A stretch of DNA of 64,000 nucleotides, taken from contig NZ_AUBQ01000005.1 in NCBI RefSeq assembly GCF_000429325.1, positions 186,001-250,000 on the forward strand. Direction: 5' to 3'. The stretch comes from Fundidesulfovibrio putealis DSM 16056. GTDB lineage: Bacteria; Desulfobacterota; Desulfovibrionia; Desulfovibrionales; Desulfovibrionaceae. Below are positions 1 to 64,000 of the stretch, in pieces; position 1 is the first letter of the stretch, and every line of letters begins with the position of its first letter. The notes under the pieces were generated by a model. The model made no database searches. It was not told the origin of the DNA and saw nothing but the letters and a program-made list of their open reading frames with translations. The position numbers were made by a program, and so were the translations under genes.

Positions 1-2
1 CA

Positions 3-497
3 GCAAAGTCTGTATTCCCTGTAGGTGTTCATAGCAAATACGAGCACACTTCTTTATGGGTGTCGATAGTGGATGAAGAGAAGCCAGACGGACAAGAGGC
101 ATGTATTATTGATTTTACTAAGGATCTACGCTTGATTGTTAAAGAGGTTTCGGCTTTATGGAAAAGACAACAATCGTTCTTAAGTAGCCTAAAGAACGAA
201 GGGGGAAACTGGGGCGAGACTGATTACAACGCAATTGAGCGTTTTATGGCTAGCGGTTTGCGGTCTCTGTCTGATGCCCCGACTTCAAGGGCGATTGGTC
301 TTTGGCTTTGGGATCGGGTTCAAGAACTTGGTAATGTGCGCGGTTCGATTATGCTGGCCATCAAAGAAATGGCGTCTAAATTCGATTTAAGGAGTTTAAA
401 TGTAGACAGCCTGGAAGACTCGGATTTTCGATTTTTGCTTAGGCGGACAAATAAATGCATTGATGCTGGAGAAGTATTGTCATTCACTAAGAAGTGA
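3..497 (+). CDS. Hypothetical protein, C-terminal part (runs off the left edge)
   Basis: The reading frame is open from the first bases of the window to a TGA at 495-497. The first start-like codon is a GTG at 60, but the in-frame residues before it (ending ...EHTSLW) read smoothly into VSIVDEEKPDG, so the gene probably begins outside the window. The visible part is about 164 residues, mostly helical, with no signal peptide, membrane segment or motif I recognise. Base composition is clearly lower in GC than the DNA to the right, as expected for acquired cargo. Function unknown. Confidence 0.6.
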   Translation, partial: AKSVFPVGVHSKYEHTSLWVSIVDEEKPDGQEACIIDFTKDLRLIVKEVSALWKRQQSFLSSLKNEGGNWGETDYNAIERFMASGLRSLSDAPTSRAIGLWLWDRVQELGNVRGSIMLAIKEMASKFDLRSLNVDSLEDSDFRFLLRRTNKCIDAGEVLSFTKK

Positions 498-739
498 CGT
501 GTGGGGCTTTTTGCCGACTCCCGCTTTTGCTTCGTCGCATTGCTGAATGTATCAAGAGGCCGAACGTGCTGTCTTTCTCCGAAAAGGGAACCGGTTGTCT
601 TCCTCGGGTTCCCGGAACACACAAGCGCAAATAGGTTCCCGGAACCCAAGACGCCCAACGGGTTCTTTTACTTCTTCATCCCTGTGCAACAAATGGCAGG
701 GCATCACACTGCGCCCCTCGAGGGCCGAAGGAGATGCCT
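498..739. promoter_or_regulatory. Leader region of the element's replication operon, with paired GTTCCCGGAAC sites
   Basis: This gene-free stretch precedes the AlpA-like gene. It holds two identical near-palindromic 11-mers, GTTCCCGGAAC, at 608-618 and 635-645, with centres 27 bp apart. The spacing and dyad shape suit a dimeric repressor or activator operator. I see no strong sigma-70 promoter. The assignment as an operator is inference. Confidence 0.4.
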
Positions 740-940
740 ATGTCACCCGCGATTCTTCGCAAACCGGAAGTCACCCGCCGCACCGGCCTGAGCGCCGCCA
801 CCATCCGTCGCCTTGAACTGGCTGGGAAGTTCCCCAAACGCCTTTTGCTGTCCGCCCAGGCTGTGGGCTGGGATGAAAGGGAAGTTGCAGCCTGGATCGA
901 TTCCCGCGCCGCCGCACGAGAAAGCGGGTGGGGGGCGTAG
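740..940 (+). CDS. AlpA-like small DNA-binding regulator
   Basis: A 66-residue protein starting MSPAILRKPEV. The ATG at 740 is preferred over the one at 734 because the AAGGAG at 728-733 lies 6 bases before 740 but directly abuts 734. The sequence has the winged-helix pattern of the AlpA/excisionase (MerR-like) family: a helix-turn-helix over RKPEVTRRTGLSAATIRRLE, a short wing, then a WDEREVAAWIDSR helix. AlpA-like proteins control excision or replication of prophages and integrative elements. It is the first gene of a tightly packed plus-strand operon leading to the primase. Confidence 0.75.
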   Translation: MSPAILRKPEVTRRTGLSAATIRRLELAGKFPKRLLLSAQAVGWDEREVAAWIDSRAAARESGWGA

Positions 941-941
941 C

Positions 942-1124
942 GTGAAAAAGCGAAGCGCCCCCAACCGAAGCCAGGGGCGCGAAGAAAAGATGCAGGCCGC
1001 TTCTTTCTTCGCCCGCTGCGCCGCCGCCGTCAAGCGTCTATTCGTCTCCCTGGCCGTCCATGAATTGGCTCCCGCTGCCCTGGTGGCCTTCCTGCTGCGC
1101 GTCCTGCGTCTGGGAGGTGCATAA
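942..1124 (+). CDS. Small hypothetical protein of the element operon
   Basis: A GTG at 942 opens a 60-residue frame (VKKRSAPNRSQGREEKM...) starting 2 bases after the AlpA stop. Its TAA shares one base with the next gene's ATG at 1124. It has a basic N-terminus and a hydrophobic C-terminal half (LAVHELAPAALVAFLLRVLRL), possibly a membrane-associated helix. The close packing on both sides supports translation. No family recognised. Confidence 0.5.
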   Translation: MKKRSAPNRSQGREEKMQAASFFARCAAAVKRLFVSLAVHELAPAALVAFLLRVLRLGGA

Positions 1125-1360
1125 TGCGCGACCCCAACACCGCGACAGCGCAACGCGCTCGGATTCTGGACGCCTTGAGCCGGGACAGCCTGACCACGTT
1201 GGAAGCCCGCCGCCTCCTGGACGTGCTCCATCCCGCCGCCCGCGTCATGGAACTCCGCCGCCAGGGAATCAACATCGTCACCGTTTGGACCACGGACACC
1301 ACGCCCGGGGGCAACTCGCATCGGGTGGCGCGGTACATTCTGCGGGGAGGTGGCGAATGA
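1124..1360 (+). CDS. Small helix-turn-helix domain protein
   Basis: 78 residues. The stretch ARILDALSRDSLTTLEARR followed by LDVLHPAARVMELRRQGINI matches the winged helix-turn-helix layout common in small phage and ICE proteins next to primases (HTH_36/HTH_39-like): helix 1, helix 2, recognition helix, and a wing ending in an I-V-T-V-W strand. Start and stop overlap the neighbouring genes (TAATG before, ATGA after), so it is translationally coupled to the primase. It may act at the element's replication origin, which is inference. Confidence 0.6.
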   Translation: MRDPNTATAQRARILDALSRDSLTTLEARRLLDVLHPAARVMELRRQGINIVTVWTTDTTPGGNSHRVARYILRGGGE

Positions 1361-4300
1361 CCGCCCCCCGTATCGACTTCGCCAGGGTCAACGCCGCCGC
1401 CCTGTCCAGCCTGGAAAGCCTTTTGCCACGCTGGTTGCCCGGTGGCCGCGTCAACGGTTCAGAATACGTGTGCGGGAGCCTGGACGGCGAAGCGGGCCGC
1501 TCCCTGTCCGTCAACCTGACCACTTGCGTCTGGAAGGACTTCGCCGGGGAGGCGGGAGGGGCTGACCCCGTGAGCTTGTACGCCGCAATCCACAACCTCA
1601 AGCAGGGCGAAGCGGCCCGGAAGCTGGCCGGGGAGCTTGGCGTTGATCCTGGAGGCAACGGGAGCGCCCCCAGGCCGCAAGGGCAGGCCAAGGCCAAGCC
1701 CGCCGATGAATGGCGGCCCGTCCTGCCTGTTCCTGACGGAGCGCCCGCCCCGGACTTCAAGCACATGCGCCACGGCCAAGCGGTGGCGCATTGGGAATAT
1801 CGGGACGCGACGGGCATGTTGCTGGGCTACGTGTGCCGCTTCGAGCCTGAAGGGGGCCGGAAGGAAATCCTTCCGCTCACCGTTTGCCAGAACGTCAACG
1901 GGCAACGGGCGTGGCGGTTCAAGGGCTTCCCCGAACCGCGCCCGCTCTATGGCCTTGATCGGCTGGCCGCTGCCAAGCCTGACGCGCCTGTGTTGCTGGT
2001 GGAGGGGGAAAAGAGCACCGATGCCGCTCAACGTCTTGTGCCGGGGGCCGTGTGCCTGAGCTGGCCGAACGGATCAAGGAGCGTGGGCAAGGCGGACTTC
2101 TCTCCCCTGGCCGGGCGGCGCGTTGCAATCTGGCCGGACGCGGACAAGCCGGGTTTTGAGGCCGCTCTTGTCCTGGCCGCCAGGGTGAAGGATGCCGGGG
2201 CCAGGGAAGTGTCGATCATCCTGCCCCCTGACGGTTCCGCCGATGGATGGGACTTGGCGGACGCGGAGGCCGAAGGCTGGACCCCGGAACAGGTCAAGTC
2301 GCACATCAAGGCCCACAAGAGGGACGTTGTAGGCTTCGAGGCGGTGGCGCGGGAGCGGTACGGCATTGAGGCCAAGCCCGCCGCCAAGCCCACGCCGCAA
2401 GGCTGGTTCCCCTTCAAGGTCCGGGCCGATGGCGTCTACTTCCTGGAAGACGACGGAGAACCGTCCTTGTTGTGCTCCCCGTTGGCCGTGTTGGCGATGA
2501 CCCGCGACGGCGAGGGCCGGGAGTGGGGCCGTCTGCTCGAAGTGGTGGACAGCGACGGTAAGGCGCACCGTTGGGCAATGCCCATGTCTGCCCTGGCTGG
2601 AGACGGGCAGGAATACCGCCGCGAACTCTTGTCCATGGGATTGAGGCCAGCAGGCGGCATGAAGGCCAAGAATCGTCTCCATGACTTCCTGACCCTTTCC
2701 CGCCCCGAGGCCCGCGCCCGGTGCGTCTCCCGCGTGGGGTGGCATGACCGCCGCTTCGTCCTGCCGGATGCTGTCTACGGCTCCCAGGACGGGGAAGAGG
2801 TCATTCTTCAGGGTGGGCCGTCTGACCATGCCTTCCGCATCGCCGGGAGCCTTCAGGACTGGCAAGAGGCCATCGGACGATACTGCCCCGGAAATACACG
2901 CCTTGTGCTGGCCGTGTCCGCTGCCCTGGCCGCGCCGCTTCTGAAACTGACCGGGGAGGAGTCGGGCGGGTTCCATCTGGTGGCTAGCTCCTCCTGCGGC
3001 AAGACTACGGCATTGCGCGTTGCCGGGTCCGTCTGCGGCGGTGGAGGCATCAACGGTTATCTGCGTCAATGGCGAGCCACGGATAACGCACTGGAATCGG
3101 TTTCTTCCGGGGCCTGCGATTGCTTCGTGACTCTGGATGAAATCGGGCAGGCGGACGCCAAGACAGCCGGGGCCGTGGCCTACATGCTCACCAACGGGCA
3201 GGGCAAGGCACGATCCAGGCGCGATGGCACGGCCAGGAAGCCCCAGGAATGGCGCGTGTTGTTCATGTCCACGGGGGAAATCACCCTGGCGGACAAGGTG
3301 CGCGAGGACGGACGGGGCCGCGTTATGGCCGGGCAGCAAGTCCGCGTCGTGGACATTCAGGCGGACGCCGGAGCCGGGTTCGGGCTGTTCGAGAACGTCC
3401 ACGGTTTCGACGGTTCCGCCGCATTTGTCCGCCATCTGAACGAGAAAGCAAAGAGCATCTACGGCTCACCCTTGCGGGCCTTCCTGGATAAGCTGGCCGG
3501 GCGGATTGATGAATTCTCCCAAGCTGCCCCGGCGTTCATCCGGGAGTTCATGGCCGAAGTCTGCCCCTGCGATGCTGACGGCCAAGTTTCCCGCGTGGCC
3601 GGGCGATTCGGGCTGGTGGCGGCTGCCGGGGAGTTGGGAATTTCCCTGGAGGTGCTGCCCTGGCCCAAGGGCGAAGCCCGGCAGGCTGCGGCTCGTTGCT
3701 TCCGGGATTGGCTGGACGCCAGGGGCGGGAGTGGCGCGGCGGAGGTGACGGCAGGGCTTGCCCAGGTGAGGCAGTTTTTCCAGGTCAACGGCGCTTCCCG
3801 TTTCGAGACGTGGGGCGAAGCCTCCCAGGATGCCAAGACCATCAACCGGGCCGGGTTCCGCCGCAAGGATGAGAACACGGGGGAATGGTCCTTCTACGTC
3901 TTTCAGGACGTGTTCAAGGGGGAGGTCTGCCAGGGACACAACTCGGGGATGATCCTGCGGGAGTTGAAATCCCTTGGCCTCCTTCTGGTGCAAGATGCCG
4001 AACACCTGACCGTCAAGCCGCGCATCCCCGGCGTTGGGAGTGGGACGCGATTCTATCATGTCGCGCCCGGCATCACCGGGGACACGTTAAAACAGCGGAC
4101 ATTGCAAAATTCACCGGGGACAAACGGGGACACCGGGGACACGTTGCCCCGCTTTGGTTCCCATGTCCCCGGTTCTGAAAACGCTACCGGGGACACCGGG
4201 GACACGTCGAGCGGAAGTGTGGGGTTTGTCCCCGGTTGTCCCCGGTCCCCGGAAGAGTACCGGGGACGCCAGGAAGCAAGCAATGACGCCATGTCCCCGG

Positions 4301-4380
4301 TTGTCCCCGGTGTCCCCGGTCAAAATGACGTGGGGGAGAGAAAACAGCCGCTCCAACGTCAAGGGAGGGTGGTCCTGTGA
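1357..4380 (+). CDS. DUF927/Toprim primase-helicase of the integrative element
   Basis: A 1007-residue replication protein. The ATG at 1357 overlaps the previous stop as ATGA; the frame is open further upstream, but that part shadows the earlier genes. Residues about 30-75 form a degenerate zinc-ribbon-like primase N-terminus. A Toprim-like region follows (VLLVEGEK near 212-219, IWPDADKPG near 259-266). A DUF927 ATPase region starts near 349, with a Walker A-like SSSCGKTT near 543-550, an acidic Walker B-like CFVTLDEIG near 589, and a sensor strand WRVLFMSTG near 632. The last 100 residues are low complexity (TGDTGDT and VPGVPG) because the DNA carries many ACCGGGGAC repeats. Such proteins start and unwind replication of satellite phages, ICEs or plasmid-like elements. 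Confidence 0.85.
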   Translation: MTAPRIDFARVNAAALSSLESLLPRWLPGGRVNGSEYVCGSLDGEAGRSLSVNLTTCVWKDFAGEAGGADPVSLYAAIHNLKQGEAARKLAGELGVDPGGNGSAPRPQGQAKAKPADEWRPVLPVPDGAPAPDFKHMRHGQAVAHWEYRDATGMLLGYVCRFEPEGGRKEILPLTVCQNVNGQRAWRFKGFPEPRPLYGLDRLAAAKPDAPVLLVEGEKSTDAAQRLVPGAVCLSWPNGSRSVGKADFSPLAGRRVAIWPDADKPGFEAALVLAARVKDAGAREVSIILPPDGSADGWDLADAEAEGWTPEQVKSHIKAHKRDVVGFEAVARERYGIEAKPAAKPTPQGWFPFKVRADGVYFLEDDGEPSLLCSPLAVLAMTRDGEGREWGRLLEVVDSDGKAHRWAMPMSALAGDGQEYRRELLSMGLRPAGGMKAKNRLHDFLTLSRPEARARCVSRVGWHDRRFVLPDAVYGSQDGEEVILQGGPSDHAFRIAGSLQDWQEAIGRYCPGNTRLVLAVSAALAAPLLKLTGEESGGFHLVASSSCGKTTALRVAGSVCGGGGINGYLRQWRATDNALESVSSGACDCFVTLDEIGQADAKTAGAVAYMLTNGQGKARSRRDGTARKPQEWRVLFMSTGEITLADKVREDGRGRVMAGQQVRVVDIQADAGAGFGLFENVHGFDGSAAFVRHLNEKAKSIYGSPLRAFLDKLAGRIDEFSQAAPAFIREFMAEVCPCDADGQVSRVAGRFGLVAAAGELGISLEVLPWPKGEARQAAARCFRDWLDARGGSGAAEVTAGLAQVRQFFQVNGASRFETWGEASQDAKTINRAGFRRKDENTGEWSFYVFQDVFKGEVCQGHNSGMILRELKSLGLLLVQDAEHLTVKPRIPGVGSGTRFYHVAPGITGDTLKQRTLQNSPGTNGDTGDTLPRFGSHVPGSENATGDTGDTSSGSVGFVPGCPRSPEEYRGRQEASNDAMSPVVPGVPGQNDVGERKQPLQRQGRVVL
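4075..4320. repeat. Cluster of 12 copies of ACCGGGGAC in both orientations (iteron-like)
   Basis: Within the 3' end of the primase gene the 9-mer ACCGGGGAC occurs exactly six times on the plus strand (starts 4075, 4113, 4132, 4186, 4195, 4259). Its reverse complement GTCCCCGGT occurs six times (starts 4165, 4228, 4238, 4293, 4303, 4312). The two orientations are largely grouped, with direct copies to the left and inverted copies to the right, and several lie 9-10 bp apart. The protein frame passes through without a stop. This resembles a replication origin with iterons placed inside the initiator gene, which is inference. Confidence 0.7.
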
Positions 4381-4784
4381 ACGCCCTGGCCTGGATGAAG
4401 TCAACAGGCGTGGCGGTGGACTTGACCTCGGAAGGTGGCCTTGAACTGGATGGACTCGAAAGCCTGGACGATGGGATTTACGCCCGCGTCCTGGACGTGG
4501 CCCGCGCTCACAAGGCGGAGATCGTGGCGGAGCTTAAAAACGTCAATATGACGGGTTTGGACATTCCGGCACGCGGGGAGGCCGCGCCCGCTCCTCCCGA
4601 TGCTTCCCCCCTGGATGCCCTGGCCCGGTTCGAGCGTGACCCTCGCGGCGTCGTGGCGTGGCTGGCCCAACAGAAGCAAGGACAGCCCCCGCACCTTGTC
4701 GAGCGGTGGGCCGCTACAATCCGTGCCGAGGCCCGTTTGCGGATTGCCGAAGCTGAAGGAGTGGCTGACCATGGCCGCGCCTGA
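4377..4784 (+). CDS. Hypothetical protein with TubC-docking-like N-terminus
   Basis: 135 residues from a GTG that overlaps the primase stop (GTGA). The first 55 residues (LAWMKSTGVAVDLTSEGGLE ... ARAHKAEIVAELK) have the strand-strand-helix pattern of the TubC N-terminal docking-type domain: a glycine-containing beta hairpin and a conserved HKAEIVAEL helix. Such domains are frequent in small proteins of mobile elements. The rest is a Pro/Ala linker and a charged helix. It overlaps the start of the nuclease gene by 14 bases, so the two are probably co-translated. Role unknown. Confidence 0.55.
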   Translation: MNALAWMKSTGVAVDLTSEGGLELDGLESLDDGIYARVLDVARAHKAEIVAELKNVNMTGLDIPARGEAAPAPPDASPLDALARFERDPRGVVAWLAQQKQGQPPHLVERWAATIRAEARLRIAEAEGVADHGRA

Positions 4785-5313
4785 CGCTGCGCTCCCCCTC
4801 ATCGTGGACAGCCGGGAGCTGGCCCCCTACGCCTTCGAGCGGTTCCCGGTTGAGATCGTCCGGGCTGGACTGCCGACAGGGGATTACAGCCTATCCGGGC
4901 ATGAGGACCGCGCCGCCGTCGAGCGCAAAGCCCTGGATGACCTCATAGGCTGCCTGACCGTGGGCCGTGACCGCTTCGAGCGGGAGCTTGACCGTGCCCG
5001 CTCCCTGGAGTGCTTCGCCGTTGTGGTCGAGGCCAGCATGGAGGACGTGGCCCGACATCGCTACACGTCGCGCATGTCCCCGCACGCGGCCTTGCAATCA
5101 ATCCTGGCCTTTCAGGTGCGCTACGGCTGCCCCTTCGTATTCGCAGGGTCCAGGCAGGGCGGGGAGTACGTCACATACTGGACGCTTCAGAAGTACGCCC
5201 GCGAGGTTGAAGCTCAAGCCGTGGCCGAGTTGGAGGACTTGGGCCGAAGGAAGGCAGCCAGGGGAAAGGTAGGCATGACTGACAATGCAGAGAGAGAACA
5301 GGGAACGCCATGA
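4771..5313 (+). CDS. ERCC4-type (XPF-like) nuclease
   Basis: 180 residues from the ATG at 4771, inside the end of the preceding gene. It shows the ERCC4 nuclease core: LIVDSREL with D13 near the N-terminus, GDYS around 37-40, and the hallmark V-E-R-K-x3-D-L-I at about 50-58, followed by helices and TYWTLQKYAREVE. XPF/MUS81-family nucleases cut branched or flap DNA. In a mobile element next to a primase this would act in replication-intermediate or recombination processing. Its length is typical of stand-alone phage and ICE versions without the C-terminal HhH2 domain. Confidence 0.8.
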   Translation: MAAPDAALPLIVDSRELAPYAFERFPVEIVRAGLPTGDYSLSGHEDRAAVERKALDDLIGCLTVGRDRFERELDRARSLECFAVVVEASMEDVARHRYTSRMSPHAALQSILAFQVRYGCPFVFAGSRQGGEYVTYWTLQKYAREVEAQAVAELEDLGRRKAARGKVGMTDNAEREQGTP

Positions 5314-5447
5314 CGCCCAACTACGTGGCACAGAATAACGCTATTCAAACGCAAACACGGCCCGTCTCCTTCACCTGGGGGCGGGCCGTTGTCGTTTGTC
5401 TGGGTGGGGCACCGATGTTGTTGACCACCGACAGGGCCAATGAGTAA
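5310..5447 (+). CDS. Possible 45-residue ORF coupled to the nuclease gene
   Basis: An ATG at 5310 overlaps the nuclease TGA (ATGA) and opens MTPNYVAQNNAIQTQTRPVS..., ending at 5447. The coding part runs across the first hairpin of repeat array 1 (5357-5389). The DNA of its second half recurs near 7179-7360 without an equivalent coupled start. It may be a leader or chance reading frame rather than a gene; only the overlap supports it. Confidence 0.25.
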   Translation: MTPNYVAQNNAIQTQTRPVSFTWGRAVVVCLGGAPMLLTTDRANE

Positions 5448-5710
5448 GTTGTAGCGTCTCGGCGAGAAGACGGCCTGTTGGAGAAAGGTTCCGCCGCTCG
5501 CCCTTGTCGGCCAGACCTTGCGCGTCAGCAGGCGGGGTGCTCGTCTCTTCGGAGGCGGGCACCTGGAAATTCCGGTGTCCACGCGAGAAGACACGCCCGG
5601 CGTTGAAAGGCCACGCCTCTCGCTTTTGTCGGCCATGCCTTGCATTCCCCCGGGCAGGGTGCCCGCCTTTTCGGAGGCGGGCACTTCCGATACTGGCGTC
5701 GTGGGACGGG
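5357..5710. repeat. Hairpin repeat array 1 (leader hairpin plus two ~120-bp units)
   Basis: A gene-poor 398-bp space lies between the plus-strand nuclease gene and the minus-strand operon ending at 5712. A leader hairpin (5357-5389, arms ACGGCCCG/CGGGCCGT) and a conserved segment ending GCACCGATGTTGTTGACCAC are followed by two imperfect units of about 122 bp. Each unit opens near a CGAGAAGAC box and closes with a 26-nt hairpin of the form GTGCYCG...CGGGCAC (5537-5562 and 5659-5684). Array 2 has the same layout. Possible roles are bidirectional terminators, a structured RNA, or protein-binding sites. Confidence 0.65.
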
Positions 5711-5711
5711 G

Positions 5712-5888
5712 TTAAGTCTTCGGCTTCTCGGAGTTCGTATCACCCGGCGTCTCGCCCTTCGGAGTGGACAATTTCTGTTCTTCGGCCTTGGCGGCGTTGT
5801 CCAGTATCTTTGAGGTCAGGAGCAGGGCCGCCAGGGATTCCGGGGTGTCCCAATTCACATCCTCGTCCTTCAGCGTTCCGTTGAGCAT
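5712..5888 (-). CDS. Small conserved element protein (paralogue of the 8,575-8,817 gene)
   Basis: 58 residues from the ATG at 5888, which has AAGGAG 7 bases upstream. A longer frame from a GTG at 6011 overlaps the preceding stop but lacks a site. The core DVNWDTPESLAALLLTSKIL is followed by a charged Lys/Glu/Pro tail. The same D-V-x-W-x3-E-S-x-A-A-L-x-L-x2-K-x-L-D pattern occurs in the protein encoded at 8,575-8,817, so the element holds two members of one family. Last gene of the minus-strand repressor operon. Function unknown. Confidence 0.65.
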   Translation of the reverse strand: MLNGTLKDEDVNWDTPESLAALLLTSKILDNAAKAEEQKLSTPKGETPGDTNSEKPKT

Positions 5889-6007
5889 TGGCGTTCTCCT
5901 TTGTATGTGGGGCGGGAGCACGGCGCGTGTCTCCTCTGCAATCGCCCTGGAAAAAGAAGTCCCTGCCGGGGCCTTTGAGCATCGGGCAGAGGTCATGATC
6001 CAGCCTG

Positions 6008-6163
6008 TCACCGCTTCCCTTCGCGCTCCTTCAGCCGGTCAAAGTCCAGCGACGACACTCCAGCGGTTTTTTGTCGGGGCGACAACGCCCGCCAGATGAG
6101 GGCGACAACACCGACGACAACGACAATAACCGAGGCGACAAAACGGGCCAAGGCGCGGATCAT
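6008..6163 (-). CDS. Small single-pass membrane protein
   Basis: 51 residues, MIRALARFVASVIVVVVGVV..., with one membrane helix at about 8-27 and a charged C-terminal tail (LDFDRLKEREGKR). The ATG shares a base with the stop of the upstream repressor gene (TGATG), so it is coupled to it. It is the third gene of the operon 6572 to 5712. Such tiny membrane proteins next to CI-like repressors may act in superinfection exclusion or as toxin-like peptides, but nothing in the sequence decides this. Confidence 0.6.
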   Translation of the reverse strand: MIRALARFVASVIVVVVGVVALIWRALSPRQKTAGVSSLDFDRLKEREGKR

Positions 6164-6360
6164 CAGACTTCCTCGAACAGGTCTTTCACCCTCACATCCA
6201 GCGCGCTGGCGATGGCCTCAAGGGTTTCCATACGACATTGACGGAATTCGTTCCCTCGCAGGCGCTTGATTGTACGTTCAGCCAGGTTCGCGTCTGTCGC
6301 CAAACCCTGGATGGTGACGCCTTGCTCCTCCATTATTTCCCTGAGCCTTCCTACAATCAC
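6163..6360 (-). CDS. Cro/CI-type helix-turn-helix repressor (second of a tandem pair)
   Basis: 65 residues from a GTG at 6360 that overlaps the stop of the upstream repressor (GTGA). The HTH runs through LREIMEEQGVTIQGLATDAN, LAERTIKRLRGN and METLEAIASALDVRVKDLFEE, the full XRE-family five-helix fold with no extra domain. It closely resembles its neighbour, so the pair arose by tandem duplication. It probably controls the divergent promoter region 6,573-6,730 or the element's replication genes. Membership of the family is clear; the target is inferred. Confidence 0.8.
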   Translation of the reverse strand: MIVGRLREIMEEQGVTIQGLATDANLAERTIKRLRGNEFRQCRMETLEAIASALDVRVKDLFEEV

Positions 6361-6572
6361 GCCTGTCCTTCTGGCCCAACCTCTTCGTACAAGTCCTTCG
6401 TTTTCACCTTCAGCGCCCCGGCGATGACCGCCAGGGTTTCGAGCGCACAGCGAGAGATCATCGCCCCACGGGCACGGTTGACGGTCTGCATGGAAAGCCC
6501 CGTCCTTGAGATCAATTCGCGCATGGTGACGCCCTGGCTCTCCATGGTTTCCTTGACTCTGCTCGTTATCAT
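6357..6572 (-). CDS. Cro/CI-type helix-turn-helix repressor (first of a tandem pair)
   Basis: 71 residues. The ATG at 6572 is chosen because AGGAG lies 6 bases upstream; an ATG at 6593 lacks a site. XRE fold: VKETMESQGVTMRELISRTG, then LSMQTVNRARGAMIS, then LETLAVIAGALKVKTKDLYEE. It leads a four-gene minus-strand operon and is divergent from the gene at 6731, a typical arrangement for a lysogeny-type switch. Confidence 0.8.
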   Translation of the reverse strand: MITSRVKETMESQGVTMRELISRTGLSMQTVNRARGAMISRCALETLAVIAGALKVKTKDLYEEVGPEGQA

Positions 6573-6730
6573 GTCCGTCTCCTTTGCTCTCATATATCAA
6601 ATCAAACCTTGCCCCGTCTGCTGCGATAAAGTAGAGCAGACCCGTCAGGAAGAGTCCAATTGAAACGGCCCTGGAAGGTGCAACGAACACCCGCCAGGGC
6701 CTAACCACAACCCATGAAGGAGCATGAATC

Positions 6731-6967
6731 ATGGCTGACAGTGAAGTAACGACGAAGGCTGAGACTGACAAGGCGGTTGGCGCTCAAATGGATCTTCTGA
6801 AGGCTTGGGACATCTTGCGTTTTCTGTCTAAGTCGGTGTCTGATGGAAATATATTTGAGAGCGGCGAAATTGAGGGGCTTGGATTCCTCCTGGAGCACTG
6901 CGGCAATTTGCTGTGGCCTGCAATAGACGCCTTGGCCTCTCTCCCTAAGGAGGTACGCCATGCATAA
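6731..6967 (+). CDS. Small hypothetical element protein
   Basis: 78 residues from the ATG at 6731, with GAAGGAG 8 bases upstream. Acidic N-terminus, then helical segments (AQMDLLKAWDILRFLSKSVS and GLGFLLEHCGNLLWPAIDAL). It is divergent from the repressor operon and overlaps the next small frame. The pattern, a short alpha-helical protein with a conserved C-G-N-L-L-W, resembles anonymous small proteins of related mobile elements, but I cannot name a family. Confidence 0.6.
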   Translation: MADSEVTTKAETDKAVGAQMDLLKAWDILRFLSKSVSDGNIFESGEIEGLGFLLEHCGNLLWPAIDALASLPKEVRHA

Positions 6968-7014
6968 CCCCTCAATTAATCCTCAGGACGTGAGCGGCCC
7001 CGTCCTGGAGGTTC

Positions 7015-7152
7015 ATGGACGCGGGTGCCGCTTTGGAGCGTCTGGCGGAGCTTCTGACGCGAAACGATAATGCCGAGGATCGTGGGTTGGCCTTCACACT
7101 ACGCTGTATCTCTGGGCGCATCATGTCCGCCGCAGGCGTCCTGGACGGCTGA
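7015..7152 (+). CDS. Possible 45-residue element protein
   Basis: MDAGAALERLAELLTRNDNA...SAAGVLDG from the ATG at 7015, with GGAGG 4 bases upstream and TGA at 7150-7152. It is helical and amphipathic and lies directly before hairpin array 2. A competing frame from the ATG at 6960 (after AAGGAGGT) gives a 36-residue peptide of no clear character. The 7015 frame looks more protein-like. Confidence 0.45.
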   Translation: MDAGAALERLAELLTRNDNAEDRGLAFTLRCISGRIMSAAGVLDG

Positions 7153-7178
7153 ACGGACTTCGGGGGATCGAATGAACG

Positions 7179-7600
7179 CGGCCCGTCTCCTTCACTTGGG
7201 GGCGGGCCGTTGCCGTTATGACTGCTAGATAAAACTAGAGGTTCAACGGCTGGCATCGAAGTGGGAAAACTGCTGGTAGTGGTCCGGGAAGCATGGGGAC
7301 GGTGCCGTTGTCGTCGGGGCGGCACCGATGTTGTTGACCACCGGCAGGACCAGTGAGTAAGTTTGTTGCGTCTCGGCTGGCAGACACGCTTGGGGTCGAG
7401 CGGGGACTGACGCCAGCCGCCCCGTCCTGCCCGCGAATTCCCCCAGGTAGGGTGCCCGTCTCTTTGGGGGCGGGCACTCGGGTTTTTCGTCTCGGCGAGA
7501 AGACGCGTCCGAGGTCGAAAGGGTCCGCGTCTCGCTACTGGCTCGCCCTTGCTTTCCTTCAGACGGGGTGCCCGGTTCCACCTTGGAGCCGGGCACTTGT
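7179..7600. repeat. Hairpin repeat array 2 (leader hairpin plus two ~117-bp units)
   Basis: A 547-bp gene-free stretch (7153-7699) between convergent transcription units, laid out like array 1. The leader hairpin is at 7179-7209 (arms CGGCCCG/CGGGCCG). A conserved segment GCACCGATGTTGTTGACCAC lies near 7330. Two units carry hairpins at 7452-7477 and 7568-7596, 116 bp apart, again GTGCCCG...CGGGCAC. The arms pair perfectly while the loops vary. The rest of the space (7601-7699) shows nothing I recognise. Confidence 0.65.
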
Positions 7601-7699
7601 CTTGTGGATCATGCCGAATATGGAGGGCGGCCATGAGTGTTGCCGCCTTTGCCTACCGAGCAAGACGTGCATTCATGGAAAGATAATCTTTAGATAGGT

Positions 7700-7861
7700 C
7701 TACGTGTCTGTCCAAAATGCAGCGGAGAAAAACGCAATCAAAACTAGCGCGATGATGGCACAGACACATTTTTCGACGGGATAATCGTGAAAGATCTTGC
7801 CGCAAGTAGGACAATCATTCCTGTTAAGACCATAAAATCTGCAATCAGGACAGTCTTTCAT
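7700..7861 (-). CDS. Small zinc-ribbon membrane protein
   Basis: 53 residues, MKDCPDCRFYGLNRNDCPTC..., with two CxxC knuckles (C4/C7 and C17/C20) forming a zinc ribbon, then a hydrophobic helix VCAIIALVLIAFFSAAFW and a short tail. It ends with TAG at 7700-7702. It follows the 51-residue membrane protein gene by 11 bases and is the last gene of a three-gene minus-strand operon. AT content is higher than in the core genome. Function unknown; a membrane-anchored zinc ribbon suggests an adaptor or sensor role. Confidence 0.6.
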   Translation of the reverse strand: MKDCPDCRFYGLNRNDCPTCGKIFHDYPVEKCVCAIIALVLIAFFSAAFWTDT

Positions 7862-7872
7862 GGGGGACAACC

Positions 7873-8028
7873 TTAATTCAGTAAGAACAATCCCAGAATG
7901 ATAGTTCCAGCCAGGGATATAAAAAAAGCAACATCCCAGATGCGATCTTTTTTGAGTTGCTCCTCAAACTGACCGACAATCTGTTCACAGTCGGCAAGAA
8001 CTTGGCGGGAGTTCCATTGGCGCGTCAT
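7873..8028 (-). CDS. Small single-pass membrane protein with coiled N-terminus
   Basis: 51 residues from the ATG at 8028, which overlaps the stop of the upstream gene (ATGA). The first 30 residues are a charged amphipathic helix (VLADCEQIVGQFEEQLKKDR), followed by a C-terminal membrane helix (VAFFISLAGTIILGLFLLN). A longer frame from 8055 would overlap the upstream gene. It belongs to the 8246-to-7700 operon. No family recognised. Confidence 0.55.
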   Translation of the reverse strand: MTRQWNSRQVLADCEQIVGQFEEQLKKDRIWDVAFFISLAGTIILGLFLLN

Positions 8029-8246
8029 ACGGCCTTGCCTTGCCAATGCTGACAAACGGGTAGCGGCACGCGAAATCCCCTGACGATGTGCAGCACTTGC
8101 CCGATATCTAGGAATAACGGCCCATCGAAACAGGGCCGGGTTGTGCCCGTTAGAGCAAATTTACAGACTCCGACTACGGCCCATTCAACGTGCATCCACT
8201 TGGGTTCGTGTCGACAGGTGAGACAAACAGCGTGATGAGAAAACAT
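8025..8246 (-). CDS. Small Cys-rich hypothetical protein
   Basis: 73 residues, MFSHHAVCLTCRHEPKWMHV... Cysteines at 8 and 11 (CLTC) followed by H-E-P-K-W, then Cys 28, Cys 39 and a C-terminal PVCQHWQGK suggest a small metal-binding fold of the kind seen in phage proteins with a CxxCxxxPxW motif. First gene of the operon with two tiny membrane proteins, linked by ATGA overlap. The start is weakly supported, with no clear ribosome site. Confidence 0.5.
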   Translation of the reverse strand: MFSHHAVCLTCRHEPKWMHVEWAVVGVCKFALTGTTRPCFDGPLFLDIGQVLHIVRGFRVPLPVCQHWQGKAV

Positions 8247-8574
8247 CTCGACATATTATCAGTACTGAAGGACTGATCAAGGTAGGAGTCCACGTATCGT
8301 TTGTGCGGGGATTGAAGGAAAGACGCCTGACTAACCCACGCCTTCTACATATTTATCGTATTTGTATTGAGTAGTCGGGAATTGAGTGGCCGACCAATCC
8401 CCCCATGTATTTCCCCGAGAGCCCTGCGAACTCCTTGGGTGGCACCCGCAAGAACAGGATCACGCAGATCATACGCATGGGCTCCCCCACAGGCTCTTGT
8501 TGGGAAGCCGGTTCATTCTCGGCGGTTGACGGTTCCACGGAGATTGCGGGAGGGTCAGGGCCGGTGAAAAGGCG
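8247..8574. other. Stretch with only a doubtful minus-strand ORF (8353-8538)
   Basis: The minus-strand frame at 8353-8538 (61 residues from a GTG, with an inner ATG at MRMICVILFLRVPPKEFAGL) is in the same frame as the gene ending at 8575 and is separated from it only by that TGA. It could be the continuation of a longer ancestral protein or a separate small gene. Positions 8247-8352 show no gene, hairpin or promoter that I can support. Confidence 0.3.
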
Positions 8575-8817
8575 TCATTGTCGCACCTCTGAATCAGGGG
8601 CTTCGACAGGGCTTTCCCGACGTTTCTCCCGCTCTCTGTAGATGTCTAGTGCTTTGGCGACCAGCATCAACGCGGCCACGGACTCTGAGCTGCCCCAATC
8701 CACGTCATGGCGGGTGATGCCGGGAATGATGTCCCTATCTTTGGTCGGGGCAGACGCCCTGCCTTCCCATAGACTCAACTGGCGGGTGGTGGTCGTGTTT
8801 GTGTGTGGTTTGAGCAT
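8575..8817 (-). CDS. Small conserved element protein (paralogue of the 5,712-5,888 gene)
   Basis: 80 residues from the ATG at 8817, preceded by AGGAGGAG and a 7-base gap. The N-terminal 40 residues are polar and Thr-rich; the C-terminal core RHDVDWGSSESVAALMLVAK matches the core of the protein at 5,712-5,888, followed by a charged helix. Two copies in one element imply duplication of a module. Function unknown. Confidence 0.6.
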   Translation of the reverse strand: MLKPHTNTTTTRQLSLWEGRASAPTKDRDIIPGITRHDVDWGSSESVAALMLVAKALDIYREREKRRESPVEAPDSEVRQ

Positions 8818-8940
8818 GGTGGCCCTCCTCCTGCGCATGATCAATCAGACACGGGAAGAGGGCAAGGTGGTGAAGCAAGAATGAACGTGTTGGGATAATC
8901 CAAGTGGCTCCAACCATCAGTCGCCTCAAATAATGCTTAC

Positions 8941-9150
8941 ATGCCCGCTCTCTTCGATCCTCTCCGCGCCCTTCGCTCCATGCACGTTGAAGTCTTCCTT
9001 CGGGATGGCCAGGGGTTCCTACGCTTCGACAGGAAGCACACGAACGTCCACAAGGACGAAGCCTGGGGGATAGCTGCCAAACACGGCTGGCTCATTCGGA
9101 TGCAGTTGGAGAATGGTGGCGCGTCGGTGCAGAAGCTCGTGGCCTACTGA
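8941..9150 (+). CDS. Small hypothetical protein
   Basis: 69 residues, MPALFDPLRALRSMHVEVFL..., ending at TGA 9148-9150. The strand-rich middle (VEVFLRDGQGFLRFDRKHT) and helix (DEAWGIAAKHGWLIRMQLEN) look like a compact alpha/beta fold. Composition matches the element rather than the AT-rich gene that follows. No Shine-Dalgarno sequence is obvious, so the start is uncertain. Confidence 0.45.
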   Translation: MPALFDPLRALRSMHVEVFLRDGQGFLRFDRKHTNVHKDEAWGIAAKHGWLIRMQLENGGASVQKLVAY

Positions 9151-9538
9151 AGTGTATATAGCTTTTGACGACTCAAATTGTTTTGCACTAGAACGAGCTA
9201 AAAAAATGTGAGGTTAGCCGATGACTTGCAACTCAGAACAGCAAAGCAAAGAAAAAAACATAAGAAATCAGAACTGTTCACTCCAAAGTTTCTGGACTCC
9301 CTCAGGGGCGCGTTAAAAGCTGCTCCCCAAAAAGCGCCCTCAAGATTGACGAAAAAAGACATCGTTATGGCTTTGAAAGATGAGATATTTGATCTCGTTG
9401 AACGAGGGTATTCTTATGGAAATATCTGTGATATTTTAGGCGATAAAAATTTTAAAATTAGCCCGATTGTAACCCTCCCCTAGAATAGGACCAGCGAAAA
9501 GTTGAGATTTCTGGCAAAGCAGCCCCACGGAGGGAGCG

Positions 9539-9805
9539 ATGCGGAAATCTCGTTTTTCTGAAAGCCAGATTGTCAGGATTCTCAAGGATGCCGAGGCGGG
9601 CCGATCCATCTCGGACCTGTGCCGCGAGAACGGCATCAGCTCGACGACGTTCTACAAGTGGAAGACCAAGTTCGGCGGCATGGAGGCGTCTGACGTTCGC
9701 CGTTTGAAGGAACTTGAGGCTGAGCATAGTCGCCTGAAGCAGATGTACGCCGACCTGAGCCTGGAAAACCGGGCCTTGAAGGATGTGATCGCAAAAAAGT
9801 TGTAA
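9539..9805 (+). CDS. IS3-family transposase OrfA
   Basis: 88 residues, MRKSRFSESQIVRILKDAEA..., the standard OrfA of the IS407/IS3 group. A helix-turn-helix (SISDLCRENGISSTTFYKWK) is followed by a leucine-zipper-like coiled coil (LKELEAEHSRLKQMYADLSL), which mediates oligomerisation and end binding. Near its end, A-AAA-AAG at 9793-9799 directs -1 frameshifting to make the OrfAB transposase; without the shift, translation ends at TAA 9803-9805. Confidence 0.95.
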   Translation: MRKSRFSESQIVRILKDAEAGRSISDLCRENGISSTTFYKWKTKFGGMEASDVRRLKELEAEHSRLKQMYADLSLENRALKDVIAKKL

Positions 9806-10647
9806 GGCCAGACGACAAGCGCGACCTGGTCACCTACGTCCGCATCGAGCACGGGCTGAGCCTTCGCAGAGCCTGCCATGCCTTCGGCTTGAGCAGGACC
9901 GTGTACTGCTACCAGCCCAAGGCATCGGAAGACGGCCTGGTGATCGAAACGCTGGTCAGTCTGGCCGAACGATTCCCGCGATTCGGCTTCGGCAAGCTGT
10001 TCCCCTTGGTTCGCAGGCAACAGCCGACTTGGAACCACAAGCGGGTGTACCGCGTGTATTGCGAGCTGAAACTGAATCTGCGCCGGAAAGGCAAGAAACG
10101 CCTGCCGTCGCGGCATCCTGAGAAGCTGGCCGTGCCTGCGGCAGCCAACGTGTGCTGGTCTGTGGACTTCATGAGCGACGTGCTGATGAGCGGGCAACGA
10201 TTTCGCACGTTCAACGTGCTCGACGACTTCAACCGGGAGGCACTGGCTATCGAGGTGGACACCACTCTGCCGGCCGCCAGGGTCGTCCGGGTGTTGGACC
10301 GGGTGACGGCCTGGAGAGGCTGCCCGGCGAAGCTCAGGATGGACAACGGCCCCGAGCTTATTTCAGTAGCCCTGGCGGACTGGGCGGAACAACGTGGTGT
10401 GGTGTTGGAATTCATCCAGCCCGGCAAGCCAACGCAGAACTCGTACATCGAGAGATTCAACCGCACCTTCAGACACGAGGTGCTGGATTTCTACGTGTTC
10501 AGCAGGCTGAGCGAAGTCAGGGAGATCGTGGAGGACTGGGTGAAGCAGTACAATGAACAGAGGCCCCATGAGTCGCTCGGAGATCTCACGCCCTCCGAGT
10601 ACCTCGTCTTCAACTCACCGGAGGTCTCAACTTTCGACTGGCACTAA
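9799..10647 (+). CDS. IS3-family transposase OrfB (DDE integrase domain, made by -1 frameshift)
   Basis: The frame continues from GTT at 9799 after slippage on A-AAA-AAG, reading VVRPDDKRDLVTYVRIEHGL. It has an HTH_21-like segment (ERFPRFGFGKLFPLVRRQQP) and the rve core with the DDE residues in WSVDFMSD, RMDNGPEL and NSYIERFNRTFRHE, then the typical tail YNEQRPHESLGDLTPSEYL. It is intact to TAA 10645-10647. An internal GTG at 9889 could start a shorter OrfB alone. Confidence 0.93.
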   Translation, partial: VVRPDDKRDLVTYVRIEHGLSLRRACHAFGLSRTVYCYQPKASEDGLVIETLVSLAERFPRFGFGKLFPLVRRQQPTWNHKRVYRVYCELKLNLRRKGKKRLPSRHPEKLAVPAAANVCWSVDFMSDVLMSGQRFRTFNVLDDFNREALAIEVDTTLPAARVVRVLDRVTAWRGCPAKLRMDNGPELISVALADWAEQRGVVLEFIQPGKPTQNSYIERFNRTFRHEVLDFYVFSRLSEVREIVEDWVKQYNEQRPHESLGDLTPSEYLVFNSPEVSTFDWH

Positions 10648-10882
10648 CCAGGGGAGGTTTACACGATAAGCTTAAGGAAGTACTTGCGTGAGATTGATCC
10701 ATCAATTCAAGTGTGTAAGGCCGTTAAGAAGACGGAATTGGCACCTGTAGCTGTAGAGGTTGATGTGATAGATGCGGAGTTCGTTACGGTCGAGAAGGAA
10801 ATCAAAAGTGAAGGGTCATTTTTGAGGAACCTTGTCGGATTTCCGAGTTTAAAACTAAACGACTATGAGTAAATTGGACATG

Positions 10883-11022
10883 AAATAGACCTGCGCCGGG
10901 GCGTCCTTGAGGATGAGATCGGCGGCGTGGGCGGGGAGGGCCAGGGCAGAGGAGTAGGAGGAAGGCAGTTGCGATGTGGTTCATGTTCGTGGGGTACATG
11001 GGGAGAGGGTTGGGAGCAAGAT
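10883..11022 (-). pseudogene. 5' fragment of a phospholipase-D-type nuclease gene
   Basis: The minus strand from the ATG at 10984 encodes a signal peptide (MNHIATAFLLLL...) which, after a one-base frame change, continues ALALPAHAADLILKDAPAQV and stops matching after QVYF. The same DNA is found at 15,121-15,266, the start of the second copy, including about 35 bp upstream of the ATG. The fragment is therefore a truncated and frameshifted duplicate. Its break at about 10,883 marks a junction with the element DNA to the left. Confidence 0.75.
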
Positions 11023-11751
11023 GTGAGGACGAAGGGCGCAGCTTCTGGAGTTCAATGCGCTGGGCCGGAGTGGTCGCGGCTTCGCATGGTGAAAAACTAC
11101 ACCAGGATAACCTGAACGCTAGCATGAACCTTATTTTCAACCCAATCGAAAAAACAGCACTTCGGACCTCATGTCTCATTCGGTGATGGACGATGTATGG
11201 AGATTTTGCAGGAGGATATCTGAAGTGCCGGGGTAATTAGGGGTTGACACTCTTCCGTGTCATACACATTCATACACAGTGATTACAGGGGCTTAAACAG
11301 TGCTCTCCAACATCGCGGTCAACCCAAGGTTCACCAGGAGGTTGACCAGGGTTGTTGCGCCACTTGGAGCTGAAAGAAGCGTCATCTCGCTGGAAATATA
11401 GGTAACGAATGAGTTGTGTCCGGCACGGCTGGTCAGGCAGTCGTTGGTGACCTGGACATCGTGGATGAAATTTGCTTTGGTGAATTTGTGCTTGGACCTC
11501 CAGCCCTCCACCAGAGGGGTGAAATGAATCTAGTCGCCGACTTACTGGAATTATAAACAAAAACAAAATGATACACTAACACCAACGTAGTGCCAGGCTG
11601 GTAAATCGCACAGATGAGGACTCACTCAGGCCGCCGTGACTCTGCTGGCTCAGGCCATTTCCCTACCGCGCATGGCCGCAGTTGCCTGACTAGTCGCCTC
11701 CCAAGGCGCAGCTTCCTGTGAGCATCGTCAGACTGGACACCGAGTAAATCA
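11023..11751. other. Gene-poor mosaic region with a probable transposase remnant
   Basis: Apart from the minus-strand frame at 11293-11511 I find no gene in these 729 bp. That frame reads MEGWRSKHKFTKANFIHDVQ...DCLTSRAGHNSFVTYI..., like the N-terminus of DDE transposases (a D-x-L-T-S-R-A-G-x-x-x-F motif followed by an L-G-L-x-x-x-L helix), cut short at 72 residues. The rest (11023-11292 and 11512-11751) shows no RNA gene, repeat array or promoter that I can defend. Confidence 0.4.
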
Positions 11752-12393
11752 ATGTGCACCGAGAATCCATCCGCACTCCATGCGATTGCCGAACAGTATT
11801 TCAGCCAGCACCTAACTCGCAAGCTGCATCTTGGTTGCGGAAATAACATACTCCCGGATTGGCTCAACAGCGATGTGGTTCCGTGCAGCGACAATGTATT
11901 GCAGCTGAATGTCACCCAATGCTTTCCGTTTGCCGACGAATCGTTCGACTACATTTTCAGCGAGCATCTTATTGAACATATCACCTACGAGCAAGGATTG
12001 CACAAGCTCACACAATGTCACAGGCTTTTGAAGCCTGGAGGTAAGCTCCGCGTCTCGACGCCGAATCTGGAGTTCCTGATAAATTTGTTCAGACGCGACA
12101 GGACCAAGCGGGAGAATGATTACATCCGGTGGTCGATGCAAACCTTCTTCCCGAGGGTAGACATATCCGATCCAACCTTCGTATTGAACAACTTCGTAAG
12201 AAATTGGGGACACATCTTTGTCTACACGCCGCGAATTTTGGTTCATTCCCTGCAAACAGCTGGCTTTGCGAAAGTTTGCTCATGGCCATTGAACCAAAGC
12301 GGCGACACACACCTGCAAAACCTGGAAAATGAACAAAGACTGCCTCGCGGGTTTCTTGAACTTGAAACATTCACCTTGGAAGCAAGCAAGTAA
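11752..12393 (+). CDS. SAM-dependent methyltransferase (class I)
   Basis: 213 residues from the ATG at 11752. The Rossmann methyltransferase core begins with LHLGCGNNILPDWLNSDVV (motif I, LGCG at 27-30), then LQLNVTQCFPFADESFDYIF (motif II, with the acidic-aromatic FDYIFSEHLIEHI) and the H-R-L-L-K-P-G-G-K-L-R-V motif typical of Methyltransf_11. The C-terminal half adds a helical lid. Small-molecule or glycan methylation is likely; the substrate is unknown. GC is lower than in the core genome and the gene stands alone, convergent with the radical SAM gene. Confidence 0.8.
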   Translation: MCTENPSALHAIAEQYFSQHLTRKLHLGCGNNILPDWLNSDVVPCSDNVLQLNVTQCFPFADESFDYIFSEHLIEHITYEQGLHKLTQCHRLLKPGGKLRVSTPNLEFLINLFRRDRTKRENDYIRWSMQTFFPRVDISDPTFVLNNFVRNWGHIFVYTPRILVHSLQTAGFAKVCSWPLNQSGDTHLQNLENEQRLPRGFLELETFTLEASK

Positions 12394-12544
12394 GTTGCGC
12401 CCCAGACTGGATGCCGCCCAGAATCGACTCTCGAACATAGATTGGCTCCGGTTCATAGGGCCAGCGGGCGGCGAAAATAAGGTGGACGTGGTTATGCCGC
12501 TATCTGTCCGAAGGATCGGGGCCACTTCTGTCCCTCCTTCAATT

Positions 12545-13537
12545 TTAAAAAAAGTGCCTAAATAGTCTCCATGGACTGCCGAGGATGTAATTGTTTTTTG
12601 CAGTGTAGCAGTACTGCTTGCCACAGGATTTGATCCAGGGAAGCTTTGTGAAGCCTTGGTAGCCGTAGTCGAATCGGTTGCCTCGAGGCAGAAAGGCGAT
12701 CGGATGGTCGAACAGGTCGGCACAGGGGAGGGTCAAGCCAGTCGGGTCGATCACACAGTGGCGCGAGCTGGCCTGACAAGGGATGCGGCGCGGATAGTCT
12801 GGAAAGTTGCCGAGCGCGCGAAAAAACGCAGGATCATCCTTAAGGACGAGGGCTTTGGGGCCGGTTTTCTCCCGTTCAAGCCAGCCGAGGAATTCCTGGA
12901 ATTGCTCGGCGGTTGGCGTGTACTGCCTTCCGTTGTTCAGAAGCCGGTCATCGGCGTGGTGGGCAAAGGCCAGCGTGAAACTAACTTGAACGCCACAGTC
13001 GAAGGCCAGACGCAACACCTCGTCAAGTTGATTCGGTTCGATGGACCTGCTGTTGAGGATGGTATGGATCGTCACCCGTGGGCGCGTGGGTTCCATGCGT
13101 GCGAGGGTTTCCAACCCTTCCACCGCCTTGTCGAAGGTTCCGATGCCCCGCAACGCTTCATGTGACTGCCTGCCTCCGTCGATGCCTATCGCTATTGCAC
13201 CTGCCAGTTTTCCGATCTTGACCCGTTGCGGCAGAAGAACGCCGTTGGTGTTCAAGACGGTCTTCATGCCTATGTTATTTGCCGAAGTGAGTAGCTGTTC
13301 CAGGTCTTCCCGAACGAGCGGTTCGCCTCCTGAATAGCCCCAAACCGTGGTTCCGTGTTTCCTGAAGTCCCGCTGCATATTGATGCAATCCGCAGTGGAC
13401 ATCTCATTTGCGGCGGGTAGTCTTTTCATGCAGCACATGTCACAGTCTAGATTGCACCGATATGTCACATGATGCGTGACCATGAATGGTGTCTTTAGCC
13501 CAAGAGCCATTGCAATCGGCGACATGATGCGCTTCAC
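12545..13537 (-). CDS. Radical SAM protein
   Basis: 330 residues from a GTG at 13537 that overlaps the stop of the upstream gene (GTGA); frames further upstream are shadows of that gene. The [4Fe-4S] motif is CNLDCDMC (C28, C32, C35), followed by YSGGEPLVREDL (the GGE SAM-binding motif) and a (beta/alpha) barrel with LNTNGVLL and IGIDGG. The C-terminus has Cys-containing segments (PCQASSRHCVIDPTG, LPCADLFDH, KSCGKQYC), a SPASM-like arrangement for a second cluster. The substrate is unknown; coupling to a small exported Cys-rich peptide is notable. Confidence 0.85.
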   Translation of the reverse strand: MKRIMSPIAMALGLKTPFMVTHHVTYRCNLDCDMCCMKRLPAANEMSTADCINMQRDFRKHGTTVWGYSGGEPLVREDLEQLLTSANNIGMKTVLNTNGVLLPQRVKIGKLAGAIAIGIDGGRQSHEALRGIGTFDKAVEGLETLARMEPTRPRVTIHTILNSRSIEPNQLDEVLRLAFDCGVQVSFTLAFAHHADDRLLNNGRQYTPTAEQFQEFLGWLEREKTGPKALVLKDDPAFFRALGNFPDYPRRIPCQASSRHCVIDPTGLTLPCADLFDHPIAFLPRGNRFDYGYQGFTKLPWIKSCGKQYCYTAKNNYILGSPWRLFRHFF

Positions 13538-13779
13538 GGCTTGCACACCTTGCACGGGCGGTAGCCCGACTTCTCGGCCTCCTCGCGACTCTTGAACATA
13601 ACAGTGCAGGCCTTGCAGTCGAAGAACCGGCAGGATTGGTGATGGAAGATGTGCGACTGGACGTTGCCGTGGTATACGCCCTGCTGCTGGGCGGGGGCGT
13701 TGTCGGGCACGATGAGCGCCCCGGCCAGGATGACCAGGGACAAGAGGGCGTGAAGGGCAGCTGGGCGGATCATGGGCAT
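13534..13779 (-). CDS. Exported Ada-type metal-binding small protein
   Basis: 81 residues with an N-terminal signal peptide (ALHALLSLVILAGALIVPDN, cleavage probably near NAPA-Q). The mature part, H-x3-C-x3-D-C-K-A-C-x-V-x-F-x-S-x-E-E-A-x3-G-Y-R-P-C-x-x-C-K-P, has the cysteine spacing of the Ada metal-binding domain. Exported single-domain versions occur in sulfate reducers beside nucleases. The stop overlaps the radical SAM start, so both are translated together. Starts at 13779 and 13773 are equally possible. Confidence 0.7.
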   Translation of the reverse strand: MPMIRPAALHALLSLVILAGALIVPDNAPAQQQGVYHGNVQSHIFHHQSCRFFDCKACTVMFKSREEAEKSGYRPCKVCKP

Positions 13780-13876
13780 CGTCGGCTCCGGTGTCGGTCA
13801 ACGTCTTGCGCTTATATGTCCGAGGTGGCGTGGGTAGCAAGGTGGAGAATCCCGAAGAATTCGGACCCTCACGGAG

Positions 13877-14110
13877 TCATCTCTCTTCGAGGCAGTTTTT
13901 CCCGAAGGCGGCCTCCAGAAGCATCTCAACATCGGCCTGTTCCTTCAGACTCTTGATCGCTTCGGGAGAAACCATGCAAACAAGCTTGGCGAATTCCTCT
14001 TTGCTCATATTGGCCTTCTTCCATGGCTTGGCCGAGTCGTATTGACGACGGCTGATACCGAGGATGGCCCAGGGCTTCTCAAGGAGAGTCTTTTCGGTGT
14101 CAGCTTTCAT
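13877..14110 (-). CDS. Hypothetical protein
   Basis: 77 residues from the ATG at 14110 (MKADTEKTLLEKPWAILGIS...); an ATG at 14155 or the full frame from 14194 are alternatives. The motif WAILGISRRQYDSAKPWKKA followed by a helix (SKEEFAKLVCMVSPEAIKSL) looks like a short DNA-binding helical protein. It lies within the island mosaic. No family named with confidence. Confidence 0.45.
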   Translation of the reverse strand: MKADTEKTLLEKPWAILGISRRQYDSAKPWKKANMSKEEFAKLVCMVSPEAIKSLKEQADVEMLLEAAFGKNCLEER

Positions 14111-14507
14111 GTTGAATCGCCCTATGTGCCAAGCCCCGATGTGTCTTTTGGGCATGGCGGCCACCCTGATTGATCGCACGCATTTGTTCCTCAATCACGC
14201 TGACCTCGCGCTCAATCCTCACACGCTCTAGGTTCTACAGAGGAGCCATGAGCGCGTACCGCGAAGGTGAAAGGTTGTTCCGTCCCTGCTCCACCAATAT
14301 CGTTTTCTGGCGAATGCTGTGCGGGGGAGCATTATAACATTTTCTCTTGTCGCTGAAATCTGGGTGGATGGAAAGGTAGGGGAACTGGAAGAGGTATGAA
14401 GGCAGCACTGTTGAAGGTGAAATTCGTGCTGGTAGAACCTGGACATCTGGGCAGGCTGCCCCCCGTAGAACCTTCCCTTCCCCTACCCGCCCTGCTACCC
14501 TGAAGGC
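14111..14507. other. Intergenic stretch without a recognisable gene
   Basis: This 397-bp stretch contains only weak frames (for example minus 14228-14446, Ser/Thr/Arg-rich and unlike a protein). I see no tRNA, hairpin array or convincing promoter. Composition is mixed, in keeping with recombined remnants. Confidence 0.4.
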
Positions 14508-14675
14508 ATGTCAGAATACCTGTGGCTGCTGTCCGTAGCCGTTGCCCTCGCCATCGGCGCGGTTATTGCGTGGCTCGTCCTGGCCCGCCCCAGAGGGCGA
14601 GACTCTGTTCGCGTGGACTTCGATCACCACAAGGGCAGAGAGATGGGCGAACGCTTCATCAACAAGGAAAGATAG
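14508..14675 (+). CDS. Small single-pass membrane protein
   Basis: 55 residues, MSEYLWLLSVAVALAIGAVI..., a membrane helix at about 4-26 followed by a basic, cytoplasm-facing tail (ARPRGRDSVRVDFDHHKGRE). ATG at 14508 with GAAGG just upstream; TAG at 14673-14675. It is convergent with the broken nuclease gene. Function unknown. Confidence 0.55.
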   Translation: MSEYLWLLSVAVALAIGAVIAWLVLARPRGRDSVRVDFDHHKGREMGERFINKER

Positions 14676-14705
14676 GCCCGCAAGTCATTGAGGCCTCAAG
14701 GCCAC

Positions 14706-15229
14706 TCAATGCTCCTCGGAATGCCCCCGATGCGCTTCCCGGTTCTCCCGGTAGAGCCTCGCCAGCACCTTGTCCCTGACGATAAGCACGTTCTCCGCGT
14801 TGCGCTCCTCGGCCGCCTTGGTGAAGTTGAAACTACCTGTGATTGCCGTTTCCCCATCAAGGACCATCACCTTGTTGTGCGCGATGGCGTGGGCGGCGTC
14901 GATGGACACTGGGATGCCCGCATTCTTCAGGTAGGTGGCCCCGGTGTACTTCTCGCCGCGCTGGCTCTTGTCGAGGATCGCCTGAACCTTCACGCCTCGG
15001 TCGTGGGCCTTCTTCAGCGCCTCTGCGGGGCGGACGTGAAGCTGTAGGCTTGAACCAGAATCGTGGACTTGGCACTGCCGATGGTCAGCACGATGGCGTC
15101 CTGCCCCCCGCCACGAGGGGAGAAGTAGACCTGCGCCGGGGCGTCCTTCAGAACAAGGTCGGCGGCATGGACGGGGACGGTCAGAAAAAGGAACAGGAAT
15201 AGGGCGGATGCAATGCGGTTCATGTCCAT
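14706..15229 (-). pseudogene. Phospholipase-D-type (Nuc-like) endonuclease gene, frameshifted
   Basis: The minus strand encodes a signal peptide (MNRIASALFLFLFLTVPVHA), then ADLVLKDAPAQVYFSPRGGG...ILVQAYSFTSAP. The frame then breaks near 15,015 (giving QRR-stop) and resumes as ALKKAHDRGVKVQAIL...AHNKVMVLDGETAITGSFNF, carrying the single HKD motif of Nuc-like phospholipase-D nucleases. Related proteins normally read SAPIAEALKKA here, which fits a 4-base deletion. Such nucleases occur on conjugative plasmids and in sulfate-reducer periplasms. A sequencing error cannot be excluded. Confidence 0.8.
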
Positions 15230-15478
15230 CGGTTACATTGAGAGAGAGCTGGGGGCAAGATGGAGGAGCCAGACAGCATTGCTAAAGTTGACCGATACGC
15301 CAAAGAGCAAGCTAGGCAAAAATAGACATTGAGTCGCTGACGGCAGGAATGGACAAGGGGAGGGCGAATGCCGCTCCCGCAATTCCAAGCCGTGTATTTA
15401 TGGCCCACAGGATGGCCCATAGGAAAAATTTGCAAGAAAAAATGGGCCACGATTTTCACCGTAACCCATTGTTTTCTT

Positions 15479-15555
15479 TGGTCGGGGCGGCGAGATTTGA
15501 ACTCACGGCCCCCTGCGCCCAAGGCAGGTGCGCTACCAGGCTGCGCTACGCCCCG
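15479..15555 (-). tRNA. tRNA-Pro (anticodon UGG), CCA encoded
   Basis: On the minus strand the 77 nt from 15555 to 15479 fold as a full cloverleaf. The acceptor arms are CGGGGCG and CGCCCCG, then A73 and an encoded CCA (15481-15479). The anticodon stem CCTGC/GCAGG encloses the loop CTTGGGC (anticodon TGG), and the T arm contains GTTCAAATC. All DNA to the left of its 3' end up to the window edge is accessory in character, so this tRNA is a likely integration site for the island. Confidence 0.95.
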
Positions 15556-15617
15556 ACATGAACTCCCAACCCTAGTGGATTATGCGGGGCATGGCAAGCA
15601 CGGCTCCGGCTGGCGGG

Positions 15618-17360
15618 TCAGCCCCCGGATTCGGCGTAGTTGGCCACGGACACCATGAAGTACCGCAGCGGCATGTCCTCCGAAGGTGAGAGCGGGGTGA
15701 TGGTCACATTGAGCGTCGCCGCGTATCCGTCCATGCCCACTTCGGCGCAGATGGTCTGTCCGGGCCGGGGCGGCCAGCCATCCTGGCTGTTCCTGATCCT
15801 GCACCGTGTTCCTTCCAGCGGTTCCTGGCCTGCGCCCAGCATCCTGGCGATGAGGCGGTTGGCCGACAGGACGCGCAAGTCTTCGTCCAGCATGGCCAGC
15901 CCGTGCGGCCCGTGCGTGAACGCCTCTTTCCATTCGCGGTTGAGCTGCAATATCCGGCGCTTGAACTCCTCGTTTTCGGTCACGTCGATGATGAGCGAGT
16001 GCAGCACGTTGCGTCCGCCGTGCTTCATGAGCGACGTGCGCGTCTCCACGTCGCGGAGGTCTCCGTTGGCCAGCCTGTGCCGGAAACGGAACAGGGTTTT
16101 GTCGAGCGCGCGGGCTTCCCGCAGTTTCTCGGCCAGCTCATCGGGAGGCAGGACGTTGATGTCGCCGATGGTTTTGCTGCGGATTTCGTGGCTGGAGTAC
16201 CCGTAAAAGGCGCAGGCAGCCGGGTTGGCGTCCAGGATGGCCCCGGACTCCGCGTCGATGAGCAGCTGGACCGTGCAATTGGTCATGAAGAGGTTCTTGT
16301 AGCGCGATTCCGAGTCACGCATGGCCAGCTCGGAGGCCTTGGCGTCGGTGATGTCCAGCCACGATCCGACGATCTCCCGGGGCTTGCCGTCCTCGTCGCG
16401 CACCAGGCGCAGGTCGTCGCGGATGAAGCGCCACCCGCCGTTGCCGTGGCGGAAACGGAACTCCTGCGTCAGGTGGCCCTGCTCGAAAAGAAGCGGCAAG
16501 CGCTCAAACAGGCGTTCCCTTTCGCCGGGATACAGGTTTGCGAACCAGTAGTCCGAAGAGCCGATGAAGGATTGCGGCGCGTGCCCGAACAGGCTCTGCA
16601 TGTTGTCTGAAATGTACGTGGCTGCGTAGCCCCCGCCCGCTTCGCAGGAATAGAGCATGGCCGGGCCAGTGGCCAGCAGGTGTTCGAGCCGTTGGCGCAC
16701 CAGGCGGAGCTCTTCCTCCACCTGCTTGCGCCCTGAGATGTCCAGGGCAACGTGGATCGCGCCCTTGATGCGTCCGTCGGAGGCGAGCACGGGGTTGCAG
16801 CGGGTGAGGAAAGCCCGTCCGTTGGGAGCGGTCACCTCACCCTCCAGGGATTCGCCAGTCTGCAAGACTGCGGGCATGAGGCAACCGTTGCAGGGCGCGT
16901 CCAGGCCGTGCGCGGCCTCGTAGCATGGCCTGCCAACGCAGGATGGCGCGTCGTTCAAGACGGAATCGGCGGATGCCGTGGAAAACCAGACCAAGCGCAT
17001 GTCCTGGTCCACGCATTTCACGGTGAGGCCGGGCAGGCTTTTGAGGATGGCGTCCTTTTCCAGGAGCGCCTCGAACACGGCCTGCGCGTTCTGCGCTGCG
17101 GGGGCTTGGGCGGGACTGGCGGTTGCCAGGCCGGGGCTGCGGAACTGGAACAGCTCCACGGGGGCGGTCCCCAGGGCGTTGCACAGCTTTTCGATGCACT
17201 CGAAGGAGGGCGACACCAGCCCCCGCTCCATGCGGCTCAGGTGCCTGTCCGAAATCCCCACCCGCTGCGCGAGTTGCAGCTGCGTCAGGCCGCGGCCAAG
17301 CCGCAGGGTCCTGAGGCGTGCCCCAAAGTGCTTTTTCACGTCAGGCTCTCCCTCTGGCAT
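15618..17360 (-). CDS. XRE-type transcription regulator with multiple PAS domains
   Basis: About 580 residues from the ATG at 17360; 17396 and a GTG at 17342 (after GAGGGAG) are alternatives. An N-terminal helix-turn-helix (LRLGRGLTQLQLAQRVGISD...HLSRMERGLVSPSFECIEKL) is followed by about four PAS domains: near 95-215 with a Cys-rich loop (C...CNGCLMP), 220-340, 345-460 and 465-575. No kinase, GGDEF or receiver domain follows, so it is a one-component sensor-regulator. It is divergent from the histidine kinase gene and may control it. Confidence 0.75.
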   Translation of the reverse strand: MPEGEPDVKKHFGARLRTLRLGRGLTQLQLAQRVGISDRHLSRMERGLVSPSFECIEKLCNALGTAPVELFQFRSPGLATASPAQAPAAQNAQAVFEALLEKDAILKSLPGLTVKCVDQDMRLVWFSTASADSVLNDAPSCVGRPCYEAAHGLDAPCNGCLMPAVLQTGESLEGEVTAPNGRAFLTRCNPVLASDGRIKGAIHVALDISGRKQVEEELRLVRQRLEHLLATGPAMLYSCEAGGGYAATYISDNMQSLFGHAPQSFIGSSDYWFANLYPGERERLFERLPLLFEQGHLTQEFRFRHGNGGWRFIRDDLRLVRDEDGKPREIVGSWLDITDAKASELAMRDSESRYKNLFMTNCTVQLLIDAESGAILDANPAACAFYGYSSHEIRSKTIGDINVLPPDELAEKLREARALDKTLFRFRHRLANGDLRDVETRTSLMKHGGRNVLHSLIIDVTENEEFKRRILQLNREWKEAFTHGPHGLAMLDEDLRVLSANRLIARMLGAGQEPLEGTRCRIRNSQDGWPPRPGQTICAEVGMDGYAATLNVTITPLSPSEDMPLRYFMVSVANYAESGG

Positions 17361-17475
17361 TGAGTCAACGCTCCAAACGGCCCGGAAAGACGCCATCCTG
17401 ATAGATCAATGTTGAAAACAATCCCACCAACACCCTCTTGGCTGACATTGCCGAGGTTTGCAACCTTCGCTTTTC

Positions 17476-18882
17476 ATGCAGGGCAGCCTGGGATACATAC
17501 GATTCATGCACGGACACCCACTGCTTTCGGCGCTTTTGGGCCAATTGGAATCCCTGGAGCGCTCCGCCAGGGAAATGCGCGTGCCGCTTCTGGCCGGGCA
17601 GGCCGAGGCCTTGCGTCAGTCCGTGCTGGGTGTGGTTGGGGAGCGCGCGGCCCTGGAGGACGCAGCCGCCGTGGCCATGGCCAAGACCAGGCGCCTGAAG
17701 CAGGCCTACGAGGAAAACCGCAGGCGCTACGAGAACACCCTGCGCGCCTTCGACCGTTTCCGTCAGGCCTTCGAGATTCTGGAATCCCTGCGCGCCCTCG
17801 ATGATCTGGCCGACGTCCTGGAGGCGCTGCGCAAGTTGTTCCGGGTGGACTCCATGTTGCTGTTCATGGATGCCGACGATTACGGACAATATCTCCCCGA
17901 GGTGATCTCCTGCGTTCCCCAGGACGTTTTGCGCGCCATGGCCGAGCCGGTGCTGGCCGCCGGGGGCAGGAGCTACGTGGGGCCGGTGGCCGCCGCGCCG
18001 CGCGGCCTGCTGACTCCCGCCCAGGCCAAGCGTTTCGGCTCCTGTTTCGCCTATCCCCTGGAAGACCGCTTCCATGAGGGGCGCTGGGCCGGCCTGCTCC
18101 TGGTGCTGGACGCAAGCCCGGAGCGCTACAGCCCGGAGATGGCCACCGACTACATGGAGCACTTCAGCGACGCCCTGCGCAGCGCCGTGGTGGGCGCGGT
18201 GGACCGCCTCAAGGCCGAGGAACTGCGCGAGGACGTGGAGCGCATCACCCGGCACGACCTGAAGTCTCCGTTGACGGCCATCCTGACCCTGCCGCAGTTC
18301 CTGCTGGAGTCCGACAACCTCACGGAGCGCCAGCGGGAGATGCTGCGCATGATGCTGGAGTCCGGGCGGCGCATGCAGTCCATGATCACGCTGTCCTTGT
18401 CGCTCTACCGCATGGAGCAGGGCGTGTACGCCCTGGCCCCGGAGCCCCTGGACCTCGCGGCGCTGGTGCGGGCCATCTGGAACGAATCTGGCGGACCGTA
18501 CCGCTCGGCGCACATGGAGCTTGAGCTTGTGGCCGACGAGGACCCTTTCCCGGCGCTTGGGGAGGAGCTCCTGTGCTACACCATGCTGGCCAACCTGATC
18601 AAAAACGCCCTGGAGGCGTCCAAGCCGGGCGAGGGAGTTACGGTGCGCCTGCGGCGCGAGCCGGGCCGGGTTGTGGTGGAGGTGCGAAACGGCAGGGACG
18701 TGCCCGAGGACATCCGGGCGAGTTTTTTCGAGAAGTACGCCACCTGCGGCAAGGCGGGCGGCACGGGGCTTGGTACGTACACCGCCCGGCTGATCGCCGA
18801 GGTGCACGGCGGGGACATCGCCCTGGAAACCGGCCAGGGCGAGGGCACCCTGGTCCGGGTGCGCCTGCCTATGCCCGCCTGA
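17476..18882 (+). CDS. Cytoplasmic sensor histidine kinase with GAF-like domain
   Basis: About 468 residues from the ATG at 17476 (17506 is possible; no good ribosome site for either). A helical N-terminus (to about 100) precedes a GAF-like domain (about 105-245, VDSMLLFMDADDYGQYLPEV...). Then come the dimerisation helix with phospho-acceptor H260 (ERITRHDLKSPLTAILTLPQ) and a HATPase_c domain (NLIKNALEAS, then GTGLGTYTARLIAEVHGG). There is no membrane segment, so it senses internal signals. No response regulator is adjacent. Confidence 0.82.
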   Translation: MQGSLGYIRFMHGHPLLSALLGQLESLERSAREMRVPLLAGQAEALRQSVLGVVGERAALEDAAAVAMAKTRRLKQAYEENRRRYENTLRAFDRFRQAFEILESLRALDDLADVLEALRKLFRVDSMLLFMDADDYGQYLPEVISCVPQDVLRAMAEPVLAAGGRSYVGPVAAAPRGLLTPAQAKRFGSCFAYPLEDRFHEGRWAGLLLVLDASPERYSPEMATDYMEHFSDALRSAVVGAVDRLKAEELREDVERITRHDLKSPLTAILTLPQFLLESDNLTERQREMLRMMLESGRRMQSMITLSLSLYRMEQGVYALAPEPLDLAALVRAIWNESGGPYRSAHMELELVADEDPFPALGEELLCYTMLANLIKNALEASKPGEGVTVRLRREPGRVVVEVRNGRDVPEDIRASFFEKYATCGKAGGTGLGTYTARLIAEVHGGDIALETGQGEGTLVRVRLPMPA

Positions 18883-18900
18883 ACAGGCGCGAAGTACGCA

Positions 18901-19947
18901 CTACCTGCCGCCGGTCAGCACCGAATAGACTGGCGGCGCGAACCGCCTGAGAGCCCAGCCCATGGCGTAGGTGATAGCCACCGTGGCTACGCCCAGCAGC
19001 AGGGCGTAGCCCAGTTGCGAAGCCGACCCGGACCCCACCAGCCCCCTCGTCCAGGTGGCCAGATAGGACAGCACCGGCTCGTGCAGCAGGTAAACGAAGA
19101 AGATGGACGGCGCGAGCTTCAGCAGCATGCGGCTCTCGCCCAGCCGGAGAAGTCCCGACAGCTGCCAGACCGCCACGCTCCCGATCAGTATGCTCATGCG
19201 CCAGAGCGGAAAGCGCCACGCGGTCTCGATTCCCCCCACCTGGATGGTGGAGCTCAGCCCGATGAGCGCGGCCCAGGCCAGCAGCACCGGCAGGCGAAGA
19301 CCCTGCCAACCGTCCAGGTCAGCCCGTTTCACGGCAAGCAGCCCGCCCAGGTAGAAGAAGAATGCTCCGCCGAAGTCTATGGGAATGCTCTCCTGCAGGA
19401 TGAAGTTCCAGCACAGCCAGAAGCCGCACAGGCCAAGGTACGGCGCGCGCCGCAGCATGAACCCGAAGGCCGGGGCCAGCAGGAAGAACACGAACAGGTC
19501 CCGCAGGAACCACAGCGGATAGATGAGCGGCAGGCCGTTCAAGCCCAGAAGCAGGCTGAACACGCCGCGTTCGCGCAGGTATGTGGTGCCCCCGATGCCG
19601 GGAATGCCCCCGGCGATCGTCAGGTAGGCGATCCAGAAACCGTTCACCAGCAGGAAGGGCAGGAAGATGCTCCTGAAGCGCTTGAACGCCAGGCGCGGGT
19701 ATTCTGCCAGGTTGCCGTCGTAGCGCAGGAAGAGCAGGTAGCCGGACATGGCGAAGTAGAGCGGCACGGCGGTCTGGAAGATGTGGCGGCAGAACACGTT
19801 GAAAAGGGCGTGTGCCAGGGGCGCTTCGGCGGCCATGTTGAACAGCACGCCCTTCTCCGAGTGGATGCCCACCACGCAGAGCATGAGCAGCGCGCGAAGC
19901 GCGGTCAGGCGGCGCGAGGTGGGGGCGTCGATCAGCGGGGTACTCAT
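18901..19947 (-). CDS. Acyltransferase family 3 membrane protein
   Basis: 348 residues, about ten membrane helices. It starts MSTPLIDAPTSRRLTALRAL with the R-A-x-x-M-L-x-V-V-x-I-H pattern of acyltransferase-3 (OafA/WecH-type) enzymes, where the early histidine (VVGIHSEKG) is catalytic. The segment YPLWFLRDLFVFFLLAP and the C-terminal FFVYLLHEPVLSYL are also typical. Such proteins O-acetylate surface sugars. The gene is convergent with the kinase gene. Confidence 0.8.
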   Translation of the reverse strand: MSTPLIDAPTSRRLTALRALLMLCVVGIHSEKGVLFNMAAEAPLAHALFNVFCRHIFQTAVPLYFAMSGYLLFLRYDGNLAEYPRLAFKRFRSIFLPFLLVNGFWIAYLTIAGGIPGIGGTTYLRERGVFSLLLGLNGLPLIYPLWFLRDLFVFFLLAPAFGFMLRRAPYLGLCGFWLCWNFILQESIPIDFGGAFFFYLGGLLAVKRADLDGWQGLRLPVLLAWAALIGLSSTIQVGGIETAWRFPLWRMSILIGSVAVWQLSGLLRLGESRMLLKLAPSIFFVYLLHEPVLSYLATWTRGLVGSGSASQLGYALLLGVATVAITYAMGWALRRFAPPVYSVLTGGR

Positions 19948-20017
19948 GAACGTCTGCGTCTTCTTGATGGAGGGCGCGGGGAGGCCGGACGGCGTCCCGG
20001 GCTGTCCCCTGAGGCGT

Positions 20018-20752
20018 TTATTTGGGAGCTTCGCCGCCCTCGGCCTGGGCTCCGGTCAGGCCGAAGCGGCGCTGGCGCGAGGCGTAGGCTTCAAGGGCGA
20101 GGTCCAGCTGGGCGTCGTCGAAGTCCGGCCAGGGCACGTCGGTGAAGTAGTACTCGGCGTAGGCGCTCTGCCAGAGCAGGTAGTTGCTGATGCGCACCTC
20201 GCCGCTGGTGCGGACCACTAGGTCGGGGTCGGGCTGGCCCGCCGTGAACAGCTCCGCGCTGAAGCGCTCCTCGGTGACGTCCTTGGCGGCCACCCCCTGC
20301 TCGATGAGCCGCTTGCAGGCCCGCAGGATCTCGCCGCGCCCCGAGTAGTTCAGCGCGAGGTTCAGCGTCATGGACGAGCACTTCTCGGTCTTTCGCATCA
20401 CGTGCCCCAGCACCTGGCGCACCGCGAAGGGAAAATCCTCCAGCTCGCCAAGCACCCTCAGGCGGATGTCCTGGTCCATGAGGGACTTGAGCTCGTTGTT
20501 GAGAAAGCGCACCAGCAGGTCGAACAGGGTGCGGATTTCGTCCTGGGGGCGTCCCCAGTTCTCCTTGGAGAAGGTGTAGAGCGTCAGGTGGGCGATGCCC
20601 AGCTCCCGGCAGCGGGTGACCAAACGCTTGGCGGTCTCTGTTCCGGCCTTGTGGCCTTCGCTGCGGCCGAGTCCTCGCGCCTGGGCCCAACGGCCGTTGC
20701 CGTCCATGATGACGGCCAGATGGCGGGGGAGCGGGCGGGTTGTTTCTGGCAT
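20018..20752 (-). CDS. uppS: Undecaprenyl diphosphate synthase
   Basis: 244 residues from the ATG at 20752 (MPETTRPLPRHLAVIMDGNG). This cis-prenyltransferase makes the C55 lipid carrier for peptidoglycan and O-antigen. Catalytic D17 lies in the VIMDGNGRWA motif. Also present are HKAG, LTLYTFSKENW, NLALNYSGR and the substrate-binding RTSGEVRISNYLLWQSAYAE, plus the final YASRQRRFG. Length is typical. Last gene of the pyrH-frr-uppS group, 228 bp after frr, with a repeat element between. Confidence 0.96.
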   Translation of the reverse strand: MPETTRPLPRHLAVIMDGNGRWAQARGLGRSEGHKAGTETAKRLVTRCRELGIAHLTLYTFSKENWGRPQDEIRTLFDLLVRFLNNELKSLMDQDIRLRVLGELEDFPFAVRQVLGHVMRKTEKCSSMTLNLALNYSGRGEILRACKRLIEQGVAAKDVTEERFSAELFTAGQPDPDLVVRTSGEVRISNYLLWQSAYAEYYFTDVPWPDFDDAQLDLALEAYASRQRRFGLTGAQAEGGEAPK

Positions 20753-20925
20753 CTGGGTTTCCTGTCGGTCGTAAGAGCGTCGGCCCCCAGGGCGGAAGCG
20801 TCCAGGGGGCCAGAGATACATTGCAGGCGCGGTCACCACGCCCGCTGAGGGAGCAGCCTTCAATCCCCCCAGTTCCGGCAAGGGCTTCGCGGGGGAGTGC
20901 GCGCGTGCGGACTCATGCGCGAAGC

Positions 20926-20980
20926 CGACAGCCGGGTCCAGGGGGAGGCTTCTCCCCCTGGCCGCCGGAGGCGTCTTCGA
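20926..20980. repeat. Intergenic GC-rich palindromic repeat
   Basis: The palindrome CCAGGGGGAGG-CTT-CTCCCCCTGG, followed by CCGCCGGAGGCG, sits between frr and uppS. Related copies are at 22.30, 27.66, 29.0, 30.0, 32.85, 33.67 and 62.88 kb. It could fold into a strong hairpin and act as an attenuator or mRNA stabiliser. Confidence 0.7.
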
Positions 20981-21535
20981 CTAGATTTCCATGATCTCTT
21001 TTTCTTTCTTGGCGAAGGTCTGGTCCATCTTGGCCACGAAGGCGTCGGTGGTCTTCTGGATGTCGGCTTCGCCCTTGCGCAGGTCATCCTCGGAGATGGC
21101 CTTGTCCTTCTGAAGCTTCTTGAGGGCGTCGTTGGCGTCGCGGCGGATGTTGCGCACGGCCACCTTGGCTTCCTCGGTGTACTTCTTGCCCACCTTCACC
21201 AGCTCCTTGCGGCGGTCCTCGGTGAGGGGCGGCAGGGCGATGCGGATGATCTTGCCGTCGTTGACCGGGGTGAGGCCCAGGTCAGACTTCAGGATGGCCT
21301 TCTCCACCAGTCCGAAGGCCGCGCGGTCCCAGGGCTGGATGGTGATGGTGCGGCTGTCCGGGGTGGACACGGAGGCGATCTGATCCACGGGAGTGGGCGT
21401 GCCGTAATAGTCCACCTTCAGGCCGTCCAGCAGGGAGATGGAGGCCCTGCCGGTGCGCAGGTGGGAGAATTCCTTTTCAAGGGCGGCCACGGCCTTTTCC
21501 ATGCGGGTCTTGGCGTCAGCAAGCACGCTGTCCAT
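20981..21535 (-). CDS. frr: Ribosome recycling factor
   Basis: 184 residues, the standard length. RRF splits post-termination ribosomes together with EF-G. The helical bundle N-terminus ([20 protein letters not shown]), the beta domain ([27 protein letters not shown]) and the C-terminal helices ([26 protein letters not shown]) are all conserved. It lies 12 bases downstream of pyrH in the normal bacterial order. Confidence 0.98.
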
Positions 21536-21547
21536 GCTTCTCTCTCC

Positions 21548-22474
<927 letters not shown>

Positions 22475-22546
22475 TTTCTTTGGAAATAAAGGCGCGAGGG
22501 GAACCCTGGCGGGGAGGTGCTCCCCTCGCGGCGGCGTCGTGGTCAG

Positions 22547-22577
22547 AAAAAAACGGGCCTTTCGGCCCGTTTTTTAT
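22547..22577 (-). terminator. Intrinsic terminator of rpsB-tsf
   Basis: On the minus strand, just after the tsf stop, a perfect GC stem (ACGGGCC-gaaa-GGCCCGT) is followed by a run of seven T residues. The flanking A/T runs make it usable in both directions. Confidence 0.9.
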
Positions 22578-22579
22578 TT

Positions 22580-23182
22580 TTAGGCTTCTTCGCCCAGCTG
22601 CATGCGGACGAAGCGGCCCACCTGGATGTTTTCACCCAGGGTGGCCACCAGGTCGTTCAGGAGGGTCTGGATGGTGAGCTTGTCGTCCTTGATGAACGCC
22701 TGCTCCATCAGACAGACTTCCTTGTAGAACTTCTTGATGCGGCCTTCGACGATCTTCTCGGCGATGTTGTCGGGCTTGCCTTCGGCCTTGGTCTGGGCCA
22801 TGAAGATGGCCTTTTCCTTCTCCAGCACGTCGGCGGGAATGCCCTCAGGGGAGACGCACAGGGGGTTGGTCGCGGCGACCTGCATGGCCACGTTGCGCGC
22901 AAACTCCTGGAACTTGTCGCTGCGGGCGACGAAGTCGGTCTCGCACTTGATCTCCACCAGGACGGCGATCTTGCCGTTGGAGTGGATGTAGGAACCGATG
23001 ACGCCTTCGGAGGTGGCGCGTCCGGCCTTCTTGGCGGCCTTGGAAAGACCCTTCTCGCGCAGCCAGGCAACGGCCTTCTCGCAGTCGCCGCCGCAGGCTT
23101 CCAGGGCTTTCTTGCAATCCATCATTCCGGCGCTGGTCTTGTCGCGCAGGTCCTTGACCGCGCTGGCGCTGATCTGAGCCAT
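22580..23182 (-). CDS. tsf: Elongation factor Ts (short form)
   Basis: 200 residues. EF-Ts exchanges GDP for GTP on EF-Tu. The UBA-like N-terminus (VKDLRDKTSAGMMDCKKALE) and the core C-E-T-D-F-V-A-R-S-D-K-F motif are present. The second half is abbreviated compared with the ~280-residue E. coli form and ends near LNDLVATLGENIQVGRFVRM, as in the short Thermus type. It starts 4 bases after the rpsB stop. Confidence 0.96.
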   Translation of the reverse strand: MAQISASAVKDLRDKTSAGMMDCKKALEACGGDCEKAVAWLREKGLSKAAKKAGRATSEGVIGSYIHSNGKIAVLVEIKCETDFVARSDKFQEFARNVAMQVAATNPLCVSPEGIPADVLEKEKAIFMAQTKAEGKPDNIAEKIVEGRIKKFYKEVCLMEQAFIKDDKLTIQTLLNDLVATLGENIQVGRFVRMQLGEEA

Positions 23183-23186
23183 GATA

Positions 23187-23987
<801 letters not shown>

Positions 23988-24092
23988 GGGGCTCTCCTTG
24001 GGTTTTTTCCTCCACGCCGGGGTCCGTCCTCCGGCCCTTGCGGGCACCCGTGGGGGGTGTATTCCGGCGTGTGTGAAGTTGGGAAGCGGAGT

Positions 24093-24121
24093 TAGCTACA
24101 ACGTCCGCTCCCTTTTGGCAA
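24093..24121 (-). promoter_or_regulatory. Candidate sigma-70 promoter for rpsB-tsf
   Basis: On the minus strand TTGCCA (24121-24116) and TAGCTA (24098-24093) are separated by 17 bp, leaving a leader of roughly 100 bases before rpsB. The leader contains inverted GC-rich segments and could host S2 autoregulation, which is inference. Confidence 0.5.
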
Positions 24122-24184
24122 GTGGGATGTCCGGTGCGGGCGGGGGTTTTTTTCGTGGTGCAAATGGGGTAGGTCTCGCGCATC

Positions 24185-25660
24185 ATGGACTCCTGCGTTC
24201 ACCAGAGGCCCCCTGTCGCGCCCCGGCTTGCCGGAGCGCTCCTGCTTGCCGCCGGATTCGGGTTGGCATGGCTGGCCTGCGCGGCGCTGCCGCAGCTGCA
24301 CTACGCCGAGAGCTACCCGCTGTTTCGCCGCCAGCAGCTCCCGGCCTCCGCCTATTTCGACCCGGCCCGCGCGGCCGAGCCAAGGCACGCCTTCGTGGGG
24401 GCCAGCTACATCATAAACGCCTGGGTGGACAACGACCTGGACGCCAAGGGCTGGCCCGCCCTGGAGGACCCTTCAAGTTCCTACGCTGCCACGGCCCGGC
24501 TGGCCGCGCAGCGCGAGTTCGACGCGCCCGGCCAGGGCTTCTACGACATGGGCCGCCTGGGAGCCGGGTTCCTGGAGCACCTCTGGTACGTGAACCAGGC
24601 GCTCAAGGCCCCGAACCTGAAGACGGTCGTATACGCCACGGGCCACACCAACCTGACCCATTTCACCGAGACCCCCTGGACCGACGTGGAGCGCTCCTGC
24701 CTGGAGACGGCCTACATCCTGGAGCAGTGGAAGCTGCGCTATCCGGCGGCTGGCCCGGCCATCGACGAGTACGCGGCGCTGCTTAAAGCCTCCCCGGCCT
24801 ACGCCAGGGCGCTTGAGCGCTTCGGAGCGGACTGGCGCTCCCGCCTGGACGTGAGGGAGGTGTTCCTGACGGACACGCCCCGTCAGGCCCTGGCCAACGC
24901 GGTGCAGAGCGGCAGCCACTATCGCTCTGCGGCGGGCGTCCGGGGCAATCCGCACCTGGCCGTGAACAAACCGGCCGAGCTTCGCGACGCGCTTATCTGG
25001 AACACATCGCTTCTGGCGCGCTACGGCGAAGAGTCGCGCCAGCGCCGCACCCTGTCGCTCCTGGACCAGAACGCGGCAGTCCTGGGCGACCTCCGCCTGG
25101 ACGCGCCCGTGCTACTGAACCCCTCCCGCAACCCCTTCGACGGCCCGGAGGCCGCAGCCAACCGCGCCTGGACCCGCATGGTGGGCGAAGTGCTGCGCGA
25201 GGCCGGGGTCAGGCTGGTGTGGTTCTTCCCTCCCGAGGTGAGCATCACCCCGCAGGACTACCAGCGCCACTACCGGCCCGGCTTCGTGGACGCCGTGCGG
25301 GACATCCTCTTGCCCATGGGGCACGTGGTCAGCGACCACGTACTGGACCATGGGCTCAACCAGCGCGAATTCATCATGGAGTCGGACTCGCCCCCGCATC
25401 AGACCGGATACAAGCCGGGCTCCGTGGGCAAGCTCAAGGCCGTGCGGCTGCTGCTGGCGGACATGACCCGCGCCGGGGCCTTTCCCGGCAGGCTGGCCCC
25501 CGGTCCGGAGACGCTCTCGGGGAGCCCTGGGGCGCTTGGGTCCTGCTGGCCGGGCGAGGCGCGCCTGCCTGTGATCCCTTTCTGCGTGCGGGACTTCTCC
25601 CTGCGCGGCTCAGGCGGCTGCCTGCCCTGGCCGAAACCCGTAACGGGAGACGTGCGATGA
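24185..25660 (+). CDS. DltD-like SGNH-type envelope acyl-transfer protein
   Basis: 491 residues from the ATG at 24185. One N-terminal membrane anchor (about 15-37) precedes a large extracytoplasmic domain. HAFVGASYIINAW carries a G-x-S nucleophile like that of DltD/AlgX-type SGNH proteins, and a late D-S-P-P-H-Q-T-G-Y-K supplies an Asp-x-x-His pair. It is the first gene of an operon with a DltX-like peptide, carrier protein, adenylating enzyme and MBOAT, so it probably completes acyl transfer to a surface polymer. Sequence similarity to classical DltD is limited; context carries much of the call. Confidence 0.65.
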   Translation: MDSCVHQRPPVAPRLAGALLLAAGFGLAWLACAALPQLHYAESYPLFRRQQLPASAYFDPARAAEPRHAFVGASYIINAWVDNDLDAKGWPALEDPSSSYAATARLAAQREFDAPGQGFYDMGRLGAGFLEHLWYVNQALKAPNLKTVVYATGHTNLTHFTETPWTDVERSCLETAYILEQWKLRYPAAGPAIDEYAALLKASPAYARALERFGADWRSRLDVREVFLTDTPRQALANAVQSGSHYRSAAGVRGNPHLAVNKPAELRDALIWNTSLLARYGEESRQRRTLSLLDQNAAVLGDLRLDAPVLLNPSRNPFDGPEAAANRAWTRMVGEVLREAGVRLVWFFPPEVSITPQDYQRHYRPGFVDAVRDILLPMGHVVSDHVLDHGLNQREFIMESDSPPHQTGYKPGSVGKLKAVRLLLADMTRAGAFPGRLAPGPETLSGSPGALGSCWPGEARLPVIPFCVRDFSLRGSGGCLPWPKPVTGDVR

Positions 25661-25785
25661 AACTGTCCGACGCTGCGCTGTCGCTGCTGGCGGGGGCGCT
25701 GGTGTTCTGCGCGCTCTCGCTGCTCATAAATCCTGAGGTCACCGGGGTGCGCATCGCCTGGGGGACCTTCTACGGAGCATTCTAG
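25657..25785 (+). CDS. DltX-like 42-residue membrane peptide
   Basis: MKLSDAALSLLAGALVFCAL... ends in ...AWGTFYGAF. The ATG overlaps the upstream stop (ATGA), with GGGAG 7 bases before. One membrane helix (about 5-24) is followed by a short external C-terminus with Y39 and F42, a Y-x-x-F ending. Gram-positive DltX is likewise a tiny single-pass peptide with a conserved C-terminal aromatic motif holding a functional tyrosine. The operon position between DltD-like and carrier-protein genes supports the match; the role here is inferred. Confidence 0.6.
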   Translation: MKLSDAALSLLAGALVFCALSLLINPEVTGVRIAWGTFYGAF

Positions 25786-25787
25786 CC

Positions 25788-26030
25788 ATGTCGCAAAAAA
25801 ACATGGACGATTTGACGGCCTTCATCGGCCAGACGTTGCGGTCCGGGACGCTCGGTCCCGACGCGGGCATGGGCCGCACCAGGGGGTGGGACTCCCTGGC
25901 GCACGTGAACCTGATACTGGCCCTGGAGACCTGGGCCGGTGTTCCCGTGCCGCCCGAGCTCATGGGCGAGCTGACCACGGTCGAGGCGCTGGCTTCCTGG
26001 CTGCGCGCCCAGGGAGTGCTTGCCCAGTGA
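25788..26030 (+). CDS. Acyl/aminoacyl carrier protein (DltC-like)
   Basis: 80 residues. The four-helix carrier fold has the phosphopantetheine attachment serine S36 in RGWDSLAHVNLILALE. The following W-D-S-L and the acidic helix (PPELMGELTTVEALASWL) resemble DltC more than fatty-acid ACP. Its stop overlaps the adenylating enzyme start (GTGA), so the two partner proteins are made together. Confidence 0.85.
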   Translation: MSQKNMDDLTAFIGQTLRSGTLGPDAGMGRTRGWDSLAHVNLILALETWAGVPVPPELMGELTTVEALASWLRAQGVLAQ

Positions 26031-27646
26031 GCCTGCCTTCCGATCTTTCGCTTCTGCATGAGACGGTATGGCACTGGGCCGAGCGCACCCCCGAAGCGCC
26101 CGCCGTGGTGGGGTCGCGCGGGGCGCTCAGCTATTCGGCCCTGGCCCTTCAGGCCGGGCGCGTGGCACGCGTGCTTCAGGACCTGGGATTTTCGCGCGGG
26201 GCGAGGGCTGCGCTCCTCATGGACGGCTCCGTGGAGTGCTGTGTGGGCATGCTGGCCTGCCTGCGCGCGGGGGGCTGCTACCTGCCGCTTGGCGTAGGCA
26301 ACCCGCCAGCCCGTCTGGCTGCGGTCATCCGCGACGCCGAACCCGAGGCGGTGATGACCGTCAGCGCCCTGGTTCCGCTGCTGGTCCAGGCCTTGGAGCT
26401 GGCCGGGGTCTGCCCCAAGGCGGTGATCGTGCTGGACGGTCCGCCCGAACCGGGCGAAGGGGGCGCGCCCGCCCTGGCGTGCCGGATGCTCGTCCCGACG
26501 GATTTCGCCCATGCGCCAGCGCCCAGGCCGTGTCCGTCCATCGGGGCGGATCTGGCCTACATCCTGTACACCTCCGGCTCCACGGGGGTGCCCAAGGGCG
26601 TGATGGTGCGCCACGACAACGTGCGGGCCTATCTGGGCTGGATGGCGCGCCACTTCGGGATCAGTCCGGCCGACCGGTTCTCGGGCCACGCCAGCCCCAC
26701 CTTCGACATCTCCGTACACGACATCTTCGGGGCCTTTTTCAACGGCGCGTCGGTGCATCCGCTGGAAACTCCGGCCCAGAAGGCCTTTCCCGGCCCGTTC
26801 ATAGCCTCGCGCGGCATCACCTGCTGGAACTCGGTGCCTTCCGTGATCGCCATGATGGTGCGCTCCCGGCAGCTGACGCCGGGGGCCTTCCCCAGCCTGC
26901 GTCTGGCGGTGTTCGCGGGCGAGCCTCTCGCGCCCGGCCTGGCCAAGGCCTGGCTGGACGCCCTGCCGCACTGCGAGCTGTACAACAACTACGGCCCCAC
27001 CGAGACCACCATCGTGGTCACGGCCCACAAGGTGACGCAGGTGGACCTGGGCAAACCCGTGCCCATCGGCAGGCCGACCTCTCCCACCGAGTGCCTGATT
27101 CTGTCGCCGGGGAGCATGCTGCCCGCCGGGCCGGGGCTGCCGGGCAGGCTGTTCGTGCGGGGCGCGCAGGTGAGCGCCGGGTACTGGCGCAGGCCGGAGC
27201 TGACGCACAAGGCCTTCGTGCCGAACCCGCTTCAGCCCGACATCAACGACATTCTCTACGATACCGGCGATCTGGCCTTTCGCGACGAATCCGGCGTGAT
27301 CCATTACGTGGGCCGCGCGGACAATCAGGTGAAGATACGGGGACACCGGATCGAGCTTGGCGACGTGGAAGCCGCACTGGCAAGCTTGCCGGGCGTGGTG
27401 GAGGCGGCGGTGCTGGCGGTGGCGGGGCGGGACGAGGCGGAGCTGGCGGCCTGCGTCTCCGGGCCTGCCGCAGACGTGTCCGACGCGGAGAACGCCCTGC
27501 TGTTGGCGCTCTCCGAGGCGCTCCCGGCCTACATGCTGCCGCATCAGGTTTATTTCTTCGACGAACTCCCCAAGAACGGCAACGGCAAGACGGACAAAAA
27601 AGCCCTGGTTTTGCATGTCGAGGCGCTCATGCGGGAGCAGACATAA
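26027..27646 (+). CDS. Amino-acid/acyl adenylating enzyme (DltA-like, NRPS A-domain type)
   Basis: 539 residues from a GTG at 26027. ANL-superfamily motifs: ILYTSGSTGVPKGVMV (A3, near 179-194), LYNNYGPTE (A5, near 318-326), YDTGDLAF (A7, near 411), VGRADNQVKIRGHRIELGDV (A8) and NGNGKTDKKAL (A10 lysine near 522). It would activate an amino or carboxylic acid as adenylate and load it onto the carrier protein. The overall layout is that of D-alanine:carrier ligase DltA; the actual acid is not decided by the sequence. Confidence 0.85.
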   Translation: MSLPSDLSLLHETVWHWAERTPEAPAVVGSRGALSYSALALQAGRVARVLQDLGFSRGARAALLMDGSVECCVGMLACLRAGGCYLPLGVGNPPARLAAVIRDAEPEAVMTVSALVPLLVQALELAGVCPKAVIVLDGPPEPGEGGAPALACRMLVPTDFAHAPAPRPCPSIGADLAYILYTSGSTGVPKGVMVRHDNVRAYLGWMARHFGISPADRFSGHASPTFDISVHDIFGAFFNGASVHPLETPAQKAFPGPFIASRGITCWNSVPSVIAMMVRSRQLTPGAFPSLRLAVFAGEPLAPGLAKAWLDALPHCELYNNYGPTETTIVVTAHKVTQVDLGKPVPIGRPTSPTECLILSPGSMLPAGPGLPGRLFVRGAQVSAGYWRRPELTHKAFVPNPLQPDINDILYDTGDLAFRDESGVIHYVGRADNQVKIRGHRIELGDVEAALASLPGVVEAAVLAVAGRDEAELAACVSGPAADVSDAENALLLALSEALPAYMLPHQVYFFDELPKNGNGKTDKKALVLHVEALMREQT

Positions 27647-27659
27647 CGTCTGATACACT

Positions 27660-27735
27660 CCGGCAACCGGCGCGAAGCGGAAAGGGTGTCCAGAGGGCGA
27701 AGCCCTCTGGCCGCCGGAGGCCTTCTTCAACGGTG
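27660..27735. repeat. Intergenic GC-rich palindromic repeat (within the dlt-like operon)
   Basis: Between the adenylating enzyme and MBOAT genes: CCGGCGCGAAGCGG, then the palindrome CCAGAGGGC-GAAG-CCCTCTGG and CCGCCGGAGGCCTTC. It belongs to the family at 20.9 and 29.0 kb. It may tune expression of the last gene. Confidence 0.6.
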
Positions 27736-27787
27736 CCTCCCCGCTCCCCGAATATAACAACGCAACCAGAGACGCACTCTCCGCAGC

Positions 27788-28990
27788 ATGCTCAACTACT
27801 ATTCCGAACTCACCTTCTACGCGCTGATCATCCCGGCGCTCATCGCTTATCGCCTGATCTCCCCGCGCCTGTCGCCGGGGTGGCGCGCCGCCGCGCTCTC
27901 TCTCGTCTCTCTGCCGTTCCTGGCGCTCCTGTCCGGCGGGCGCACCTTCCTGCCGCTGCTCCTTGCCAGCGTGGCGCTCCTGTATGTCGGCGTCCGGCGC
28001 GTGCGGGCCGGGGGGCGCGTGTGGCCGTGGGGGGTGCTGTGGGTGGCGCTCCTGGTGCTGGCCAAGCACCCGGTGTACGTGTCCTGGCTGCCGCTTGTCG
28101 AAGAAGGCGGCGCGCGCATCTCCGGCTGGGGCTGGATGGGCTTCTCCTACTTCGTGTTCCGGGCCATCGACGCCCTGTTCCAGGCCCGCCGCAAGGACCT
28201 GGCCTTCGGCCTGCCCGAGACCGCCGCGCTGGGCCTGTACTTCGCGCCCTACGTGTCCGGCCCGGTCAACCGCGTGGCCACCCTGGCCAAGGACCTCTCC
28301 GCGCCGGACGCGCCGCTCGATTTCCAGCGGACGCGCGCCGCCATTATCCGCATGAGCCTTGGCGTCATCAAGATCCTGCTGCTCTCCAAGTGGGCCTATT
28401 TCTCAAGCGTGGCCGCGCCGGAATTCCTGGACGCGCGCCTGCCGGGGCTCTTCGGGCTGGCGCTTGGGGCCTGGGCCTACTACCTGTTCATCTATTTCGA
28501 CTTCTCCGGCTACACGGACGTGGCCGTGGGCCTGTCCGGGCTGTTCGGGGTGCGCCTGCCCGAGAACTTCAACAGGCCCTTTCTGGCCGCCAACATCCAG
28601 GAGTTCTGGAACCGCTGGCACATGAGCCTCTCCACCTGGTTTCGCGACTACCTGTTCTTCCCGTCGCTCAAGTCGCTGCGCATGCGGCTTCCGTGGCTCA
28701 ACCCCCAGGCCGCGCAGGCCGGGGCGCTGTTCGTCACGTTCCTCTCCATGGGAGCCTGGCACGGCGACGGCCTCAACTGGGTGGTGTACGGGCTGTTCCA
28801 CGGCTCATCCATGGCCCTGTGGTCGCTGAAACGCTGGCTGGAGGATTCCCACGCGCCGGAATTCTTCAGCGCTTTGCGTGAGAACGCGGCGTATGTCTGG
28901 CTCTGCCGCGCCTTCACCTTCAACTATATCAGCTTCGGGCTGCTGCTCATGCTGGACTTCAAGACCCTCGCGCTGCTTCTGGCGGGTTGA
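27788..28990 (+). CDS. MBOAT family membrane acyltransferase (DltB-like)
   Basis: 400 residues with about ten membrane helices. MBOAT signature: YFDFSGYTDVAVGLSGLFGV, LPENFNRPFLAANIQEFWNR, WHMSLSTWFRDYLFFP, and the histidine pair H325 (MGAWHGDGLNWVVYG) and H338 (GLFHG). As DltB it would move acyl groups from the carrier protein across the membrane to the DltX-like/DltD-like partners. It ends the operon, 140 bp after the adenylating enzyme. Confidence 0.88.
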   Translation: MLNYYSELTFYALIIPALIAYRLISPRLSPGWRAAALSLVSLPFLALLSGGRTFLPLLLASVALLYVGVRRVRAGGRVWPWGVLWVALLVLAKHPVYVSWLPLVEEGGARISGWGWMGFSYFVFRAIDALFQARRKDLAFGLPETAALGLYFAPYVSGPVNRVATLAKDLSAPDAPLDFQRTRAAIIRMSLGVIKILLLSKWAYFSSVAAPEFLDARLPGLFGLALGAWAYYLFIYFDFSGYTDVAVGLSGLFGVRLPENFNRPFLAANIQEFWNRWHMSLSTWFRDYLFFPSLKSLRMRLPWLNPQAAQAGALFVTFLSMGAWHGDGLNWVVYGLFHGSSMALWSLKRWLEDSHAPEFFSALRENAAYVWLCRAFTFNYISFGLLLMLDFKTLALLLAG

Positions 28991-28997
28991 TGCAGGA

Positions 28998-29116
28998 AGA
29001 GCTGGGCTCCGCCCAGACCGGCAGGGCGCTGCCCCTGCACCCCGGCGGGCTCCGCCCTGCACCCGCCAGGGGGAGAAGCCTCCCCCTGGACCCGGCTTTC
29101 CGCTTCGCGTCGTGTG
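28998..29116. repeat. Intergenic GC-rich palindromic repeat, long copy
   Basis: An ordered chain of small palindromes: GGGCTCCGCCC, GGCAGGGCGCTGCC, CACCCGCCAGGGGGAGAAGC with its CTCCCCCTGG partner, then GACCCGGCT and GCTTCGCGTCGTGTGC. It is almost the same as the copy at 32,847-32,946. Confidence 0.75.
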
Positions 29117-29123
29117 CGGTTAG

Positions 29124-29260
29124 CTTGTGCTAGTTATTGCACAAGTTGGTGCAGTTGCACTGCACACAAAAGTCCCTGTTGCTCTTTCTCGCTGGATGGT
29201 GCTTAGTATTACGAGGTTTTACCCGATGGCACGGCAAATGCTACCAATACGGTAGCATTT
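29124..29260 (+). promoter_or_regulatory. Palindrome-rich control region of the copper-tolerance genes
   Basis: Three dyads precede the Spy-like gene: CTTGTGC/GCACAAG (29124-29145), GTGCAGT/ACTGCAC (29149-29165), and a perfect 10-bp dyad AAATGCTACC/GGTAGCATTT (29236-29260). A possible promoter lies between them: TTGCTC (29179) and TAGTAT (29204) with a 19-bp spacer, the long spacing used by MerR/CueR-type activators. The regulator itself is not in the window. Confidence 0.45.
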
Positions 29261-29280
29261 AAACCCAAGGGAGCATCTCC

Positions 29281-29877
29281 ATGAGCAAGACATCTCGTAT
29301 TTTCCAGACCTTCGGCGGCATCACCCTGGCCTTCCTCGTAGGCGTCGCGGCCATCGCCGCCCAGGACAAGGCCACGAGCCATTCCGGCGGAGGCGACCAC
29401 CCGCAGGCCGCCAAGACCGATCCCGCTACGCCCGCCGCTCCGGGAGCCGCTCCCGCAGCAGCACCCGTGACCTACGCGCCGGGCCTGCCGGGCTGGATCA
29501 AGCACCTGCCCGCCGACAAGCAGGAAATCGCCCGCAAGATCTGGCTGACCGACGGGCGCGTCATCCACGCCAGCAAGGAAATGGTCACGGCCAAGCGCCA
29601 CGAACTGGACGCCCTCCTGACCCTGCCGACATCCGACGACAAGGCCATCGCTGCCCAGGTGAAGGAAATCGCCACCTGGGAAGAGAAGCTGCTCCAGGCC
29701 GAGATTTCGCTTCGCCGCAAGCTGGAGAAGGAAGGCATCCCCACCTGGGGCAACTTCGACCACGGCAAGCACAACATGATGATGGGCAAGGGTGGCATGG
29801 GCGGCATGATGGGCATGATGGGCGGCAAGGACAAGGACGGCGATGCCTCCAAGGCAGGCGGCCACTCTGGACATTAA
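29281..29877 (+). CDS. Periplasmic Spy/ZraP-like metal-binding protein
   Basis: 198 residues with a signal peptide (FGGITLAFLVGVAAIAAQ). The middle is an all-helical LTxxQ/Spy-type region (LPADKQEIARKIWLTDGRVI...VKEIATWEEKLLQAEISLRR). It is flanked by His-rich (HSGGGDH) and Met/Gly/His-rich segments (KHNMMMGKGGMGGMMGMMGG), typical copper-binding composition. The gene begins the copper set and probably buffers periplasmic copper or acts as a chaperone under metal stress. Confidence 0.7.
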   Translation: MSKTSRIFQTFGGITLAFLVGVAAIAAQDKATSHSGGGDHPQAAKTDPATPAAPGAAPAAAPVTYAPGLPGWIKHLPADKQEIARKIWLTDGRVIHASKEMVTAKRHELDALLTLPTSDDKAIAAQVKEIATWEEKLLQAEISLRRKLEKEGIPTWGNFDHGKHNMMMGKGGMGGMMGMMGGKDKDGDASKAGGHSGH

Positions 29878-29984
29878 GTCACAGGTATTGAATACCATGG
29901 AATGGCTCTCCTGGATGAGGTTCATGAGATATTTGAACGCATCCGGAGGGAGCCAACCGGGGCAGTGTCCCATGTCCCGCCGGG

Positions 29985-30066
29985 CTCCGACCGGACCCGG
30001 CGGGACTTCGTCCCGAACCCTGCCAGGGCTCTGCCCTGGACCCTCAACGGGCTTCGCGTAACGTGC
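29985..30066. repeat. Intergenic GC-rich palindromic repeat
   Basis: GACCCGGCGGGACTTCGTCC and CCAGGGCTCTGCCCTGG followed by ACCCTCAACGGGCTTCGCGT; a family copy between the Spy-like and multicopper oxidase genes. Confidence 0.6.
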
Positions 30067-30094
30067 AGGTACTGAGTGCTCAGCAGGAGGTCGC

Positions 30095-31489
30095 GTGACA
30101 GGCATCACCGGGATCATCAGGAAGTGGCTGGCGGGATTAAACGCGGACGGTGACCGGGCTTTGCCCGGACGCCGTCTGTTTCTGGCTTTGTCCGCGCTCG
30201 CTCCGCTTGGCGTGGCGGCCCCGGCCCTGGCCAAGCTGGATGGGCATGACGGGCATGCGGCGCAACCAGGGAAGGCTGGAGCGCCGGGAGGACATGGCGG
30301 ACACGGGGGACATGCCGGGACGCTGTATCCCTGGCGCGACCCCAAAATTGCAATCACGCCGCCCCCGCCGCTGACCGGCAAGGGCACCGGCGTGGTGCAG
30401 TCGCCGCACATCCCCTCGCTCGGCTACGAGATGGACGGGCAGGTCAAGGTCTTCCGCCTCACCGCCCAGCCCGTGGAGCGCCTGCTCCTGGACGGCCCGC
30501 CCGCACCCGGCTCCCTCTGGGACCGCTGGCACAAGGCCAAGGGGGCCATGCACGGCATGGACGTCCCCAAGAAGGTCAAGATCTGGGGCTTCAACGGCTC
30601 CGTGCCCGGCCCCACCATCGAGCTCATCCAGGGCGACCGGGTGCGCATCATCGTCAAAAACGAGTTGCCTGAACCCACCAGCGTCCACTGGCACGGCCTG
30701 GAAGTCCCCAACGACCAGGACGGCGTGGGCGGCCTCACCCAGCCGCCCATCAGGCCCGGCCAGACCTACACCTACGAATTCACGGTGCACCAGGTGGGCA
30801 CCTTCATGTACCACTCCTCCTTCAACGAGAAGAAGCAGGTGGGCATGGGGCTTGGCGGCTTCTTCATCGTCCACCCCTCGGACGGCTCGCGCCGCGTGGA
30901 TCGAGACATCGCCATCCTGCTGCAGGAGTGGCACTTCCTGCCCGGCAACGAATACGTGGACGTGACCTCCACAGACCCCAACTGGTTCACCATGAACGGC
31001 AAGGCCGCGCCCTCCACGGACGTGCTCACCGCCGCCGTGGGCGAGACCGTGCGCCTGCGCTTCGCCAACCTCTCCAACATGCACGCCCACCCCATCCACC
31101 TGCACGGCGTCACCTGGCGCGTCACCGGCACCGAGGGCGGCCCCATCCCGGAGTCCGCCCAGTGGCCCGGCAACACCGTGAACGTTTCCCCCGGCGCGGT
31201 GCGCGACGTGGAATTCACCTTCACCCATCCGGGCTACTGGCACATGCACTGCCACAAGCTGCACCACGTGGTGAACGCCCACGCGCCCGTCCCCATGGGG
31301 GTCATGCCCATGGGCGGCATGACCATGCTCTTCGACGTGCGCCCAGCCGGGGCGTCCGCGCCTCCTGCGCACGGCGGCGCGCACGCGCCTGCGGCCACCA
31401 AGCCTGACACATCACACGGCGGGCACGCCCCAGCCCCGCCGCAGCCGGATCACGGACAATCGGGCCACGGCCAGACAGGAGGACAATAG
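30095..31489 (+). CDS. Multicopper oxidase, Tat-exported (copper tolerance)
   Basis: 464 residues from a GTG at 30095 with CAGGAGG upstream. The leader contains PGRRLFLALSALAPLGVAAP, a twin-arginine-like signal. Three cupredoxin domains carry the copper ligands: HWHG (H198, H200), the YHSS segment, HPIHLHG, and the type-1/3 motif HMHCHKLHH (H383-M-H385-C386-H387). His/Gly-rich segments near both ends may recruit copper. It probably oxidises Cu(I) in the periplasm, like CueO/CopA/PcoA. Confidence 0.92.
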   Translation: MTGITGIIRKWLAGLNADGDRALPGRRLFLALSALAPLGVAAPALAKLDGHDGHAAQPGKAGAPGGHGGHGGHAGTLYPWRDPKIAITPPPPLTGKGTGVVQSPHIPSLGYEMDGQVKVFRLTAQPVERLLLDGPPAPGSLWDRWHKAKGAMHGMDVPKKVKIWGFNGSVPGPTIELIQGDRVRIIVKNELPEPTSVHWHGLEVPNDQDGVGGLTQPPIRPGQTYTYEFTVHQVGTFMYHSSFNEKKQVGMGLGGFFIVHPSDGSRRVDRDIAILLQEWHFLPGNEYVDVTSTDPNWFTMNGKAAPSTDVLTAAVGETVRLRFANLSNMHAHPIHLHGVTWRVTGTEGGPIPESAQWPGNTVNVSPGAVRDVEFTFTHPGYWHMHCHKLHHVVNAHAPVPMGVMPMGGMTMLFDVRPAGASAPPAHGGAHAPAATKPDTSHGGHAPAPPQPDHGQSGHGQTGGQ

Positions 31490-31490
31490 C

Positions 31491-32837
31491 ATGCGCCGCG
31501 CACCCATACTCCTCTGCCTCCTCCTGGTGACCGCCGGTTGCGCCAAAGTGCAGCCCGAGACCGACTTCGGCAAGGTGTCCGACATCGCCCAGGCCCGCCA
31601 CGACACCCGCCCCCTCTGGGTGCAGACGCCCGAGGACGAGGCTTTCGTGAATTCCGAGGTCCAGGCCATCCTGGCGCGCGGCGTCACCATGCAGGACGCC
31701 GTCCGCCTGACCCTCATCAACAACCCCGGCGTGCAGGCCCGCTTCGAAGAGATCGGCGTCGGCAAGGCCGAACTCGTCCAGGCCCGGCTGCCGCGAAACC
31801 CCTCCGTGGCCGCGCTGTTCGGCTTCCCGCTCTTCTCGGGCGGGCCGCTGGCCAGCCTCGCCGCCCAGGCCATGATCTCCGTCTCCGACCTCGCCGAGAT
31901 CAAGGACCGCACCGCCAAGGCCCAGGCCGAACTGGAACGTGAAGTGCTCACCGTGGGGCGCGACGCCATGATCGCCGCCCGCGACGCGAAACTCGCCTGG
32001 CTGGAGCTGGCCTACGCCAAGCGCAGCGTCTCCCTGGCCTCGGACGTGGCCGCCCAGGCGAAGAAACTCACCGACTCCTCCAAGCAATACCGCAGCTTCG
32101 GTCTGACCGACGAAGGCCGCATGGCCGCCCTGGAAGCCGCATCGGCCAAGGCTCTGCTGGAGGTGGCCGAGCTCAAGTCCCGCGCCGCCATCGCCAAGGC
32201 GCGGCTTGCTCGCCTGATGGGCGTCACTGCCCCCTTCGACATCACCGGCCCGGTGCCCGAAAAATCCCTGCCACTGCCGGACCCCGCCAAGGCCGCCGAA
32301 TACGCCGTGGCCAACAACCTGAACGTCCAGGCCGCCGCCTATCTCATCCAGGCCGCCCGGAGCGGCAAGGAGCTGGAAAAAGTCCGCTGGCTCAAGGATT
32401 TCGAAGTCGGCGCGGGCTACGATTACGACATCGAGGGCAACCGCACCCTCGGGCCGGGCGCGTCCCTCGAGCTGCCCATCTTCGACCAGAACCAGGCCCA
32501 GCGCGCCAAGGCAGTCTATCGCCTGCGCCAGGCCGAACGGCTCCATCAGGATGCCAGGGCCGAAGCTGTCGAAGAGGTCCAGCGCGCCCTGGAAGACGCG
32601 GGACTCGCCAAGCAGACCGCAGACGCCCTATCGACTGGCGTCATCCCGCCTGCCGAACGCGCCGCCGCCTGGGCTGGCAAGTACGCCCAGGCCATGCAGC
32701 TCTCGGAGCTGGACGCGCTGACGGCAAAACTGGAGCTGCTGCATGCGCGCCTCAAGTTTGATCAGGCGCTCATGCAGGAGCAGGCCGCGCTGGTGCGGCT
32801 GGAATATGCGCTGGGTGGGCCGCTGAAGGCGGAGTGA
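31491..32837 (+). CDS. TolC/CusC-type outer-membrane efflux lipoprotein
   Basis: 448 residues, starting directly after the oxidase stop. A lipoprotein signal ends LLVTAGC with the lipidated Cys at 17. Two outer-membrane-efflux repeats follow (VRLTLINNPGVQARFEEIGV and LEAASAKALLEVAELKSRAA ... ANNLNVQAAAYLIQAARSGK), with long coiled helices. No RND pump or adaptor genes follow, so it would work with pumps encoded elsewhere or serve the oxidase set alone. Confidence 0.85.
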   Translation: MRRAPILLCLLLVTAGCAKVQPETDFGKVSDIAQARHDTRPLWVQTPEDEAFVNSEVQAILARGVTMQDAVRLTLINNPGVQARFEEIGVGKAELVQARLPRNPSVAALFGFPLFSGGPLASLAAQAMISVSDLAEIKDRTAKAQAELEREVLTVGRDAMIAARDAKLAWLELAYAKRSVSLASDVAAQAKKLTDSSKQYRSFGLTDEGRMAALEAASAKALLEVAELKSRAAIAKARLARLMGVTAPFDITGPVPEKSLPLPDPAKAAEYAVANNLNVQAAAYLIQAARSGKELEKVRWLKDFEVGAGYDYDIEGNRTLGPGASLELPIFDQNQAQRAKAVYRLRQAERLHQDARAEAVEEVQRALEDAGLAKQTADALSTGVIPPAERAAAWAGKYAQAMQLSELDALTAKLELLHARLKFDQALMQEQAALVRLEYALGGPLKAE

Positions 32838-32846
32838 TGAAGAGAT

Positions 32847-32946
32847 AGAGCTTGGGCTCCGCCCAGACCCGGCAGGGCGCTGCCCTGCACCCGCCAGGGG
32901 GAGAAGCCTCCCCCTGGACCCGGCTATTGGCTTCGCGTCGTGTGCA
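32847..32946. repeat. Intergenic GC-rich palindromic repeat, long copy
   Basis: The same ordered chain as at 28,998-29,116 (GGGCTCCGCCC, GGCAGGGCGCTGCC, CCAGGGGGAG...CTCCCCCTGG, GCTTCGCGTCGTGTGC), placed after the efflux gene. The near identity of the two long copies points to recent dispersal or gene conversion. Confidence 0.75.
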
Positions 32947-32984
32947 GGCGGGAATAGTCGGAAAAGCGCCTTTGGAGGAGGGGT

Positions 32985-33191
32985 TCATTCAACCTGGAAG
33001 CGGTCGTCAACGCTGTCCTCGTCATTTCCGCGTTCGATTTCTTCCAGGATGTCATCAAGTTCCACGGCTAGGTCTTCAAGGCGTGAACCATAGTTATCAA
33101 GATCTTCCGCGCCTTCCGCTTCGATGTCGTCGTGGACTTCACGGATAAAGTTGACCGCTTTTTCAAGCTTCTTCTTGAGGATTGCCTTCAT
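32985..33191 (-). CDS. Small acidic coiled-coil protein
   Basis: 68 residues, MKAILKKKLEKAVNFIREVH..., a basic N-terminal helix followed by a strongly acidic helical tail (RLEDLAVELDDILEEIERGN). No motif for a known family. Codon use is less GC-biased than in its neighbours. An AGGAGACTCCAG stretch upstream of the ATG gives a plausible ribosome site. Confidence 0.55.
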   Translation of the reverse strand: MKAILKKKLEKAVNFIREVHDDIEAEGAEDLDNYGSRLEDLAVELDDILEEIERGNDEDSVDDRFQVE

Positions 33192-33603
33192 CTGGAGTCT
33201 CCTGTGGTGAGAGTCAGGTGGTACGGGAGCTTGTGATTGACAGAGACCTTGTCATCAGCATCGGTTTCAATTTTACAACATATTCGGAAAAAGTCGAACA
33301 CGGCAATGCGTTTTGGTCGATCCCCGTCTCAAAAAAGCTTTTCGCTTCACATCGTGGGGGGGGATGGCAGGGGGCTGGGTGCTGTCCCGTCCGTGTCCTG
33401 GCGGGCGGGCTAGAACCGATGTGAAGACGATTCGTCGCCCGCCCGCCAGAACCCGACCGTGACAGCACCCAGCCCCCTGCACGCAAGTTCGATCTGCCTC
33501 AGCGAGACGTGGGGCAGGACGAAGACGCAGATGGTCCGTCGGGAGTATTCGAGGCAGTACATCCCGGCTATCTGACATCGTTGGGAACAATGATTTCAAG
33601 AAT
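33192..33603. other. Gene-free region containing a large nested inverted repeat (33,347-33,480)
   Basis: No credible ORF. Outer arms of 20 bp pair perfectly (33367-33386, GCAGGGGGCTGGGTGCTGTC, with 33461-33480). Inner arms of 12 bp also pair (33398-33409 with 33438-33449, CTGGCGGGCGGG). A third 10-bp pair CTTCACATCG/CGATGTGAAG (near 33348 and 33417) would form an alternative fold. It is unlike the palindromic repeats elsewhere in the window. Confidence 0.65.
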
Positions 33604-33641
33604 AAAAAAGCCCCGAAACGCGGCTTTGCGCGTTTCGGGGC
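33604..33641 (-). terminator. Intrinsic terminator after the RNase J gene
   Basis: A perfect 13-bp stem, GCCCCGAAACGCG/CGCGTTTCGGGGC, with six T residues on the minus strand, placed 130 bp downstream of the RNase J stop beyond a repeat element. Confidence 0.88.
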
Positions 33642-33671
33642 ATTCTTGCGAGTTCTCTGAACAGTAACGAT

Positions 33672-33767
33672 GCTGCCCGCGAAGCGGATGCAGGGTCCAG
33701 GGGGATCATCCCCCTGGCGGGTCCAGGGCAGAGCCCTGGGGGGGGGCAGGGGCTGCGCCCCAGCATT
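33672..33767. repeat. Intergenic GC-rich palindromic repeat, inverted copy
   Basis: It reads GCGAAGCGGATGCAGGGTCC, then CCAGGGGGATCATCCCCCTGG, CCAGGGCAGAGCCCTGG and GGGGCTGCGCCCC, i.e. the family in the opposite orientation, directly after the RNase J stop codon. Confidence 0.7.
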
Positions 33768-33770
33768 GCT

Positions 33771-35423
33771 CTACAACGAGATAAACAGCGGCACGACCAC
33801 CGGGTCGCGATCCAGCACTTTCCGGAAGAATCGCCGCAGGGCGGAGCGGATGCGTTCCTTGAGCTTGTCGGGGTTGCCGGGCGGTACGGAGTCGATGGTG
33901 TCCAGAATGATGCACTTGGCGTCTTCCAGCACGTGGGAGTAGTGCTGCTCGAACACGAAGCCTTTGGAGATCAGGTTGGGTCCGATCATGATCTGCCCGG
34001 TCTTCTCGTCCACCACGAGCATTACCACCACCATGCCTTCGCCCGCCAGGAGCTGGCGTTCCTTGAGCACGGTCTGTCCCACGTCGCCCACGCCCTTGCC
34101 GTCCACGTAGACCTGCTCCACCAGGATGGGGTCTTCCAGTCGGATGCCGCCCTCGCCCCGGAAGGTGATGGGCTGGCCGTCCTCGATGATGAGGGCGCGC
34201 TCGGGGGTGACGCCGTGCTCCAGGGCCAGCCTGCGGTGCTTGACCAGATGGCGGTATTCGCCGTGCACGGGGATGAAGAATTTGGGCCGCACGGTGCCGA
34301 GCATGATGGACAGCTCTTCCTTGTGGGCGTGGCCGGAGGCGTGGATGGCCTGCACGCGGTCGTAGAGCACCTCGGCGCCCAGGCGGTAGAGCTTGTCGAT
34401 GAGCTTGTAGATGGCGCGGATGTTTCCGGGGATGAAGCGCGAGCTCATGAGCACCAGATCGCCTGCCTGCACGCGCATCTGGCGGTGGTCGCCTGCGGCG
34501 AGGCGCGAGAGGGCGGAGAGCGGTTCGCCCTGGGAGCCGGTGACCAGAAGAACGCACTTTTCCAGCGGCAGGCCGGGCATTTCGTCGAGCGAGGCCCAGA
34601 CACCGGGGGGCATGCGCAGATAGCCGAGGTCCCGCGCCAGTTCGATGTTGCTGGCGAGGCTTCTGCCGGACACGGCCACGCGCTTGCCTGTCTCGTGGGC
34701 GAGATCGAAGATCTCCTGCATGCGCTGGATGTGGCTGGAGAAGAGCGTGACGATGATGCGTCCGGTGGCCTTGCGGAAAATTTCGCCCAGGGACTGCTTG
34801 ATCTCCATCTCGGTGAGCGCGAAGCCTTCGCGCTCCACGTTGGTGGAGTCGGAGAGCATGCACAGGATGCCGGGGTCGGAGAAGGCGCTGAAGGCGTCCA
34901 GGTCGGTGAGGTGTCCGTCCAGGGGGTAGCGGTCGATCTTGAAGTCGCCGGTGTGGACGATGCGGCCCACCGGGGTCTCGATGCCCAGGCCGTAGCTGTG
35001 CACGATGGAGTGGCACACCTGGAAGAAATTGAAGGCGAAGGGGCCGATCTCCACGCGGTCGTTCTTCTGGACGGGGCGCAGGTCGGCTGTTTTCAGCAGA
35101 TCGTGCTCTTCGAGCTTCTTGGCCACCAGGGCCAGGGTGAAGGGCGAGCCGTAGATGGGCGCGTCCACGTAGGGGAGCAGCCAGGGCAGCGCGCCGATGT
35201 GGTCCTCGTGTCCGTGGGTGAGGATGATGGCCTTGAGCTGGTGCTTGCGGGCCAGCACGAAATCGAAGCGGGGGATGACCACGTCCACGCCGAAGAGGTA
35301 GTCTTCGGGGAACATGAGGCCGCAATCCACCATGACCATGGAGTCGCCGCTTGAGATGCACAGGCAGTTCATGCCGATCTCGCCCAGGCCTCCCAGTGGG
35401 AAGAGGGTTACGTCGTCCGGCAT
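33771..35423 (-). CDS. rnj: Ribonuclease J
   Basis: 550 residues from the ATG at 35423 (AGGAG 8 bases upstream). Metallo-beta-lactamase/beta-CASP RNase with 5'-3' exonuclease and endonuclease activity. Zinc ligands THGHEDH (H70, H72, D74, H75), GDFKID, beta-CASP motifs (DSTN, VSGRSL, VTGSQGEPLSAL) and HASGHAHKEE, IPVHGEYRHL are all present. The start overlaps the end of plsC by 16 bases, so the two are co-translated. Confidence 0.95.
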   Translation of the reverse strand: MPDDVTLFPLGGLGEIGMNCLCISSGDSMVMVDCGLMFPEDYLFGVDVVIPRFDFVLARKHQLKAIILTHGHEDHIGALPWLLPYVDAPIYGSPFTLALVAKKLEEHDLLKTADLRPVQKNDRVEIGPFAFNFFQVCHSIVHSYGLGIETPVGRIVHTGDFKIDRYPLDGHLTDLDAFSAFSDPGILCMLSDSTNVEREGFALTEMEIKQSLGEIFRKATGRIIVTLFSSHIQRMQEIFDLAHETGKRVAVSGRSLASNIELARDLGYLRMPPGVWASLDEMPGLPLEKCVLLVTGSQGEPLSALSRLAAGDHRQMRVQAGDLVLMSSRFIPGNIRAIYKLIDKLYRLGAEVLYDRVQAIHASGHAHKEELSIMLGTVRPKFFIPVHGEYRHLVKHRRLALEHGVTPERALIIEDGQPITFRGEGGIRLEDPILVEQVYVDGKGVGDVGQTVLKERQLLAGEGMVVVMLVVDEKTGQIMIGPNLISKGFVFEQHYSHVLEDAKCIILDTIDSVPPGNPDKLKERIRSALRRFFRKVLDRDPVVVPLFISL

Positions 35424-36145
35424 GACCGTCGCTCCTGATAGGCTGTTTCCATGTGTTCCTTGAGCCAGAGTCTGAAGTCCTCGCGCTGTTTCAGGGTGTA
35501 CCGCTCGGAGGGATCGAAGGGCGCGAGGGCTTCGATGTGCACCACTCCGGGGTTGGGAATCCAGGACCCGCGCGGCAGCACCTCGTAGGAGCCGGTCATG
35601 ATGACCGGCGCCACGGGGCGGTTGCACTTGAGCGCCATGATCATGCCGCCGATCTTGAAGTCGCCCAGGTGTTCGGGGGTGTCGCTGCGGGTCCCCTCGG
35701 GAAAGATGAGCACGGAGATGCCGCGTTCCGCTGCGGCCACGGCGTCGTCGATGGACTTCATGGCCTTGCGCGAGTTTTCCCGCAGGATGGAAATGTGCCC
35801 GGTGCGCACCATGGCCGGGCCGAACAGGGGAATCCTGAACAAGGCCTCCTTGGCCACGAAGCGCACGTTCCAGTGCTTGCCGAGCGCCGCCAGGATCAGC
35901 GGGATGTCGAACTGGCTCTGGTGGTTGGCCAGGAACACGTAGGGCGTGGACGGGTCCAGCCTGGAGGTGTCCACCTTGATGCGCACCCCGGATATCCACA
36001 GGCCCAGCCTGGCCCATTGGCACTGACACCAATGGGCCACGCTGGCGTTCTTCCCGATCCCGGCCGTGAGCCAGCATGCGGCGCTGACGCCAACGGTCAG
36101 GAGCGGGAAGAACAGAACGAACAGGATCTTGTGCAGAATGGCCAT
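35408..36145 (-). CDS. plsC: 1-acyl-sn-glycerol-3-phosphate acyltransferase
   Basis: 245 residues from the ATG at 36145 (36184 possible but overlapping the gene before). Makes phosphatidic acid. N-terminal membrane anchor (ILFVLFFPLLTVGVSAACWL), the catalytic H-x4-D motif NHQSQFD (H75, D80), RTGHISILREN, FPEGTRS and the later VAPVIMTGS. Length is normal. Sits between a small acidic protein gene and RNase J. Confidence 0.93.
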   Translation of the reverse strand: MAILHKILFVLFFPLLTVGVSAACWLTAGIGKNASVAHWCQCQWARLGLWISGVRIKVDTSRLDPSTPYVFLANHQSQFDIPLILAALGKHWNVRFVAKEALFRIPLFGPAMVRTGHISILRENSRKAMKSIDDAVAAAERGISVLIFPEGTRSDTPEHLGDFKIGGMIMALKCNRPVAPVIMTGSYEVLPRGSWIPNPGVVHIEALAPFDPSERYTLKQREDFRLWLKEHMETAYQERRSCRTT

Positions 36146-36155
36146 CTGGCGCGTG

Positions 36156-36371
36156 CTATTCGGCTTCCTCGGTCTCGTGGTCATGGTCGCATCCGCAGGC
36201 GGATTCGATGGTCACGACGATCTGGGTGGCGTCGAGCAGAGCGCCGGAGATGTCCTTCAGCTGGGTGCTGGTAAGGGTTTCGGCGTCCAGCATTTCAGCG
36301 GCCTTGAACACGACGCGCATGGCGTTTTCCAGGAGCAGGTCCTGGGGGTCGATCTCGAATTCTTCTTCCAC
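36156..36371 (-). CDS. Small acidic hypothetical protein with Cys/His tail
   Basis: 71 residues from a GTG at 36371 with AGGAG 6 bases upstream. Helical, acidic (EEEFEIDPQDLLLENAMRVV), ending ESACGCDHDHETEEAE, a possible metal-binding C-x-C-x-H-x-H end. Ten bases upstream of plsC, probably the same transcript. No family recognised. Confidence 0.65.
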   Translation of the reverse strand: MEEEFEIDPQDLLLENAMRVVFKAAEMLDAETLTSTQLKDISGALLDATQIVVTIESACGCDHDHETEEAE

Positions 36372-36442
36372 GTGACTCTCCTGAGTATTGTATAGGGAAT
36401 GAACGTCAACAAGGGGTGTGTAGCGTCCCGGGCGGGAAAAAT

Positions 36443-36679
36443 CTAGGCCTCGGGGGCAAGATGGCGCACGATGATCTCCAGATCCTGCGGGCGCGACTTT
36501 GCCCCGAGCGACACGGAGTGCCCGTGCACCCGGAAGGCGCCGTCCGTTGCCTCGACGTATCCGGCGGACAGGACGCTCGAGTAGGGGACCAGCTCGCGCA
36601 TCTCGCCGTGGCTTATGCGGCTGGGGAACAGGATGGGCGCCGGGTGCCCGGCGAAATCCTCGAAGATGATGTATTTCAT
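36443..36679 (-). CDS. Conserved hypothetical protein
   Basis: 78 residues from the ATG at 36679 (AGAGG upstream), MKYIIFEDFAGHPAPILFPS... It is a compact strand-rich protein (FPSRISHGEMRELVPYSSVL, SAGYVEATDGAFRVHGHSVS). Its well-formed codon use and ribosome site support a real gene, upstream of the 36156 gene by about 70 bases. Role unknown. Confidence 0.65.
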   Translation of the reverse strand: MKYIIFEDFAGHPAPILFPSRISHGEMRELVPYSSVLSAGYVEATDGAFRVHGHSVSLGAKSRPQDLEIIVRHLAPEA

Positions 36680-36962
36680 GGCAGCCTCTCTTCTGAGGGT
36701 AGGCTTTTTCCAGAAGATTGTCGACGGGTGTAACTTGCGGCAGTGGTTCATGGCTCATGATTTGAACAGTTGTTCATTTTTCTGGTGTGGGATCAGGTAG
36801 GGAAAGGGAGTTTCCGGAGGGGAGATGATATAAATCTGCCATGCGGTGCTTGTTTGTTGACTGGTGTGTGACGAATGGCTACGGAGAGTGCTGGCGTGAC
36901 GCATGGTGCGATGCGTTGGAAGCGATCCGTTTTTCCAGGTGCTGTTTGGTTAGCGCTGCAAA

Positions 36963-37427
36963 ATGCTAGGGGGGCACGTGGACGCATCGATCTTTCAGGG
37001 CCTTGGGCCAAGGATGCAGGTCCATGAACTCGGCATGATGCGCAGCGAGATAGCTGCTGCTCATGGCGTGCTGCTGGATGCTGTTCCGGTGGCGCTCGCG
37101 GTGTTGAACGAGTTCTGGCAGGTGCTCTTCACCAATGCACGGTTCAATGCGCTGCTGGATCTGCGGGAGCCATTGTCCATCCTGGGTCTGCGCCTGGGAG
37201 AGATGAGCGGCTGCGCCAACGCCGGGACGTCGCTCAGCGGGTGCGGCACGTCTCTTTCCTGTCCCCAATGCTCTGTCTTCAAGATCGCCTACCGCGCGGA
37301 CCGCGACGCGGGGGCGAGCGTCTCCATGGTCCTTCCGGTGGTCGGCGCGGTCACGGTCGACGTGGGCATGGGGCTGGGCACGCCCGTGGGCGTCCCTCTT
37401 CGGGTCTGCTCCTTCTCTCCTGCCTGA
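36963..37427 (+). CDS. PAS-like small sensor protein
   Basis: Up to 154 residues; ATG 36963, GTG 36978 and ATG 37014 are all possible starts. Residues about 28-70 (EIAAAHGVLLDAVPVALAVL...WQVLFTNARFNALL) have a PAS-fold opening. A Cys-rich loop (GCGTSLSCPQC) resembles those in PAS regulators of this group. No output domain. It may be a signal-binding partner for another regulator. Confidence 0.55.
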   Translation: MLGGHVDASIFQGLGPRMQVHELGMMRSEIAAAHGVLLDAVPVALAVLNEFWQVLFTNARFNALLDLREPLSILGLRLGEMSGCANAGTSLSGCGTSLSCPQCSVFKIAYRADRDAGASVSMVLPVVGAVTVDVGMGLGTPVGVPLRVCSFSPA

Positions 37428-37593
37428 ACGCTTTCAGGTCCGCAGGCCGTCCTTGGCCCTGTTTTCTGCTTCGGGCCCTGCTTTAGTGCGGAATATGCCT
37501 GTATCCATCTTTACAAACTGCGGAACGTGATGTAATTACATCAGGCTTTTGCAGTGAGTATTTCAATTTCCCTTTTGATATAGAGAACTTACA

Positions 37594-38127
37594 ATGAGCT
37601 ACGTTCCGATGAACCTGCGCCGCCTGGTGGCCGATGTGCTGCCCAAGGGCTTCGAGGTCGCCAAGACCGGCGAAGAAGAGCCCTCCGGCGGCTACGAATA
37701 TTTCTACGTGCTGGACCCGGCCCGCCGCCGCCGCACCTTCTCCCACGCCAGCCCCACCCTGGACGAGCTGTACGGCGAGATCCGCAAGCTGGCCGTGGAA
37801 GTGCGCCGCCTGGACTACTGGAAGCGCAAGTCCGAGATCACCGACGCCGACATCGACGCCCTGGTGGAGAGCGTGTGCACCAACATGCCCAAGTTCAAGG
37901 GCCAGCGCTGGGGCTACGCCCAGTCCGACATGGCCACGCCCTGCTGCGGCACGGAGATCCCCGCCGGAAAGTGGTGGATTCACGAGGACGCCGGGATGCT
38001 GGGCCAGTTCGCTCCCATCGCCCAGAACGCGGGCTCGCCCGACGTGGTGTTCATGGACGCCGCCGACTTCGCCCGCTACCTGATCGAGCGCAAGGAGTCG
38101 CGCTTCGAGCGCTCCGTGCGCCAGTAG
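37594..38127 (+). CDS. Conserved hypothetical protein
   Basis: 177 residues, MSYVPMNLRRLVADVLPKGF... It has an alpha/beta N-terminus (GGYEYFYVLDPARRRRTFSH), a helical middle and a C-terminal segment with TPCCGTEIPAGKWWIHEDAG. The gene is strongly GC-biased like core genes and is followed by its own terminator. I do not recognise a family. Confidence 0.7.
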   Translation: MSYVPMNLRRLVADVLPKGFEVAKTGEEEPSGGYEYFYVLDPARRRRTFSHASPTLDELYGEIRKLAVEVRRLDYWKRKSEITDADIDALVESVCTNMPKFKGQRWGYAQSDMATPCCGTEIPAGKWWIHEDAGMLGQFAPIAQNAGSPDVVFMDAADFARYLIERKESRFERSVRQ

Positions 38128-38153
38128 CGCGGGCGTCAGACCAAAGAGCCTTC

Positions 38154-38188
38154 AAGCGCCGGGCGGCCATGCCGACCGGCGCTTTTTT
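38154..38188 (+). terminator. Intrinsic terminator
   Basis: A 9-bp stem, AAGCGCCGG/CCGGCGCTT, followed by TTTTTT, 27 bases after the stop of the 37594-38127 gene. Confidence 0.85.
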
Positions 38189-38255
38189 ATGGCCGCCCGC
38201 TGCCCTTGCGGCCTCGCCCCCTTCCTTGTATGGTCCGCGCGTTTTGGAGGCTGTC

Positions 38256-38876
38256 ATGCGCACACTCGTCTCGACGCTTTGCATATTCCTGCTGGCCTGC
38301 TCGGGCCTGGCTTTCGCCCAGGCGCAGCCCAAGCCCTACAAGATCGCCATCCTGGAGTTCGACCCTGTCACATCGGAGGCGGTCAAGGACAACCTGGGAC
38401 GCGTCACGGCGGAGTTTCTCATCACTGCCGCTGTGAATTCCGGTTCGTTTGGCGTGGTGGAACGTGCCGCCATAAAGAAGGTGCTGGATGAAATGCAGTT
38501 CGGCCAGGGCTCCAACGCGCCGGGCAGCGTGGCCCAGGCCATCGGAACCATGGTGGGCGCGCAGGGCGTGCTGACCGGGTCCGTGGCCAAGAACGGCAAC
38601 TCGGTGCGCCTGGACGCCCGGCTGGTGGACGTGGCCAGCGGCAGCATCGTGGCCGCGCGCAACGCCTACGCCAAGGGCGACCTGCGCTCCATCGCCACTG
38701 CGTCAGAACTTCTGGTGAGTCAGTTGGAGGGCGATCTGTCGCGCCTGACGCCTGCCGCGCCCAAGCCCGAATCAAAGCCCGAAGAGAAGCCTGCGGCCCC
38801 CCAGACCGTTCAGCCTGAGATTAAAGCACAGGAAAATCAACCTGTTATCTCAGAAGATAAACAGCCCGCCCAGTAG
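38256..38876 (+). CDS. CsgG/FlgO-type secreted protein
   Basis: 206 residues from the ATG at 38256 (TGGAGG upstream). A signal peptide (LVSTLCIFLLACSGLAFAQA) is followed by a CsgG-like alpha/beta domain (YKIAILEFDPVTSEAVKDNL, FGVVERAAIKKVLDEMQFGQ, MVGAQGVLTGSVAKNG, VRLDARLVDVASGSIV) and a Pro/Glu-rich tail. Such proteins are outer-membrane-associated in curli-like export or flagellar/adhesion contexts. No curli genes are nearby. Confidence 0.75.
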   Translation: MRTLVSTLCIFLLACSGLAFAQAQPKPYKIAILEFDPVTSEAVKDNLGRVTAEFLITAAVNSGSFGVVERAAIKKVLDEMQFGQGSNAPGSVAQAIGTMVGAQGVLTGSVAKNGNSVRLDARLVDVASGSIVAARNAYAKGDLRSIATASELLVSQLEGDLSRLTPAAPKPESKPEEKPAAPQTVQPEIKAQENQPVISEDKQPAQ

Positions 38877-39150
38877 ACTTCCGTGCTCTGATATGTTTCT
38901 GCAACGTACTGTTGCGCCCTGTGTCGCCACTGCAACAGGGACGCTTCAATATGTTGTAATGCAAATGAAAGGAAAAAATGGGTTGCATGGGTTTGCCGTG
39001 TTGCGCTAGGGATTTTCCGACCCGCACGAGGTGAACGCATCCTGCCCTCCAGGATGACCGGTTTCCACGCAACAGGCCGCACCCAGGTCTGTCCCCCGTG
39101 GACCGGGACAAGCTGACAACCGGCGACCAGCCGATATGGAGATCGACGGA
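38877..39150. other. Intergenic stretch without a recognisable gene
   Basis: 274 bp between the CsgG-like and carboxypeptidase genes. It contains short inverted repeats (GCAACGTACTGTTGC near 38902; GTTGC...GCAAC around 38915-38935) but no clear terminator or RNA gene. Confidence 0.4.
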
Positions 39151-40377
39151 ATGCGCAGATGGACGGTGTTCGTAGCCGCCTTGGTAGTGCTCAGCATGCT
39201 CTTGCCGGGCGATTTCTCGCTGGCCAAGTCCACCCAGACCGAGCAGTCCGGAAAGAAGACCGCCGCGAAGGTGGAGTCTTCGGCCAAATCTTCCGCCAAG
39301 AAAGACGGCGGGCAGTCGTCAAAGTCCACACGCAACGCCAAGGCCGAATCCAAGAAGGATGTGGCGAACCAGTCTTCCAAGACTGGAGCCAAGGCCGAGG
39401 GCAAGGCCGGGACAAAGTCTGCGGGCAAGTCCGAGGCCAAGTCCGGCGAAAAGGCTGCCGACACCGCCAAGTCGAAGTCGGCGTCCAAGGGGAAGAAGCG
39501 CGCTGCGGGTGAGGCCAGGGAGTCCAGGCAGGCAAAGGCCGCTCCCCCGGCGCTTCCGGATTCCTACAAGGGCGAATTCGGCGTGGACACCAAGGCCGCA
39601 CTGGTCATGGACATGCAGACCGGGCGCGTGCTCTTCGCGCAGGAGCCCGACATGCCCATCCCCCCTGCCTCGCTCACCAAGGTGCTCACCCTGTTCCTCA
39701 TCAATGAACGCCTGCGCGAGGGCACCCTGAAGCTCGACGAGTCCATCCCCGTCAGCCAGGAAGCCAGCCACGCGGGCGGCTCCACCATGCGCCTGAAGAC
39801 CGGAGAGTCCGTCACCCTGGACGACCTCATCAAGGGCATCGCCATCGCCTCCGCCAACGACGGCTGCGTGGCCGTGGCCGAATACCTGGGCAAGGGCGAC
39901 ACCCACCCCTTCGTGGAAGCCATGAACCGCAAGGCCAAAGAGATCGGCATGGCCAACTCCCAGTTCTTCAATCCCAACGGCCTGCCCGCCGAAGGGCAGG
40001 TCACCACCGCCCGCGACATGGCCGTGCTGGCCCAGACCTACCTGAAGACCTTCCCCGAGACCCTGTCCATCCACTCCATGACCGAGTTCACCCGCAACAA
40101 CCGCGTCCGGCACAACTCCAACTCCCTTTTGGGCAAGGTGGAGGGCGTGGACGGGCTGAAGACCGGCTTCGTGTGCGCTTCCGGGTTCAACATCGTGGTC
40201 ACGGCCAAGCGCGGCGATACCCGTCTGGTTGCTGTGGTGCTCGGGGCCAAGAACCGCCGCATCCGCGAGCGCGAGGCCACCCGTCTGGTGGAGGAAGGCT
40301 TCAAGATCGTCGCCGCCGAAAAGAGCGGTTCGCATCAGCAGGTGGCCATGCATGGCAAGGACCCGATGCCCCACTAG
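39151..40377 (+). CDS. D-alanyl-D-alanine carboxypeptidase (peptidase S11) with basic low-complexity linker
   Basis: 408 residues from the ATG at 39151 (39136 possible). Signal peptide (WTVFVAALVVLSMLLPGDFS), then about 100 residues rich in Lys, Ser and Ala (residues ~30-130). The PBP5-like catalytic domain has S174-L-T-K177, S234-A-N236 and K337-T-G. It trims peptidoglycan stem peptides in the periplasm. The C-terminal beta domain of E. coli PBP5 is absent. The Lys-rich linker is unusual and may bind acidic wall or surface polymers, which is inference. Confidence 0.88.
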   Translation: MRRWTVFVAALVVLSMLLPGDFSLAKSTQTEQSGKKTAAKVESSAKSSAKKDGGQSSKSTRNAKAESKKDVANQSSKTGAKAEGKAGTKSAGKSEAKSGEKAADTAKSKSASKGKKRAAGEARESRQAKAAPPALPDSYKGEFGVDTKAALVMDMQTGRVLFAQEPDMPIPPASLTKVLTLFLINERLREGTLKLDESIPVSQEASHAGGSTMRLKTGESVTLDDLIKGIAIASANDGCVAVAEYLGKGDTHPFVEAMNRKAKEIGMANSQFFNPNGLPAEGQVTTARDMAVLAQTYLKTFPETLSIHSMTEFTRNNRVRHNSNSLLGKVEGVDGLKTGFVCASGFNIVVTAKRGDTRLVAVVLGAKNRRIREREATRLVEEGFKIVAAEKSGSHQQVAMHGKDPMPH

Positions 40378-40402
40378 ACTTGCGGCCTGCTTGCACGTAC
40401 TC

Positions 40403-40438
40403 CGGGCGTCCGGCCACAGGGCCGGACGCCCGTTTTTT
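40403..40438 (+). terminator. Intrinsic terminator of the carboxypeptidase gene
   Basis: A perfect 13-bp stem, CGGGCGTCCGGCC/GGCCGGACGCCCG, with loop ACAG and seven T residues, located just before the aldehyde dehydrogenase gene. Confidence 0.93.
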
Positions 40439-40450
40439 TGAGGTTCAGCA

Positions 40451-41809
40451 ATGTTAAGCACAAATCCCGCCACCGGCCAGGAGATCGCCCGGTACGAGTG
40501 GCACACCCCCGCCCAGGTCGAGGACATCCTCGCCGTCAACCAGACAGCGCTTCGCTGCTGGCGCAATTTCCGCATTCCGGAGCGCGGCGCGTGCCTGCAC
40601 AAGGCCGCCGACATCCTGGCTGCGCGCACCACCGAGCTGGCCGCGCTCATAACCGCCGAGATGGGAAAGCCCGCAGGCGAGGCCCTGGCCGAGATGAAGC
40701 GCTGCGTGAACGTCTGCCGCTTCTACGCCGACCACACCGAAGAGATGCTGCGCCCGGAGAAGCCCGCCGGAGCCCCCGAGGACGCAAGCATCGTGTTCGA
40801 TCCCCTGGGCGCGGTGCTGGCCATCATGCCCTGGAACTTCCCCTTCTGGCAGGTGCTGCGCTGCGCCGCCCCGGTGCTCATGGCCGGGAACTCCTTCCTG
40901 CTCAAGCACGCCCCGTCGGTCACCGGCTGCGCTTTGGCCGTGGAGGAGATCTTCTCGCAGTGCGGCATGCCCGCTGACCTCATGCGCACGCTCGTCCTGC
41001 CCGACGAGCGCGTGGCAGCCGTGATCGAGGACCGGCGCGTGCGCGCCGTGAGCCTCACCGGCTCCTGCCGGGCCGGGGCCGCCGTGGCCGCCGCAGCCGG
41101 TGGCGCGCTCAAGAAGGCCGTGTTGGAGCTTGGAGGGTCCGACCCGTTCATCGTGCTGGCCGACGCGGATATCACCCTGGCCGCAACCTCTGCCGTGGGC
41201 GCGCGCTTCTACAACGCCGGACAGACCTGCGTTTCCGCCAAGCGCTTCCTGGTGGCGCGTCCTGTGGTGAACGAATTCATAGAGCGCATGGCCCACGGGG
41301 TGAGCCTGCTCAAGATGGGCGATCCCACCCGGCCAGAGGTGCGCATCGGCCCCATGGCCCGCGACGACCTGCGCCGCAACCTGGAGCGACAGGTCAGCGA
41401 GTCCGTGGCCATGGGCGCGCGCGTGGTGCTGGAGGGCGGGCCTGAGCCCGGGCCGGGGTTCTATTTCAGGCCGGTGATCCTGGCTGACGTGCGCCCCGGC
41501 ATGCCCGTGTTCGAGGAAGAAGTGTTCGGCCCGGTGGCCAGCATCACCACGGTGCACGACGCCGAGGAGGCCCTGCGCCTGGCCAACCGCACCCGCTTCG
41601 GCCTTGGGGCCAGCGTCTGGAGCCGCAACGCCGCCCTGGCGCGCAAGCTGGCCGGGCTCATCGAAGCCGGGACCGTGGCCGTGAACGCCCTGGTGAAGTC
41701 CGACCCCAGGCTGCCGTTCGGCGGCGTGAAGGACTCGGGCTTCGGGCGCGAGCTTGGACGCCAGGGGCTCCTGGAGTTCGTCAACGCCAAGGTGCTGCGC
41801 CTGCCGTAA
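40451..41809 (+). CDS. Aldehyde dehydrogenase (succinate-semialdehyde dehydrogenase type)
   Basis: 452 residues. NAD(P)-dependent ALDH with PWNFPFWQVLR, the general base E226 (VLELGGSDPF) and catalytic C260 (YNAGQTCVSAKRF), EEVFGPVASI and the final LPFGGVKDSGFGRELGRQG. Length and motifs fit the short GabD/Sad group that oxidises succinate semialdehyde or similar aldehydes. It is a single gene between a terminator and a convergent chemoreceptor. Confidence 0.9.
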   Translation: MLSTNPATGQEIARYEWHTPAQVEDILAVNQTALRCWRNFRIPERGACLHKAADILAARTTELAALITAEMGKPAGEALAEMKRCVNVCRFYADHTEEMLRPEKPAGAPEDASIVFDPLGAVLAIMPWNFPFWQVLRCAAPVLMAGNSFLLKHAPSVTGCALAVEEIFSQCGMPADLMRTLVLPDERVAAVIEDRRVRAVSLTGSCRAGAAVAAAAGGALKKAVLELGGSDPFIVLADADITLAATSAVGARFYNAGQTCVSAKRFLVARPVVNEFIERMAHGVSLLKMGDPTRPEVRIGPMARDDLRRNLERQVSESVAMGARVVLEGGPEPGPGFYFRPVILADVRPGMPVFEEEVFGPVASITTVHDAEEALRLANRTRFGLGASVWSRNAALARKLAGLIEAGTVAVNALVKSDPRLPFGGVKDSGFGRELGRQGLLEFVNAKVLRLP

Positions 41810-41818
41810 GCCCCGTTT

Positions 41819-43720
41819 CTACTTCAGGGCCTTGTGCTTGAGCGTGAAGAAGGACACGGCCTGGGCCAGATCGGCGGCGCGCTCTTCCAGCTCCTTGGAG
41901 GTGGAGGCCATCTCCTCGGCAGCGGCCGCGTTGGTCTGGGTCACCTGATCCAGCTGGCGCATGGACAGGTTGATCTGGTCCGCCCCGGAGCGCTGCTCCG
42001 CGCAGGCGGACGAGATGTCCCGGACCAGCTGGGACGTCTTCTGGATGTCGGGCAAAAGTCCGGAAAGCGAGTGCTCGGCCTCCTCGGCCACGGCCACGCT
42101 TTCGCTGGAGAGGGTCCCGATTTCCGCCGCCGCCAGACGGCTGCGTTCGGCCAGCTTGCGCACCTCAGCCGCCACCACGGAAAAGCCCTTGCCGTGCTCC
42201 CCGGCCCGCGCGGCCTCGATGGCTGCGTTCAGGGCCAGCAGGTTGGTCTGGCGCGCGATGTCCTCGATGATGAGGATCCCCTCGGAGATCTTGCGCATGG
42301 CCTGGGAGGCCTGCGACACCGACTCCCCGCCCTTGCGCGATTCTGCGGCCACACGCTCGGCAAGCTGCCCGGTCAGCCGGGCGTTGTCCGCCGTGTTGGC
42401 GATGGTCGCGCTCATCTGTTCCAGCGTGGCCGAGACTTCCTCCATTGAGGCAGCCTGCTCGGCAGCCCCCTGGGACAGGGCCAGGGCGGCGCTGCTGGTC
42501 TGGCGGCTGCCTGCGGCCACCGCGCTGGAGCTCTCCTGGATGTTCTCCACCACGCCGTGCAGGGTGTCCACCATGGAACCCAGCGAGTTGGTGAGCTGGG
42601 CGATCTCGTCGCCGCCGTCCGAATGGGCGCTCTCGGTCAGGTCGCCCTTGGAGAGGGCCTGGGCCAGCTGCGCTCCCCGCGTGAGCGGCGCGGTGAAAAG
42701 GCGCGCGACCAGCACGCCGATGGCGGCCGCCACCGCAAGGCTCAAGGCCATGGCGGCGAGTGAGAGCCTGCGCATGTTTTCGCCGGTGGCCAGGGCCTCG
42801 TCCTTGGCTGCTGCGGTCTTTTCGGAGTTGTCTTTCAGGAGTGCCTCGAGCTTTTCCATGAAGGACAGCTGCTGCTTGTAGCTTTCCTGGAACACCTTGT
42901 GGACCATGGCGGCCTGGATGGCGTCGGCCTCGTCGGCGGACTTCAGCAGAAGCTCGAAGTTCTCGAACACGGCGTCCATGCTGGGTTTCAGTTTGCGGTA
43001 TTCGGCCAAGGCCTCGTCATGGCGGGTCTGCGCGGCGAGTTCCTTGATGCGTCCGATGCCGGCGTGGAAGGCGTTGTGGTGCGGGATGGCCTGCGAGAGG
43101 ACGTTCTGGATGCGCGTATTGGCCATGGTCTTGGCTTCGGCGGCCAGCCACTTGCCGAAGTTGCAGGCCGTGGGGTCCGAGCCGCCCTGGTAGGCCAGCC
43201 CCAGGTTCACGTAGTCCAGGGCCTGGGTGATGGCCTTGTAGTGGTCGCCCCGGAAGAGGTTGATGTTCTTGCGCAGCTCCATGGGGAAGGCGATGCCCGA
43301 GGCGTCCCACTGGTGCGAAAGATCAAGCGCCGAGTTGTTCACCGTGCGCCAGGTATCGATCTCTGCCAGCATGGCTTCCACGGCCTTGGTCTCCTCGGGG
43401 GAGTGGGGCAGGCGCTTGTATTCGTCCATGTTGGACTTGTAGCGCTCGCGCCCCTTTTCGATGGCCTCGTACTGCACGGCGCGGGTCTGGGGGCTCATGC
43501 CCGGGACCAGCAGGCCCCGCATGGCGGAGGTGATCTCCACCAGGTCCGCTTTCACGCGGCGCAGGCTGTCCAAGGCGGGCATCCGGGCCTGGCCGAAATC
43601 CATCACCGCCTTGTCCAACGCGTTGATCCCGTATAGCCCCATGATCCCGCCGGAGAGCGTGATGAGGGCTGTCGCCAGAAAGCCGAGGATCAGTTTCGTC
43701 TTGATGCCGTATGATTTCAT
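41819..43720 (-). CDS. Methyl-accepting chemotaxis protein with periplasmic CZB-like segment
   Basis: 633 residues from the ATG at 43720. TM1 (about 8-31), a ligand-binding region to about 310, TM2 (about 315-342), a HAMP-like linker, and the signalling hairpin with tip [20 protein letters not shown] and [16 protein letters not shown] (about 490-525). Within the sensor part, [10 protein letters not shown] (C185-W190) and PHHNAFH (about 212-219) match the zinc-binding CZB motif, which is more often found in the cytoplasm. No CheR-binding pentapeptide at the end. Confidence 0.9.
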
Positions 43721-43938
43721 AACATCACCCGGATGGCTTGGCTTGCCGAGCAAGGGCAAGCTGGTTTCGCGTGTATCCGTCCCAGCCTGAAACGCGGGAG
43801 TATGGAAATGTCCTGTCAGGCGAAACGTTTCCGGGGCATCGGGGGCATCCGGAAAAACCGTGCGGGTGCGCTCTTGACCTGGCAGGGTGCGAATATTGTT
43901 CGAAAAAGCACTAGCGAACATTCCTTAGAAACACAAAG

Positions 43939-43974
43939 TAAAAATGCGGCCACGCCCAAATGGGCATGGCCGCA
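43939..43974 (-). terminator. Intrinsic terminator of the 44,006-44,500 gene
   Basis: A near-perfect stem on the minus strand (TGCGGCCATGCCC with GGGCGTGGCCGCA, one G-T pair) followed by five T residues, 31 bases after the stop. Confidence 0.85.
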
Positions 43975-44005
43975 GGGAGTTCGGGAGAAGGCTGGCGGCG
44001 CGTTC

Positions 44006-44500
44006 TTAGTGAACGGAGTTGGCGGTGTTCGCCGCCGGCGGCGGGGTGCTCTGGAGCTTCTCGATGAAGGCTTTCACCTGGTCCATCTGCTTCCAGTTGA
44101 CGAACATCTCCAGCCAGTCGTCGTAGCTCAGGTCGTGGGCGTCCAGGTAGCTCTCGTGCCCCTTGAGCCACAGCGACAACAGGTGCATCTCGATCTTGAA
44201 GGGCTTGGAGTCCATGGCCTTGGTGACCACGCCGGGGGCGTACTTGGGGCCGTCCAGCAGGCGGCACACGAACGCGCCCACGTTCTTGCAGGATTCCTCA
44301 TAGGTGAGCACCGTGCCGTTGGTCTCTTCCAGCATGGGAACCAGCTCGGCGTGGGTCTCGCGGATTTTCTCCATGACCTCGGCCGGGATGTCCAGCACGG
44401 TCTGTCCGTCCTTGTCCTTGGCGAAATAGAACCGTGCCCAGTGCTCCAGGATGAAGACCCGGATGATGTCGCGGGCCAGGGTGGATTCGTCGTCCAACAT
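44006..44500 (-). CDS. Conserved hypothetical protein
   Basis: 164 residues, MLDDESTLARDIIRVFILEH..., mostly helical, with W-A-R-F-Y-F-A-K-D-K-D-G and W-L-K-G-H-E-S-Y-L-D-A-H motifs and a Pro/Ala tail. It follows the ABC ATPase pair by 14 bases and could share their transcript, though its terminator-bounded end suggests it is the last gene. No family recognised. Confidence 0.65.
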   Translation of the reverse strand: MLDDESTLARDIIRVFILEHWARFYFAKDKDGQTVLDIPAEVMEKIRETHAELVPMLEETNGTVLTYEESCKNVGAFVCRLLDGPKYAPGVVTKAMDSKPFKIEMHLLSLWLKGHESYLDAHDLSYDDWLEMFVNWKQMDQVKAFIEKLQSTPPPAANTANSVH

Positions 44501-44514
44501 ATGAAAGCTCCTTC

Positions 44515-45480
44515 TCAGGTTTCGTTTTCTGTTCTGTGGCAGCGCACGAAGTGTCCGGGCGCTGCCTCGCGCCAGGGCGGCGCTGCGGCGTCGCAGTCCG
44601 GCCCGGCCTGCGGGCAGCGCGGCGCCAGGGGGCAGGGTCCGGCGTGACGCTTAAGCGCGTCGTGGGCCTTAACGTCCTGCGCATGGGCCTTGGCCCTGGG
44701 GTCGGGCGCGGGAATGGCCGCCAGGAGCATGCGCGTGTAGGGGTGCAGGGGCTTTTCGTACAGGCTGCGGGCCGGAGCAAGTTCCATGAGCCGCCCCGCG
44801 TACATCACGGCCACCCGGTCGCTCAGGTGGCTGACCACGGCCAGATCGTGCGAAATGAAAAGATAGGTCAAACCCAGGCGGTTTTTCAAGTCTTCCAGGA
44901 TGTTTATCACCTGGGCCTGGATGGACACGTCAAGCGCGGACACCGGCTCGTCGCAGATCACCAGCCTGGGGTTGAGCGCCAGGGCGCGCGCGATGGCGGC
45001 GCGCTGGCGCTGGCCGCCGGAGAACTGGTGCGGGTAGCGCGCGGCGTGGGCAGCCGTCAGGCCCACCATGTCCAGAAGCTCCAGCACGCGCTTGTGGCGC
45101 GAGGCCTTGTCGCCAACGTTCCGGGCGATCAGCCCCTCGGCCACGGACTCGGCCACGGTCATGCGTGGATCGAGCGAGGAGAACGGGTCCTGGAAGACCA
45201 TCTGGACCATCTCCGGCATCTGGCCCGGAAGTTCGTCGTCTGCCCACAGGTCGCGCCCGTCCATGAGGATGTTGCCGCTGGTGGGCGGTTCCAGGCGGAC
45301 GGCCAGCCGGGCCAGCGTCGATTTGCCGCAGCCCGATTCGCCGACCAGGCCAACGGTCTCGCCGTGGGCCACGGTGAGGTCCACCCCGGCCACTGCTTCC
45401 ATCTCGTGGACCGCGCCGAACACGCCCCGGCGGGTGCGATACACCTTGCGCACGTCGCGAAATTCCAGGCAGGTGCTCAT
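44515..45480 (-). CDS. Oligopeptide/dipeptide ABC transporter ATPase (OppF/DppF type)
   Basis: 321 residues. Walker [12 protein letters not shown]-loop [16 protein letters not shown], signature [15 protein letters not shown], Walker [19 protein letters not shown], switch H, and the C-terminal oligo_HPY segment ([17 protein letters not shown], then Cys-rich [13 protein letters not shown]). It pairs with the upstream ATPase; start and stop overlap by ATGA. No permease or binding protein is adjacent. Confidence 0.92.
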
Positions 45481-46475
45481 GACCGGCCCTCCTGCCCCGG
45501 ATCGCCATAGAGCCAGCAGCGCACCTCGCGCCCCTCATCCGGCCTGAACGTCGGCGGGGCGAGCTTGGCGCAGGGCTCGAAGGCCTTGGGGCAGCGCGGG
45601 TGGAAGTGGCATCCCGTGGGCAGCGCGGTCAGCGGCGGCACGGCGCCCGGCACCGGTGTCAGCCTGCGCCGCTCCGGCCCGAGCTTGGGCAGCGAGGCCA
45701 GAAGCCCCTGCGAATACGGGTGCAGCGGTCCGTCGAACAGTTTGTCCACCGGGGACAGCTCCACCAGCCGTCCGGCGTACATCACGCCCACGCGCTGGCA
45801 GGTCTGGGCCACCACGCCCAGGTTGTGCGTGATGAGCAGCATGGCCAGCCCACGCCCGGAATCCGGCGCGGCGAGCGCGGCTAGAAGCTCCAGGATCTGC
45901 TTCTGTATGGTCACGTCCAGGGCCGTGGTGGGTTCGTCCGCGATCAAAAGCTTCGGCCCGCAGGCCAGGGCCATGGCGATCATCACCCGCTGGCGCATGC
46001 CGCCGGAAAGTTCATGCGGATAGGCCGTGAGGGTGCGCGCAGGGTTGGGCAAACCCACCTGGGCCAGCAGGTCCTCGCAGGCGGCGCGGGCTTGCGACGT
46101 GGAGAGCTTCTTGTGCAGAATGAGCGGTTCGGCCACCTGCGCGCCCACGCGCATCACCGGATTGAGCGAGGTCATGGGCTCCTGGAAGATCATGCCGATC
46201 TTGGCCCCGCGCACGGCGCGCAGTTCCTCGGCAGGCATGGTTGCCAGATCGCACCCCTCGAACAGGGCGCGCCCCCCGGCGTGGCGTCCGGGCGGCGGCA
46301 CAAGCCCCAGGATGGACAACGACAGCACGGTCTTGCCGCAGCCCGACTCGCCCACCAGCCCCAGCGTCTCGCCCTGGTCCAGGGTGAAGCTGACGGCGTC
46401 CACGGCGGGAGCCGGGCCTTCGGAGGTGTCGAAGGCCGTGCTGAAGGCGTCCAGTTGCAGCAGGTGGTGGTCCAT
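45477..46475 (-). CDS. Oligopeptide/dipeptide ABC transporter ATPase (OppD/DppD type)
   Basis: 332 residues from the ATG at 46475 (AAGGG upstream). Walker [13 protein letters not shown]-loop [16 protein letters not shown], signature [15 protein letters not shown], Walker [19 protein letters not shown], and the oligo_HPY tail ([30 protein letters not shown]). It forms the heterodimeric ATPase pair with the following gene and is divergent from trmFO by 54 bp. Confidence 0.92.
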
Positions 46476-46529
46476 TTTTCCCTTGTGAGCCAAGCGTCCG
46501 GCCCGTAGACGTAAGGCTTTCGCAAGGCG

Positions 46530-47870
46530 ATGGCAAGGAGGCCGGAAAAGGTGTCGAACGTAGCGGTTATCGGCGGAGGTTTGGCCGGGTGCGAGTGCGC
46601 CATGGCTCTGGCGCGCGCGGGGCGTGCGGTGACGGTCTTCGAGATGAAGCCTCATCGCATGAGTCCGGCGCACCTGAGCCCCCAACTGGGTGAGCTGGTG
46701 TGCTCCAACTCTCTTCGCTCCGACGAGGCGGACAGCGCCATCGGGCTTTTGAAGCGCGAGATGGAGAGCCTGGGCAGCCTTGTCATCCAGGCGGCGCGGG
46801 CCACCGCCGTGCCTGCGGGCAAGGCCCTGGCCGTGGATCGGGAGCTGTTTGCCGACTTCGTCACCAAGGCCATGGAGGCCGAACCGCTCATCACCGTGGA
46901 GCGGCGCGAGATAACCACCCTGGACGATCCGGCCCTGGCCGGGTTCGAGACCATCGTGGTGGCTGCCGGGCCGCTGGCCTCGCCGGAGCTGTCCGAGAGT
47001 CTGGCCCAGGCCATCGGCGCGGGCAGCCTGTATTTCTACGACGCCATCGCGCCCATCGTGTTCGCCCATTCCATCGACCGCGATAAGGTGTTCTCCCAGT
47101 CGCGCTGGGAGGAGGGCGAGGGCGACTACCTGAACTGCCCCATGGAAAAGGACGAGTACACGGCTTTCCATCAGGCGCTTCTGGACGGCGAGAAGGTCCA
47201 GCCGCGCGAGTTCGAGAAGGAGATCCACTTCGAGGGCTGCATGCCCGTGGAGGCCCTGGCCGAGCGCGGCTTCAAGACCCTGGTGTTCGGGCCGCTGAAA
47301 CCCGTGGGCCTGACCGACCCGAAAACCGGCAGGAGGCCCTACGCCGTGGTGCAGCTGCGCCCCGAGAACGCGGAGCTTTCCACCTACAATCTGGTGGGTT
47401 TCCAGACCAAGCTGAAATACCCGGAGCAGGAGCGCGTTTTTCGCATGATTCCGGGCCTTGAGAAAGCCGAGTTCGCACGCCTGGGGTCCATCCACCGCAA
47501 TACGTACGTGGACGCGCCCAAGGTGCTGACGGAGGGGCTGGAGGTGGCGGCGAAGCCGGGGGTGTTCCTGGCCGGGCAGATCACCGGAGTGGAGGGCTAC
47601 GTGGAGAGCGCGGCCTGCGGCCTGTGGCTGGGGCATCATCTGGCTGCGGGCATGACCCCGCCGCCGGAAGAGACCGCGTTGGGGGCGCTGCTGGCGCACC
47701 TGAGACGACCGGTGAAGAAATTCCAGCCGTCCAACGTGAACTACGGGCTTACGCCTGAGCTCACCGAGCGCGCCAAGAAGGACAGCCGCAAGGCGCTGTA
47801 CGCGGCGCGGGCCAGGAAGGCGTGGGAGGAGTGGATAGCCTTGAATTCTATTGGCATGCTGAAGGTGTGA
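46530..47870 (+). CDS. trmFO: Folate-dependent tRNA (uracil-54-C5)-methyltransferase
   Basis: 446 residues. Makes m5U54 in the tRNA T loop using methylenetetrahydrofolate and FAD. FAD-binding VAVIGGGLAGCECAMALARA, then FEMKP-R-M-S-P-A-H, ELVCSNSLRSDEADSAIGLL, EGCMPVEALAERG, F-G-P-L-K-P-V-G-L and GQITGVEGYVESAACGL are diagnostic. Length is typical. It ends 10 bases from a convergent AT-rich gene. Confidence 0.97.
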   Translation: MARRPEKVSNVAVIGGGLAGCECAMALARAGRAVTVFEMKPHRMSPAHLSPQLGELVCSNSLRSDEADSAIGLLKREMESLGSLVIQAARATAVPAGKALAVDRELFADFVTKAMEAEPLITVERREITTLDDPALAGFETIVVAAGPLASPELSESLAQAIGAGSLYFYDAIAPIVFAHSIDRDKVFSQSRWEEGEGDYLNCPMEKDEYTAFHQALLDGEKVQPREFEKEIHFEGCMPVEALAERGFKTLVFGPLKPVGLTDPKTGRRPYAVVQLRPENAELSTYNLVGFQTKLKYPEQERVFRMIPGLEKAEFARLGSIHRNTYVDAPKVLTEGLEVAAKPGVFLAGQITGVEGYVESAACGLWLGHHLAAGMTPPPEETALGALLAHLRRPVKKFQPSNVNYGLTPELTERAKKDSRKALYAARARKAWEEWIALNSIGMLKV

Positions 47871-47880
47871 TATTTCTTAC

Positions 47881-48789
47881 TTATTCCAACGATCGGCGAA
47901 CAACTTGCAAATATTCATTCCATTGTTCAGTCGTTGCTTCGCTTTTTGCTAAGTTACACCCGAGATGCGTAATTTGTAGGTTTGAGAAATCATAAGATTT
48001 ATTTTCGCTATCAATTCGATCTCTGGACATTTGTAGAAGGAAATTCGTGCCTTCAAGGGGTATGGGTGTTTCACAGAGGGCGCAACAGCCTGCTTGCTCC
48101 CGCCATCTTTGCATTAATAATTGAAATAGATCCGAAATATTCGGGCATCTGCGTGGAGGATAAACACCATTGCGATTTTCCCCGGCACGTTTTATGTCGG
48201 TAATAATTAAGTTTATAAGCCGTGAAAATTCTTTTTTAAGAGACTCGTCTGTTGTATTGAGGTCGAGGGCTGCCTGCGCTTCTTGGGTTAACTGAATGTC
48301 AACTGGTTCAATTACAAGCTCTAGCAGGCTCTGCATCTCGGCAGGTGACAGTTCAACACATCTTCCAAAATATTTTGGGTTTCCAAGCTGCCTGTATGTT
48401 TGTGGAATGACTTCGTGCGCTTTTGGATAATTAAGGACAGTAAAGGCTTTCTCAACTGGGAGAGACCATTCCCAGCGCCCAATCCCGTATTCCTCTACTG
48501 CATACCTCCATGAATCTTTCGGGACTATTGTTTTGGTTTCTAGGGGAGTGCGCGGTTCTGCTGAAATGACAGAAAGTATAGATTGTCTGTGGGCAGGGTC
48601 TTTTGTGTTGCTTCCGTTGCTTGTTCCGATGGAAATAACAAAATCTTTTCCTCTTCGGAAAACATTTGAAAACTTTTTTGCCGTTTCTTTTTGGGAAAAT
48701 GATAAGGCCGGCCATTCATTGGACATGGGGCCAAATTCACTTTTCACATATATACGCGAGTCTGGTTGAATAATGTCCCGAATTTTCAT
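47881..48789 (-). CDS. HNH nuclease-domain protein with PUA/EVE-like N-terminus, AT-rich
   Basis: 302 residues. The C-terminal part (about 230-295) has an HNH/His-Me layout: C-C-A-L-C-E-T-P-I, then QMSRDRIDSENKSYDFSNLQ and THLGCNLAKSEATTEQWNEY. The first 125 residues (DFVISIGTSNGSNTKDPAHR, then GRWEWSLPVEKAF) are strand-rich and recall PUA/EVE-like modified-base readers. EVE-HNH enzymes are known modification-dependent restriction enzymes, so a type IV-like defence role is possible. GC is far below that of both neighbours, pointing to horizontal transfer of this single gene. Confidence 0.65.
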   Translation of the reverse strand: MKIRDIIQPDSRIYVKSEFGPMSNEWPALSFSQKETAKKFSNVFRRGKDFVISIGTSNGSNTKDPAHRQSILSVISAEPRTPLETKTIVPKDSWRYAVEEYGIGRWEWSLPVEKAFTVLNYPKAHEVIPQTYRQLGNPKYFGRCVELSPAEMQSLLELVIEPVDIQLTQEAQAALDLNTTDESLKKEFSRLINLIITDIKRAGENRNGVYPPRRCPNISDLFQLLMQRWREQAGCCALCETPIPLEGTNFLLQMSRDRIDSENKSYDFSNLQITHLGCNLAKSEATTEQWNEYLQVVRRSLE

Positions 48790-48928
48790 GATTTTCCATA
48801 TGCTGCTTGGTGTTGCTTGGTGAATATAAGTGTATGCTTTGTTCTACGTTTAGACAAGCATCTGCCGTCACCTTTAATCTGAAGAAACCCCGTCAGGCCG
48901 CGACATCTGTCTGACAACTCGGACTAGT

Positions 48929-49642
48929 CTACCCCTCCAGCGTCTCCGCAATCTCTTCAAGCATCTTCTCGGCCACTTCGACCGGGCGCTCGGCCCGGCT
49001 GATGGGCCTTCCCACCACCAGATGGTCCGCGCCGGATGCGATGGCCCGGGCCGGGGTCATCACCCGGTGCTGGTCGTCCTTCACGCCGTGGTCCGCCGGG
49101 CGGATGCCGGGCGTGACGATAAGAAAATCGTCGCCGTAGACGCGGCGCAAGAGCGCCGCCTCCCTGGCCGAGGCCACCACGCCGCCGCAGCCCGCCGCCA
49201 GGGCGATGCCAGCGCGCGCCTCCACCAGATCCTCGATGGTGCCCGGATACCCCAGCTCCGAAAGCTCGGTGTCGCCGTAGCTGGTCATCACCGTGACGCC
49301 CAGCACCGTCGTCTCCCCGGCCTGCGCCACAGCCGCGCTGCACACACTGCCCACGTGGGCGTGGATCGTCGCGAGGTTCACGCCGCGCTTGGCGGCCTCG
49401 CGCATGGCCATGCCCGTGGTGTTCGGGATGTCCAGGAACTTGAGATCCAGCATCACCTTGTGGCCCATGTCCCGCACGCGCTCCACCAGCCCGAACCCCT
49501 CGGCCAGAAACAGCTGAAGCCCGATCTTGTAGTACCCGATGGTTCCGCCCAGCTGCTCCACGAGCTTCAGGGCCTGCCCGGCGTCGTCCACGTCCAGGGC
49601 GAAAATGATGCGTTCATTCAGCGGAATGTCTTTCACGATCAT
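48929..49642 (-). CDS. pyrF: Orotidine 5'-phosphate decarboxylase
   Basis: 237 residues from the ATG at 49642, overlapping the preceding stop as ATGA. Converts OMP to UMP. Catalytic motif D-L-K-F-L-D-I-P-N-T (VMLDLKFLDIPNTTG), the ALDV start strand, TIHAHVG, and VTPGIRPADHGVKDDQHRVM with the phosphate-binding VVGRPISRAE. Single-domain bacterial type; length normal. Confidence 0.96.
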   Translation of the reverse strand: MIVKDIPLNERIIFALDVDDAGQALKLVEQLGGTIGYYKIGLQLFLAEGFGLVERVRDMGHKVMLDLKFLDIPNTTGMAMREAAKRGVNLATIHAHVGSVCSAAVAQAGETTVLGVTVMTSYGDTELSELGYPGTIEDLVEARAGIALAAGCGGVVASAREAALLRRVYGDDFLIVTPGIRPADHGVKDDQHRVMTPARAIASGADHLVVGRPISRAERPVEVAEKMLEEIAETLEG

Positions 49643-51909
49643 ACGGCGAATCCCAGCAGCGCGGCGAAGGACCGGCCCGCGCCACGATGCAGTTGTTTGT
49701 CCCAGATAAGGTTTTGCACGGCCCACCACTCCTCGGGCAGGCCAAGCTCCCGCAGGCGCTTCACCATGAGCTCAAGCGCCGTCCAGTCGGGGGCAGGCGA
49801 GGATGCCAGGGCCAGCGTCCGCGCTCCCACGCGCTCCATGAGTCCGGCGCGCTCATAGCCGCAGCCGGAACTCTGGCGCAAAAACGTCAGGAGCAGTTCG
49901 CGCCGTTTGGCCGGAAGGTCAAGCCCCCAGAGCCAACTCCAGGCAAGCGAAGCCCACATTCCCGCCCAGCGTGGGGCCAGGGTCATGGTGGCCTGGGCCT
50001 CCTGGATCTCCGTGACCAGATGGACGCCAAAGCGCATGCGCCCGGCGGCGCTCTCCCACACGGCGTCGCCCGCGCGGATGGCGAAGGCGTCGGCCAGGGC
50101 CTGACGCTTGTTCACGGGCAGGTCGCCCGGCAGAAAATGCGTTTGCTCTCCGGACAACGATCCCTGGACGGTCACAGCCGTACCCAGAGGGTCGTCCTGC
50201 CCGTTCCCGCCTGTTACGCCGTCACCGCCGCTTCCGGGCGGCGTCCACTGGTAGCGCACCGTGTCCACGCCGGATTCATGCGCCCATGAGATTGCAGCCG
50301 TCCCGCCCGAGGCACTCTCGGCAGTGACGGCCACGCTCACGCCGGGCCAGTCGGCCTGGGCGGTTTGCCCGGCTTCCGGCAGGCGCTCCTCGGCCCACAG
50401 GGTCAGGAGGGCCTGGGCAGTGAGCGAGGCTTCTGACTCTTTCCGCGGCAGGACCAGTTTGTGCCAGACCGCCTCGGCGTTGCCGTATTCGGGCAGGTTG
50501 GACTCGGCGCTGCGCAGGATGGGCATGATCTCGGCCTCGAAGCCGGACATGCCGGTGCGCTCGGCCAGCTCCATGGCCCGCAGCGCGAAGGTGAGGGCGT
50601 TCACCGGCTCGATGCGCGAGACCTCGTCGAAGAACCAGGCGCAGCTGGCCAGCGACGACAGCCCCCACTGCTGCATGGCCAGGAGCTTCCAGGCCACGGC
50701 CTGCTCGGCGGCGGAGAGCTTCTTGCGGAAGTGCTCCTTGGCGAAAGCGTCCTGGCTGGTGAGTCCGGCCAGCACCTTGCCGTAGGCGGTCAGGGCGGCG
50801 CGTGGGTCGGAGAAGCAGGACGCGCCGCGCTGGAAATAGTGCTGGTCGGCCATGTCCTTCATGCGTTGCAGGGCGTGGCGCAGCGGGCCGCGCCAGCGCT
50901 GGTGCCAGCCGGGATGCCCGCCGTCGGTGCAGCCGCAGTCGGAGCGCCAGCGCTCCACGCCGTGGGCGCAGCTCCAGGCCGAGGGCTCGTGCAGGCGCAC
51001 CTGCATGACGGGCGGGTTGGCGGCCAGATGCGCGCCGAAGTTGGTGATGGTCAGCCCGTCGCGGCCCTGCCGGGCCTGATCCAGCACGAAGGCCAGGGCC
51101 ATCTCGCCGAAGGTGAAGTGGTGGCCGTAGGTCTCGCCGTCGGTGGCCAGGGTCAGAAGGCCCGGCCCGGAGGCCTGGGAGAGCCTGCGCCAGAAGCCCT
51201 CGCCGTCGGCCAGCAGCCGCTCGAAGGCCACGGCCTGGGAGAGGGGGCCGTCGTAGAAGTACACGCTGATGGAGAGCCCCGAGGGCAGCTTCACCAGATA
51301 CGGTCGGCGGATGTCCAGGGAGCCCTGGTCCACGGGTGTCCAGTGGCCGTTTTCCAGGGGGGCTACGGCCATGGCCTGCCTGGGGGCGAGCACGGTGAAG
51401 CTGATGCCGTTGGCCGCCAGCACCTCGAGCGTGGCGGTGTCCACGGCGGCCTCGGCCAGCCACATTCCCTCCGGGGCGCGGCCGAAGCGGGCCTGGAAGT
51501 CGTCCACGGCCCAGGACACCTCAAGCTCCTTGTCCAGCTGGGTGGCCAGGGGGAGGATCTGGTGATGGTACGCCTGGGCCATGGCGTTGCCGTGCCCCAG
51601 GCGTTTGATGCTGGCCCGGTCGGCCTCCACCATGAGGCGCACAGTGTCCGGGTCGGCGGCGGCCATCCAGCCAAGCAGCGTAGGCCCGGCGTTGAAGGAC
51701 ATCCACTCGTAGCAGTTCAACACCTCGACGATGCGCCCGGAGCCGTCCAGCCGCCTGGCCCGCGCCAGGGGCGCGTAGGACTCGCGGGTGATGCGCTGGT
51801 TCCAGTTGAGGCTGGGGGCGGCGCTGCCCTCGGGCAGGATGGCGGCCAGCCAGGGGTCCTCGCGCGGGGGCTGGTAGAAATGGCCGTGGATGCAGAGGTG
51901 TTTGTTCAT
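49639..51909 (-). CDS. Glycoside hydrolase family 57-type protein (DUF3536)
   Basis: 756 residues. The GH57 opening MNKHLCIHGHFYQPPREDPW is followed by a (beta/alpha)7-type catalytic region (FNAGPTLLGWMAAADPDTVR, GNAMAQAYHHQILPLATQLD, EGMWLAEAAVDTATLEVLAA, DGETYGHHFTFGEMALAF) and a DUF3536-like C-terminal domain. Such proteins act on alpha-glucans, often with glycogen synthesis genes. Its stop overlaps the pyrF start by 4 bases, an operon pairing with no evident metabolic link. Confidence 0.88.
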   Translation of the reverse strand: MNKHLCIHGHFYQPPREDPWLAAILPEGSAAPSLNWNQRITRESYAPLARARRLDGSGRIVEVLNCYEWMSFNAGPTLLGWMAAADPDTVRLMVEADRASIKRLGHGNAMAQAYHHQILPLATQLDKELEVSWAVDDFQARFGRAPEGMWLAEAAVDTATLEVLAANGISFTVLAPRQAMAVAPLENGHWTPVDQGSLDIRRPYLVKLPSGLSISVYFYDGPLSQAVAFERLLADGEGFWRRLSQASGPGLLTLATDGETYGHHFTFGEMALAFVLDQARQGRDGLTITNFGAHLAANPPVMQVRLHEPSAWSCAHGVERWRSDCGCTDGGHPGWHQRWRGPLRHALQRMKDMADQHYFQRGASCFSDPRAALTAYGKVLAGLTSQDAFAKEHFRKKLSAAEQAVAWKLLAMQQWGLSSLASCAWFFDEVSRIEPVNALTFALRAMELAERTGMSGFEAEIMPILRSAESNLPEYGNAEAVWHKLVLPRKESEASLTAQALLTLWAEERLPEAGQTAQADWPGVSVAVTAESASGGTAAISWAHESGVDTVRYQWTPPGSGGDGVTGGNGQDDPLGTAVTVQGSLSGEQTHFLPGDLPVNKRQALADAFAIRAGDAVWESAAGRMRFGVHLVTEIQEAQATMTLAPRWAGMWASLAWSWLWGLDLPAKRRELLLTFLRQSSGCGYERAGLMERVGARTLALASSPAPDWTALELMVKRLRELGLPEEWWAVQNLIWDKQLHRGAGRSFAALLGFAV

Positions 51910-52006
51910 GAAGTACCTGGTCCTTGGGGTGCGTGGCCGTGGAGGAGACGCCCTGACAGGAACCCGTTTTCGGTCCCGGCGTCAATGCTGTCGGTGGGAG
52001 CGGGCG

Positions 52007-54280
52007 TCAGCTCAGGCGCCGCCGCCAGGGCTTGCCCATGGCGCGCGCCAGCACTCCGGCCAGGTCGTCGTATTCCACGGGCTTGGCCAGGTAGTCGTCC
52101 ATGCCTGCGGCCAGGAAGCGTTCGCGGTCTCCGGGCAGGGCGTGGGCGGTCAGGGCGATGATGGGGATGCTGGACTTCTCGCCCAGGGCCGGGGCGGCGC
52201 GGATGGCCCGTGTGGCCGTGATGCCGTCCATCTCGGGCATCTGGATGTCCATGAGCAGGCAGTCGAACTCTTCCTGGGCCAGGGCGCGCAGGGCGTCGGC
52301 CCCGTTCTCCACGATGGTGGCCCGGTAGCCCAGGCTCTCCAGCATGTCCATGGTCATGACGGTGTTGATGGGGTCGTCCTCGGCCAGCAGCACGCGCCCG
52401 CCGATTTTTGGTCCGGCTCCGGGGAATCCTGGGAGGGCGGCCACGGCCAGGGGGGCCTGGATTCCTGCGGGCGCGGCGTGCACCGGCATGGTGAAGGCCA
52501 TGAGCGTGCCCTCGCCGGGGGCCGAGTCCACATCCAGCGAGCCTCCCCACAGCTCCACCAGCCGCTTGACGATGGCCAGCCCGAGTCCCGCGCCCTGATA
52601 GCGGCGGGTGTGGGAGCCATCGGCCTGGGTGAAGGGTTCGAAGACGCGGGCGAGCTTTTCCCTGTCGATGCCGATGCCGCTGTCCTCCACGGTGAACAAA
52701 AGGCGCGCCACGCCGTGCCGGTCGCGTTTGACAGACTCCACCCGGATGGCCACGGAGCCGTGCTCGGTGAACTTCACCGCGTTGCCCACCAGGTTGAACA
52801 GGGCCTGGCGCAGCCTGCCGCCGTCGCCGATGAGCGTGCGCGGAAGCGCGGGGTCCGATTCCATGATGAGCGCCACGGACTTGGCCTGGGCCTGGCGCGA
52901 GAACAGCTGGGAGATTTCCAGCAGGATGTCGCTCGGGGCGAAGGGCTCCAGGCCGCACTGCTGGCCGCCAGACTCCAGTGTGGAGAATTCCAGGATGTCG
53001 CCCAGGAGCGTCAGGAGCGAGCGGCCGCAATCCAGGGCGTTGCGGGTCCAGCCGGTCTGCCGTTCGTCCAGGGCGGACTTCTCCAGCAGCTGGAGCATGC
53101 CCAGCACGCCGTTCAGCGGGGTGCGGATCTCGTGGCTGACGTTGGCCAGGAATTCGCTCTTGGCGCGGCTGGCCTGTTCGGCGTTCTCCTTGGCCTCGAT
53201 GAGTTCCCGTTCGCTTTCGCGCTGTTCGGTGACGTCGATGACCACGGCCAGAACCACCCGCTGCCCGGAAGGGTCCTCTGTGAGCAGCGCGTCCAGGAGC
53301 ACCTGTCTGGTGAGCCCCCGCTGGGTGCGCAGCCGGCCCGAGACATGGCGCAGGGCGTTGCCCATCCAGACCTCTTCCAGGCGCTCCTGGTCGATCTCCA
53401 GGACTTCGGACGCGGGGATGGCCAGAAGCTCTTCGCGGGGCAGGCCCGTCAGGTCGCACAGCCTGCGGTTCACGTCGCTGAACCAGCCGTTGGGTGCCAG
53501 GGAGAACATCATCACCGGTGCTGCCTCGAACATCTGGCGGTACCACTTGCGCCCCATGCGCACCTGTCGTTCGCGCTCCTCGCACTCGTCCATCATGGCC
53601 CGGATGGCCCCGGCCAGATTGTTGAATTCCTGCACGCCCAGCATGCCGGGCCGCTCTCCGCGCTCCAGGGCCTTGGCGATGACTGCCACCGGGCGCGAGA
53701 TGGCCCGCTGGGTGAAGAGCAGGAAGGCGCACAGAGCCAGGAGCAGAAGCCCCCCGGAGCCCAGATAGAGCGTGCGCACGCTGCTGGCCAGCTGGGCGTA
53801 GTCGGCGGCGTTTTCAGTGAGGATCACACGCCACCTCCAGAGCGGAAACTCGATCTGGTAGGTGTAGCGCTCCTCGTCGCCTCCGATGTCGGCCTTGACC
53901 GCCTTCTGGGGCTGCACGGGCAGGGACAGGAGCGCGGCGGGGGATTTCACGCCGTAAACAAGCAGCACCGTGCCGTCGGCGTCGGCCACCAGGCCGGGCG
54001 ATTCGGTCAGGCGGAAGTGCTTTTCCAGGCGGCCCAGGGCCCTGGCCTTGCTGACGCGCACTTCGGTCGGGTCGGACATCTTTCCCGACTGGGCCAGGGT
54101 GTCGTAAGCGTTGCCAAGGATTTCGGCCACCTCGCGGGAGTAGCTCTTGAGGTCGCGCTCGGCGCGCTCTCCGGCGAAACGGGAGATGGAACTCAGGACG
54201 AAGAGGGTCAGGAAACCCCAGGCGAGGAGGACTCCGAGAACGATAGGCAGGCCCAGGCGAAAGGAGAGGCGGTTGAACAC
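52007..54280 (-). CDS. Hybrid sensor histidine kinase with PAS and receiver domains
   Basis: 757 residues from a GTG at 54280. TM1 (about 10-32), a periplasmic sensor region, TM2 (about 168-190), a HAMP-like linker, PAS (about 245-355), HisKA with H383 (FLANVSHEIRTPLNGVLGML), HATPase_c (NLVGNAVKFTEHG, DSGIGI, GAGLGLAIVKRLVELWGG) and a C-terminal receiver with D678 (CLLMDIQMPEMDG). It follows the binding-protein gene by 3 bases, so that protein is a likely ligand-sensing partner. Confidence 0.93.
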   Translation of the reverse strand: MFNRLSFRLGLPIVLGVLLAWGFLTLFVLSSISRFAGERAERDLKSYSREVAEILGNAYDTLAQSGKMSDPTEVRVSKARALGRLEKHFRLTESPGLVADADGTVLLVYGVKSPAALLSLPVQPQKAVKADIGGDEERYTYQIEFPLWRWRVILTENAADYAQLASSVRTLYLGSGGLLLLALCAFLLFTQRAISRPVAVIAKALERGERPGMLGVQEFNNLAGAIRAMMDECEERERQVRMGRKWYRQMFEAAPVMMFSLAPNGWFSDVNRRLCDLTGLPREELLAIPASEVLEIDQERLEEVWMGNALRHVSGRLRTQRGLTRQVLLDALLTEDPSGQRVVLAVVIDVTEQRESERELIEAKENAEQASRAKSEFLANVSHEIRTPLNGVLGMLQLLEKSALDERQTGWTRNALDCGRSLLTLLGDILEFSTLESGGQQCGLEPFAPSDILLEISQLFSRQAQAKSVALIMESDPALPRTLIGDGGRLRQALFNLVGNAVKFTEHGSVAIRVESVKRDRHGVARLLFTVEDSGIGIDREKLARVFEPFTQADGSHTRRYQGAGLGLAIVKRLVELWGGSLDVDSAPGEGTLMAFTMPVHAAPAGIQAPLAVAALPGFPGAGPKIGGRVLLAEDDPINTVMTMDMLESLGYRATIVENGADALRALAQEEFDCLLMDIQMPEMDGITATRAIRAAPALGEKSSIPIIALTAHALPGDRERFLAAGMDDYLAKPVEYDDLAGVLARAMGKPWRRRLS

Positions 54281-54283
54281 GGG

Positions 54284-55441
54284 CTACCTCGGCAGGACCG
54301 GCTTGGCGGTCTTCAACTCGTCGGGCCAGACGATTTCACGTTTGCCCTTCTGCCACTGCTCGGTGAGCGGAAACTGGCGCAGCTGCATGCCGCCCGCGTC
54401 CACCCCGAAGCGGCCCAGGATGGTGACCGTGTCCAGGGTGGCCAGCGTCTTCCTGAGGGATTCCCGGCCCTTGTCTCCACCCTTGGCGAGCGCGGTTTCC
54501 AGCAGCTGGCCGCTGGCGTAGGCGGACGCCGCCAGGACCTCCGGCTCCTGCGAGTAGGCGCTGCGGAAGGCGGCCACGAAACCGCTGCCGCCGGGATAGG
54601 CGGCGGCGATCCGCGCCTCCCAGGCCGTGGCGGTGAACACGCCGTTCATGTCGCGCGCGGAGAGTTCGTGCAGGTTGTGCTGGAACATAGTTGTTGATGC
54701 GTACACCGCTTTGGGTTTCCATGCCATGCTTTTCAATAAGCGGATCGTGCGGGTGCATCCTTCCTGGGTTCCCCACACCGTGACCACCTCGGCATCGGCG
54801 TGCCTGGCCTGCTCCAGCGCCTGGGCCACGTCCCGGACCTGGATCATCGATTCGCTGACCAGTCGCAGGCCGTAGCGCCTTATCCACTTGGCCGTGTTGG
54901 TCCGGACCCTCTCGCCCTGGGGATGGTCGACTATGATGAGGGCCATGCGCTCGTACCCGGCGCGGGCGATCAATTCGAAGAACCCGTCAGGCCATTCGGC
55001 CATGGGCGCGAGCACGCTGAAAACCAGCCCCTTGCCGTTCTTCCACAAGCTGTCCGAGGCGGGCATGGCGAAGAGGCACGGGGTCTGGGTGCGCTCCAGC
55101 ACCGGAACCATGGCCAGGGCCAGGGAGTTGTCCGCCGGGCCGAGAATCACGTCAGCCTTTTTGTCGTCAATGAGGTCCGCATAGGCTTCTGCGGCCTTTT
55201 CCGGAGTGGAGGCGTCGTCGTGGAGCACCAGCTCGACCTGCCTGCCCTGGATTCCCCCACGCGCGTTCACGTCGCGTTGCCAGAGCCGGAGCCCCTTCTC
55301 ATACATCTCTCCAGCCTGGGCGAGGCTGCCGCTCCGGCTGACCGACGCGCCAACCCTGAGGGGGCGTTCCGGCAAGGTGGCCTGGGCGGCCATCGCAAGG
55401 AGCGCCCCGAAGGCAAGAAGAAGTAATGCAAAAATGCGCAC
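54284..55441 (-). CDS. Periplasmic ligand-binding protein (LivK/Peripla_BP_6 type)
   Basis: 385 residues. A signal peptide (IFALLLLAFGALLAMAAQAT) is followed by a type I periplasmic binding fold (LRVGASVSRSGSLAQAGEMY, GRQVELVLHDDASTPEKAAE, VILGPADNSLALAMVPVLER). No transporter permease or ATPase is adjacent; instead a hybrid histidine kinase follows after 3 bases. It probably delivers a ligand, such as an amino acid or urea-like molecule, to that kinase. Confidence 0.85.
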   Translation of the reverse strand: MRIFALLLLAFGALLAMAAQATLPERPLRVGASVSRSGSLAQAGEMYEKGLRLWQRDVNARGGIQGRQVELVLHDDASTPEKAAEAYADLIDDKKADVILGPADNSLALAMVPVLERTQTPCLFAMPASDSLWKNGKGLVFSVLAPMAEWPDGFFELIARAGYERMALIIVDHPQGERVRTNTAKWIRRYGLRLVSESMIQVRDVAQALEQARHADAEVVTVWGTQEGCTRTIRLLKSMAWKPKAVYASTTMFQHNLHELSARDMNGVFTATAWEARIAAAYPGGSGFVAAFRSAYSQEPEVLAASAYASGQLLETALAKGGDKGRESLRKTLATLDTVTILGRFGVDAGGMQLRQFPLTEQWQKGKREIVWPDELKTAKPVLPR

Positions 55442-55873
55442 GTTCGTGGAACCTTCACAGGGAATTTACTGATACCATATCCGAATATCGCGACGAAGAA
55501 CAAGAAGGAAAAGATGCAGCTTGCTGTGCGGAGAGAATATTTCCTTTATCGGATGTCATGGGCAGAGAGTTGCGTTGGCAGTGCGCCCGTGCGGGCTGCG
55601 ACAGAATGCGCGCAAGCCGGACCAGCGTCCGGAAACCGGGAGCAGGCCCGGTGCCGATCGGTTTGCCGGGCAAGACGAGTGAGGGGGATGGTCTACGTCA
55701 GGCTCAAGGAGCAGCCAGCCTGCCGGACCTGGATCGGGCCAGGGGAATGCACCCGCACGCGGAGCGCGGATGACGAGGCGAGTCCTCTCAGCTTAAGGGG
55801 GCTCGCGATGCCCCGTGCGCGGGCGTGAGGCAGGAAAGTACAGGAAATGGGGGGACGACGCTGGCGGCGGACC
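55442..55873. other. Gene-free 432-bp region, possibly encoding an RNA
   Basis: No convincing ORF on either strand. The part from about 55,600 to 55,830 is GC-rich with several potential stems (for example GCGTCCGG/CCGG runs near 55626 and GCAGGCCC/GGGCC near 55642 and 55732). The segment GTCAGGCTC-AAGGAGCAGCC near 55697-55716 faintly recalls the SRP RNA tip, but the intervening loop is too short. A structured RNA is possible but not shown. Confidence 0.35.
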
Positions 55874-56872
55874 TCAGCGGACCCAGAGCGCCACGCGGGT
55901 GGCCATCCAGTCCAGGGTCAGGGCGGGGTTCACCTGCCCCACCAGGGCTTCCTGGACGGTTTCCAGCAGGCGGTCCAGGCGGCGAAGCCCGGTCAAATCC
56001 AGGCGCGAGGCCAGAAACGTGCCCATGCTGGACGTGGGCCGCCCGGCCAGGATGTCGGCCAGCTCCTTGGAGAGCGCCAGCACCACCAGCATGGCCAGGG
56101 TGCGACCGCTCATGGGTTTGGGCTCGTCCGATGCTCCGAGCGAACTCTGGACGGCTTTCCTGGGCTTGGCCTTGCCCTTGGAGACCGCAGGCGCGCCGTC
56201 GTCGGCGGAAGCCGCCTTGGCCTTTGTCTTCGCGCCCACCTTGCCCAGAAAACCCTGGCCGGTGCGCCAGAAGCGCTCCAGTTCCCGGACCCACTGGGCC
56301 ACTTCGTCCATGCCGCCCACCTGGCCCGTATGATCGGAAAACCCCGCCTCGGGCCAGGCCAGGGTCAGGGTCCAGGAGCGCGACACAAGCGTTGGCAGCA
56401 GGCGTTCGCGCTGCGGGGTGAGCAGCAGAAAGCAGTTGCCGGGGCGCGGCTCTTCCATGGATTTGAGCAGGGCGTTGGCCGCCTGGGGGGTGAGCCCCTG
56501 GGCCTCGGTGAGCACCACCACGCGCCATCCCGGCCCGCGCGGCGGTTCGCCGACCTTCTGGCGCACCTCGCGGATGTCGTCCACCTTGATGGACTGTTCC
56601 GCGCCGTCCAGAAAGAGCAGGTCGATGAACACCTTGTCCATGATCTGGGTGCAGGCGTCGCAGGAGCCGCAGGCGCCGGGCGCAACGCCGGAGACGTGCG
56701 TATCCGGGCCGCAGTTCAGGGCTGCCGCGTAATAGAGGGCGGCGGCTTCGCGCTCCGAAGCCGTGCCGCCCTCCAGAACGAGCACCTGGGGGGGATTTTG
56801 CGCCAGTTGGTCGAGCCGCCTCCGGGCAAGGTCCTGTCTGGGGCCGAGCCCGAAGAAAGTGGCGTTGGCCAA
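55874..56872 (-). CDS. holB: DNA polymerase III delta-prime subunit
   Basis: 332 residues, taking the TTG at 56872 as start because AGGGAG lies upstream; no ATG/GTG fits the frame without overlapping purA. Clamp-loader AAA+ fold: VLVLEGGTASEREAAALYYA (degenerate P-loop, as expected for delta-prime), the zinc cysteines of ACGSCDACTQI, IKVDDIREVRQKVGEPP, VVVLTEAQGLTPQAANALLK with SMEEPRPGNCFLLLT and the sensor-like LVSRSW. A Lys/Ala-rich insert near 215-245 is unusual. Confidence 0.88.
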   Translation of the reverse strand: MANATFFGLGPRQDLARRRLDQLAQNPPQVLVLEGGTASEREAAALYYAAALNCGPDTHVSGVAPGACGSCDACTQIMDKVFIDLLFLDGAEQSIKVDDIREVRQKVGEPPRGPGWRVVVLTEAQGLTPQAANALLKSMEEPRPGNCFLLLTPQRERLLPTLVSRSWTLTLAWPEAGFSDHTGQVGGMDEVAQWVRELERFWRTGQGFLGKVGAKTKAKAASADDGAPAVSKGKAKPRKAVQSSLGASDEPKPMSGRTLAMLVVLALSKELADILAGRPTSSMGTFLASRLDLTGLRRLDRLLETVQEALVGQVNPALTLDWMATRVALWVR

Positions 56873-56913
56873 AATGGCTCCCTGGTGTGGGTAGATGGCT
56901 TGACGAGTGGTTT

Positions 56914-56955
56914 CATTGTCCCTGGAAGACGCATCCGTGTCTTCCAGGGACAATG
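56914..56955. other. Perfect 17-bp inverted repeat between purA and holB
   Basis: Arms CATTGTCCCTGGAAGAC (56914-56930) and their exact complement (56939-56955), with an 8-base loop. It lies 3 bases after the purA stop on the minus strand. No T-run follows on that strand, so it may be an mRNA-stabilising or pausing hairpin rather than a classical terminator. Confidence 0.75.
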
Positions 56956-56958
56956 GCG

Positions 56959-58239
56959 CTAGCTTCTGTAGATGGTCTGTTCGCGGTCCGGGCCAACGGA
57001 GACGATGCTCACCGGCGCGCCGGAGAGCTCCTCCAGGCGCAGGATGTAGTCCTTGGCGGCCTTGGGCAGCTCGTCCCAGGTGCGGCACTTGCTCACGTCC
57101 TCGGTCCAGCAGGGCATGGTCTCGTAGATGGGCTCCACGTGGGCCAGCGCGCCTTCGCGCTGGGGCGGGTAGAGAATCTCGGCGCCCTCGTAGCGGTAGG
57201 CCGTGCAGATCTTGATCTGGTCCAGGCCGCCCAGCACGTCCAGCTTGGTCAGGGCCAGGCCCGTGGTGCCGTTCAAGCGCACGGCCTCGCGCAGCAGCAC
57301 CATGTCCTGCCAGCCGCAGCGGCGCTTGCGGCCCGTGGTCGCGCCGAACTCAGCGCCCACGCTCTGGAGGTGGTCGCCGTGCTTGCAGGAGAGCTCGGTG
57401 GGGAAGGGGCCGGAGCCCACGCGGGTGGTGTAGGCCTTCACCACGGAGACCACGGCGCCAAGCTCCCTGGGCGAGCAGCCCGACCCGGAGGCCGCGTTGC
57501 TGATCACGCACGAGGAGGAGGTGACGAAGGGGTAGGTGCCGTGGTCGATGTCCAGGTGGGTTCCCTGCGCGCCCTCGAACAAGACGCCCACGCCCGAGGC
57601 GTTGGCCTCCTGGATCATGGCGGACACGTCCGCGATGTAGGGCTTGATGCGCTCGGCCAGGGGCTTGAGGGCCGCCAGCACGTCGTCAGTCTTCAGGGGC
57701 TCCATGCCATAGAGGCCCGTGAACAGGGCGTTCTTCTCGCACAGGGCGTGTTCGATCTTGCGGGCCAGCAGCTCCTCGTCCAGAAAGTCGGCGGCGCGGA
57801 TGCCCACGCGCGAGGCCTTGTCCTCGTAGCAAGGGCCGATGCCGCGCCCGGTGGTGCCGATCTTGGCTCCGGCCTTGGCCGACTCGCGGGCCGCGTCCAG
57901 GAGCTTGTGGTAGGGCATGATGATGTGTGTGCGGTAGCTCACGGCCAGACGGGCCGGGGACATGTCCACGCCCGTGGCGGCCAGTTTGTCCACCTCCATC
58001 AGGAATACTTCGGGGTCCAGGACCACGCCCGCGCCGATCACGCAGCGTTTGCCCTGGTGCAGGATGCCGGAGGGAATAAGGTGCAGGACGGTTTTCTCGC
58101 CGCCCACCACCAGGGTGTGCCCTGCGTTGTTTCCGCCGTGGAACCTGACGATCAGTCCGGCCTGCTCCGTCAGCAGGTCTACGATCTTGCCTTTACCCTC
58201 GTCGCCCCATTGGGCGCCGTGCACCACCAAGCCAGCCAT
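56959..58239 (-). CDS. purA: Adenylosuccinate synthetase
   Basis: 426 residues from the ATG at 58239 (TTTGGAGG upstream). First step from IMP to AMP. Diagnostic [14 protein letters not shown] (D13, K16), [13 protein letters not shown] (H41), [37 protein letters not shown] and the GTP-binding [10 protein letters not shown] and [12 protein letters not shown]. Full length. Upstream of holB on the minus strand. Confidence 0.98.
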
Positions 58240-58474
58240 TGAGCCTCCAAAATGGGTGGGGACGAAGCGCCGCGCGTCGTGCCCCGCCAGGGCTTCGGCC
58301 CTGGTTGCCCCGCAGGAAATCCGTCCCGCGACCCCCGGCAATTGAGGTTTGATCGGCGCGGCTCAGGCCGCACCGGAAGTTAGTCCTTTCACAAAAGGCT
58401 TTTTTGCGTAAAAAACCCCATCAGCGTTGTCAACGAAATACGGTGAGACGCATGCTGGAGGCTTACGCGCGATT

Positions 58475-59467
58475 ATGGAATTTACAGTCTATCTAGCCCC
58501 GAAGGGCTTTACAAATGAATTGATCTACGAGCTGGGCGACGTGGCCGAGGTGGTGGACCGCCTGGTCTTCGCGCCCGGACCGCCGCGCCCCGTGGCCTGG
58601 GCCCAGAACATCTGGCTCAACCCGCAGCGCATACAGATCGAGTCCATCTCGGACGGGGCCAACAAATTGAAGGCCCTGCAACGCAACTGGTCCCTGTGGT
58701 CGGTGCGCCACAACCGCCGCGCCCGCCTGATCGAGGAGCAGCTGCCCGCCGTGCGCTCCAAGCCCGTGGCCATCGGCACGCCGCCGCCGCGCTCGCCGCT
58801 TGGGGCCTGGACGCTCCTGGAGCGCGACGTGATCGTGGCATCGCCGTCGTGCTCGAGCCCCTTCCCCCACGGGGAGGTGCAGTTCATGGAGAACAAGATC
58901 GACCCGCCCAACCGGGCCTATCTGAAACTCTGGGAGCTGTTCACGCTGCTTGAAGCCGCGCCCAAGGCCGAGAGCGTCTGCCTGGACCTGGGAGGCAGCC
59001 CCGGCGGCTGGACCTGGGTGCTGGCCAGCCTCGGCTGCAAGGTGCTCACCGTGGACAAGGCCCCGCTGGAGCCGCGCATCGAGAACATGCCGGGCGTTGA
59101 TTACCGCATGCTCTCGGCCTTCGCCCTGGACCCGCGCGAGGTCGGCCCCGTGGACTGGCTCTTCTGCGACGTGGCCTGCTACCCGGACCGCCTGTGGCGG
59201 CTGGTGGACCGCTGGCGCACCTTCGGCAAGGTCCGCAACTTCGTGTGCACCCTGAAGTTCCAAGGCCCCACGGACCACGAGACCGCCGCCAAGTTCTGGG
59301 CCTTTCCCGGCTCGCGGCTGGTGCACCTGTTCAACAACAAGCACGAATTGACCTGGGTGCTTCTGGACAAGGAGGAATTCCCCAGCTTCGCGCCCGAGCA
59401 GCCGGACACCGGCGGGGCGGACGCCGCGAACCTGGGCGAGTTCGGCATGCCTGTCGATGAAGCGTGA
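58475..59467 (+). CDS. RlmM-like 23S rRNA 2'-O-methyltransferase (FtsJ type)
   Basis: 330 residues from the ATG at 58475. The N-terminal THUMP-like half (FTVYLAPKGFTNELIYELGD) precedes an FtsJ/RrmJ Rossmann domain: CLDLGGSPGGWTWVLASLGC (SAM motif), VDKAPLEP, DWLFCDVACYPDRL and the catalytic-type lysine in VCTLKFQGPTDHE. This pattern fits RlmM, which methylates C2498 of 23S rRNA, or a close relative. Monocistronic. Confidence 0.78.
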   Translation: MEFTVYLAPKGFTNELIYELGDVAEVVDRLVFAPGPPRPVAWAQNIWLNPQRIQIESISDGANKLKALQRNWSLWSVRHNRRARLIEEQLPAVRSKPVAIGTPPPRSPLGAWTLLERDVIVASPSCSSPFPHGEVQFMENKIDPPNRAYLKLWELFTLLEAAPKAESVCLDLGGSPGGWTWVLASLGCKVLTVDKAPLEPRIENMPGVDYRMLSAFALDPREVGPVDWLFCDVACYPDRLWRLVDRWRTFGKVRNFVCTLKFQGPTDHETAAKFWAFPGSRLVHLFNNKHELTWVLLDKEEFPSFAPEQPDTGGADAANLGEFGMPVDEA

Positions 59468-59557
59468 GACATCAAGGCTGATGGATGACGTGCGGGATAA
59501 ATCCCAAACGCAATGTTCGTTCTGAATTGCGTGCCGATGCGGCAATGAGGAGCGGAC

Positions 59558-60913
59558 ATGATTGATGATCTCTCCACGCCCCCGGCGGGCAGCTGTTCGG
59601 GCTGTCTCTCGGAGCATCTCACCTGCGAGCAGATGCTCCGGCTCTACGACATCCTGCTGGATAGCATGCAGTCCGGCTTCATGCTGCACGACCGGGACGC
59701 CCGCGTCCTGGTGTGCAACCGCAAGGCGGCGCTCATCCTCGGCCTCGAAAGGGCCTGTCTGGTCGGGAGCACCCCCGAGGCCCTGGCCGGGCGCATCTTC
59801 CGGGAGGACCGCACTCCCGTCGCCCCGGAGGATTTCCCGGTCAACGTGGTGCGCCGCACCGGGCGGGCGATGGAGGACGTCATCCTTGGGATCGGCTCCC
59901 CGGACGGGGGCATCCCCGTCTGGATTTCGGTGAACGCCGCGCCGGTTCTGCTCGTGGACGAGATCGACAAGATAGCCGTCTCCTTCATCGACGTGACCGC
60001 CATGAAAACGACCGTGGATTCGCTGCGGCGCAGCGAATCCAACCTGAAGAACATTCTGGAGCACACGCCGCTGGGCGTATGCGTCACGGACGAAATGGGC
60101 CATTTCGAGCAGGCCAACGACGCATACTGCAAATTCTACGGCTATTCCCGCCAGGAGCTGCTGGGCAGGCACTTCACCCTGGTTGTTCCGCCGGAACAGC
60201 GCGCCTTCATGTCCGACCTGCACGACCGCTTCATCAAGAGCGGGACTGAGATTCGCGGCGAATGGGACGTGGTGGCCAAGGACGGACAGGTGAAGACCAT
60301 CATCGCCGACGCCGCCCGCATCGTGATGGACGCGAACAAGATGCGCAAGGTCACGTTCGTCATGGACATCACGGACAAGAAGCGTTTCGAGGAAGAACTG
60401 AAACAAACCAACGCCCAGCTTGAAGCCCAGAACCGCATGGACCCCCTCACCCGGCTGCACAACCGGAAATACGCCATGGAATGCCTGGAGACCCTGGCCG
60501 GGGAGTTCAAGCGCTACGGCAGCGATTTCTGCGCAGCCATGATCGACATCGACCACTTCAAAAAGGTCAACGACACCTTCGGGCACAGGACCGGGGATGA
60601 GGTGCTGGAGTGCGTGGCCCGGGAAATCACGGCGCTCTCTCGCGAGACGGACGTGGCGGTTCGCTTCGGCGGGGAGGAGTTCCTGCTGATCATGCCCCAT
60701 ACCTCCCTGCAGGGATCCATGGCGGCCCTGGAGAAGATCCGAGCCCGGATGGAGTCGCTGGCCATGACGCCGCACCGGATCAAGGTGACCGTCAGCGCGG
60801 GCGTGGCCCGGTACCGGGAGCAGGGGATTCTCGAATTCATCGAGGATGCGGACAAGGCCCTCTACCGCGCCAAGAACGCAGGCCGCAACCGGGTTCTCAG
60901 CGCGCCGGAGTGA
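59558..60913 (+). CDS. Diguanylate cyclase with two PAS domains
   Basis: 451 residues. N-terminal Cys-containing segment (SCSGCLSEHLTCEQML), PAS1 (about 30-155), PAS2 (about 160-285, FYGYSRQELLGRHFTLVVPP), a short coiled linker, and a GGDEF domain from about 290 (DPLTRLHNRKYAMECLETLA). The active-site RFGGEEFLLIMP lies at about 370-381. The GGEEF variant is catalytically competent in this family. No RxxD product-inhibition site is obvious. Makes c-di-GMP in response to a cytoplasmic signal. Confidence 0.92.
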   Translation: MIDDLSTPPAGSCSGCLSEHLTCEQMLRLYDILLDSMQSGFMLHDRDARVLVCNRKAALILGLERACLVGSTPEALAGRIFREDRTPVAPEDFPVNVVRRTGRAMEDVILGIGSPDGGIPVWISVNAAPVLLVDEIDKIAVSFIDVTAMKTTVDSLRRSESNLKNILEHTPLGVCVTDEMGHFEQANDAYCKFYGYSRQELLGRHFTLVVPPEQRAFMSDLHDRFIKSGTEIRGEWDVVAKDGQVKTIIADAARIVMDANKMRKVTFVMDITDKKRFEEELKQTNAQLEAQNRMDPLTRLHNRKYAMECLETLAGEFKRYGSDFCAAMIDIDHFKKVNDTFGHRTGDEVLECVAREITALSRETDVAVRFGGEEFLLIMPHTSLQGSMAALEKIRARMESLAMTPHRIKVTVSAGVARYREQGILEFIEDADKALYRAKNAGRNRVLSAPE

Positions 60914-61078
60914 CGGCCAGGGCTCGATGCTTCATCTCGTGACGTGAAAACAGGCAGTGCCGAAACAGTGGAAGTCTCATGGAGCTTCCTGGCGGGATGA
61001 GATGGCCCAGGCTGGCAGCGTGAACGCCGAAACGCCGTCAAGAACCCGAAAACGTCCACCGGGCAGGCAACGCGTCGG

Positions 61079-61471
61079 CTATTCGCCCGCTCCCGGCTCG
61101 TCTTTGGATTTGAACGACAAAACCTTGCCCTTGGGCTTGGCGGGGCTCGCAGCCGCCGCGCCCGGCTGGCCGGAGCCAGCCGCTCCCGGAGCGTGTGACG
61201 CCGCGCTCCCGTGGCCCGGATTGGGCACGGCCTCGATCAGGCTCTTTGGGGGCGTCTCGCCCGGAGTGCGGCCCTCGGCCCAGTTCAGGTTGAAGAGCTG
61301 GTTCTTGAAGCGCACCGCCTGGATCATGGAGAGGATCAGGACAGCCTCCTCCCACCGTTTGGACGGCTCGAAACGCTTCACCTGCTCGGCGTAGCGTTCC
61401 CACATGCTCGTCAGCGACGCCTCGTCGTAGTTGTTCAGCTGTCTGGCCAGCTTCACCAGCACTTTTTCCAC
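61079..61471 (-). CDS. Conserved hypothetical protein with disordered tail
   Basis: 130 residues from a GTG at 61471 (GGAGG upstream; a TTG at 61495 is possible). Helical first 80 residues (VEKVLVKLARQLNNYDEASL, WERYAEQVKRFEPSKRWEEA, MIQAVRFKNQLFNLNWAEG) and a Pro/Ala/Gly/Ser-rich C-terminal tail. The invariant-looking W-A-E-G and R-F-K-N-Q-L-F-N suggest a conserved protein of this bacterial group. Function unknown. Confidence 0.65.
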   Translation of the reverse strand: MEKVLVKLARQLNNYDEASLTSMWERYAEQVKRFEPSKRWEEAVLILSMIQAVRFKNQLFNLNWAEGRTPGETPPKSLIEAVPNPGHGSAASHAPGAAGSGQPGAAAASPAKPKGKVLSFKSKDEPGAGE

Positions 61472-61594
61472 GGTCCCTCCACTGTTCGAGGCCAAGGCCT
61501 AACACGATTTCCCGGCGCGGCCAATGGCCGTTTGCCGCCCGGACCCGGTCATGCTATCAGGCCGCTTGCAGCAAGACCACCACGGGAGCATGCC

Positions 61595-62872
61595 ATGAGC
61601 GACCTGAAAAAAATGTACACCACCATGCAGGGCGACCCCTTTCCCCAGGACATGACCATCACCCTGGGCGGGCAGACCCTCACCTTCAAGAAGCGCACCT
61701 GGACCATCGACGGCGAGGTGAAGGGCCTGCGCTACGGCGAGAACCCCGACCAGCCCGCCGCCGTCTACCAGCTGGTGGACAACGCCCTTGAGCTCGACGG
61801 CGTGACCTTCCGAGGCCCCGAACGCGGCATGGTGTCCGCGCTCACCGAGGAGCATCTGATCCAGTCCGGCAAGCACCCCGGCAAGACCAACCTCACCGAC
61901 GTGGACAACGGCCTGAACATCCTCCAGTACCTCTCGGCCAAGCCCGCCGCCGTGATCCTCAAGCACAACAACCCCTGCGGAGCCGCCTGGACCAACGAAG
62001 GCCTGGCCGTGGCCTTCGAGCGCGCCAACCTCTCCGACCGCATCGCCGCGTTCGGCGGAGCCATCGTGGTGAACCGCACCATGGACAAGGCCACCGCCGA
62101 GCTGATCGTGGCCAACTACTTCGAGGTGGTCGCCGCGCCCGACTACGAGCCCGCCGCTCTGGACATACTCAAAACCAAGAAGAACCTGCGCATCATCGCC
62201 ATCCCCGGCATCAATCGGCTGGCCGAGGGCATCGCAGAGCCTTTCCTGGACGTCAAATCCCTGTCCGACGGCGGCATGGTGCTCCAGTTCTCCTTCCGCA
62301 ACCGCATCCTCAGCGCCGCCGACTTCCTGCCCGCACAAGGCTCCACGAAAGACGGCGCGGCCTTCATCGCCCGCGCCCCCAGCTCCCAGGAAGCCGACGA
62401 CCTGCTCTTCGCCTGGGCCGTGGAAGCAGGCGTGACCTCCAACTCCGTCATCTTCGCCCGAAACGGCGCAACCGTGGGCATCGGCACCGGCGAGCAGGAC
62501 CGCGTGGGCGTTGTGGAGCTGACCATCCACAAGGCCTACACCAAGTACGCAGACCTTCTGGCCTTCACGCGCCACAAGCTCTCCATTCACGAGCTGCGCG
62601 AAAAAGCCGCCGCCGACCCGGCGCTGGCCACGGCCCTGGCCGACATCGAGGCCCAGACCAAGGCCGACCGGGGCGGACTGCCCGGCAGCGTGCTGGTCTC
62701 CGACGGGTTCTTCCCCTTCCGCGACGGCGTGGATCTGGCCATCGCCCAGGGCGTCATCGCCATCGCGCAGCCCGGCGGCTCCATCCGCGACTGGGAAGTT
62801 GTCCAGGCCGTGAACGAAGCCACGCCCCAGGTGGCCATGGTCTTCACGGGGCAGCGTTCTTTTAGGCATTAA
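61595..62872 (+). CDS. Stand-alone AICAR transformylase (C-terminal PurH domain)
   Basis: 425 residues from the ATG at 61595 (GGGAG 7 bases upstream). Only the AICARFT bienzyme domain is present: LRYGENPDQPAAVYQLVDNA, the catalytic lysine-histidine pair K123-H124 (LKHNNPCGAAW), AFGGAIVVNRTMDKATAELI, and the C-terminal VLVSDGFFPFRDGVDLAIAQ, QPGGSIRD. The IMP cyclohydrolase half of PurH is missing, so the last purine step must be encoded elsewhere. Confidence 0.9.
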   Translation: MSDLKKMYTTMQGDPFPQDMTITLGGQTLTFKKRTWTIDGEVKGLRYGENPDQPAAVYQLVDNALELDGVTFRGPERGMVSALTEEHLIQSGKHPGKTNLTDVDNGLNILQYLSAKPAAVILKHNNPCGAAWTNEGLAVAFERANLSDRIAAFGGAIVVNRTMDKATAELIVANYFEVVAAPDYEPAALDILKTKKNLRIIAIPGINRLAEGIAEPFLDVKSLSDGGMVLQFSFRNRILSAADFLPAQGSTKDGAAFIARAPSSQEADDLLFAWAVEAGVTSNSVIFARNGATVGIGTGEQDRVGVVELTIHKAYTKYADLLAFTRHKLSIHELREKAAADPALATALADIEAQTKADRGGLPGSVLVSDGFFPFRDGVDLAIAQGVIAIAQPGGSIRDWEVVQAVNEATPQVAMVFTGQRSFRH

Positions 62873-62874
62873 CA

Positions 62875-62962
62875 CCGGGCTCCGCCCGGACCCGGCAGGG
62901 CGCTGCCCTGCACCCGCCAGGGGGATGATCCCCCTGGACCCTCAGTGGGCTTCGCGTCTTAA
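62875..62962. repeat. Intergenic GC-rich palindromic repeat
   Basis: GGGCTCCGCCC, GGCAGGGCGCTGCC, CCGCCAGGGGGATGATCCCC and CCTGGACCC, then GGGCTTCGCGTC; the family copy after the AICAR transformylase gene. It is followed by a second, AT-centred inverted repeat at 63020-63057. Confidence 0.7.
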
Positions 62963-63019
62963 TCCGTCCATGATGACGAATTTCGACGCGAAGCTACTTA
63001 AAAGTTTTTGAAAGGAGGT

Positions 63020-63057
63020 CCAGGAGGAAAACTTTTTTCAAAAAGTTTTCCTCCTGG
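63020..63057. terminator. 18-bp perfect inverted repeat, probable terminator
   Basis: CCAGGAGGAAAACTTTTT and its exact complement separated by two bases. The T-rich stem and its position after a stop codon suit a terminator, but there is no T-run outside the stem, so this is tentative. The tail CCGCCGGAGGCG that follows belongs to the repeat family and also provides the GGAGG used by the next gene. Confidence 0.5.
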
Positions 63058-63077
63058 CCGCCGGAGGCGCTCTTCTC

Positions 63078-64000
63078 TTGACGACGACCAAACACCCGTC
63101 CATCCAACCCATCCCTACCGCAGGCTGCATCGTGGAGTTCCTCCAGGGCAACGAGCCGCACCTCGCCTGGGTTGAAGAGGCGTCCGGCGACAAGCTGCGC
63201 CTCTACACCCTGAACAAGCGCGAATCCAAGCTGTCCGCATCGCGCCTGCTGCCGTGGTCCGGGCCGCGCTACGACGGCCAGTTCAACCGCGAGGCCATTC
63301 TGGAAAAGCTGCGCGAGCACGCCAAGCGCCGCGAAGACATCTCCGCGTCCATCGATCCGCTGGAGGTGTGGGAGCTGGCCCAGGGCGAGGTGAACCAGGC
63401 ATCCACCCTGTGGTTCGCGGGGCTGGCCTTCGAGACGCCGGACGTGGACCATCTGGCGGCCATGGGGCGTGCGCTTCTGGGCGTGAAGACGCATTTCAAG
63501 TTCCAGCCGCCCAATTTCGAGGTGCACGCGGCTGAGGTGGTGGAGCGCCGTCTGGCCGAACAGGAGCTGGCCCGCGAACGCGAGCTGGTGGTCACCGCCG
63601 GACAGACCTTCTTCCATGAGCTGTGGACCGCCTGGGCCTCGGGCAGGAGCAAGGACGTTGCCAGGCTGGAGTCGCACCTGGACCCGCAGGCGGCGAAAAA
63701 GCTCAAGGAACTGCTGCGCGGCCTGCTGGCCGATCCGGACAGCCAGGAGCTCGCGCCCCTGTGGGCGAACCTGCGCAAGGGGCTGCCCGAGCACCCCAAC
63801 CAGCCGCTGATCCTGGCAATGGAGTGGGGCGTGGTGCCGCCGCACCACAACGCGCTGCTGGACCAGGCCGGATACGATGCCGGGGACGAATGGAGCGTGG
63901 CCTTCGCGGGGGAGATCGCGGCCCTGAAGCAAGATTTCGAGGCCAAGCGGGCCGAGCCCGAGCAGGTGGAGTACCTGAGCATCGACTCGCCCACCACCCG
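63078..64000 (+). CDS. RNase II/RNase R-family exoribonuclease, 5' part (runs off the right edge)
   Basis: The plus-strand frame opens at a TTG at 63078 (GGAGG 10 bases upstream) and is still open at the window end, about 307 residues in. The first 280 residues are an unusual N-terminal region (CIVEFLQGNEPHLAWVEEAS, RLYTLNKRESKLSASRLLPW). At the edge, EYLSIDSPTTR is the start of the RNB catalytic domain (L-S-I-D-S-x-T-T-R-D-I-D-D). The protein degrades RNA 3' to 5'. The catalytic aspartates themselves lie beyond the window. Confidence 0.8.
   Translation, partial: MTTTKHPSIQPIPTAGCIVEFLQGNEPHLAWVEEASGDKLRLYTLNKRESKLSASRLLPWSGPRYDGQFNREAILEKLREHAKRREDISASIDPLEVWELAQGEVNQASTLWFAGLAFETPDVDHLAAMGRALLGVKTHFKFQPPNFEVHAAEVVERRLAEQELARERELVVTAGQTFFHELWTAWASGRSKDVARLESHLDPQAAKKLKELLRGLLADPDSQELAPLWANLRKGLPEHPNQPLILAMEWGVVPPHHNALLDQAGYDAGDEWSVAFAGEIAALKQDFEAKRAEPEQVEYLSIDSPTT

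Follow-up and report, generated by a model that had tools for sequence, protein, structure and literature searches.

A five-gene operon at positions 24185–28990 of the window (the whole analyzed stretch of 64,000 nucleotides) is likely to be a divergent relative of the Dlt system, in which an adenylation enzyme (A) would load a carrier protein (C), an MBOAT protein (B) would acylate Tyr39 of a 42-residue microprotein (X), and X and the protein in the DltD position (D) would pass the cargo outward. We regard the locus as a new form of the tyrosine shuttle that operates in DltX and DltB, with a cargo that is probably not strictly D-alanine.

Organization and occurrence of the operon

All five genes are located on the forward strand in the order D-X-C-A-B. 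Gene D (24185..25660) is an open reading frame encoding a protein of 491 aa in the DltD position, without a match in Pfam or NCBIfam; X (25657..25785), supported by conservation and codon comparison, encodes a single-TM DltX-like microprotein of 42 aa ending in TFYGAF; C (25788..26030) encodes a carrier protein of 80 aa, which falls just under the cut-off of PF00550; A (26027..27646), starting on GTG, encodes an amino-acid adenylation enzyme of 539 aa, which matches TIGR01733; and B (27788..28990), identified by DltB homology, encodes a DltB-like MBOAT of 400 aa without a C-terminal shuttle tail. The genes D and X are coupled by ATGA (D ends at 25660, X starts at 25657), C and A overlap by GTGA, and a gap of 141 bp separates A from B. 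Both the five-gene set with its 42-residue membrane peptide and the ATGA coupling had been described from the sequence beforehand and are borne out by the ORF coordinates.

The complete D/X/C/A/B set, with an X ending in Y-x-x-F, was found in six of the six operons of this type, that of the window included; gene order varies among them. Absence of the peptide from homologous operons, named beforehand as evidence against a DltX role, did not occur. A gene with a cysteine cluster, Y, occurs in three relatives; Pfam gave no match for the two copies scanned (L022 and L029), and Y was not found in the window's genome by a search run without a positive control.

The microprotein X

X (MKLSDAALSLLAGALVFCALSLLINPEVTGVRIAWGTFYGAF, 42 aa) is a real coding gene. 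In the mechanical ORF list it is buried in a frame of 188 aa starting at 25219. Comparison of the window with the close relative L009 revealed 3 synonymous and 34 non-synonymous substitutions in the part of this frame upstream of the X ATG, and 8 synonymous and 0 non-synonymous substitutions in X itself; because the substitution pattern flips at the ATG, the start of X was assigned to 25657. Between the window and L010, NG86 values for X are dN 0.22 and dS 0.93. The protein has one hydrophobic segment (residues 6–24, Kyte–Doolittle maximum 2.51), and its length across the six operons is 42–51 aa, the X of G002 being taken from an internal Met (49 aa) of a longest frame of 82 aa.

Tyr39 (codon 25771–25773) and Phe42 are invariant in 6/6 operons and are the sole invariant residues of the C-terminal half, which confirms the Y-x-x-F C-terminus and its tyrosine recognized in the preliminary description. 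The C-termini are TFYGAF in three operons and GYYSQF, VFYGKF and VYYAQF in the others. X retains the Tyr (−4) and the final Phe (−1) of the canonical FxYxxF motif but not its Phe at −6; the motif of X is xZYxxF (Z is F or Y), with an aromatic residue at −5 in all six. Such endings are commoner than expected by chance: in a rough null of 20 mononucleotide shuffles of the window, 1 of 12,400 ORFs of 30–70 aa ends in (F.|.[FY])Y..F, against 5 of the 781 such ORFs in eight real loci, each of these five an X gene. Left out of this count are X of the window and those of L010 and L029, which are parts of longer open frames, and X of L061, which does not match the pattern.

A Pfam scan of X returned 0 families at E ≤ 1, PF12459 (DltX) included; the control, DltX of S. 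aureus, scored 53.2 bits. Since PF12459 also misses the FxYxxF-ending X proteins of Klebsiella and of G406, its failure on X says little. X resembles DltX: every operon of the type encodes it, it has a single hydrophobic segment and a Y-x-x-F end, and is accompanied by a tail-less DltB-like MBOAT, so that the likeness proposed earlier from the sequence stands.

The MBOAT protein B and the missing tail

By sequence comparison, B is a DltB-like MBOAT. It matches a solved DltB at E 2.5e-33, profile–profile alignment with DltB (hhalign) gives a probability of 100%, and NCBIfam TIGR04091 scores 186.3 bits (E 9.8e-55), under its curated cut-off of 375. His325 (28760–28762) and His278 are invariant in the six operons. 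The B proteins of the six operons group together in a clade (support 100/99) outside the DltB clade; in the tail-trimmed tree, rooted at midpoint, this clade joins the one made up of the DltB, G406 and Klebsiella proteins at 97/93, and the first MBOAT tree retained both clades without resolving the relation between them.

The C-terminus of B, FKTLALLLAG, contains no PatA-type fused FxYxxF. Four further B-matching MBOATs of the same genome end in FIYAQF, FIYFQF, FIYFSF and FLYFQF, fused to the MBOAT. On this comparison, X supplies the motif-bearing part that B is missing. A search of 395 phylum genomes, the window's included, with a B profile and at most four candidates scored per genome yielded at least 26 matches at E ≤ 1e-47. 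Among the 26 matches listed, 21 are fused, every one with FxYxxF, and five are tail-less. Three of these five are paired with a separate small ORF ending in TFYGAF, FVYNAF or FVYVRF; for a fourth, a small ORF ending in FRYLNV was chosen by eye and was missed by the pattern search; near the tail-less MBOAT of G427 no X-type ORF was found. Tail-less MBOATs beyond the six operons are few.

The adenylation enzyme and the carrier

Protein A passes the model of NRPS-type amino-acid adenylation TIGR01733 (363.4 bits, cut-off 317.4), and in the PDB it matches NRPS modules best. The DltA models rank among its nearer NCBIfam matches, both under cut-off (252.9 of 559.85 bits for TIGR01734 and 256.7 of 476 for NF003417). 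The Asp of what we take to be motif FD and the Lys of what is presumably motif A10 are retained. The ten-residue pocket string, read from the alignment at what we take to be the defining GrsA positions, is DIHNVANIVK. The position of the D-Ala-selecting Cys is occupied by Ala (VFAGE in the window vs FFCGE in S. aureus); Cys at the pocket base is found in 0/6 operons and is also absent from the enzyme of the Klebsiella plasmid, and G406 keeps FCGE. Further pocket positions differ from DltA, and the pocket residues vary among the six operons. According to the accessible parts of two reports, Cys269 of B. cereus DltA selects D-Ala (PMC8972799, PMC4176424), but the C269A enzyme still favours D-Ala (PMC4176424), so loss of this Cys alone does not exclude D-Ala as the cargo.

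Carrier C scored 19.5 bits against PF00550 (PP-binding), with a cut-off of 20.8, and its phosphopantetheine Ser36 (GWDSL) is invariant in 6/6 operons. In NCBIfam no DltC model matched C, only weak acyl-carrier models; the canonical carrier of G406 matches DltC models, also under cut-off.

The protein in the DltD position

Protein D has a hydrophobic N-terminal helix (residues 11–34 in the model) and a candidate nucleophile, Ser74 of GASY (24404–24406). It matched neither Pfam PF04914 nor NCBIfam TIGR04092, nor any other family of these databases, and PF04914 found nothing across the window's genome; neither phmmer nor hmmsearch retrieved a meaningful match from PDB. Membership of D in DltD by sequence was rejected, the profile–profile probability being just 2.7% over 57 columns. 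Since profile and PDB sequence searches failed, the link of D to DltD comes from fold comparison, in which D appears, with low confidence, to resemble the SGNH/DltD fold. Mean pLDDT is low in the models of both the window's D (56.1) and that of G454 (58.7). For the former, PatB and TesA were retrieved at Z 9.8–9.9 and DltD at Z 9.7 over 245 residues, with two designed-scaffold rows (Z 9.3–9.4) beside the SGNH rows; for the latter, the top four rows are all DltD (Z 10.4–10.9 over 244–250 residues). Foldseek gave no E below 0.1 for either model, DltD being first for the window's D (E 0.24) and in 15th place for that of G454 (E 0.63).

Ser74 is present in the window, G006 and G005, and the remaining three operons have Cys one alignment column further. 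The Asp-x-x-His of DltD is not conserved in the six operons: the counterpart of H404 of the window's D is Tyr in L010, and G454, G004 and G002 lack this His. Four DltD controls all retain S70, D358 and H361. Because the His of DxxH is not conserved, the final transfer may proceed by something other than SGNH chemistry.

No match to D was found in viral contigs and plasmids, and the search of genome contigs found one locus, the 93% relative. D was detected in at least three of 59 relatives, own genome included; with a 3-row profile in at least 1 of 395 phylum genomes (its own) and at least 4 of 288 family genomes; and with a 6-row profile in at least 3 of 178 order genomes, each already contributing its D to the profile. 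These counts are lower bounds, as a limited number of candidates was scored per genome.

Proposed mechanism and alternatives

The acyl-Tyr shuttle was reportedly defined in a paper of 2023. For DltX and PatA this shuttle is described as established in the accessible part of PMC12148441.

In the operon studied, A would activate a carboxylic acid, most probably an amino acid and not strictly D-alanine, and attach it to the phosphopantetheine of C. B would then move the acyl group from the carrier thioester through the membrane to Tyr39 of X, whose C-terminus would be placed at the periplasmic face. From X the group would pass to D, which is membrane-anchored and has a probable SGNH/DltD fold. 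Either D itself or X bound by D would then place it on an extracytoplasmic acceptor other than teichoic acid. Of this scheme, the analysis directly supports the gene set and its recurrence, the coding status of X, the combination of a tail-less MBOAT with a separate motif, the kinship of B with DltB and, with low confidence, the fold of D; the acyl-Tyr chemistry, the topology, the direction, the cargo and the acceptor are inferred.

It is conceivable, though we hold it only tentatively, that the six operons constitute a distinct class of envelope aminoacylation, with a shifted motif, operon-specific cargo, a D without Ser-His-Asp chemistry and an undescribed release from Tyr39. Differences among the adenylation pockets would make the cargo vary between operons. 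To this reading belong the aromatic residue at −5 and a D with Ser or Cys lacking the DxxH His; the acyl group would perhaps go straight from X to the acceptor.

An ordinary Dlt system, with A as a diverged D-Ala ligase and D-Ala transferred to LPS or another outer-membrane component, is unlikely. The five parts are the same as in Dlt, B matches DltB, and A keeps the Asp and Lys of the presumed motifs FD and A10 and has the DltA models among its nearer NCBIfam matches. Bordetella dra reportedly attaches D-Ala to the outer membrane (PMC4448142, accessible part). However, besides the D-Ala-selecting Cys other pocket positions differ, the pockets vary among operons as if cargos differed, and the DltA, DltC and DltD models are unmatched at cut-off, whereas the G406 operon reaches those of DltB, DltD and one of two DltA models. 

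The label 'complete dlt-like operon' of the preliminary description holds only in part: X is DltX-like and B is DltB-like, but A, C and D miss the DltA, DltC and DltD models, A lacks the selecting Cys, D lacks a conserved catalytic His, and the motif is xZYxxF.

Rather improbable is an NRPS-like pathway, in which A and C would load a building block for a secreted metabolite, B and D would acylate or export it, and X would be structural only. The NRPS-type model and PDB matches of A agree with it, but no condensation, thioesterase or tailoring gene was recognized on inspection of the 20–33 kb frames, and all six operons contain the five Dlt-type parts, among which B and X make a pair like that of surface acylation systems. 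Least likely of all, X would serve the MBOAT complex as a structural or assembly subunit and carry no acyl group, Y-x-x-F being a docking motif; the departure from FxYxxF at the first position suits this, but Tyr39 and Phe42, alone invariant in the C-terminal half, belong to the motif that is catalytic in DltX and PatA (PMC12148441, accessible part), and B has no tail able to supply it.

Envelope context and significance

Searches of the window's genome found no LpxC (4 of 14 control genomes were positive) and no PF04464 (TagF-type). Because the LpxC search found nothing, 'Gram-negative' is taken from the record of a near relative, a Desulfovibrionaceae MAG, and not from LPS genes. The Gram-negative setting emphasized in the preliminary description is less special than supposed: canonical dlt with X occurs in G406 and on enterobacterial plasmids, and dra is described in Bordetella (PMC4448142, accessible part). 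The window's type is not the only Gram-negative Dlt-like system with an X of its own.

In the accessible portion of PMC10903887 DltX is treated as Gram-positive, and in that of a 2025 paper (PMC12148441) the MBOAT-based acylation pathways of bacteria, Dlt excepted, are stated to lack a DltX-like microprotein. Among the matches listed, no titles or abstract openings deal with a Dlt-like operon of Desulfovibrio or with DltX in Gram-negatives, subscription papers being mostly outside the reach of this search. If the proposed reading is true, separate shuttles exist beyond canonical Dlt and beyond Gram-positives, the motif core is reduced to Y-x-x-F plus a nearby aromatic residue, and some Gram-negative envelopes may carry amino acids other than D-Ala.

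Comparison with known systems

The Gram-positive DltX-DltA-DltB-DltC-DltD system and the operon of the window share five kinds of part, a separate single-TM X ending in Y-x-x-F, a tail-less DltB-type MBOAT and, at low confidence, a predicted DltD-like fold of D. They differ in that A of the window lacks the D-Ala-selecting Cys and stays under DltA cut-offs, C lacks a DltC match, D lacks the DltD profile match and the conserved DxxH, X lacks Phe at −6, and the MBOATs branch as a clade apart from DltB.

The canonical operon of G406 (L060), also from Desulfovibrionaceae, likewise contains A, B, C, D and a separate X. Unlike in the window, its DltB (392.9, cut-off 375) and DltD (223.7, cut-off 150) pass, and its A retains FCGE, passes NF003417 (552.1 of 476) and narrowly misses TIGR01734 (532.7 of 559.85); its C is under cut-off (41.8 of 68), and its X ends in FVYNAF instead of TFYGAF. 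The plasmid dlt operons of Klebsiella electrica and Enterobacter cloacae (L012, L017) resemble the window in the Gram-negative host, the tail-less MBOAT and the 4-base D-X overlap; their X, 40 aa in length, is annotated as 'hypothetical protein'. In contrast to the window, this X ends in FEYQKF, the gene order is D-X-B-A-C, and D matches PF04914 at 79.3 bits.

PatA-PatB and other MBOAT-SGNH O-acetylation pairs use an acyl-Tyr shuttle like that proposed here, with the motif fused to the MBOAT, an acyl-CoA donor and no carrier protein, as described in the accessible part of PMC12148441; the four MBOATs with a fused motif represent this likeness in the window's own genome. Bordetella dra, likened here through the description in the accessible part of a review (PMC4448142), shares with the window the Gram-negative host and is a D-alanine system acting on the outer membrane.

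Organization of the operon and its relatives

The operon occupies positions 24185–28990 of the forward strand, and re-reading of the frames bore out the coordinates of the preliminary description exactly. It comprises gene D, encoding the protein in the DltD position (24185–25660, 491 aa); gene X, encoding a DltX-like microprotein (25657–25785, 42 aa); gene C, encoding a carrier protein (25788–26030, 80 aa); gene A, encoding an adenylation enzyme (26027–27646, 539 aa, GTG start); and gene B, encoding a DltB-like MBOAT (27788–28990, 400 aa). The bases ATGA are shared between D and X, and GTGA between C and A; A and B are separated by 141 bp. The neighbours, named by reading of frames, are presumably rpsB, on the opposite strand, and a multicopper-oxidase region. 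A dispersed repeat of 54–90 nt with a palindromic core, GGGGAGGCTTCTCCCCCTGG, is located at 20918–20971 (inverted), 29028–29117 and 32856–32945; each copy lies near the end of a presumed gene, in one case directly after B. Three exact copies of the core are present in the window, against 0.07 expected from shuffles with up to 3 mismatches.

A sequence search with D gave matches in at least 3 of 59 relatives, and a three-row D profile in at least one of 395 phylum genomes and at least four of 288 family genomes. With a three-row B profile (E ≤ 1e-50), matches were found in at least six of 285 family genomes: that of the window (G000), G006, G005, G454, G004 and G002. These counts come from a sample of genomes and are lower bounds. 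All five genes are present in all six operons, in three orders: D-X-C-A-B in G000, G006, G005 and G454, preceded in the latter by an additional gene Y; B-Y-X-D-C-A in G004; and X-D-Y-A-B-C in G002. Since G000, G006 and G005 are mutually close, the six operons represent about four independent sequences. Gene Y, encoding a cysteine-cluster protein of about 255 aa (C...CxGxCC), was found within or next to three of the six operons (locus L022, 7470–8243; L028, 9116–9889, reverse complement; L029, 5270–6031), and is absent from the operon of the window; a Pfam scan of two copies gave no match.

Microprotein X and the acyl-shuttle motif

In a mechanical ORF list X is hidden within a 188-aa frame. 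Comparison of the window with G006, the D proteins of which are 93% identical, showed 8 synonymous and no non-synonymous changes in the X region, against 3 and 34, respectively, in the part of this frame upstream of the X ATG; X is therefore a real gene. Compared with G005, its dN is 0.22 and its dS 0.93 (NG86). The protein contains a single hydrophobic segment and ends in TFYGAF. Ends of the Y-x-x-F type were found in 5 of 781 small ORFs of eight real loci, all five being X genes, and in 1 of 12,400 small ORFs of shuffled windows, mononucleotide shuffling being a rough null.

In DltX the acyl group is carried, according to PMC12148441, by the tyrosine of a C-terminal FxYxxF motif, which in other MBOATs described there is fused on two extra helices. 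The C-termini of X in the six operons are TFYGAF (three), GYYSQF, VFYGKF and VYYAQF; for G002, whose longest X frame is 82 aa, the alignment used the 49 aa that begin at an internal Met. All six have Tyr at −4 and Phe at −1, and an aromatic residue at −5 takes the place of the canonical Phe at −6.

B of the window has no fused FxYxxF tail; the four further MBOATs of its genome that match B all have one (FIYAQF, FIYFQF, FIYFSF and FLYFQF). A six-row B profile (E ≤ 1e-47), with up to four candidates scored per genome, gave at least 26 matches in 20 of 395 phylum genomes; of the 26 matches listed, 21 are fused, all with FxYxxF, and five are tail-less. Beside three of these five lies a separate small ORF ending in Y-x-x-F: in the window (TFYGAF), in G406 (FVYNAF) and in G262 (FVYVRF), where the contig begins within the MBOAT and the operon is visible in part. 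In G336, the 45-aa ORF directly after the tail-less MBOAT, chosen by eye, ends in FRYLNV, outside the pattern; this locus (L061, 2844–8363) also encodes two adenylation enzymes, one a carrier-domain fusion, and an SGNH-looking protein. For the 432-aa tail-less MBOAT of G427 (L053, 1450–2748), a search of the flanks covered gave no microprotein.

The G262 locus (L032, 18–2241) encodes the tail-less MBOAT, an SGNH-like protein matching GDSL models below cut-off only, and the 46-aa ORF ending in FVYVRF. Its surroundings, named partly by reading of frames, are presumably a polysaccharide gene cluster, and the locus is perhaps a separate shuttle outside Dlt.

Family membership of B, A and C

B matches solved DltB structures (E 2.5e-33) and the DltB profile (100%, hhalign), and lies below the cut-off of the DltB equivalog model (186.3 vs. 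375 bits). In a midpoint-rooted tree of 30 MBOATs, from which the last 90 residues of fused proteins were removed and partial G262 was left out, the six B proteins form one clade (support 100/99), and the 15 fused MBOATs form one side of a branch (100/99). The B clade joins, at 97/93, a clade of Gram-positive DltB, G406 DltB and a Klebsiella plasmid MBOAT, the Klebsiella, Leptolinea and G336 sequences being long branches of unsure placement. The first tree, of 31 rows with tails kept, contained the same clades and left open the relation between the two split clades.

A exceeds the cut-off of an amino-acid adenylation model (363.4 vs. 317.4 bits) and falls below those of the DltA models (252.9 vs. 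559.85 and 256.7 vs. 476 bits). The Asp of the FD motif and the A10 Lys are kept, and Ala occupies the position of Cys269 of Bacillus cereus DltA; the C269A replacement in that enzyme is reported in PMC4176424 to relax the preference for D-Ala, which is nevertheless still preferred. The pocket residues of A in G000, G004, G454 and G002 differ from one another. In C, the carrier Ser36 is invariant across the six operons; none of the DltC models was matched.

Fold and catalytic residues of D

Profile scans of D gave no match. Fold models of D from the window (pLDDT 56.1, pTM 0.60) and G454 (pLDDT 58.7, pTM 0.62) were compared with the PDB, where best Z values of 7–8 are typical without a true match and a common fold is no proof of function. 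The best rows for the window model were PatB, TesA and DltD (Z 9.7–9.9), DltD being aligned over the greatest length (245 residues); two designed scaffolds followed closely (Z 9.3–9.4). For G454, four DltD entries ranked first (Z 10.4–10.9, 244–250 residues). Foldseek matches were weak, DltD ranking first for the window (E 0.24) and 15th for G454 (E 0.63).

Ser70, Asp358 and His361 are all kept in four DltD control sequences. In the six-row alignment of D proteins there is no invariant His: H404 is shared by the window and G006; G005 has Tyr at this position, and G454, G004 and G002 lack the residue. Ser74 (GASY, G+2 as in DltD) is present in G000, G006 and G005, and in the remaining three the next column of the alignment holds a Cys. 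The final transfer may thus depend on different residues, or the chief role of D may be to keep X and the acceptor in place.

Proposed mechanism and acceptor

In the best-supported reading, A would load C, B would transfer the cargo from C to Tyr39 of X, X would hand it to D, and D would pass it to an acceptor outside the cytoplasm. The steps up to Tyr39 follow from homology with DltB and DltX; the later ones, through D, are inferred.

Judging from gene content, teichoic acid is an unlikely acceptor, because the TagF-type PF04464 is absent from the genome of the window. LpxC (PF03331) gave no match in this genome (99.99% complete) and was detected in 4 of 14 control genomes; another deacetylase may act in lipid A synthesis, or LpxC may have been missed by the search. 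In G004, the frames preceding the operon, which from reading we take to be polysaccharide-deacetylase-like and glycosyltransferase-like, hint at a glycan as acceptor.

Comparison with other Dlt-like systems of Gram-negative bacteria

As a Dlt-like system of a Gram-negative bacterium, the operon is not unique. G406, of the same bacterial family, contains a canonical dlt operon, with DltB (392.9 vs. 375 bits) and DltD (223.7 vs. 150 bits) above cut-off, an A protein that passes NF003417 (552.1 vs. 476 bits) and misses TIGR01734 (532.7 vs. 559.85), a carrier whose matches to DltC models fall short of the cut-offs, and an X with the C-terminus FVYNAF. For the divergent clade, with its shifted motif, non-DltA pocket and altered D, no description was found in titles and abstract openings among the literature matches listed. 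The gene order D-X-B-A-C is found on plasmids of Klebsiella electrica and Enterobacter cloacae, where X, annotated as 'hypothetical protein', has 40 aa and ends in FEYQKF; a megablast search of 20,395 E. coli records with this operon gave no match. On a Leptolinea plasmid, a 47-aa ORF ending in WIYQGF precedes a tail-less MBOAT.
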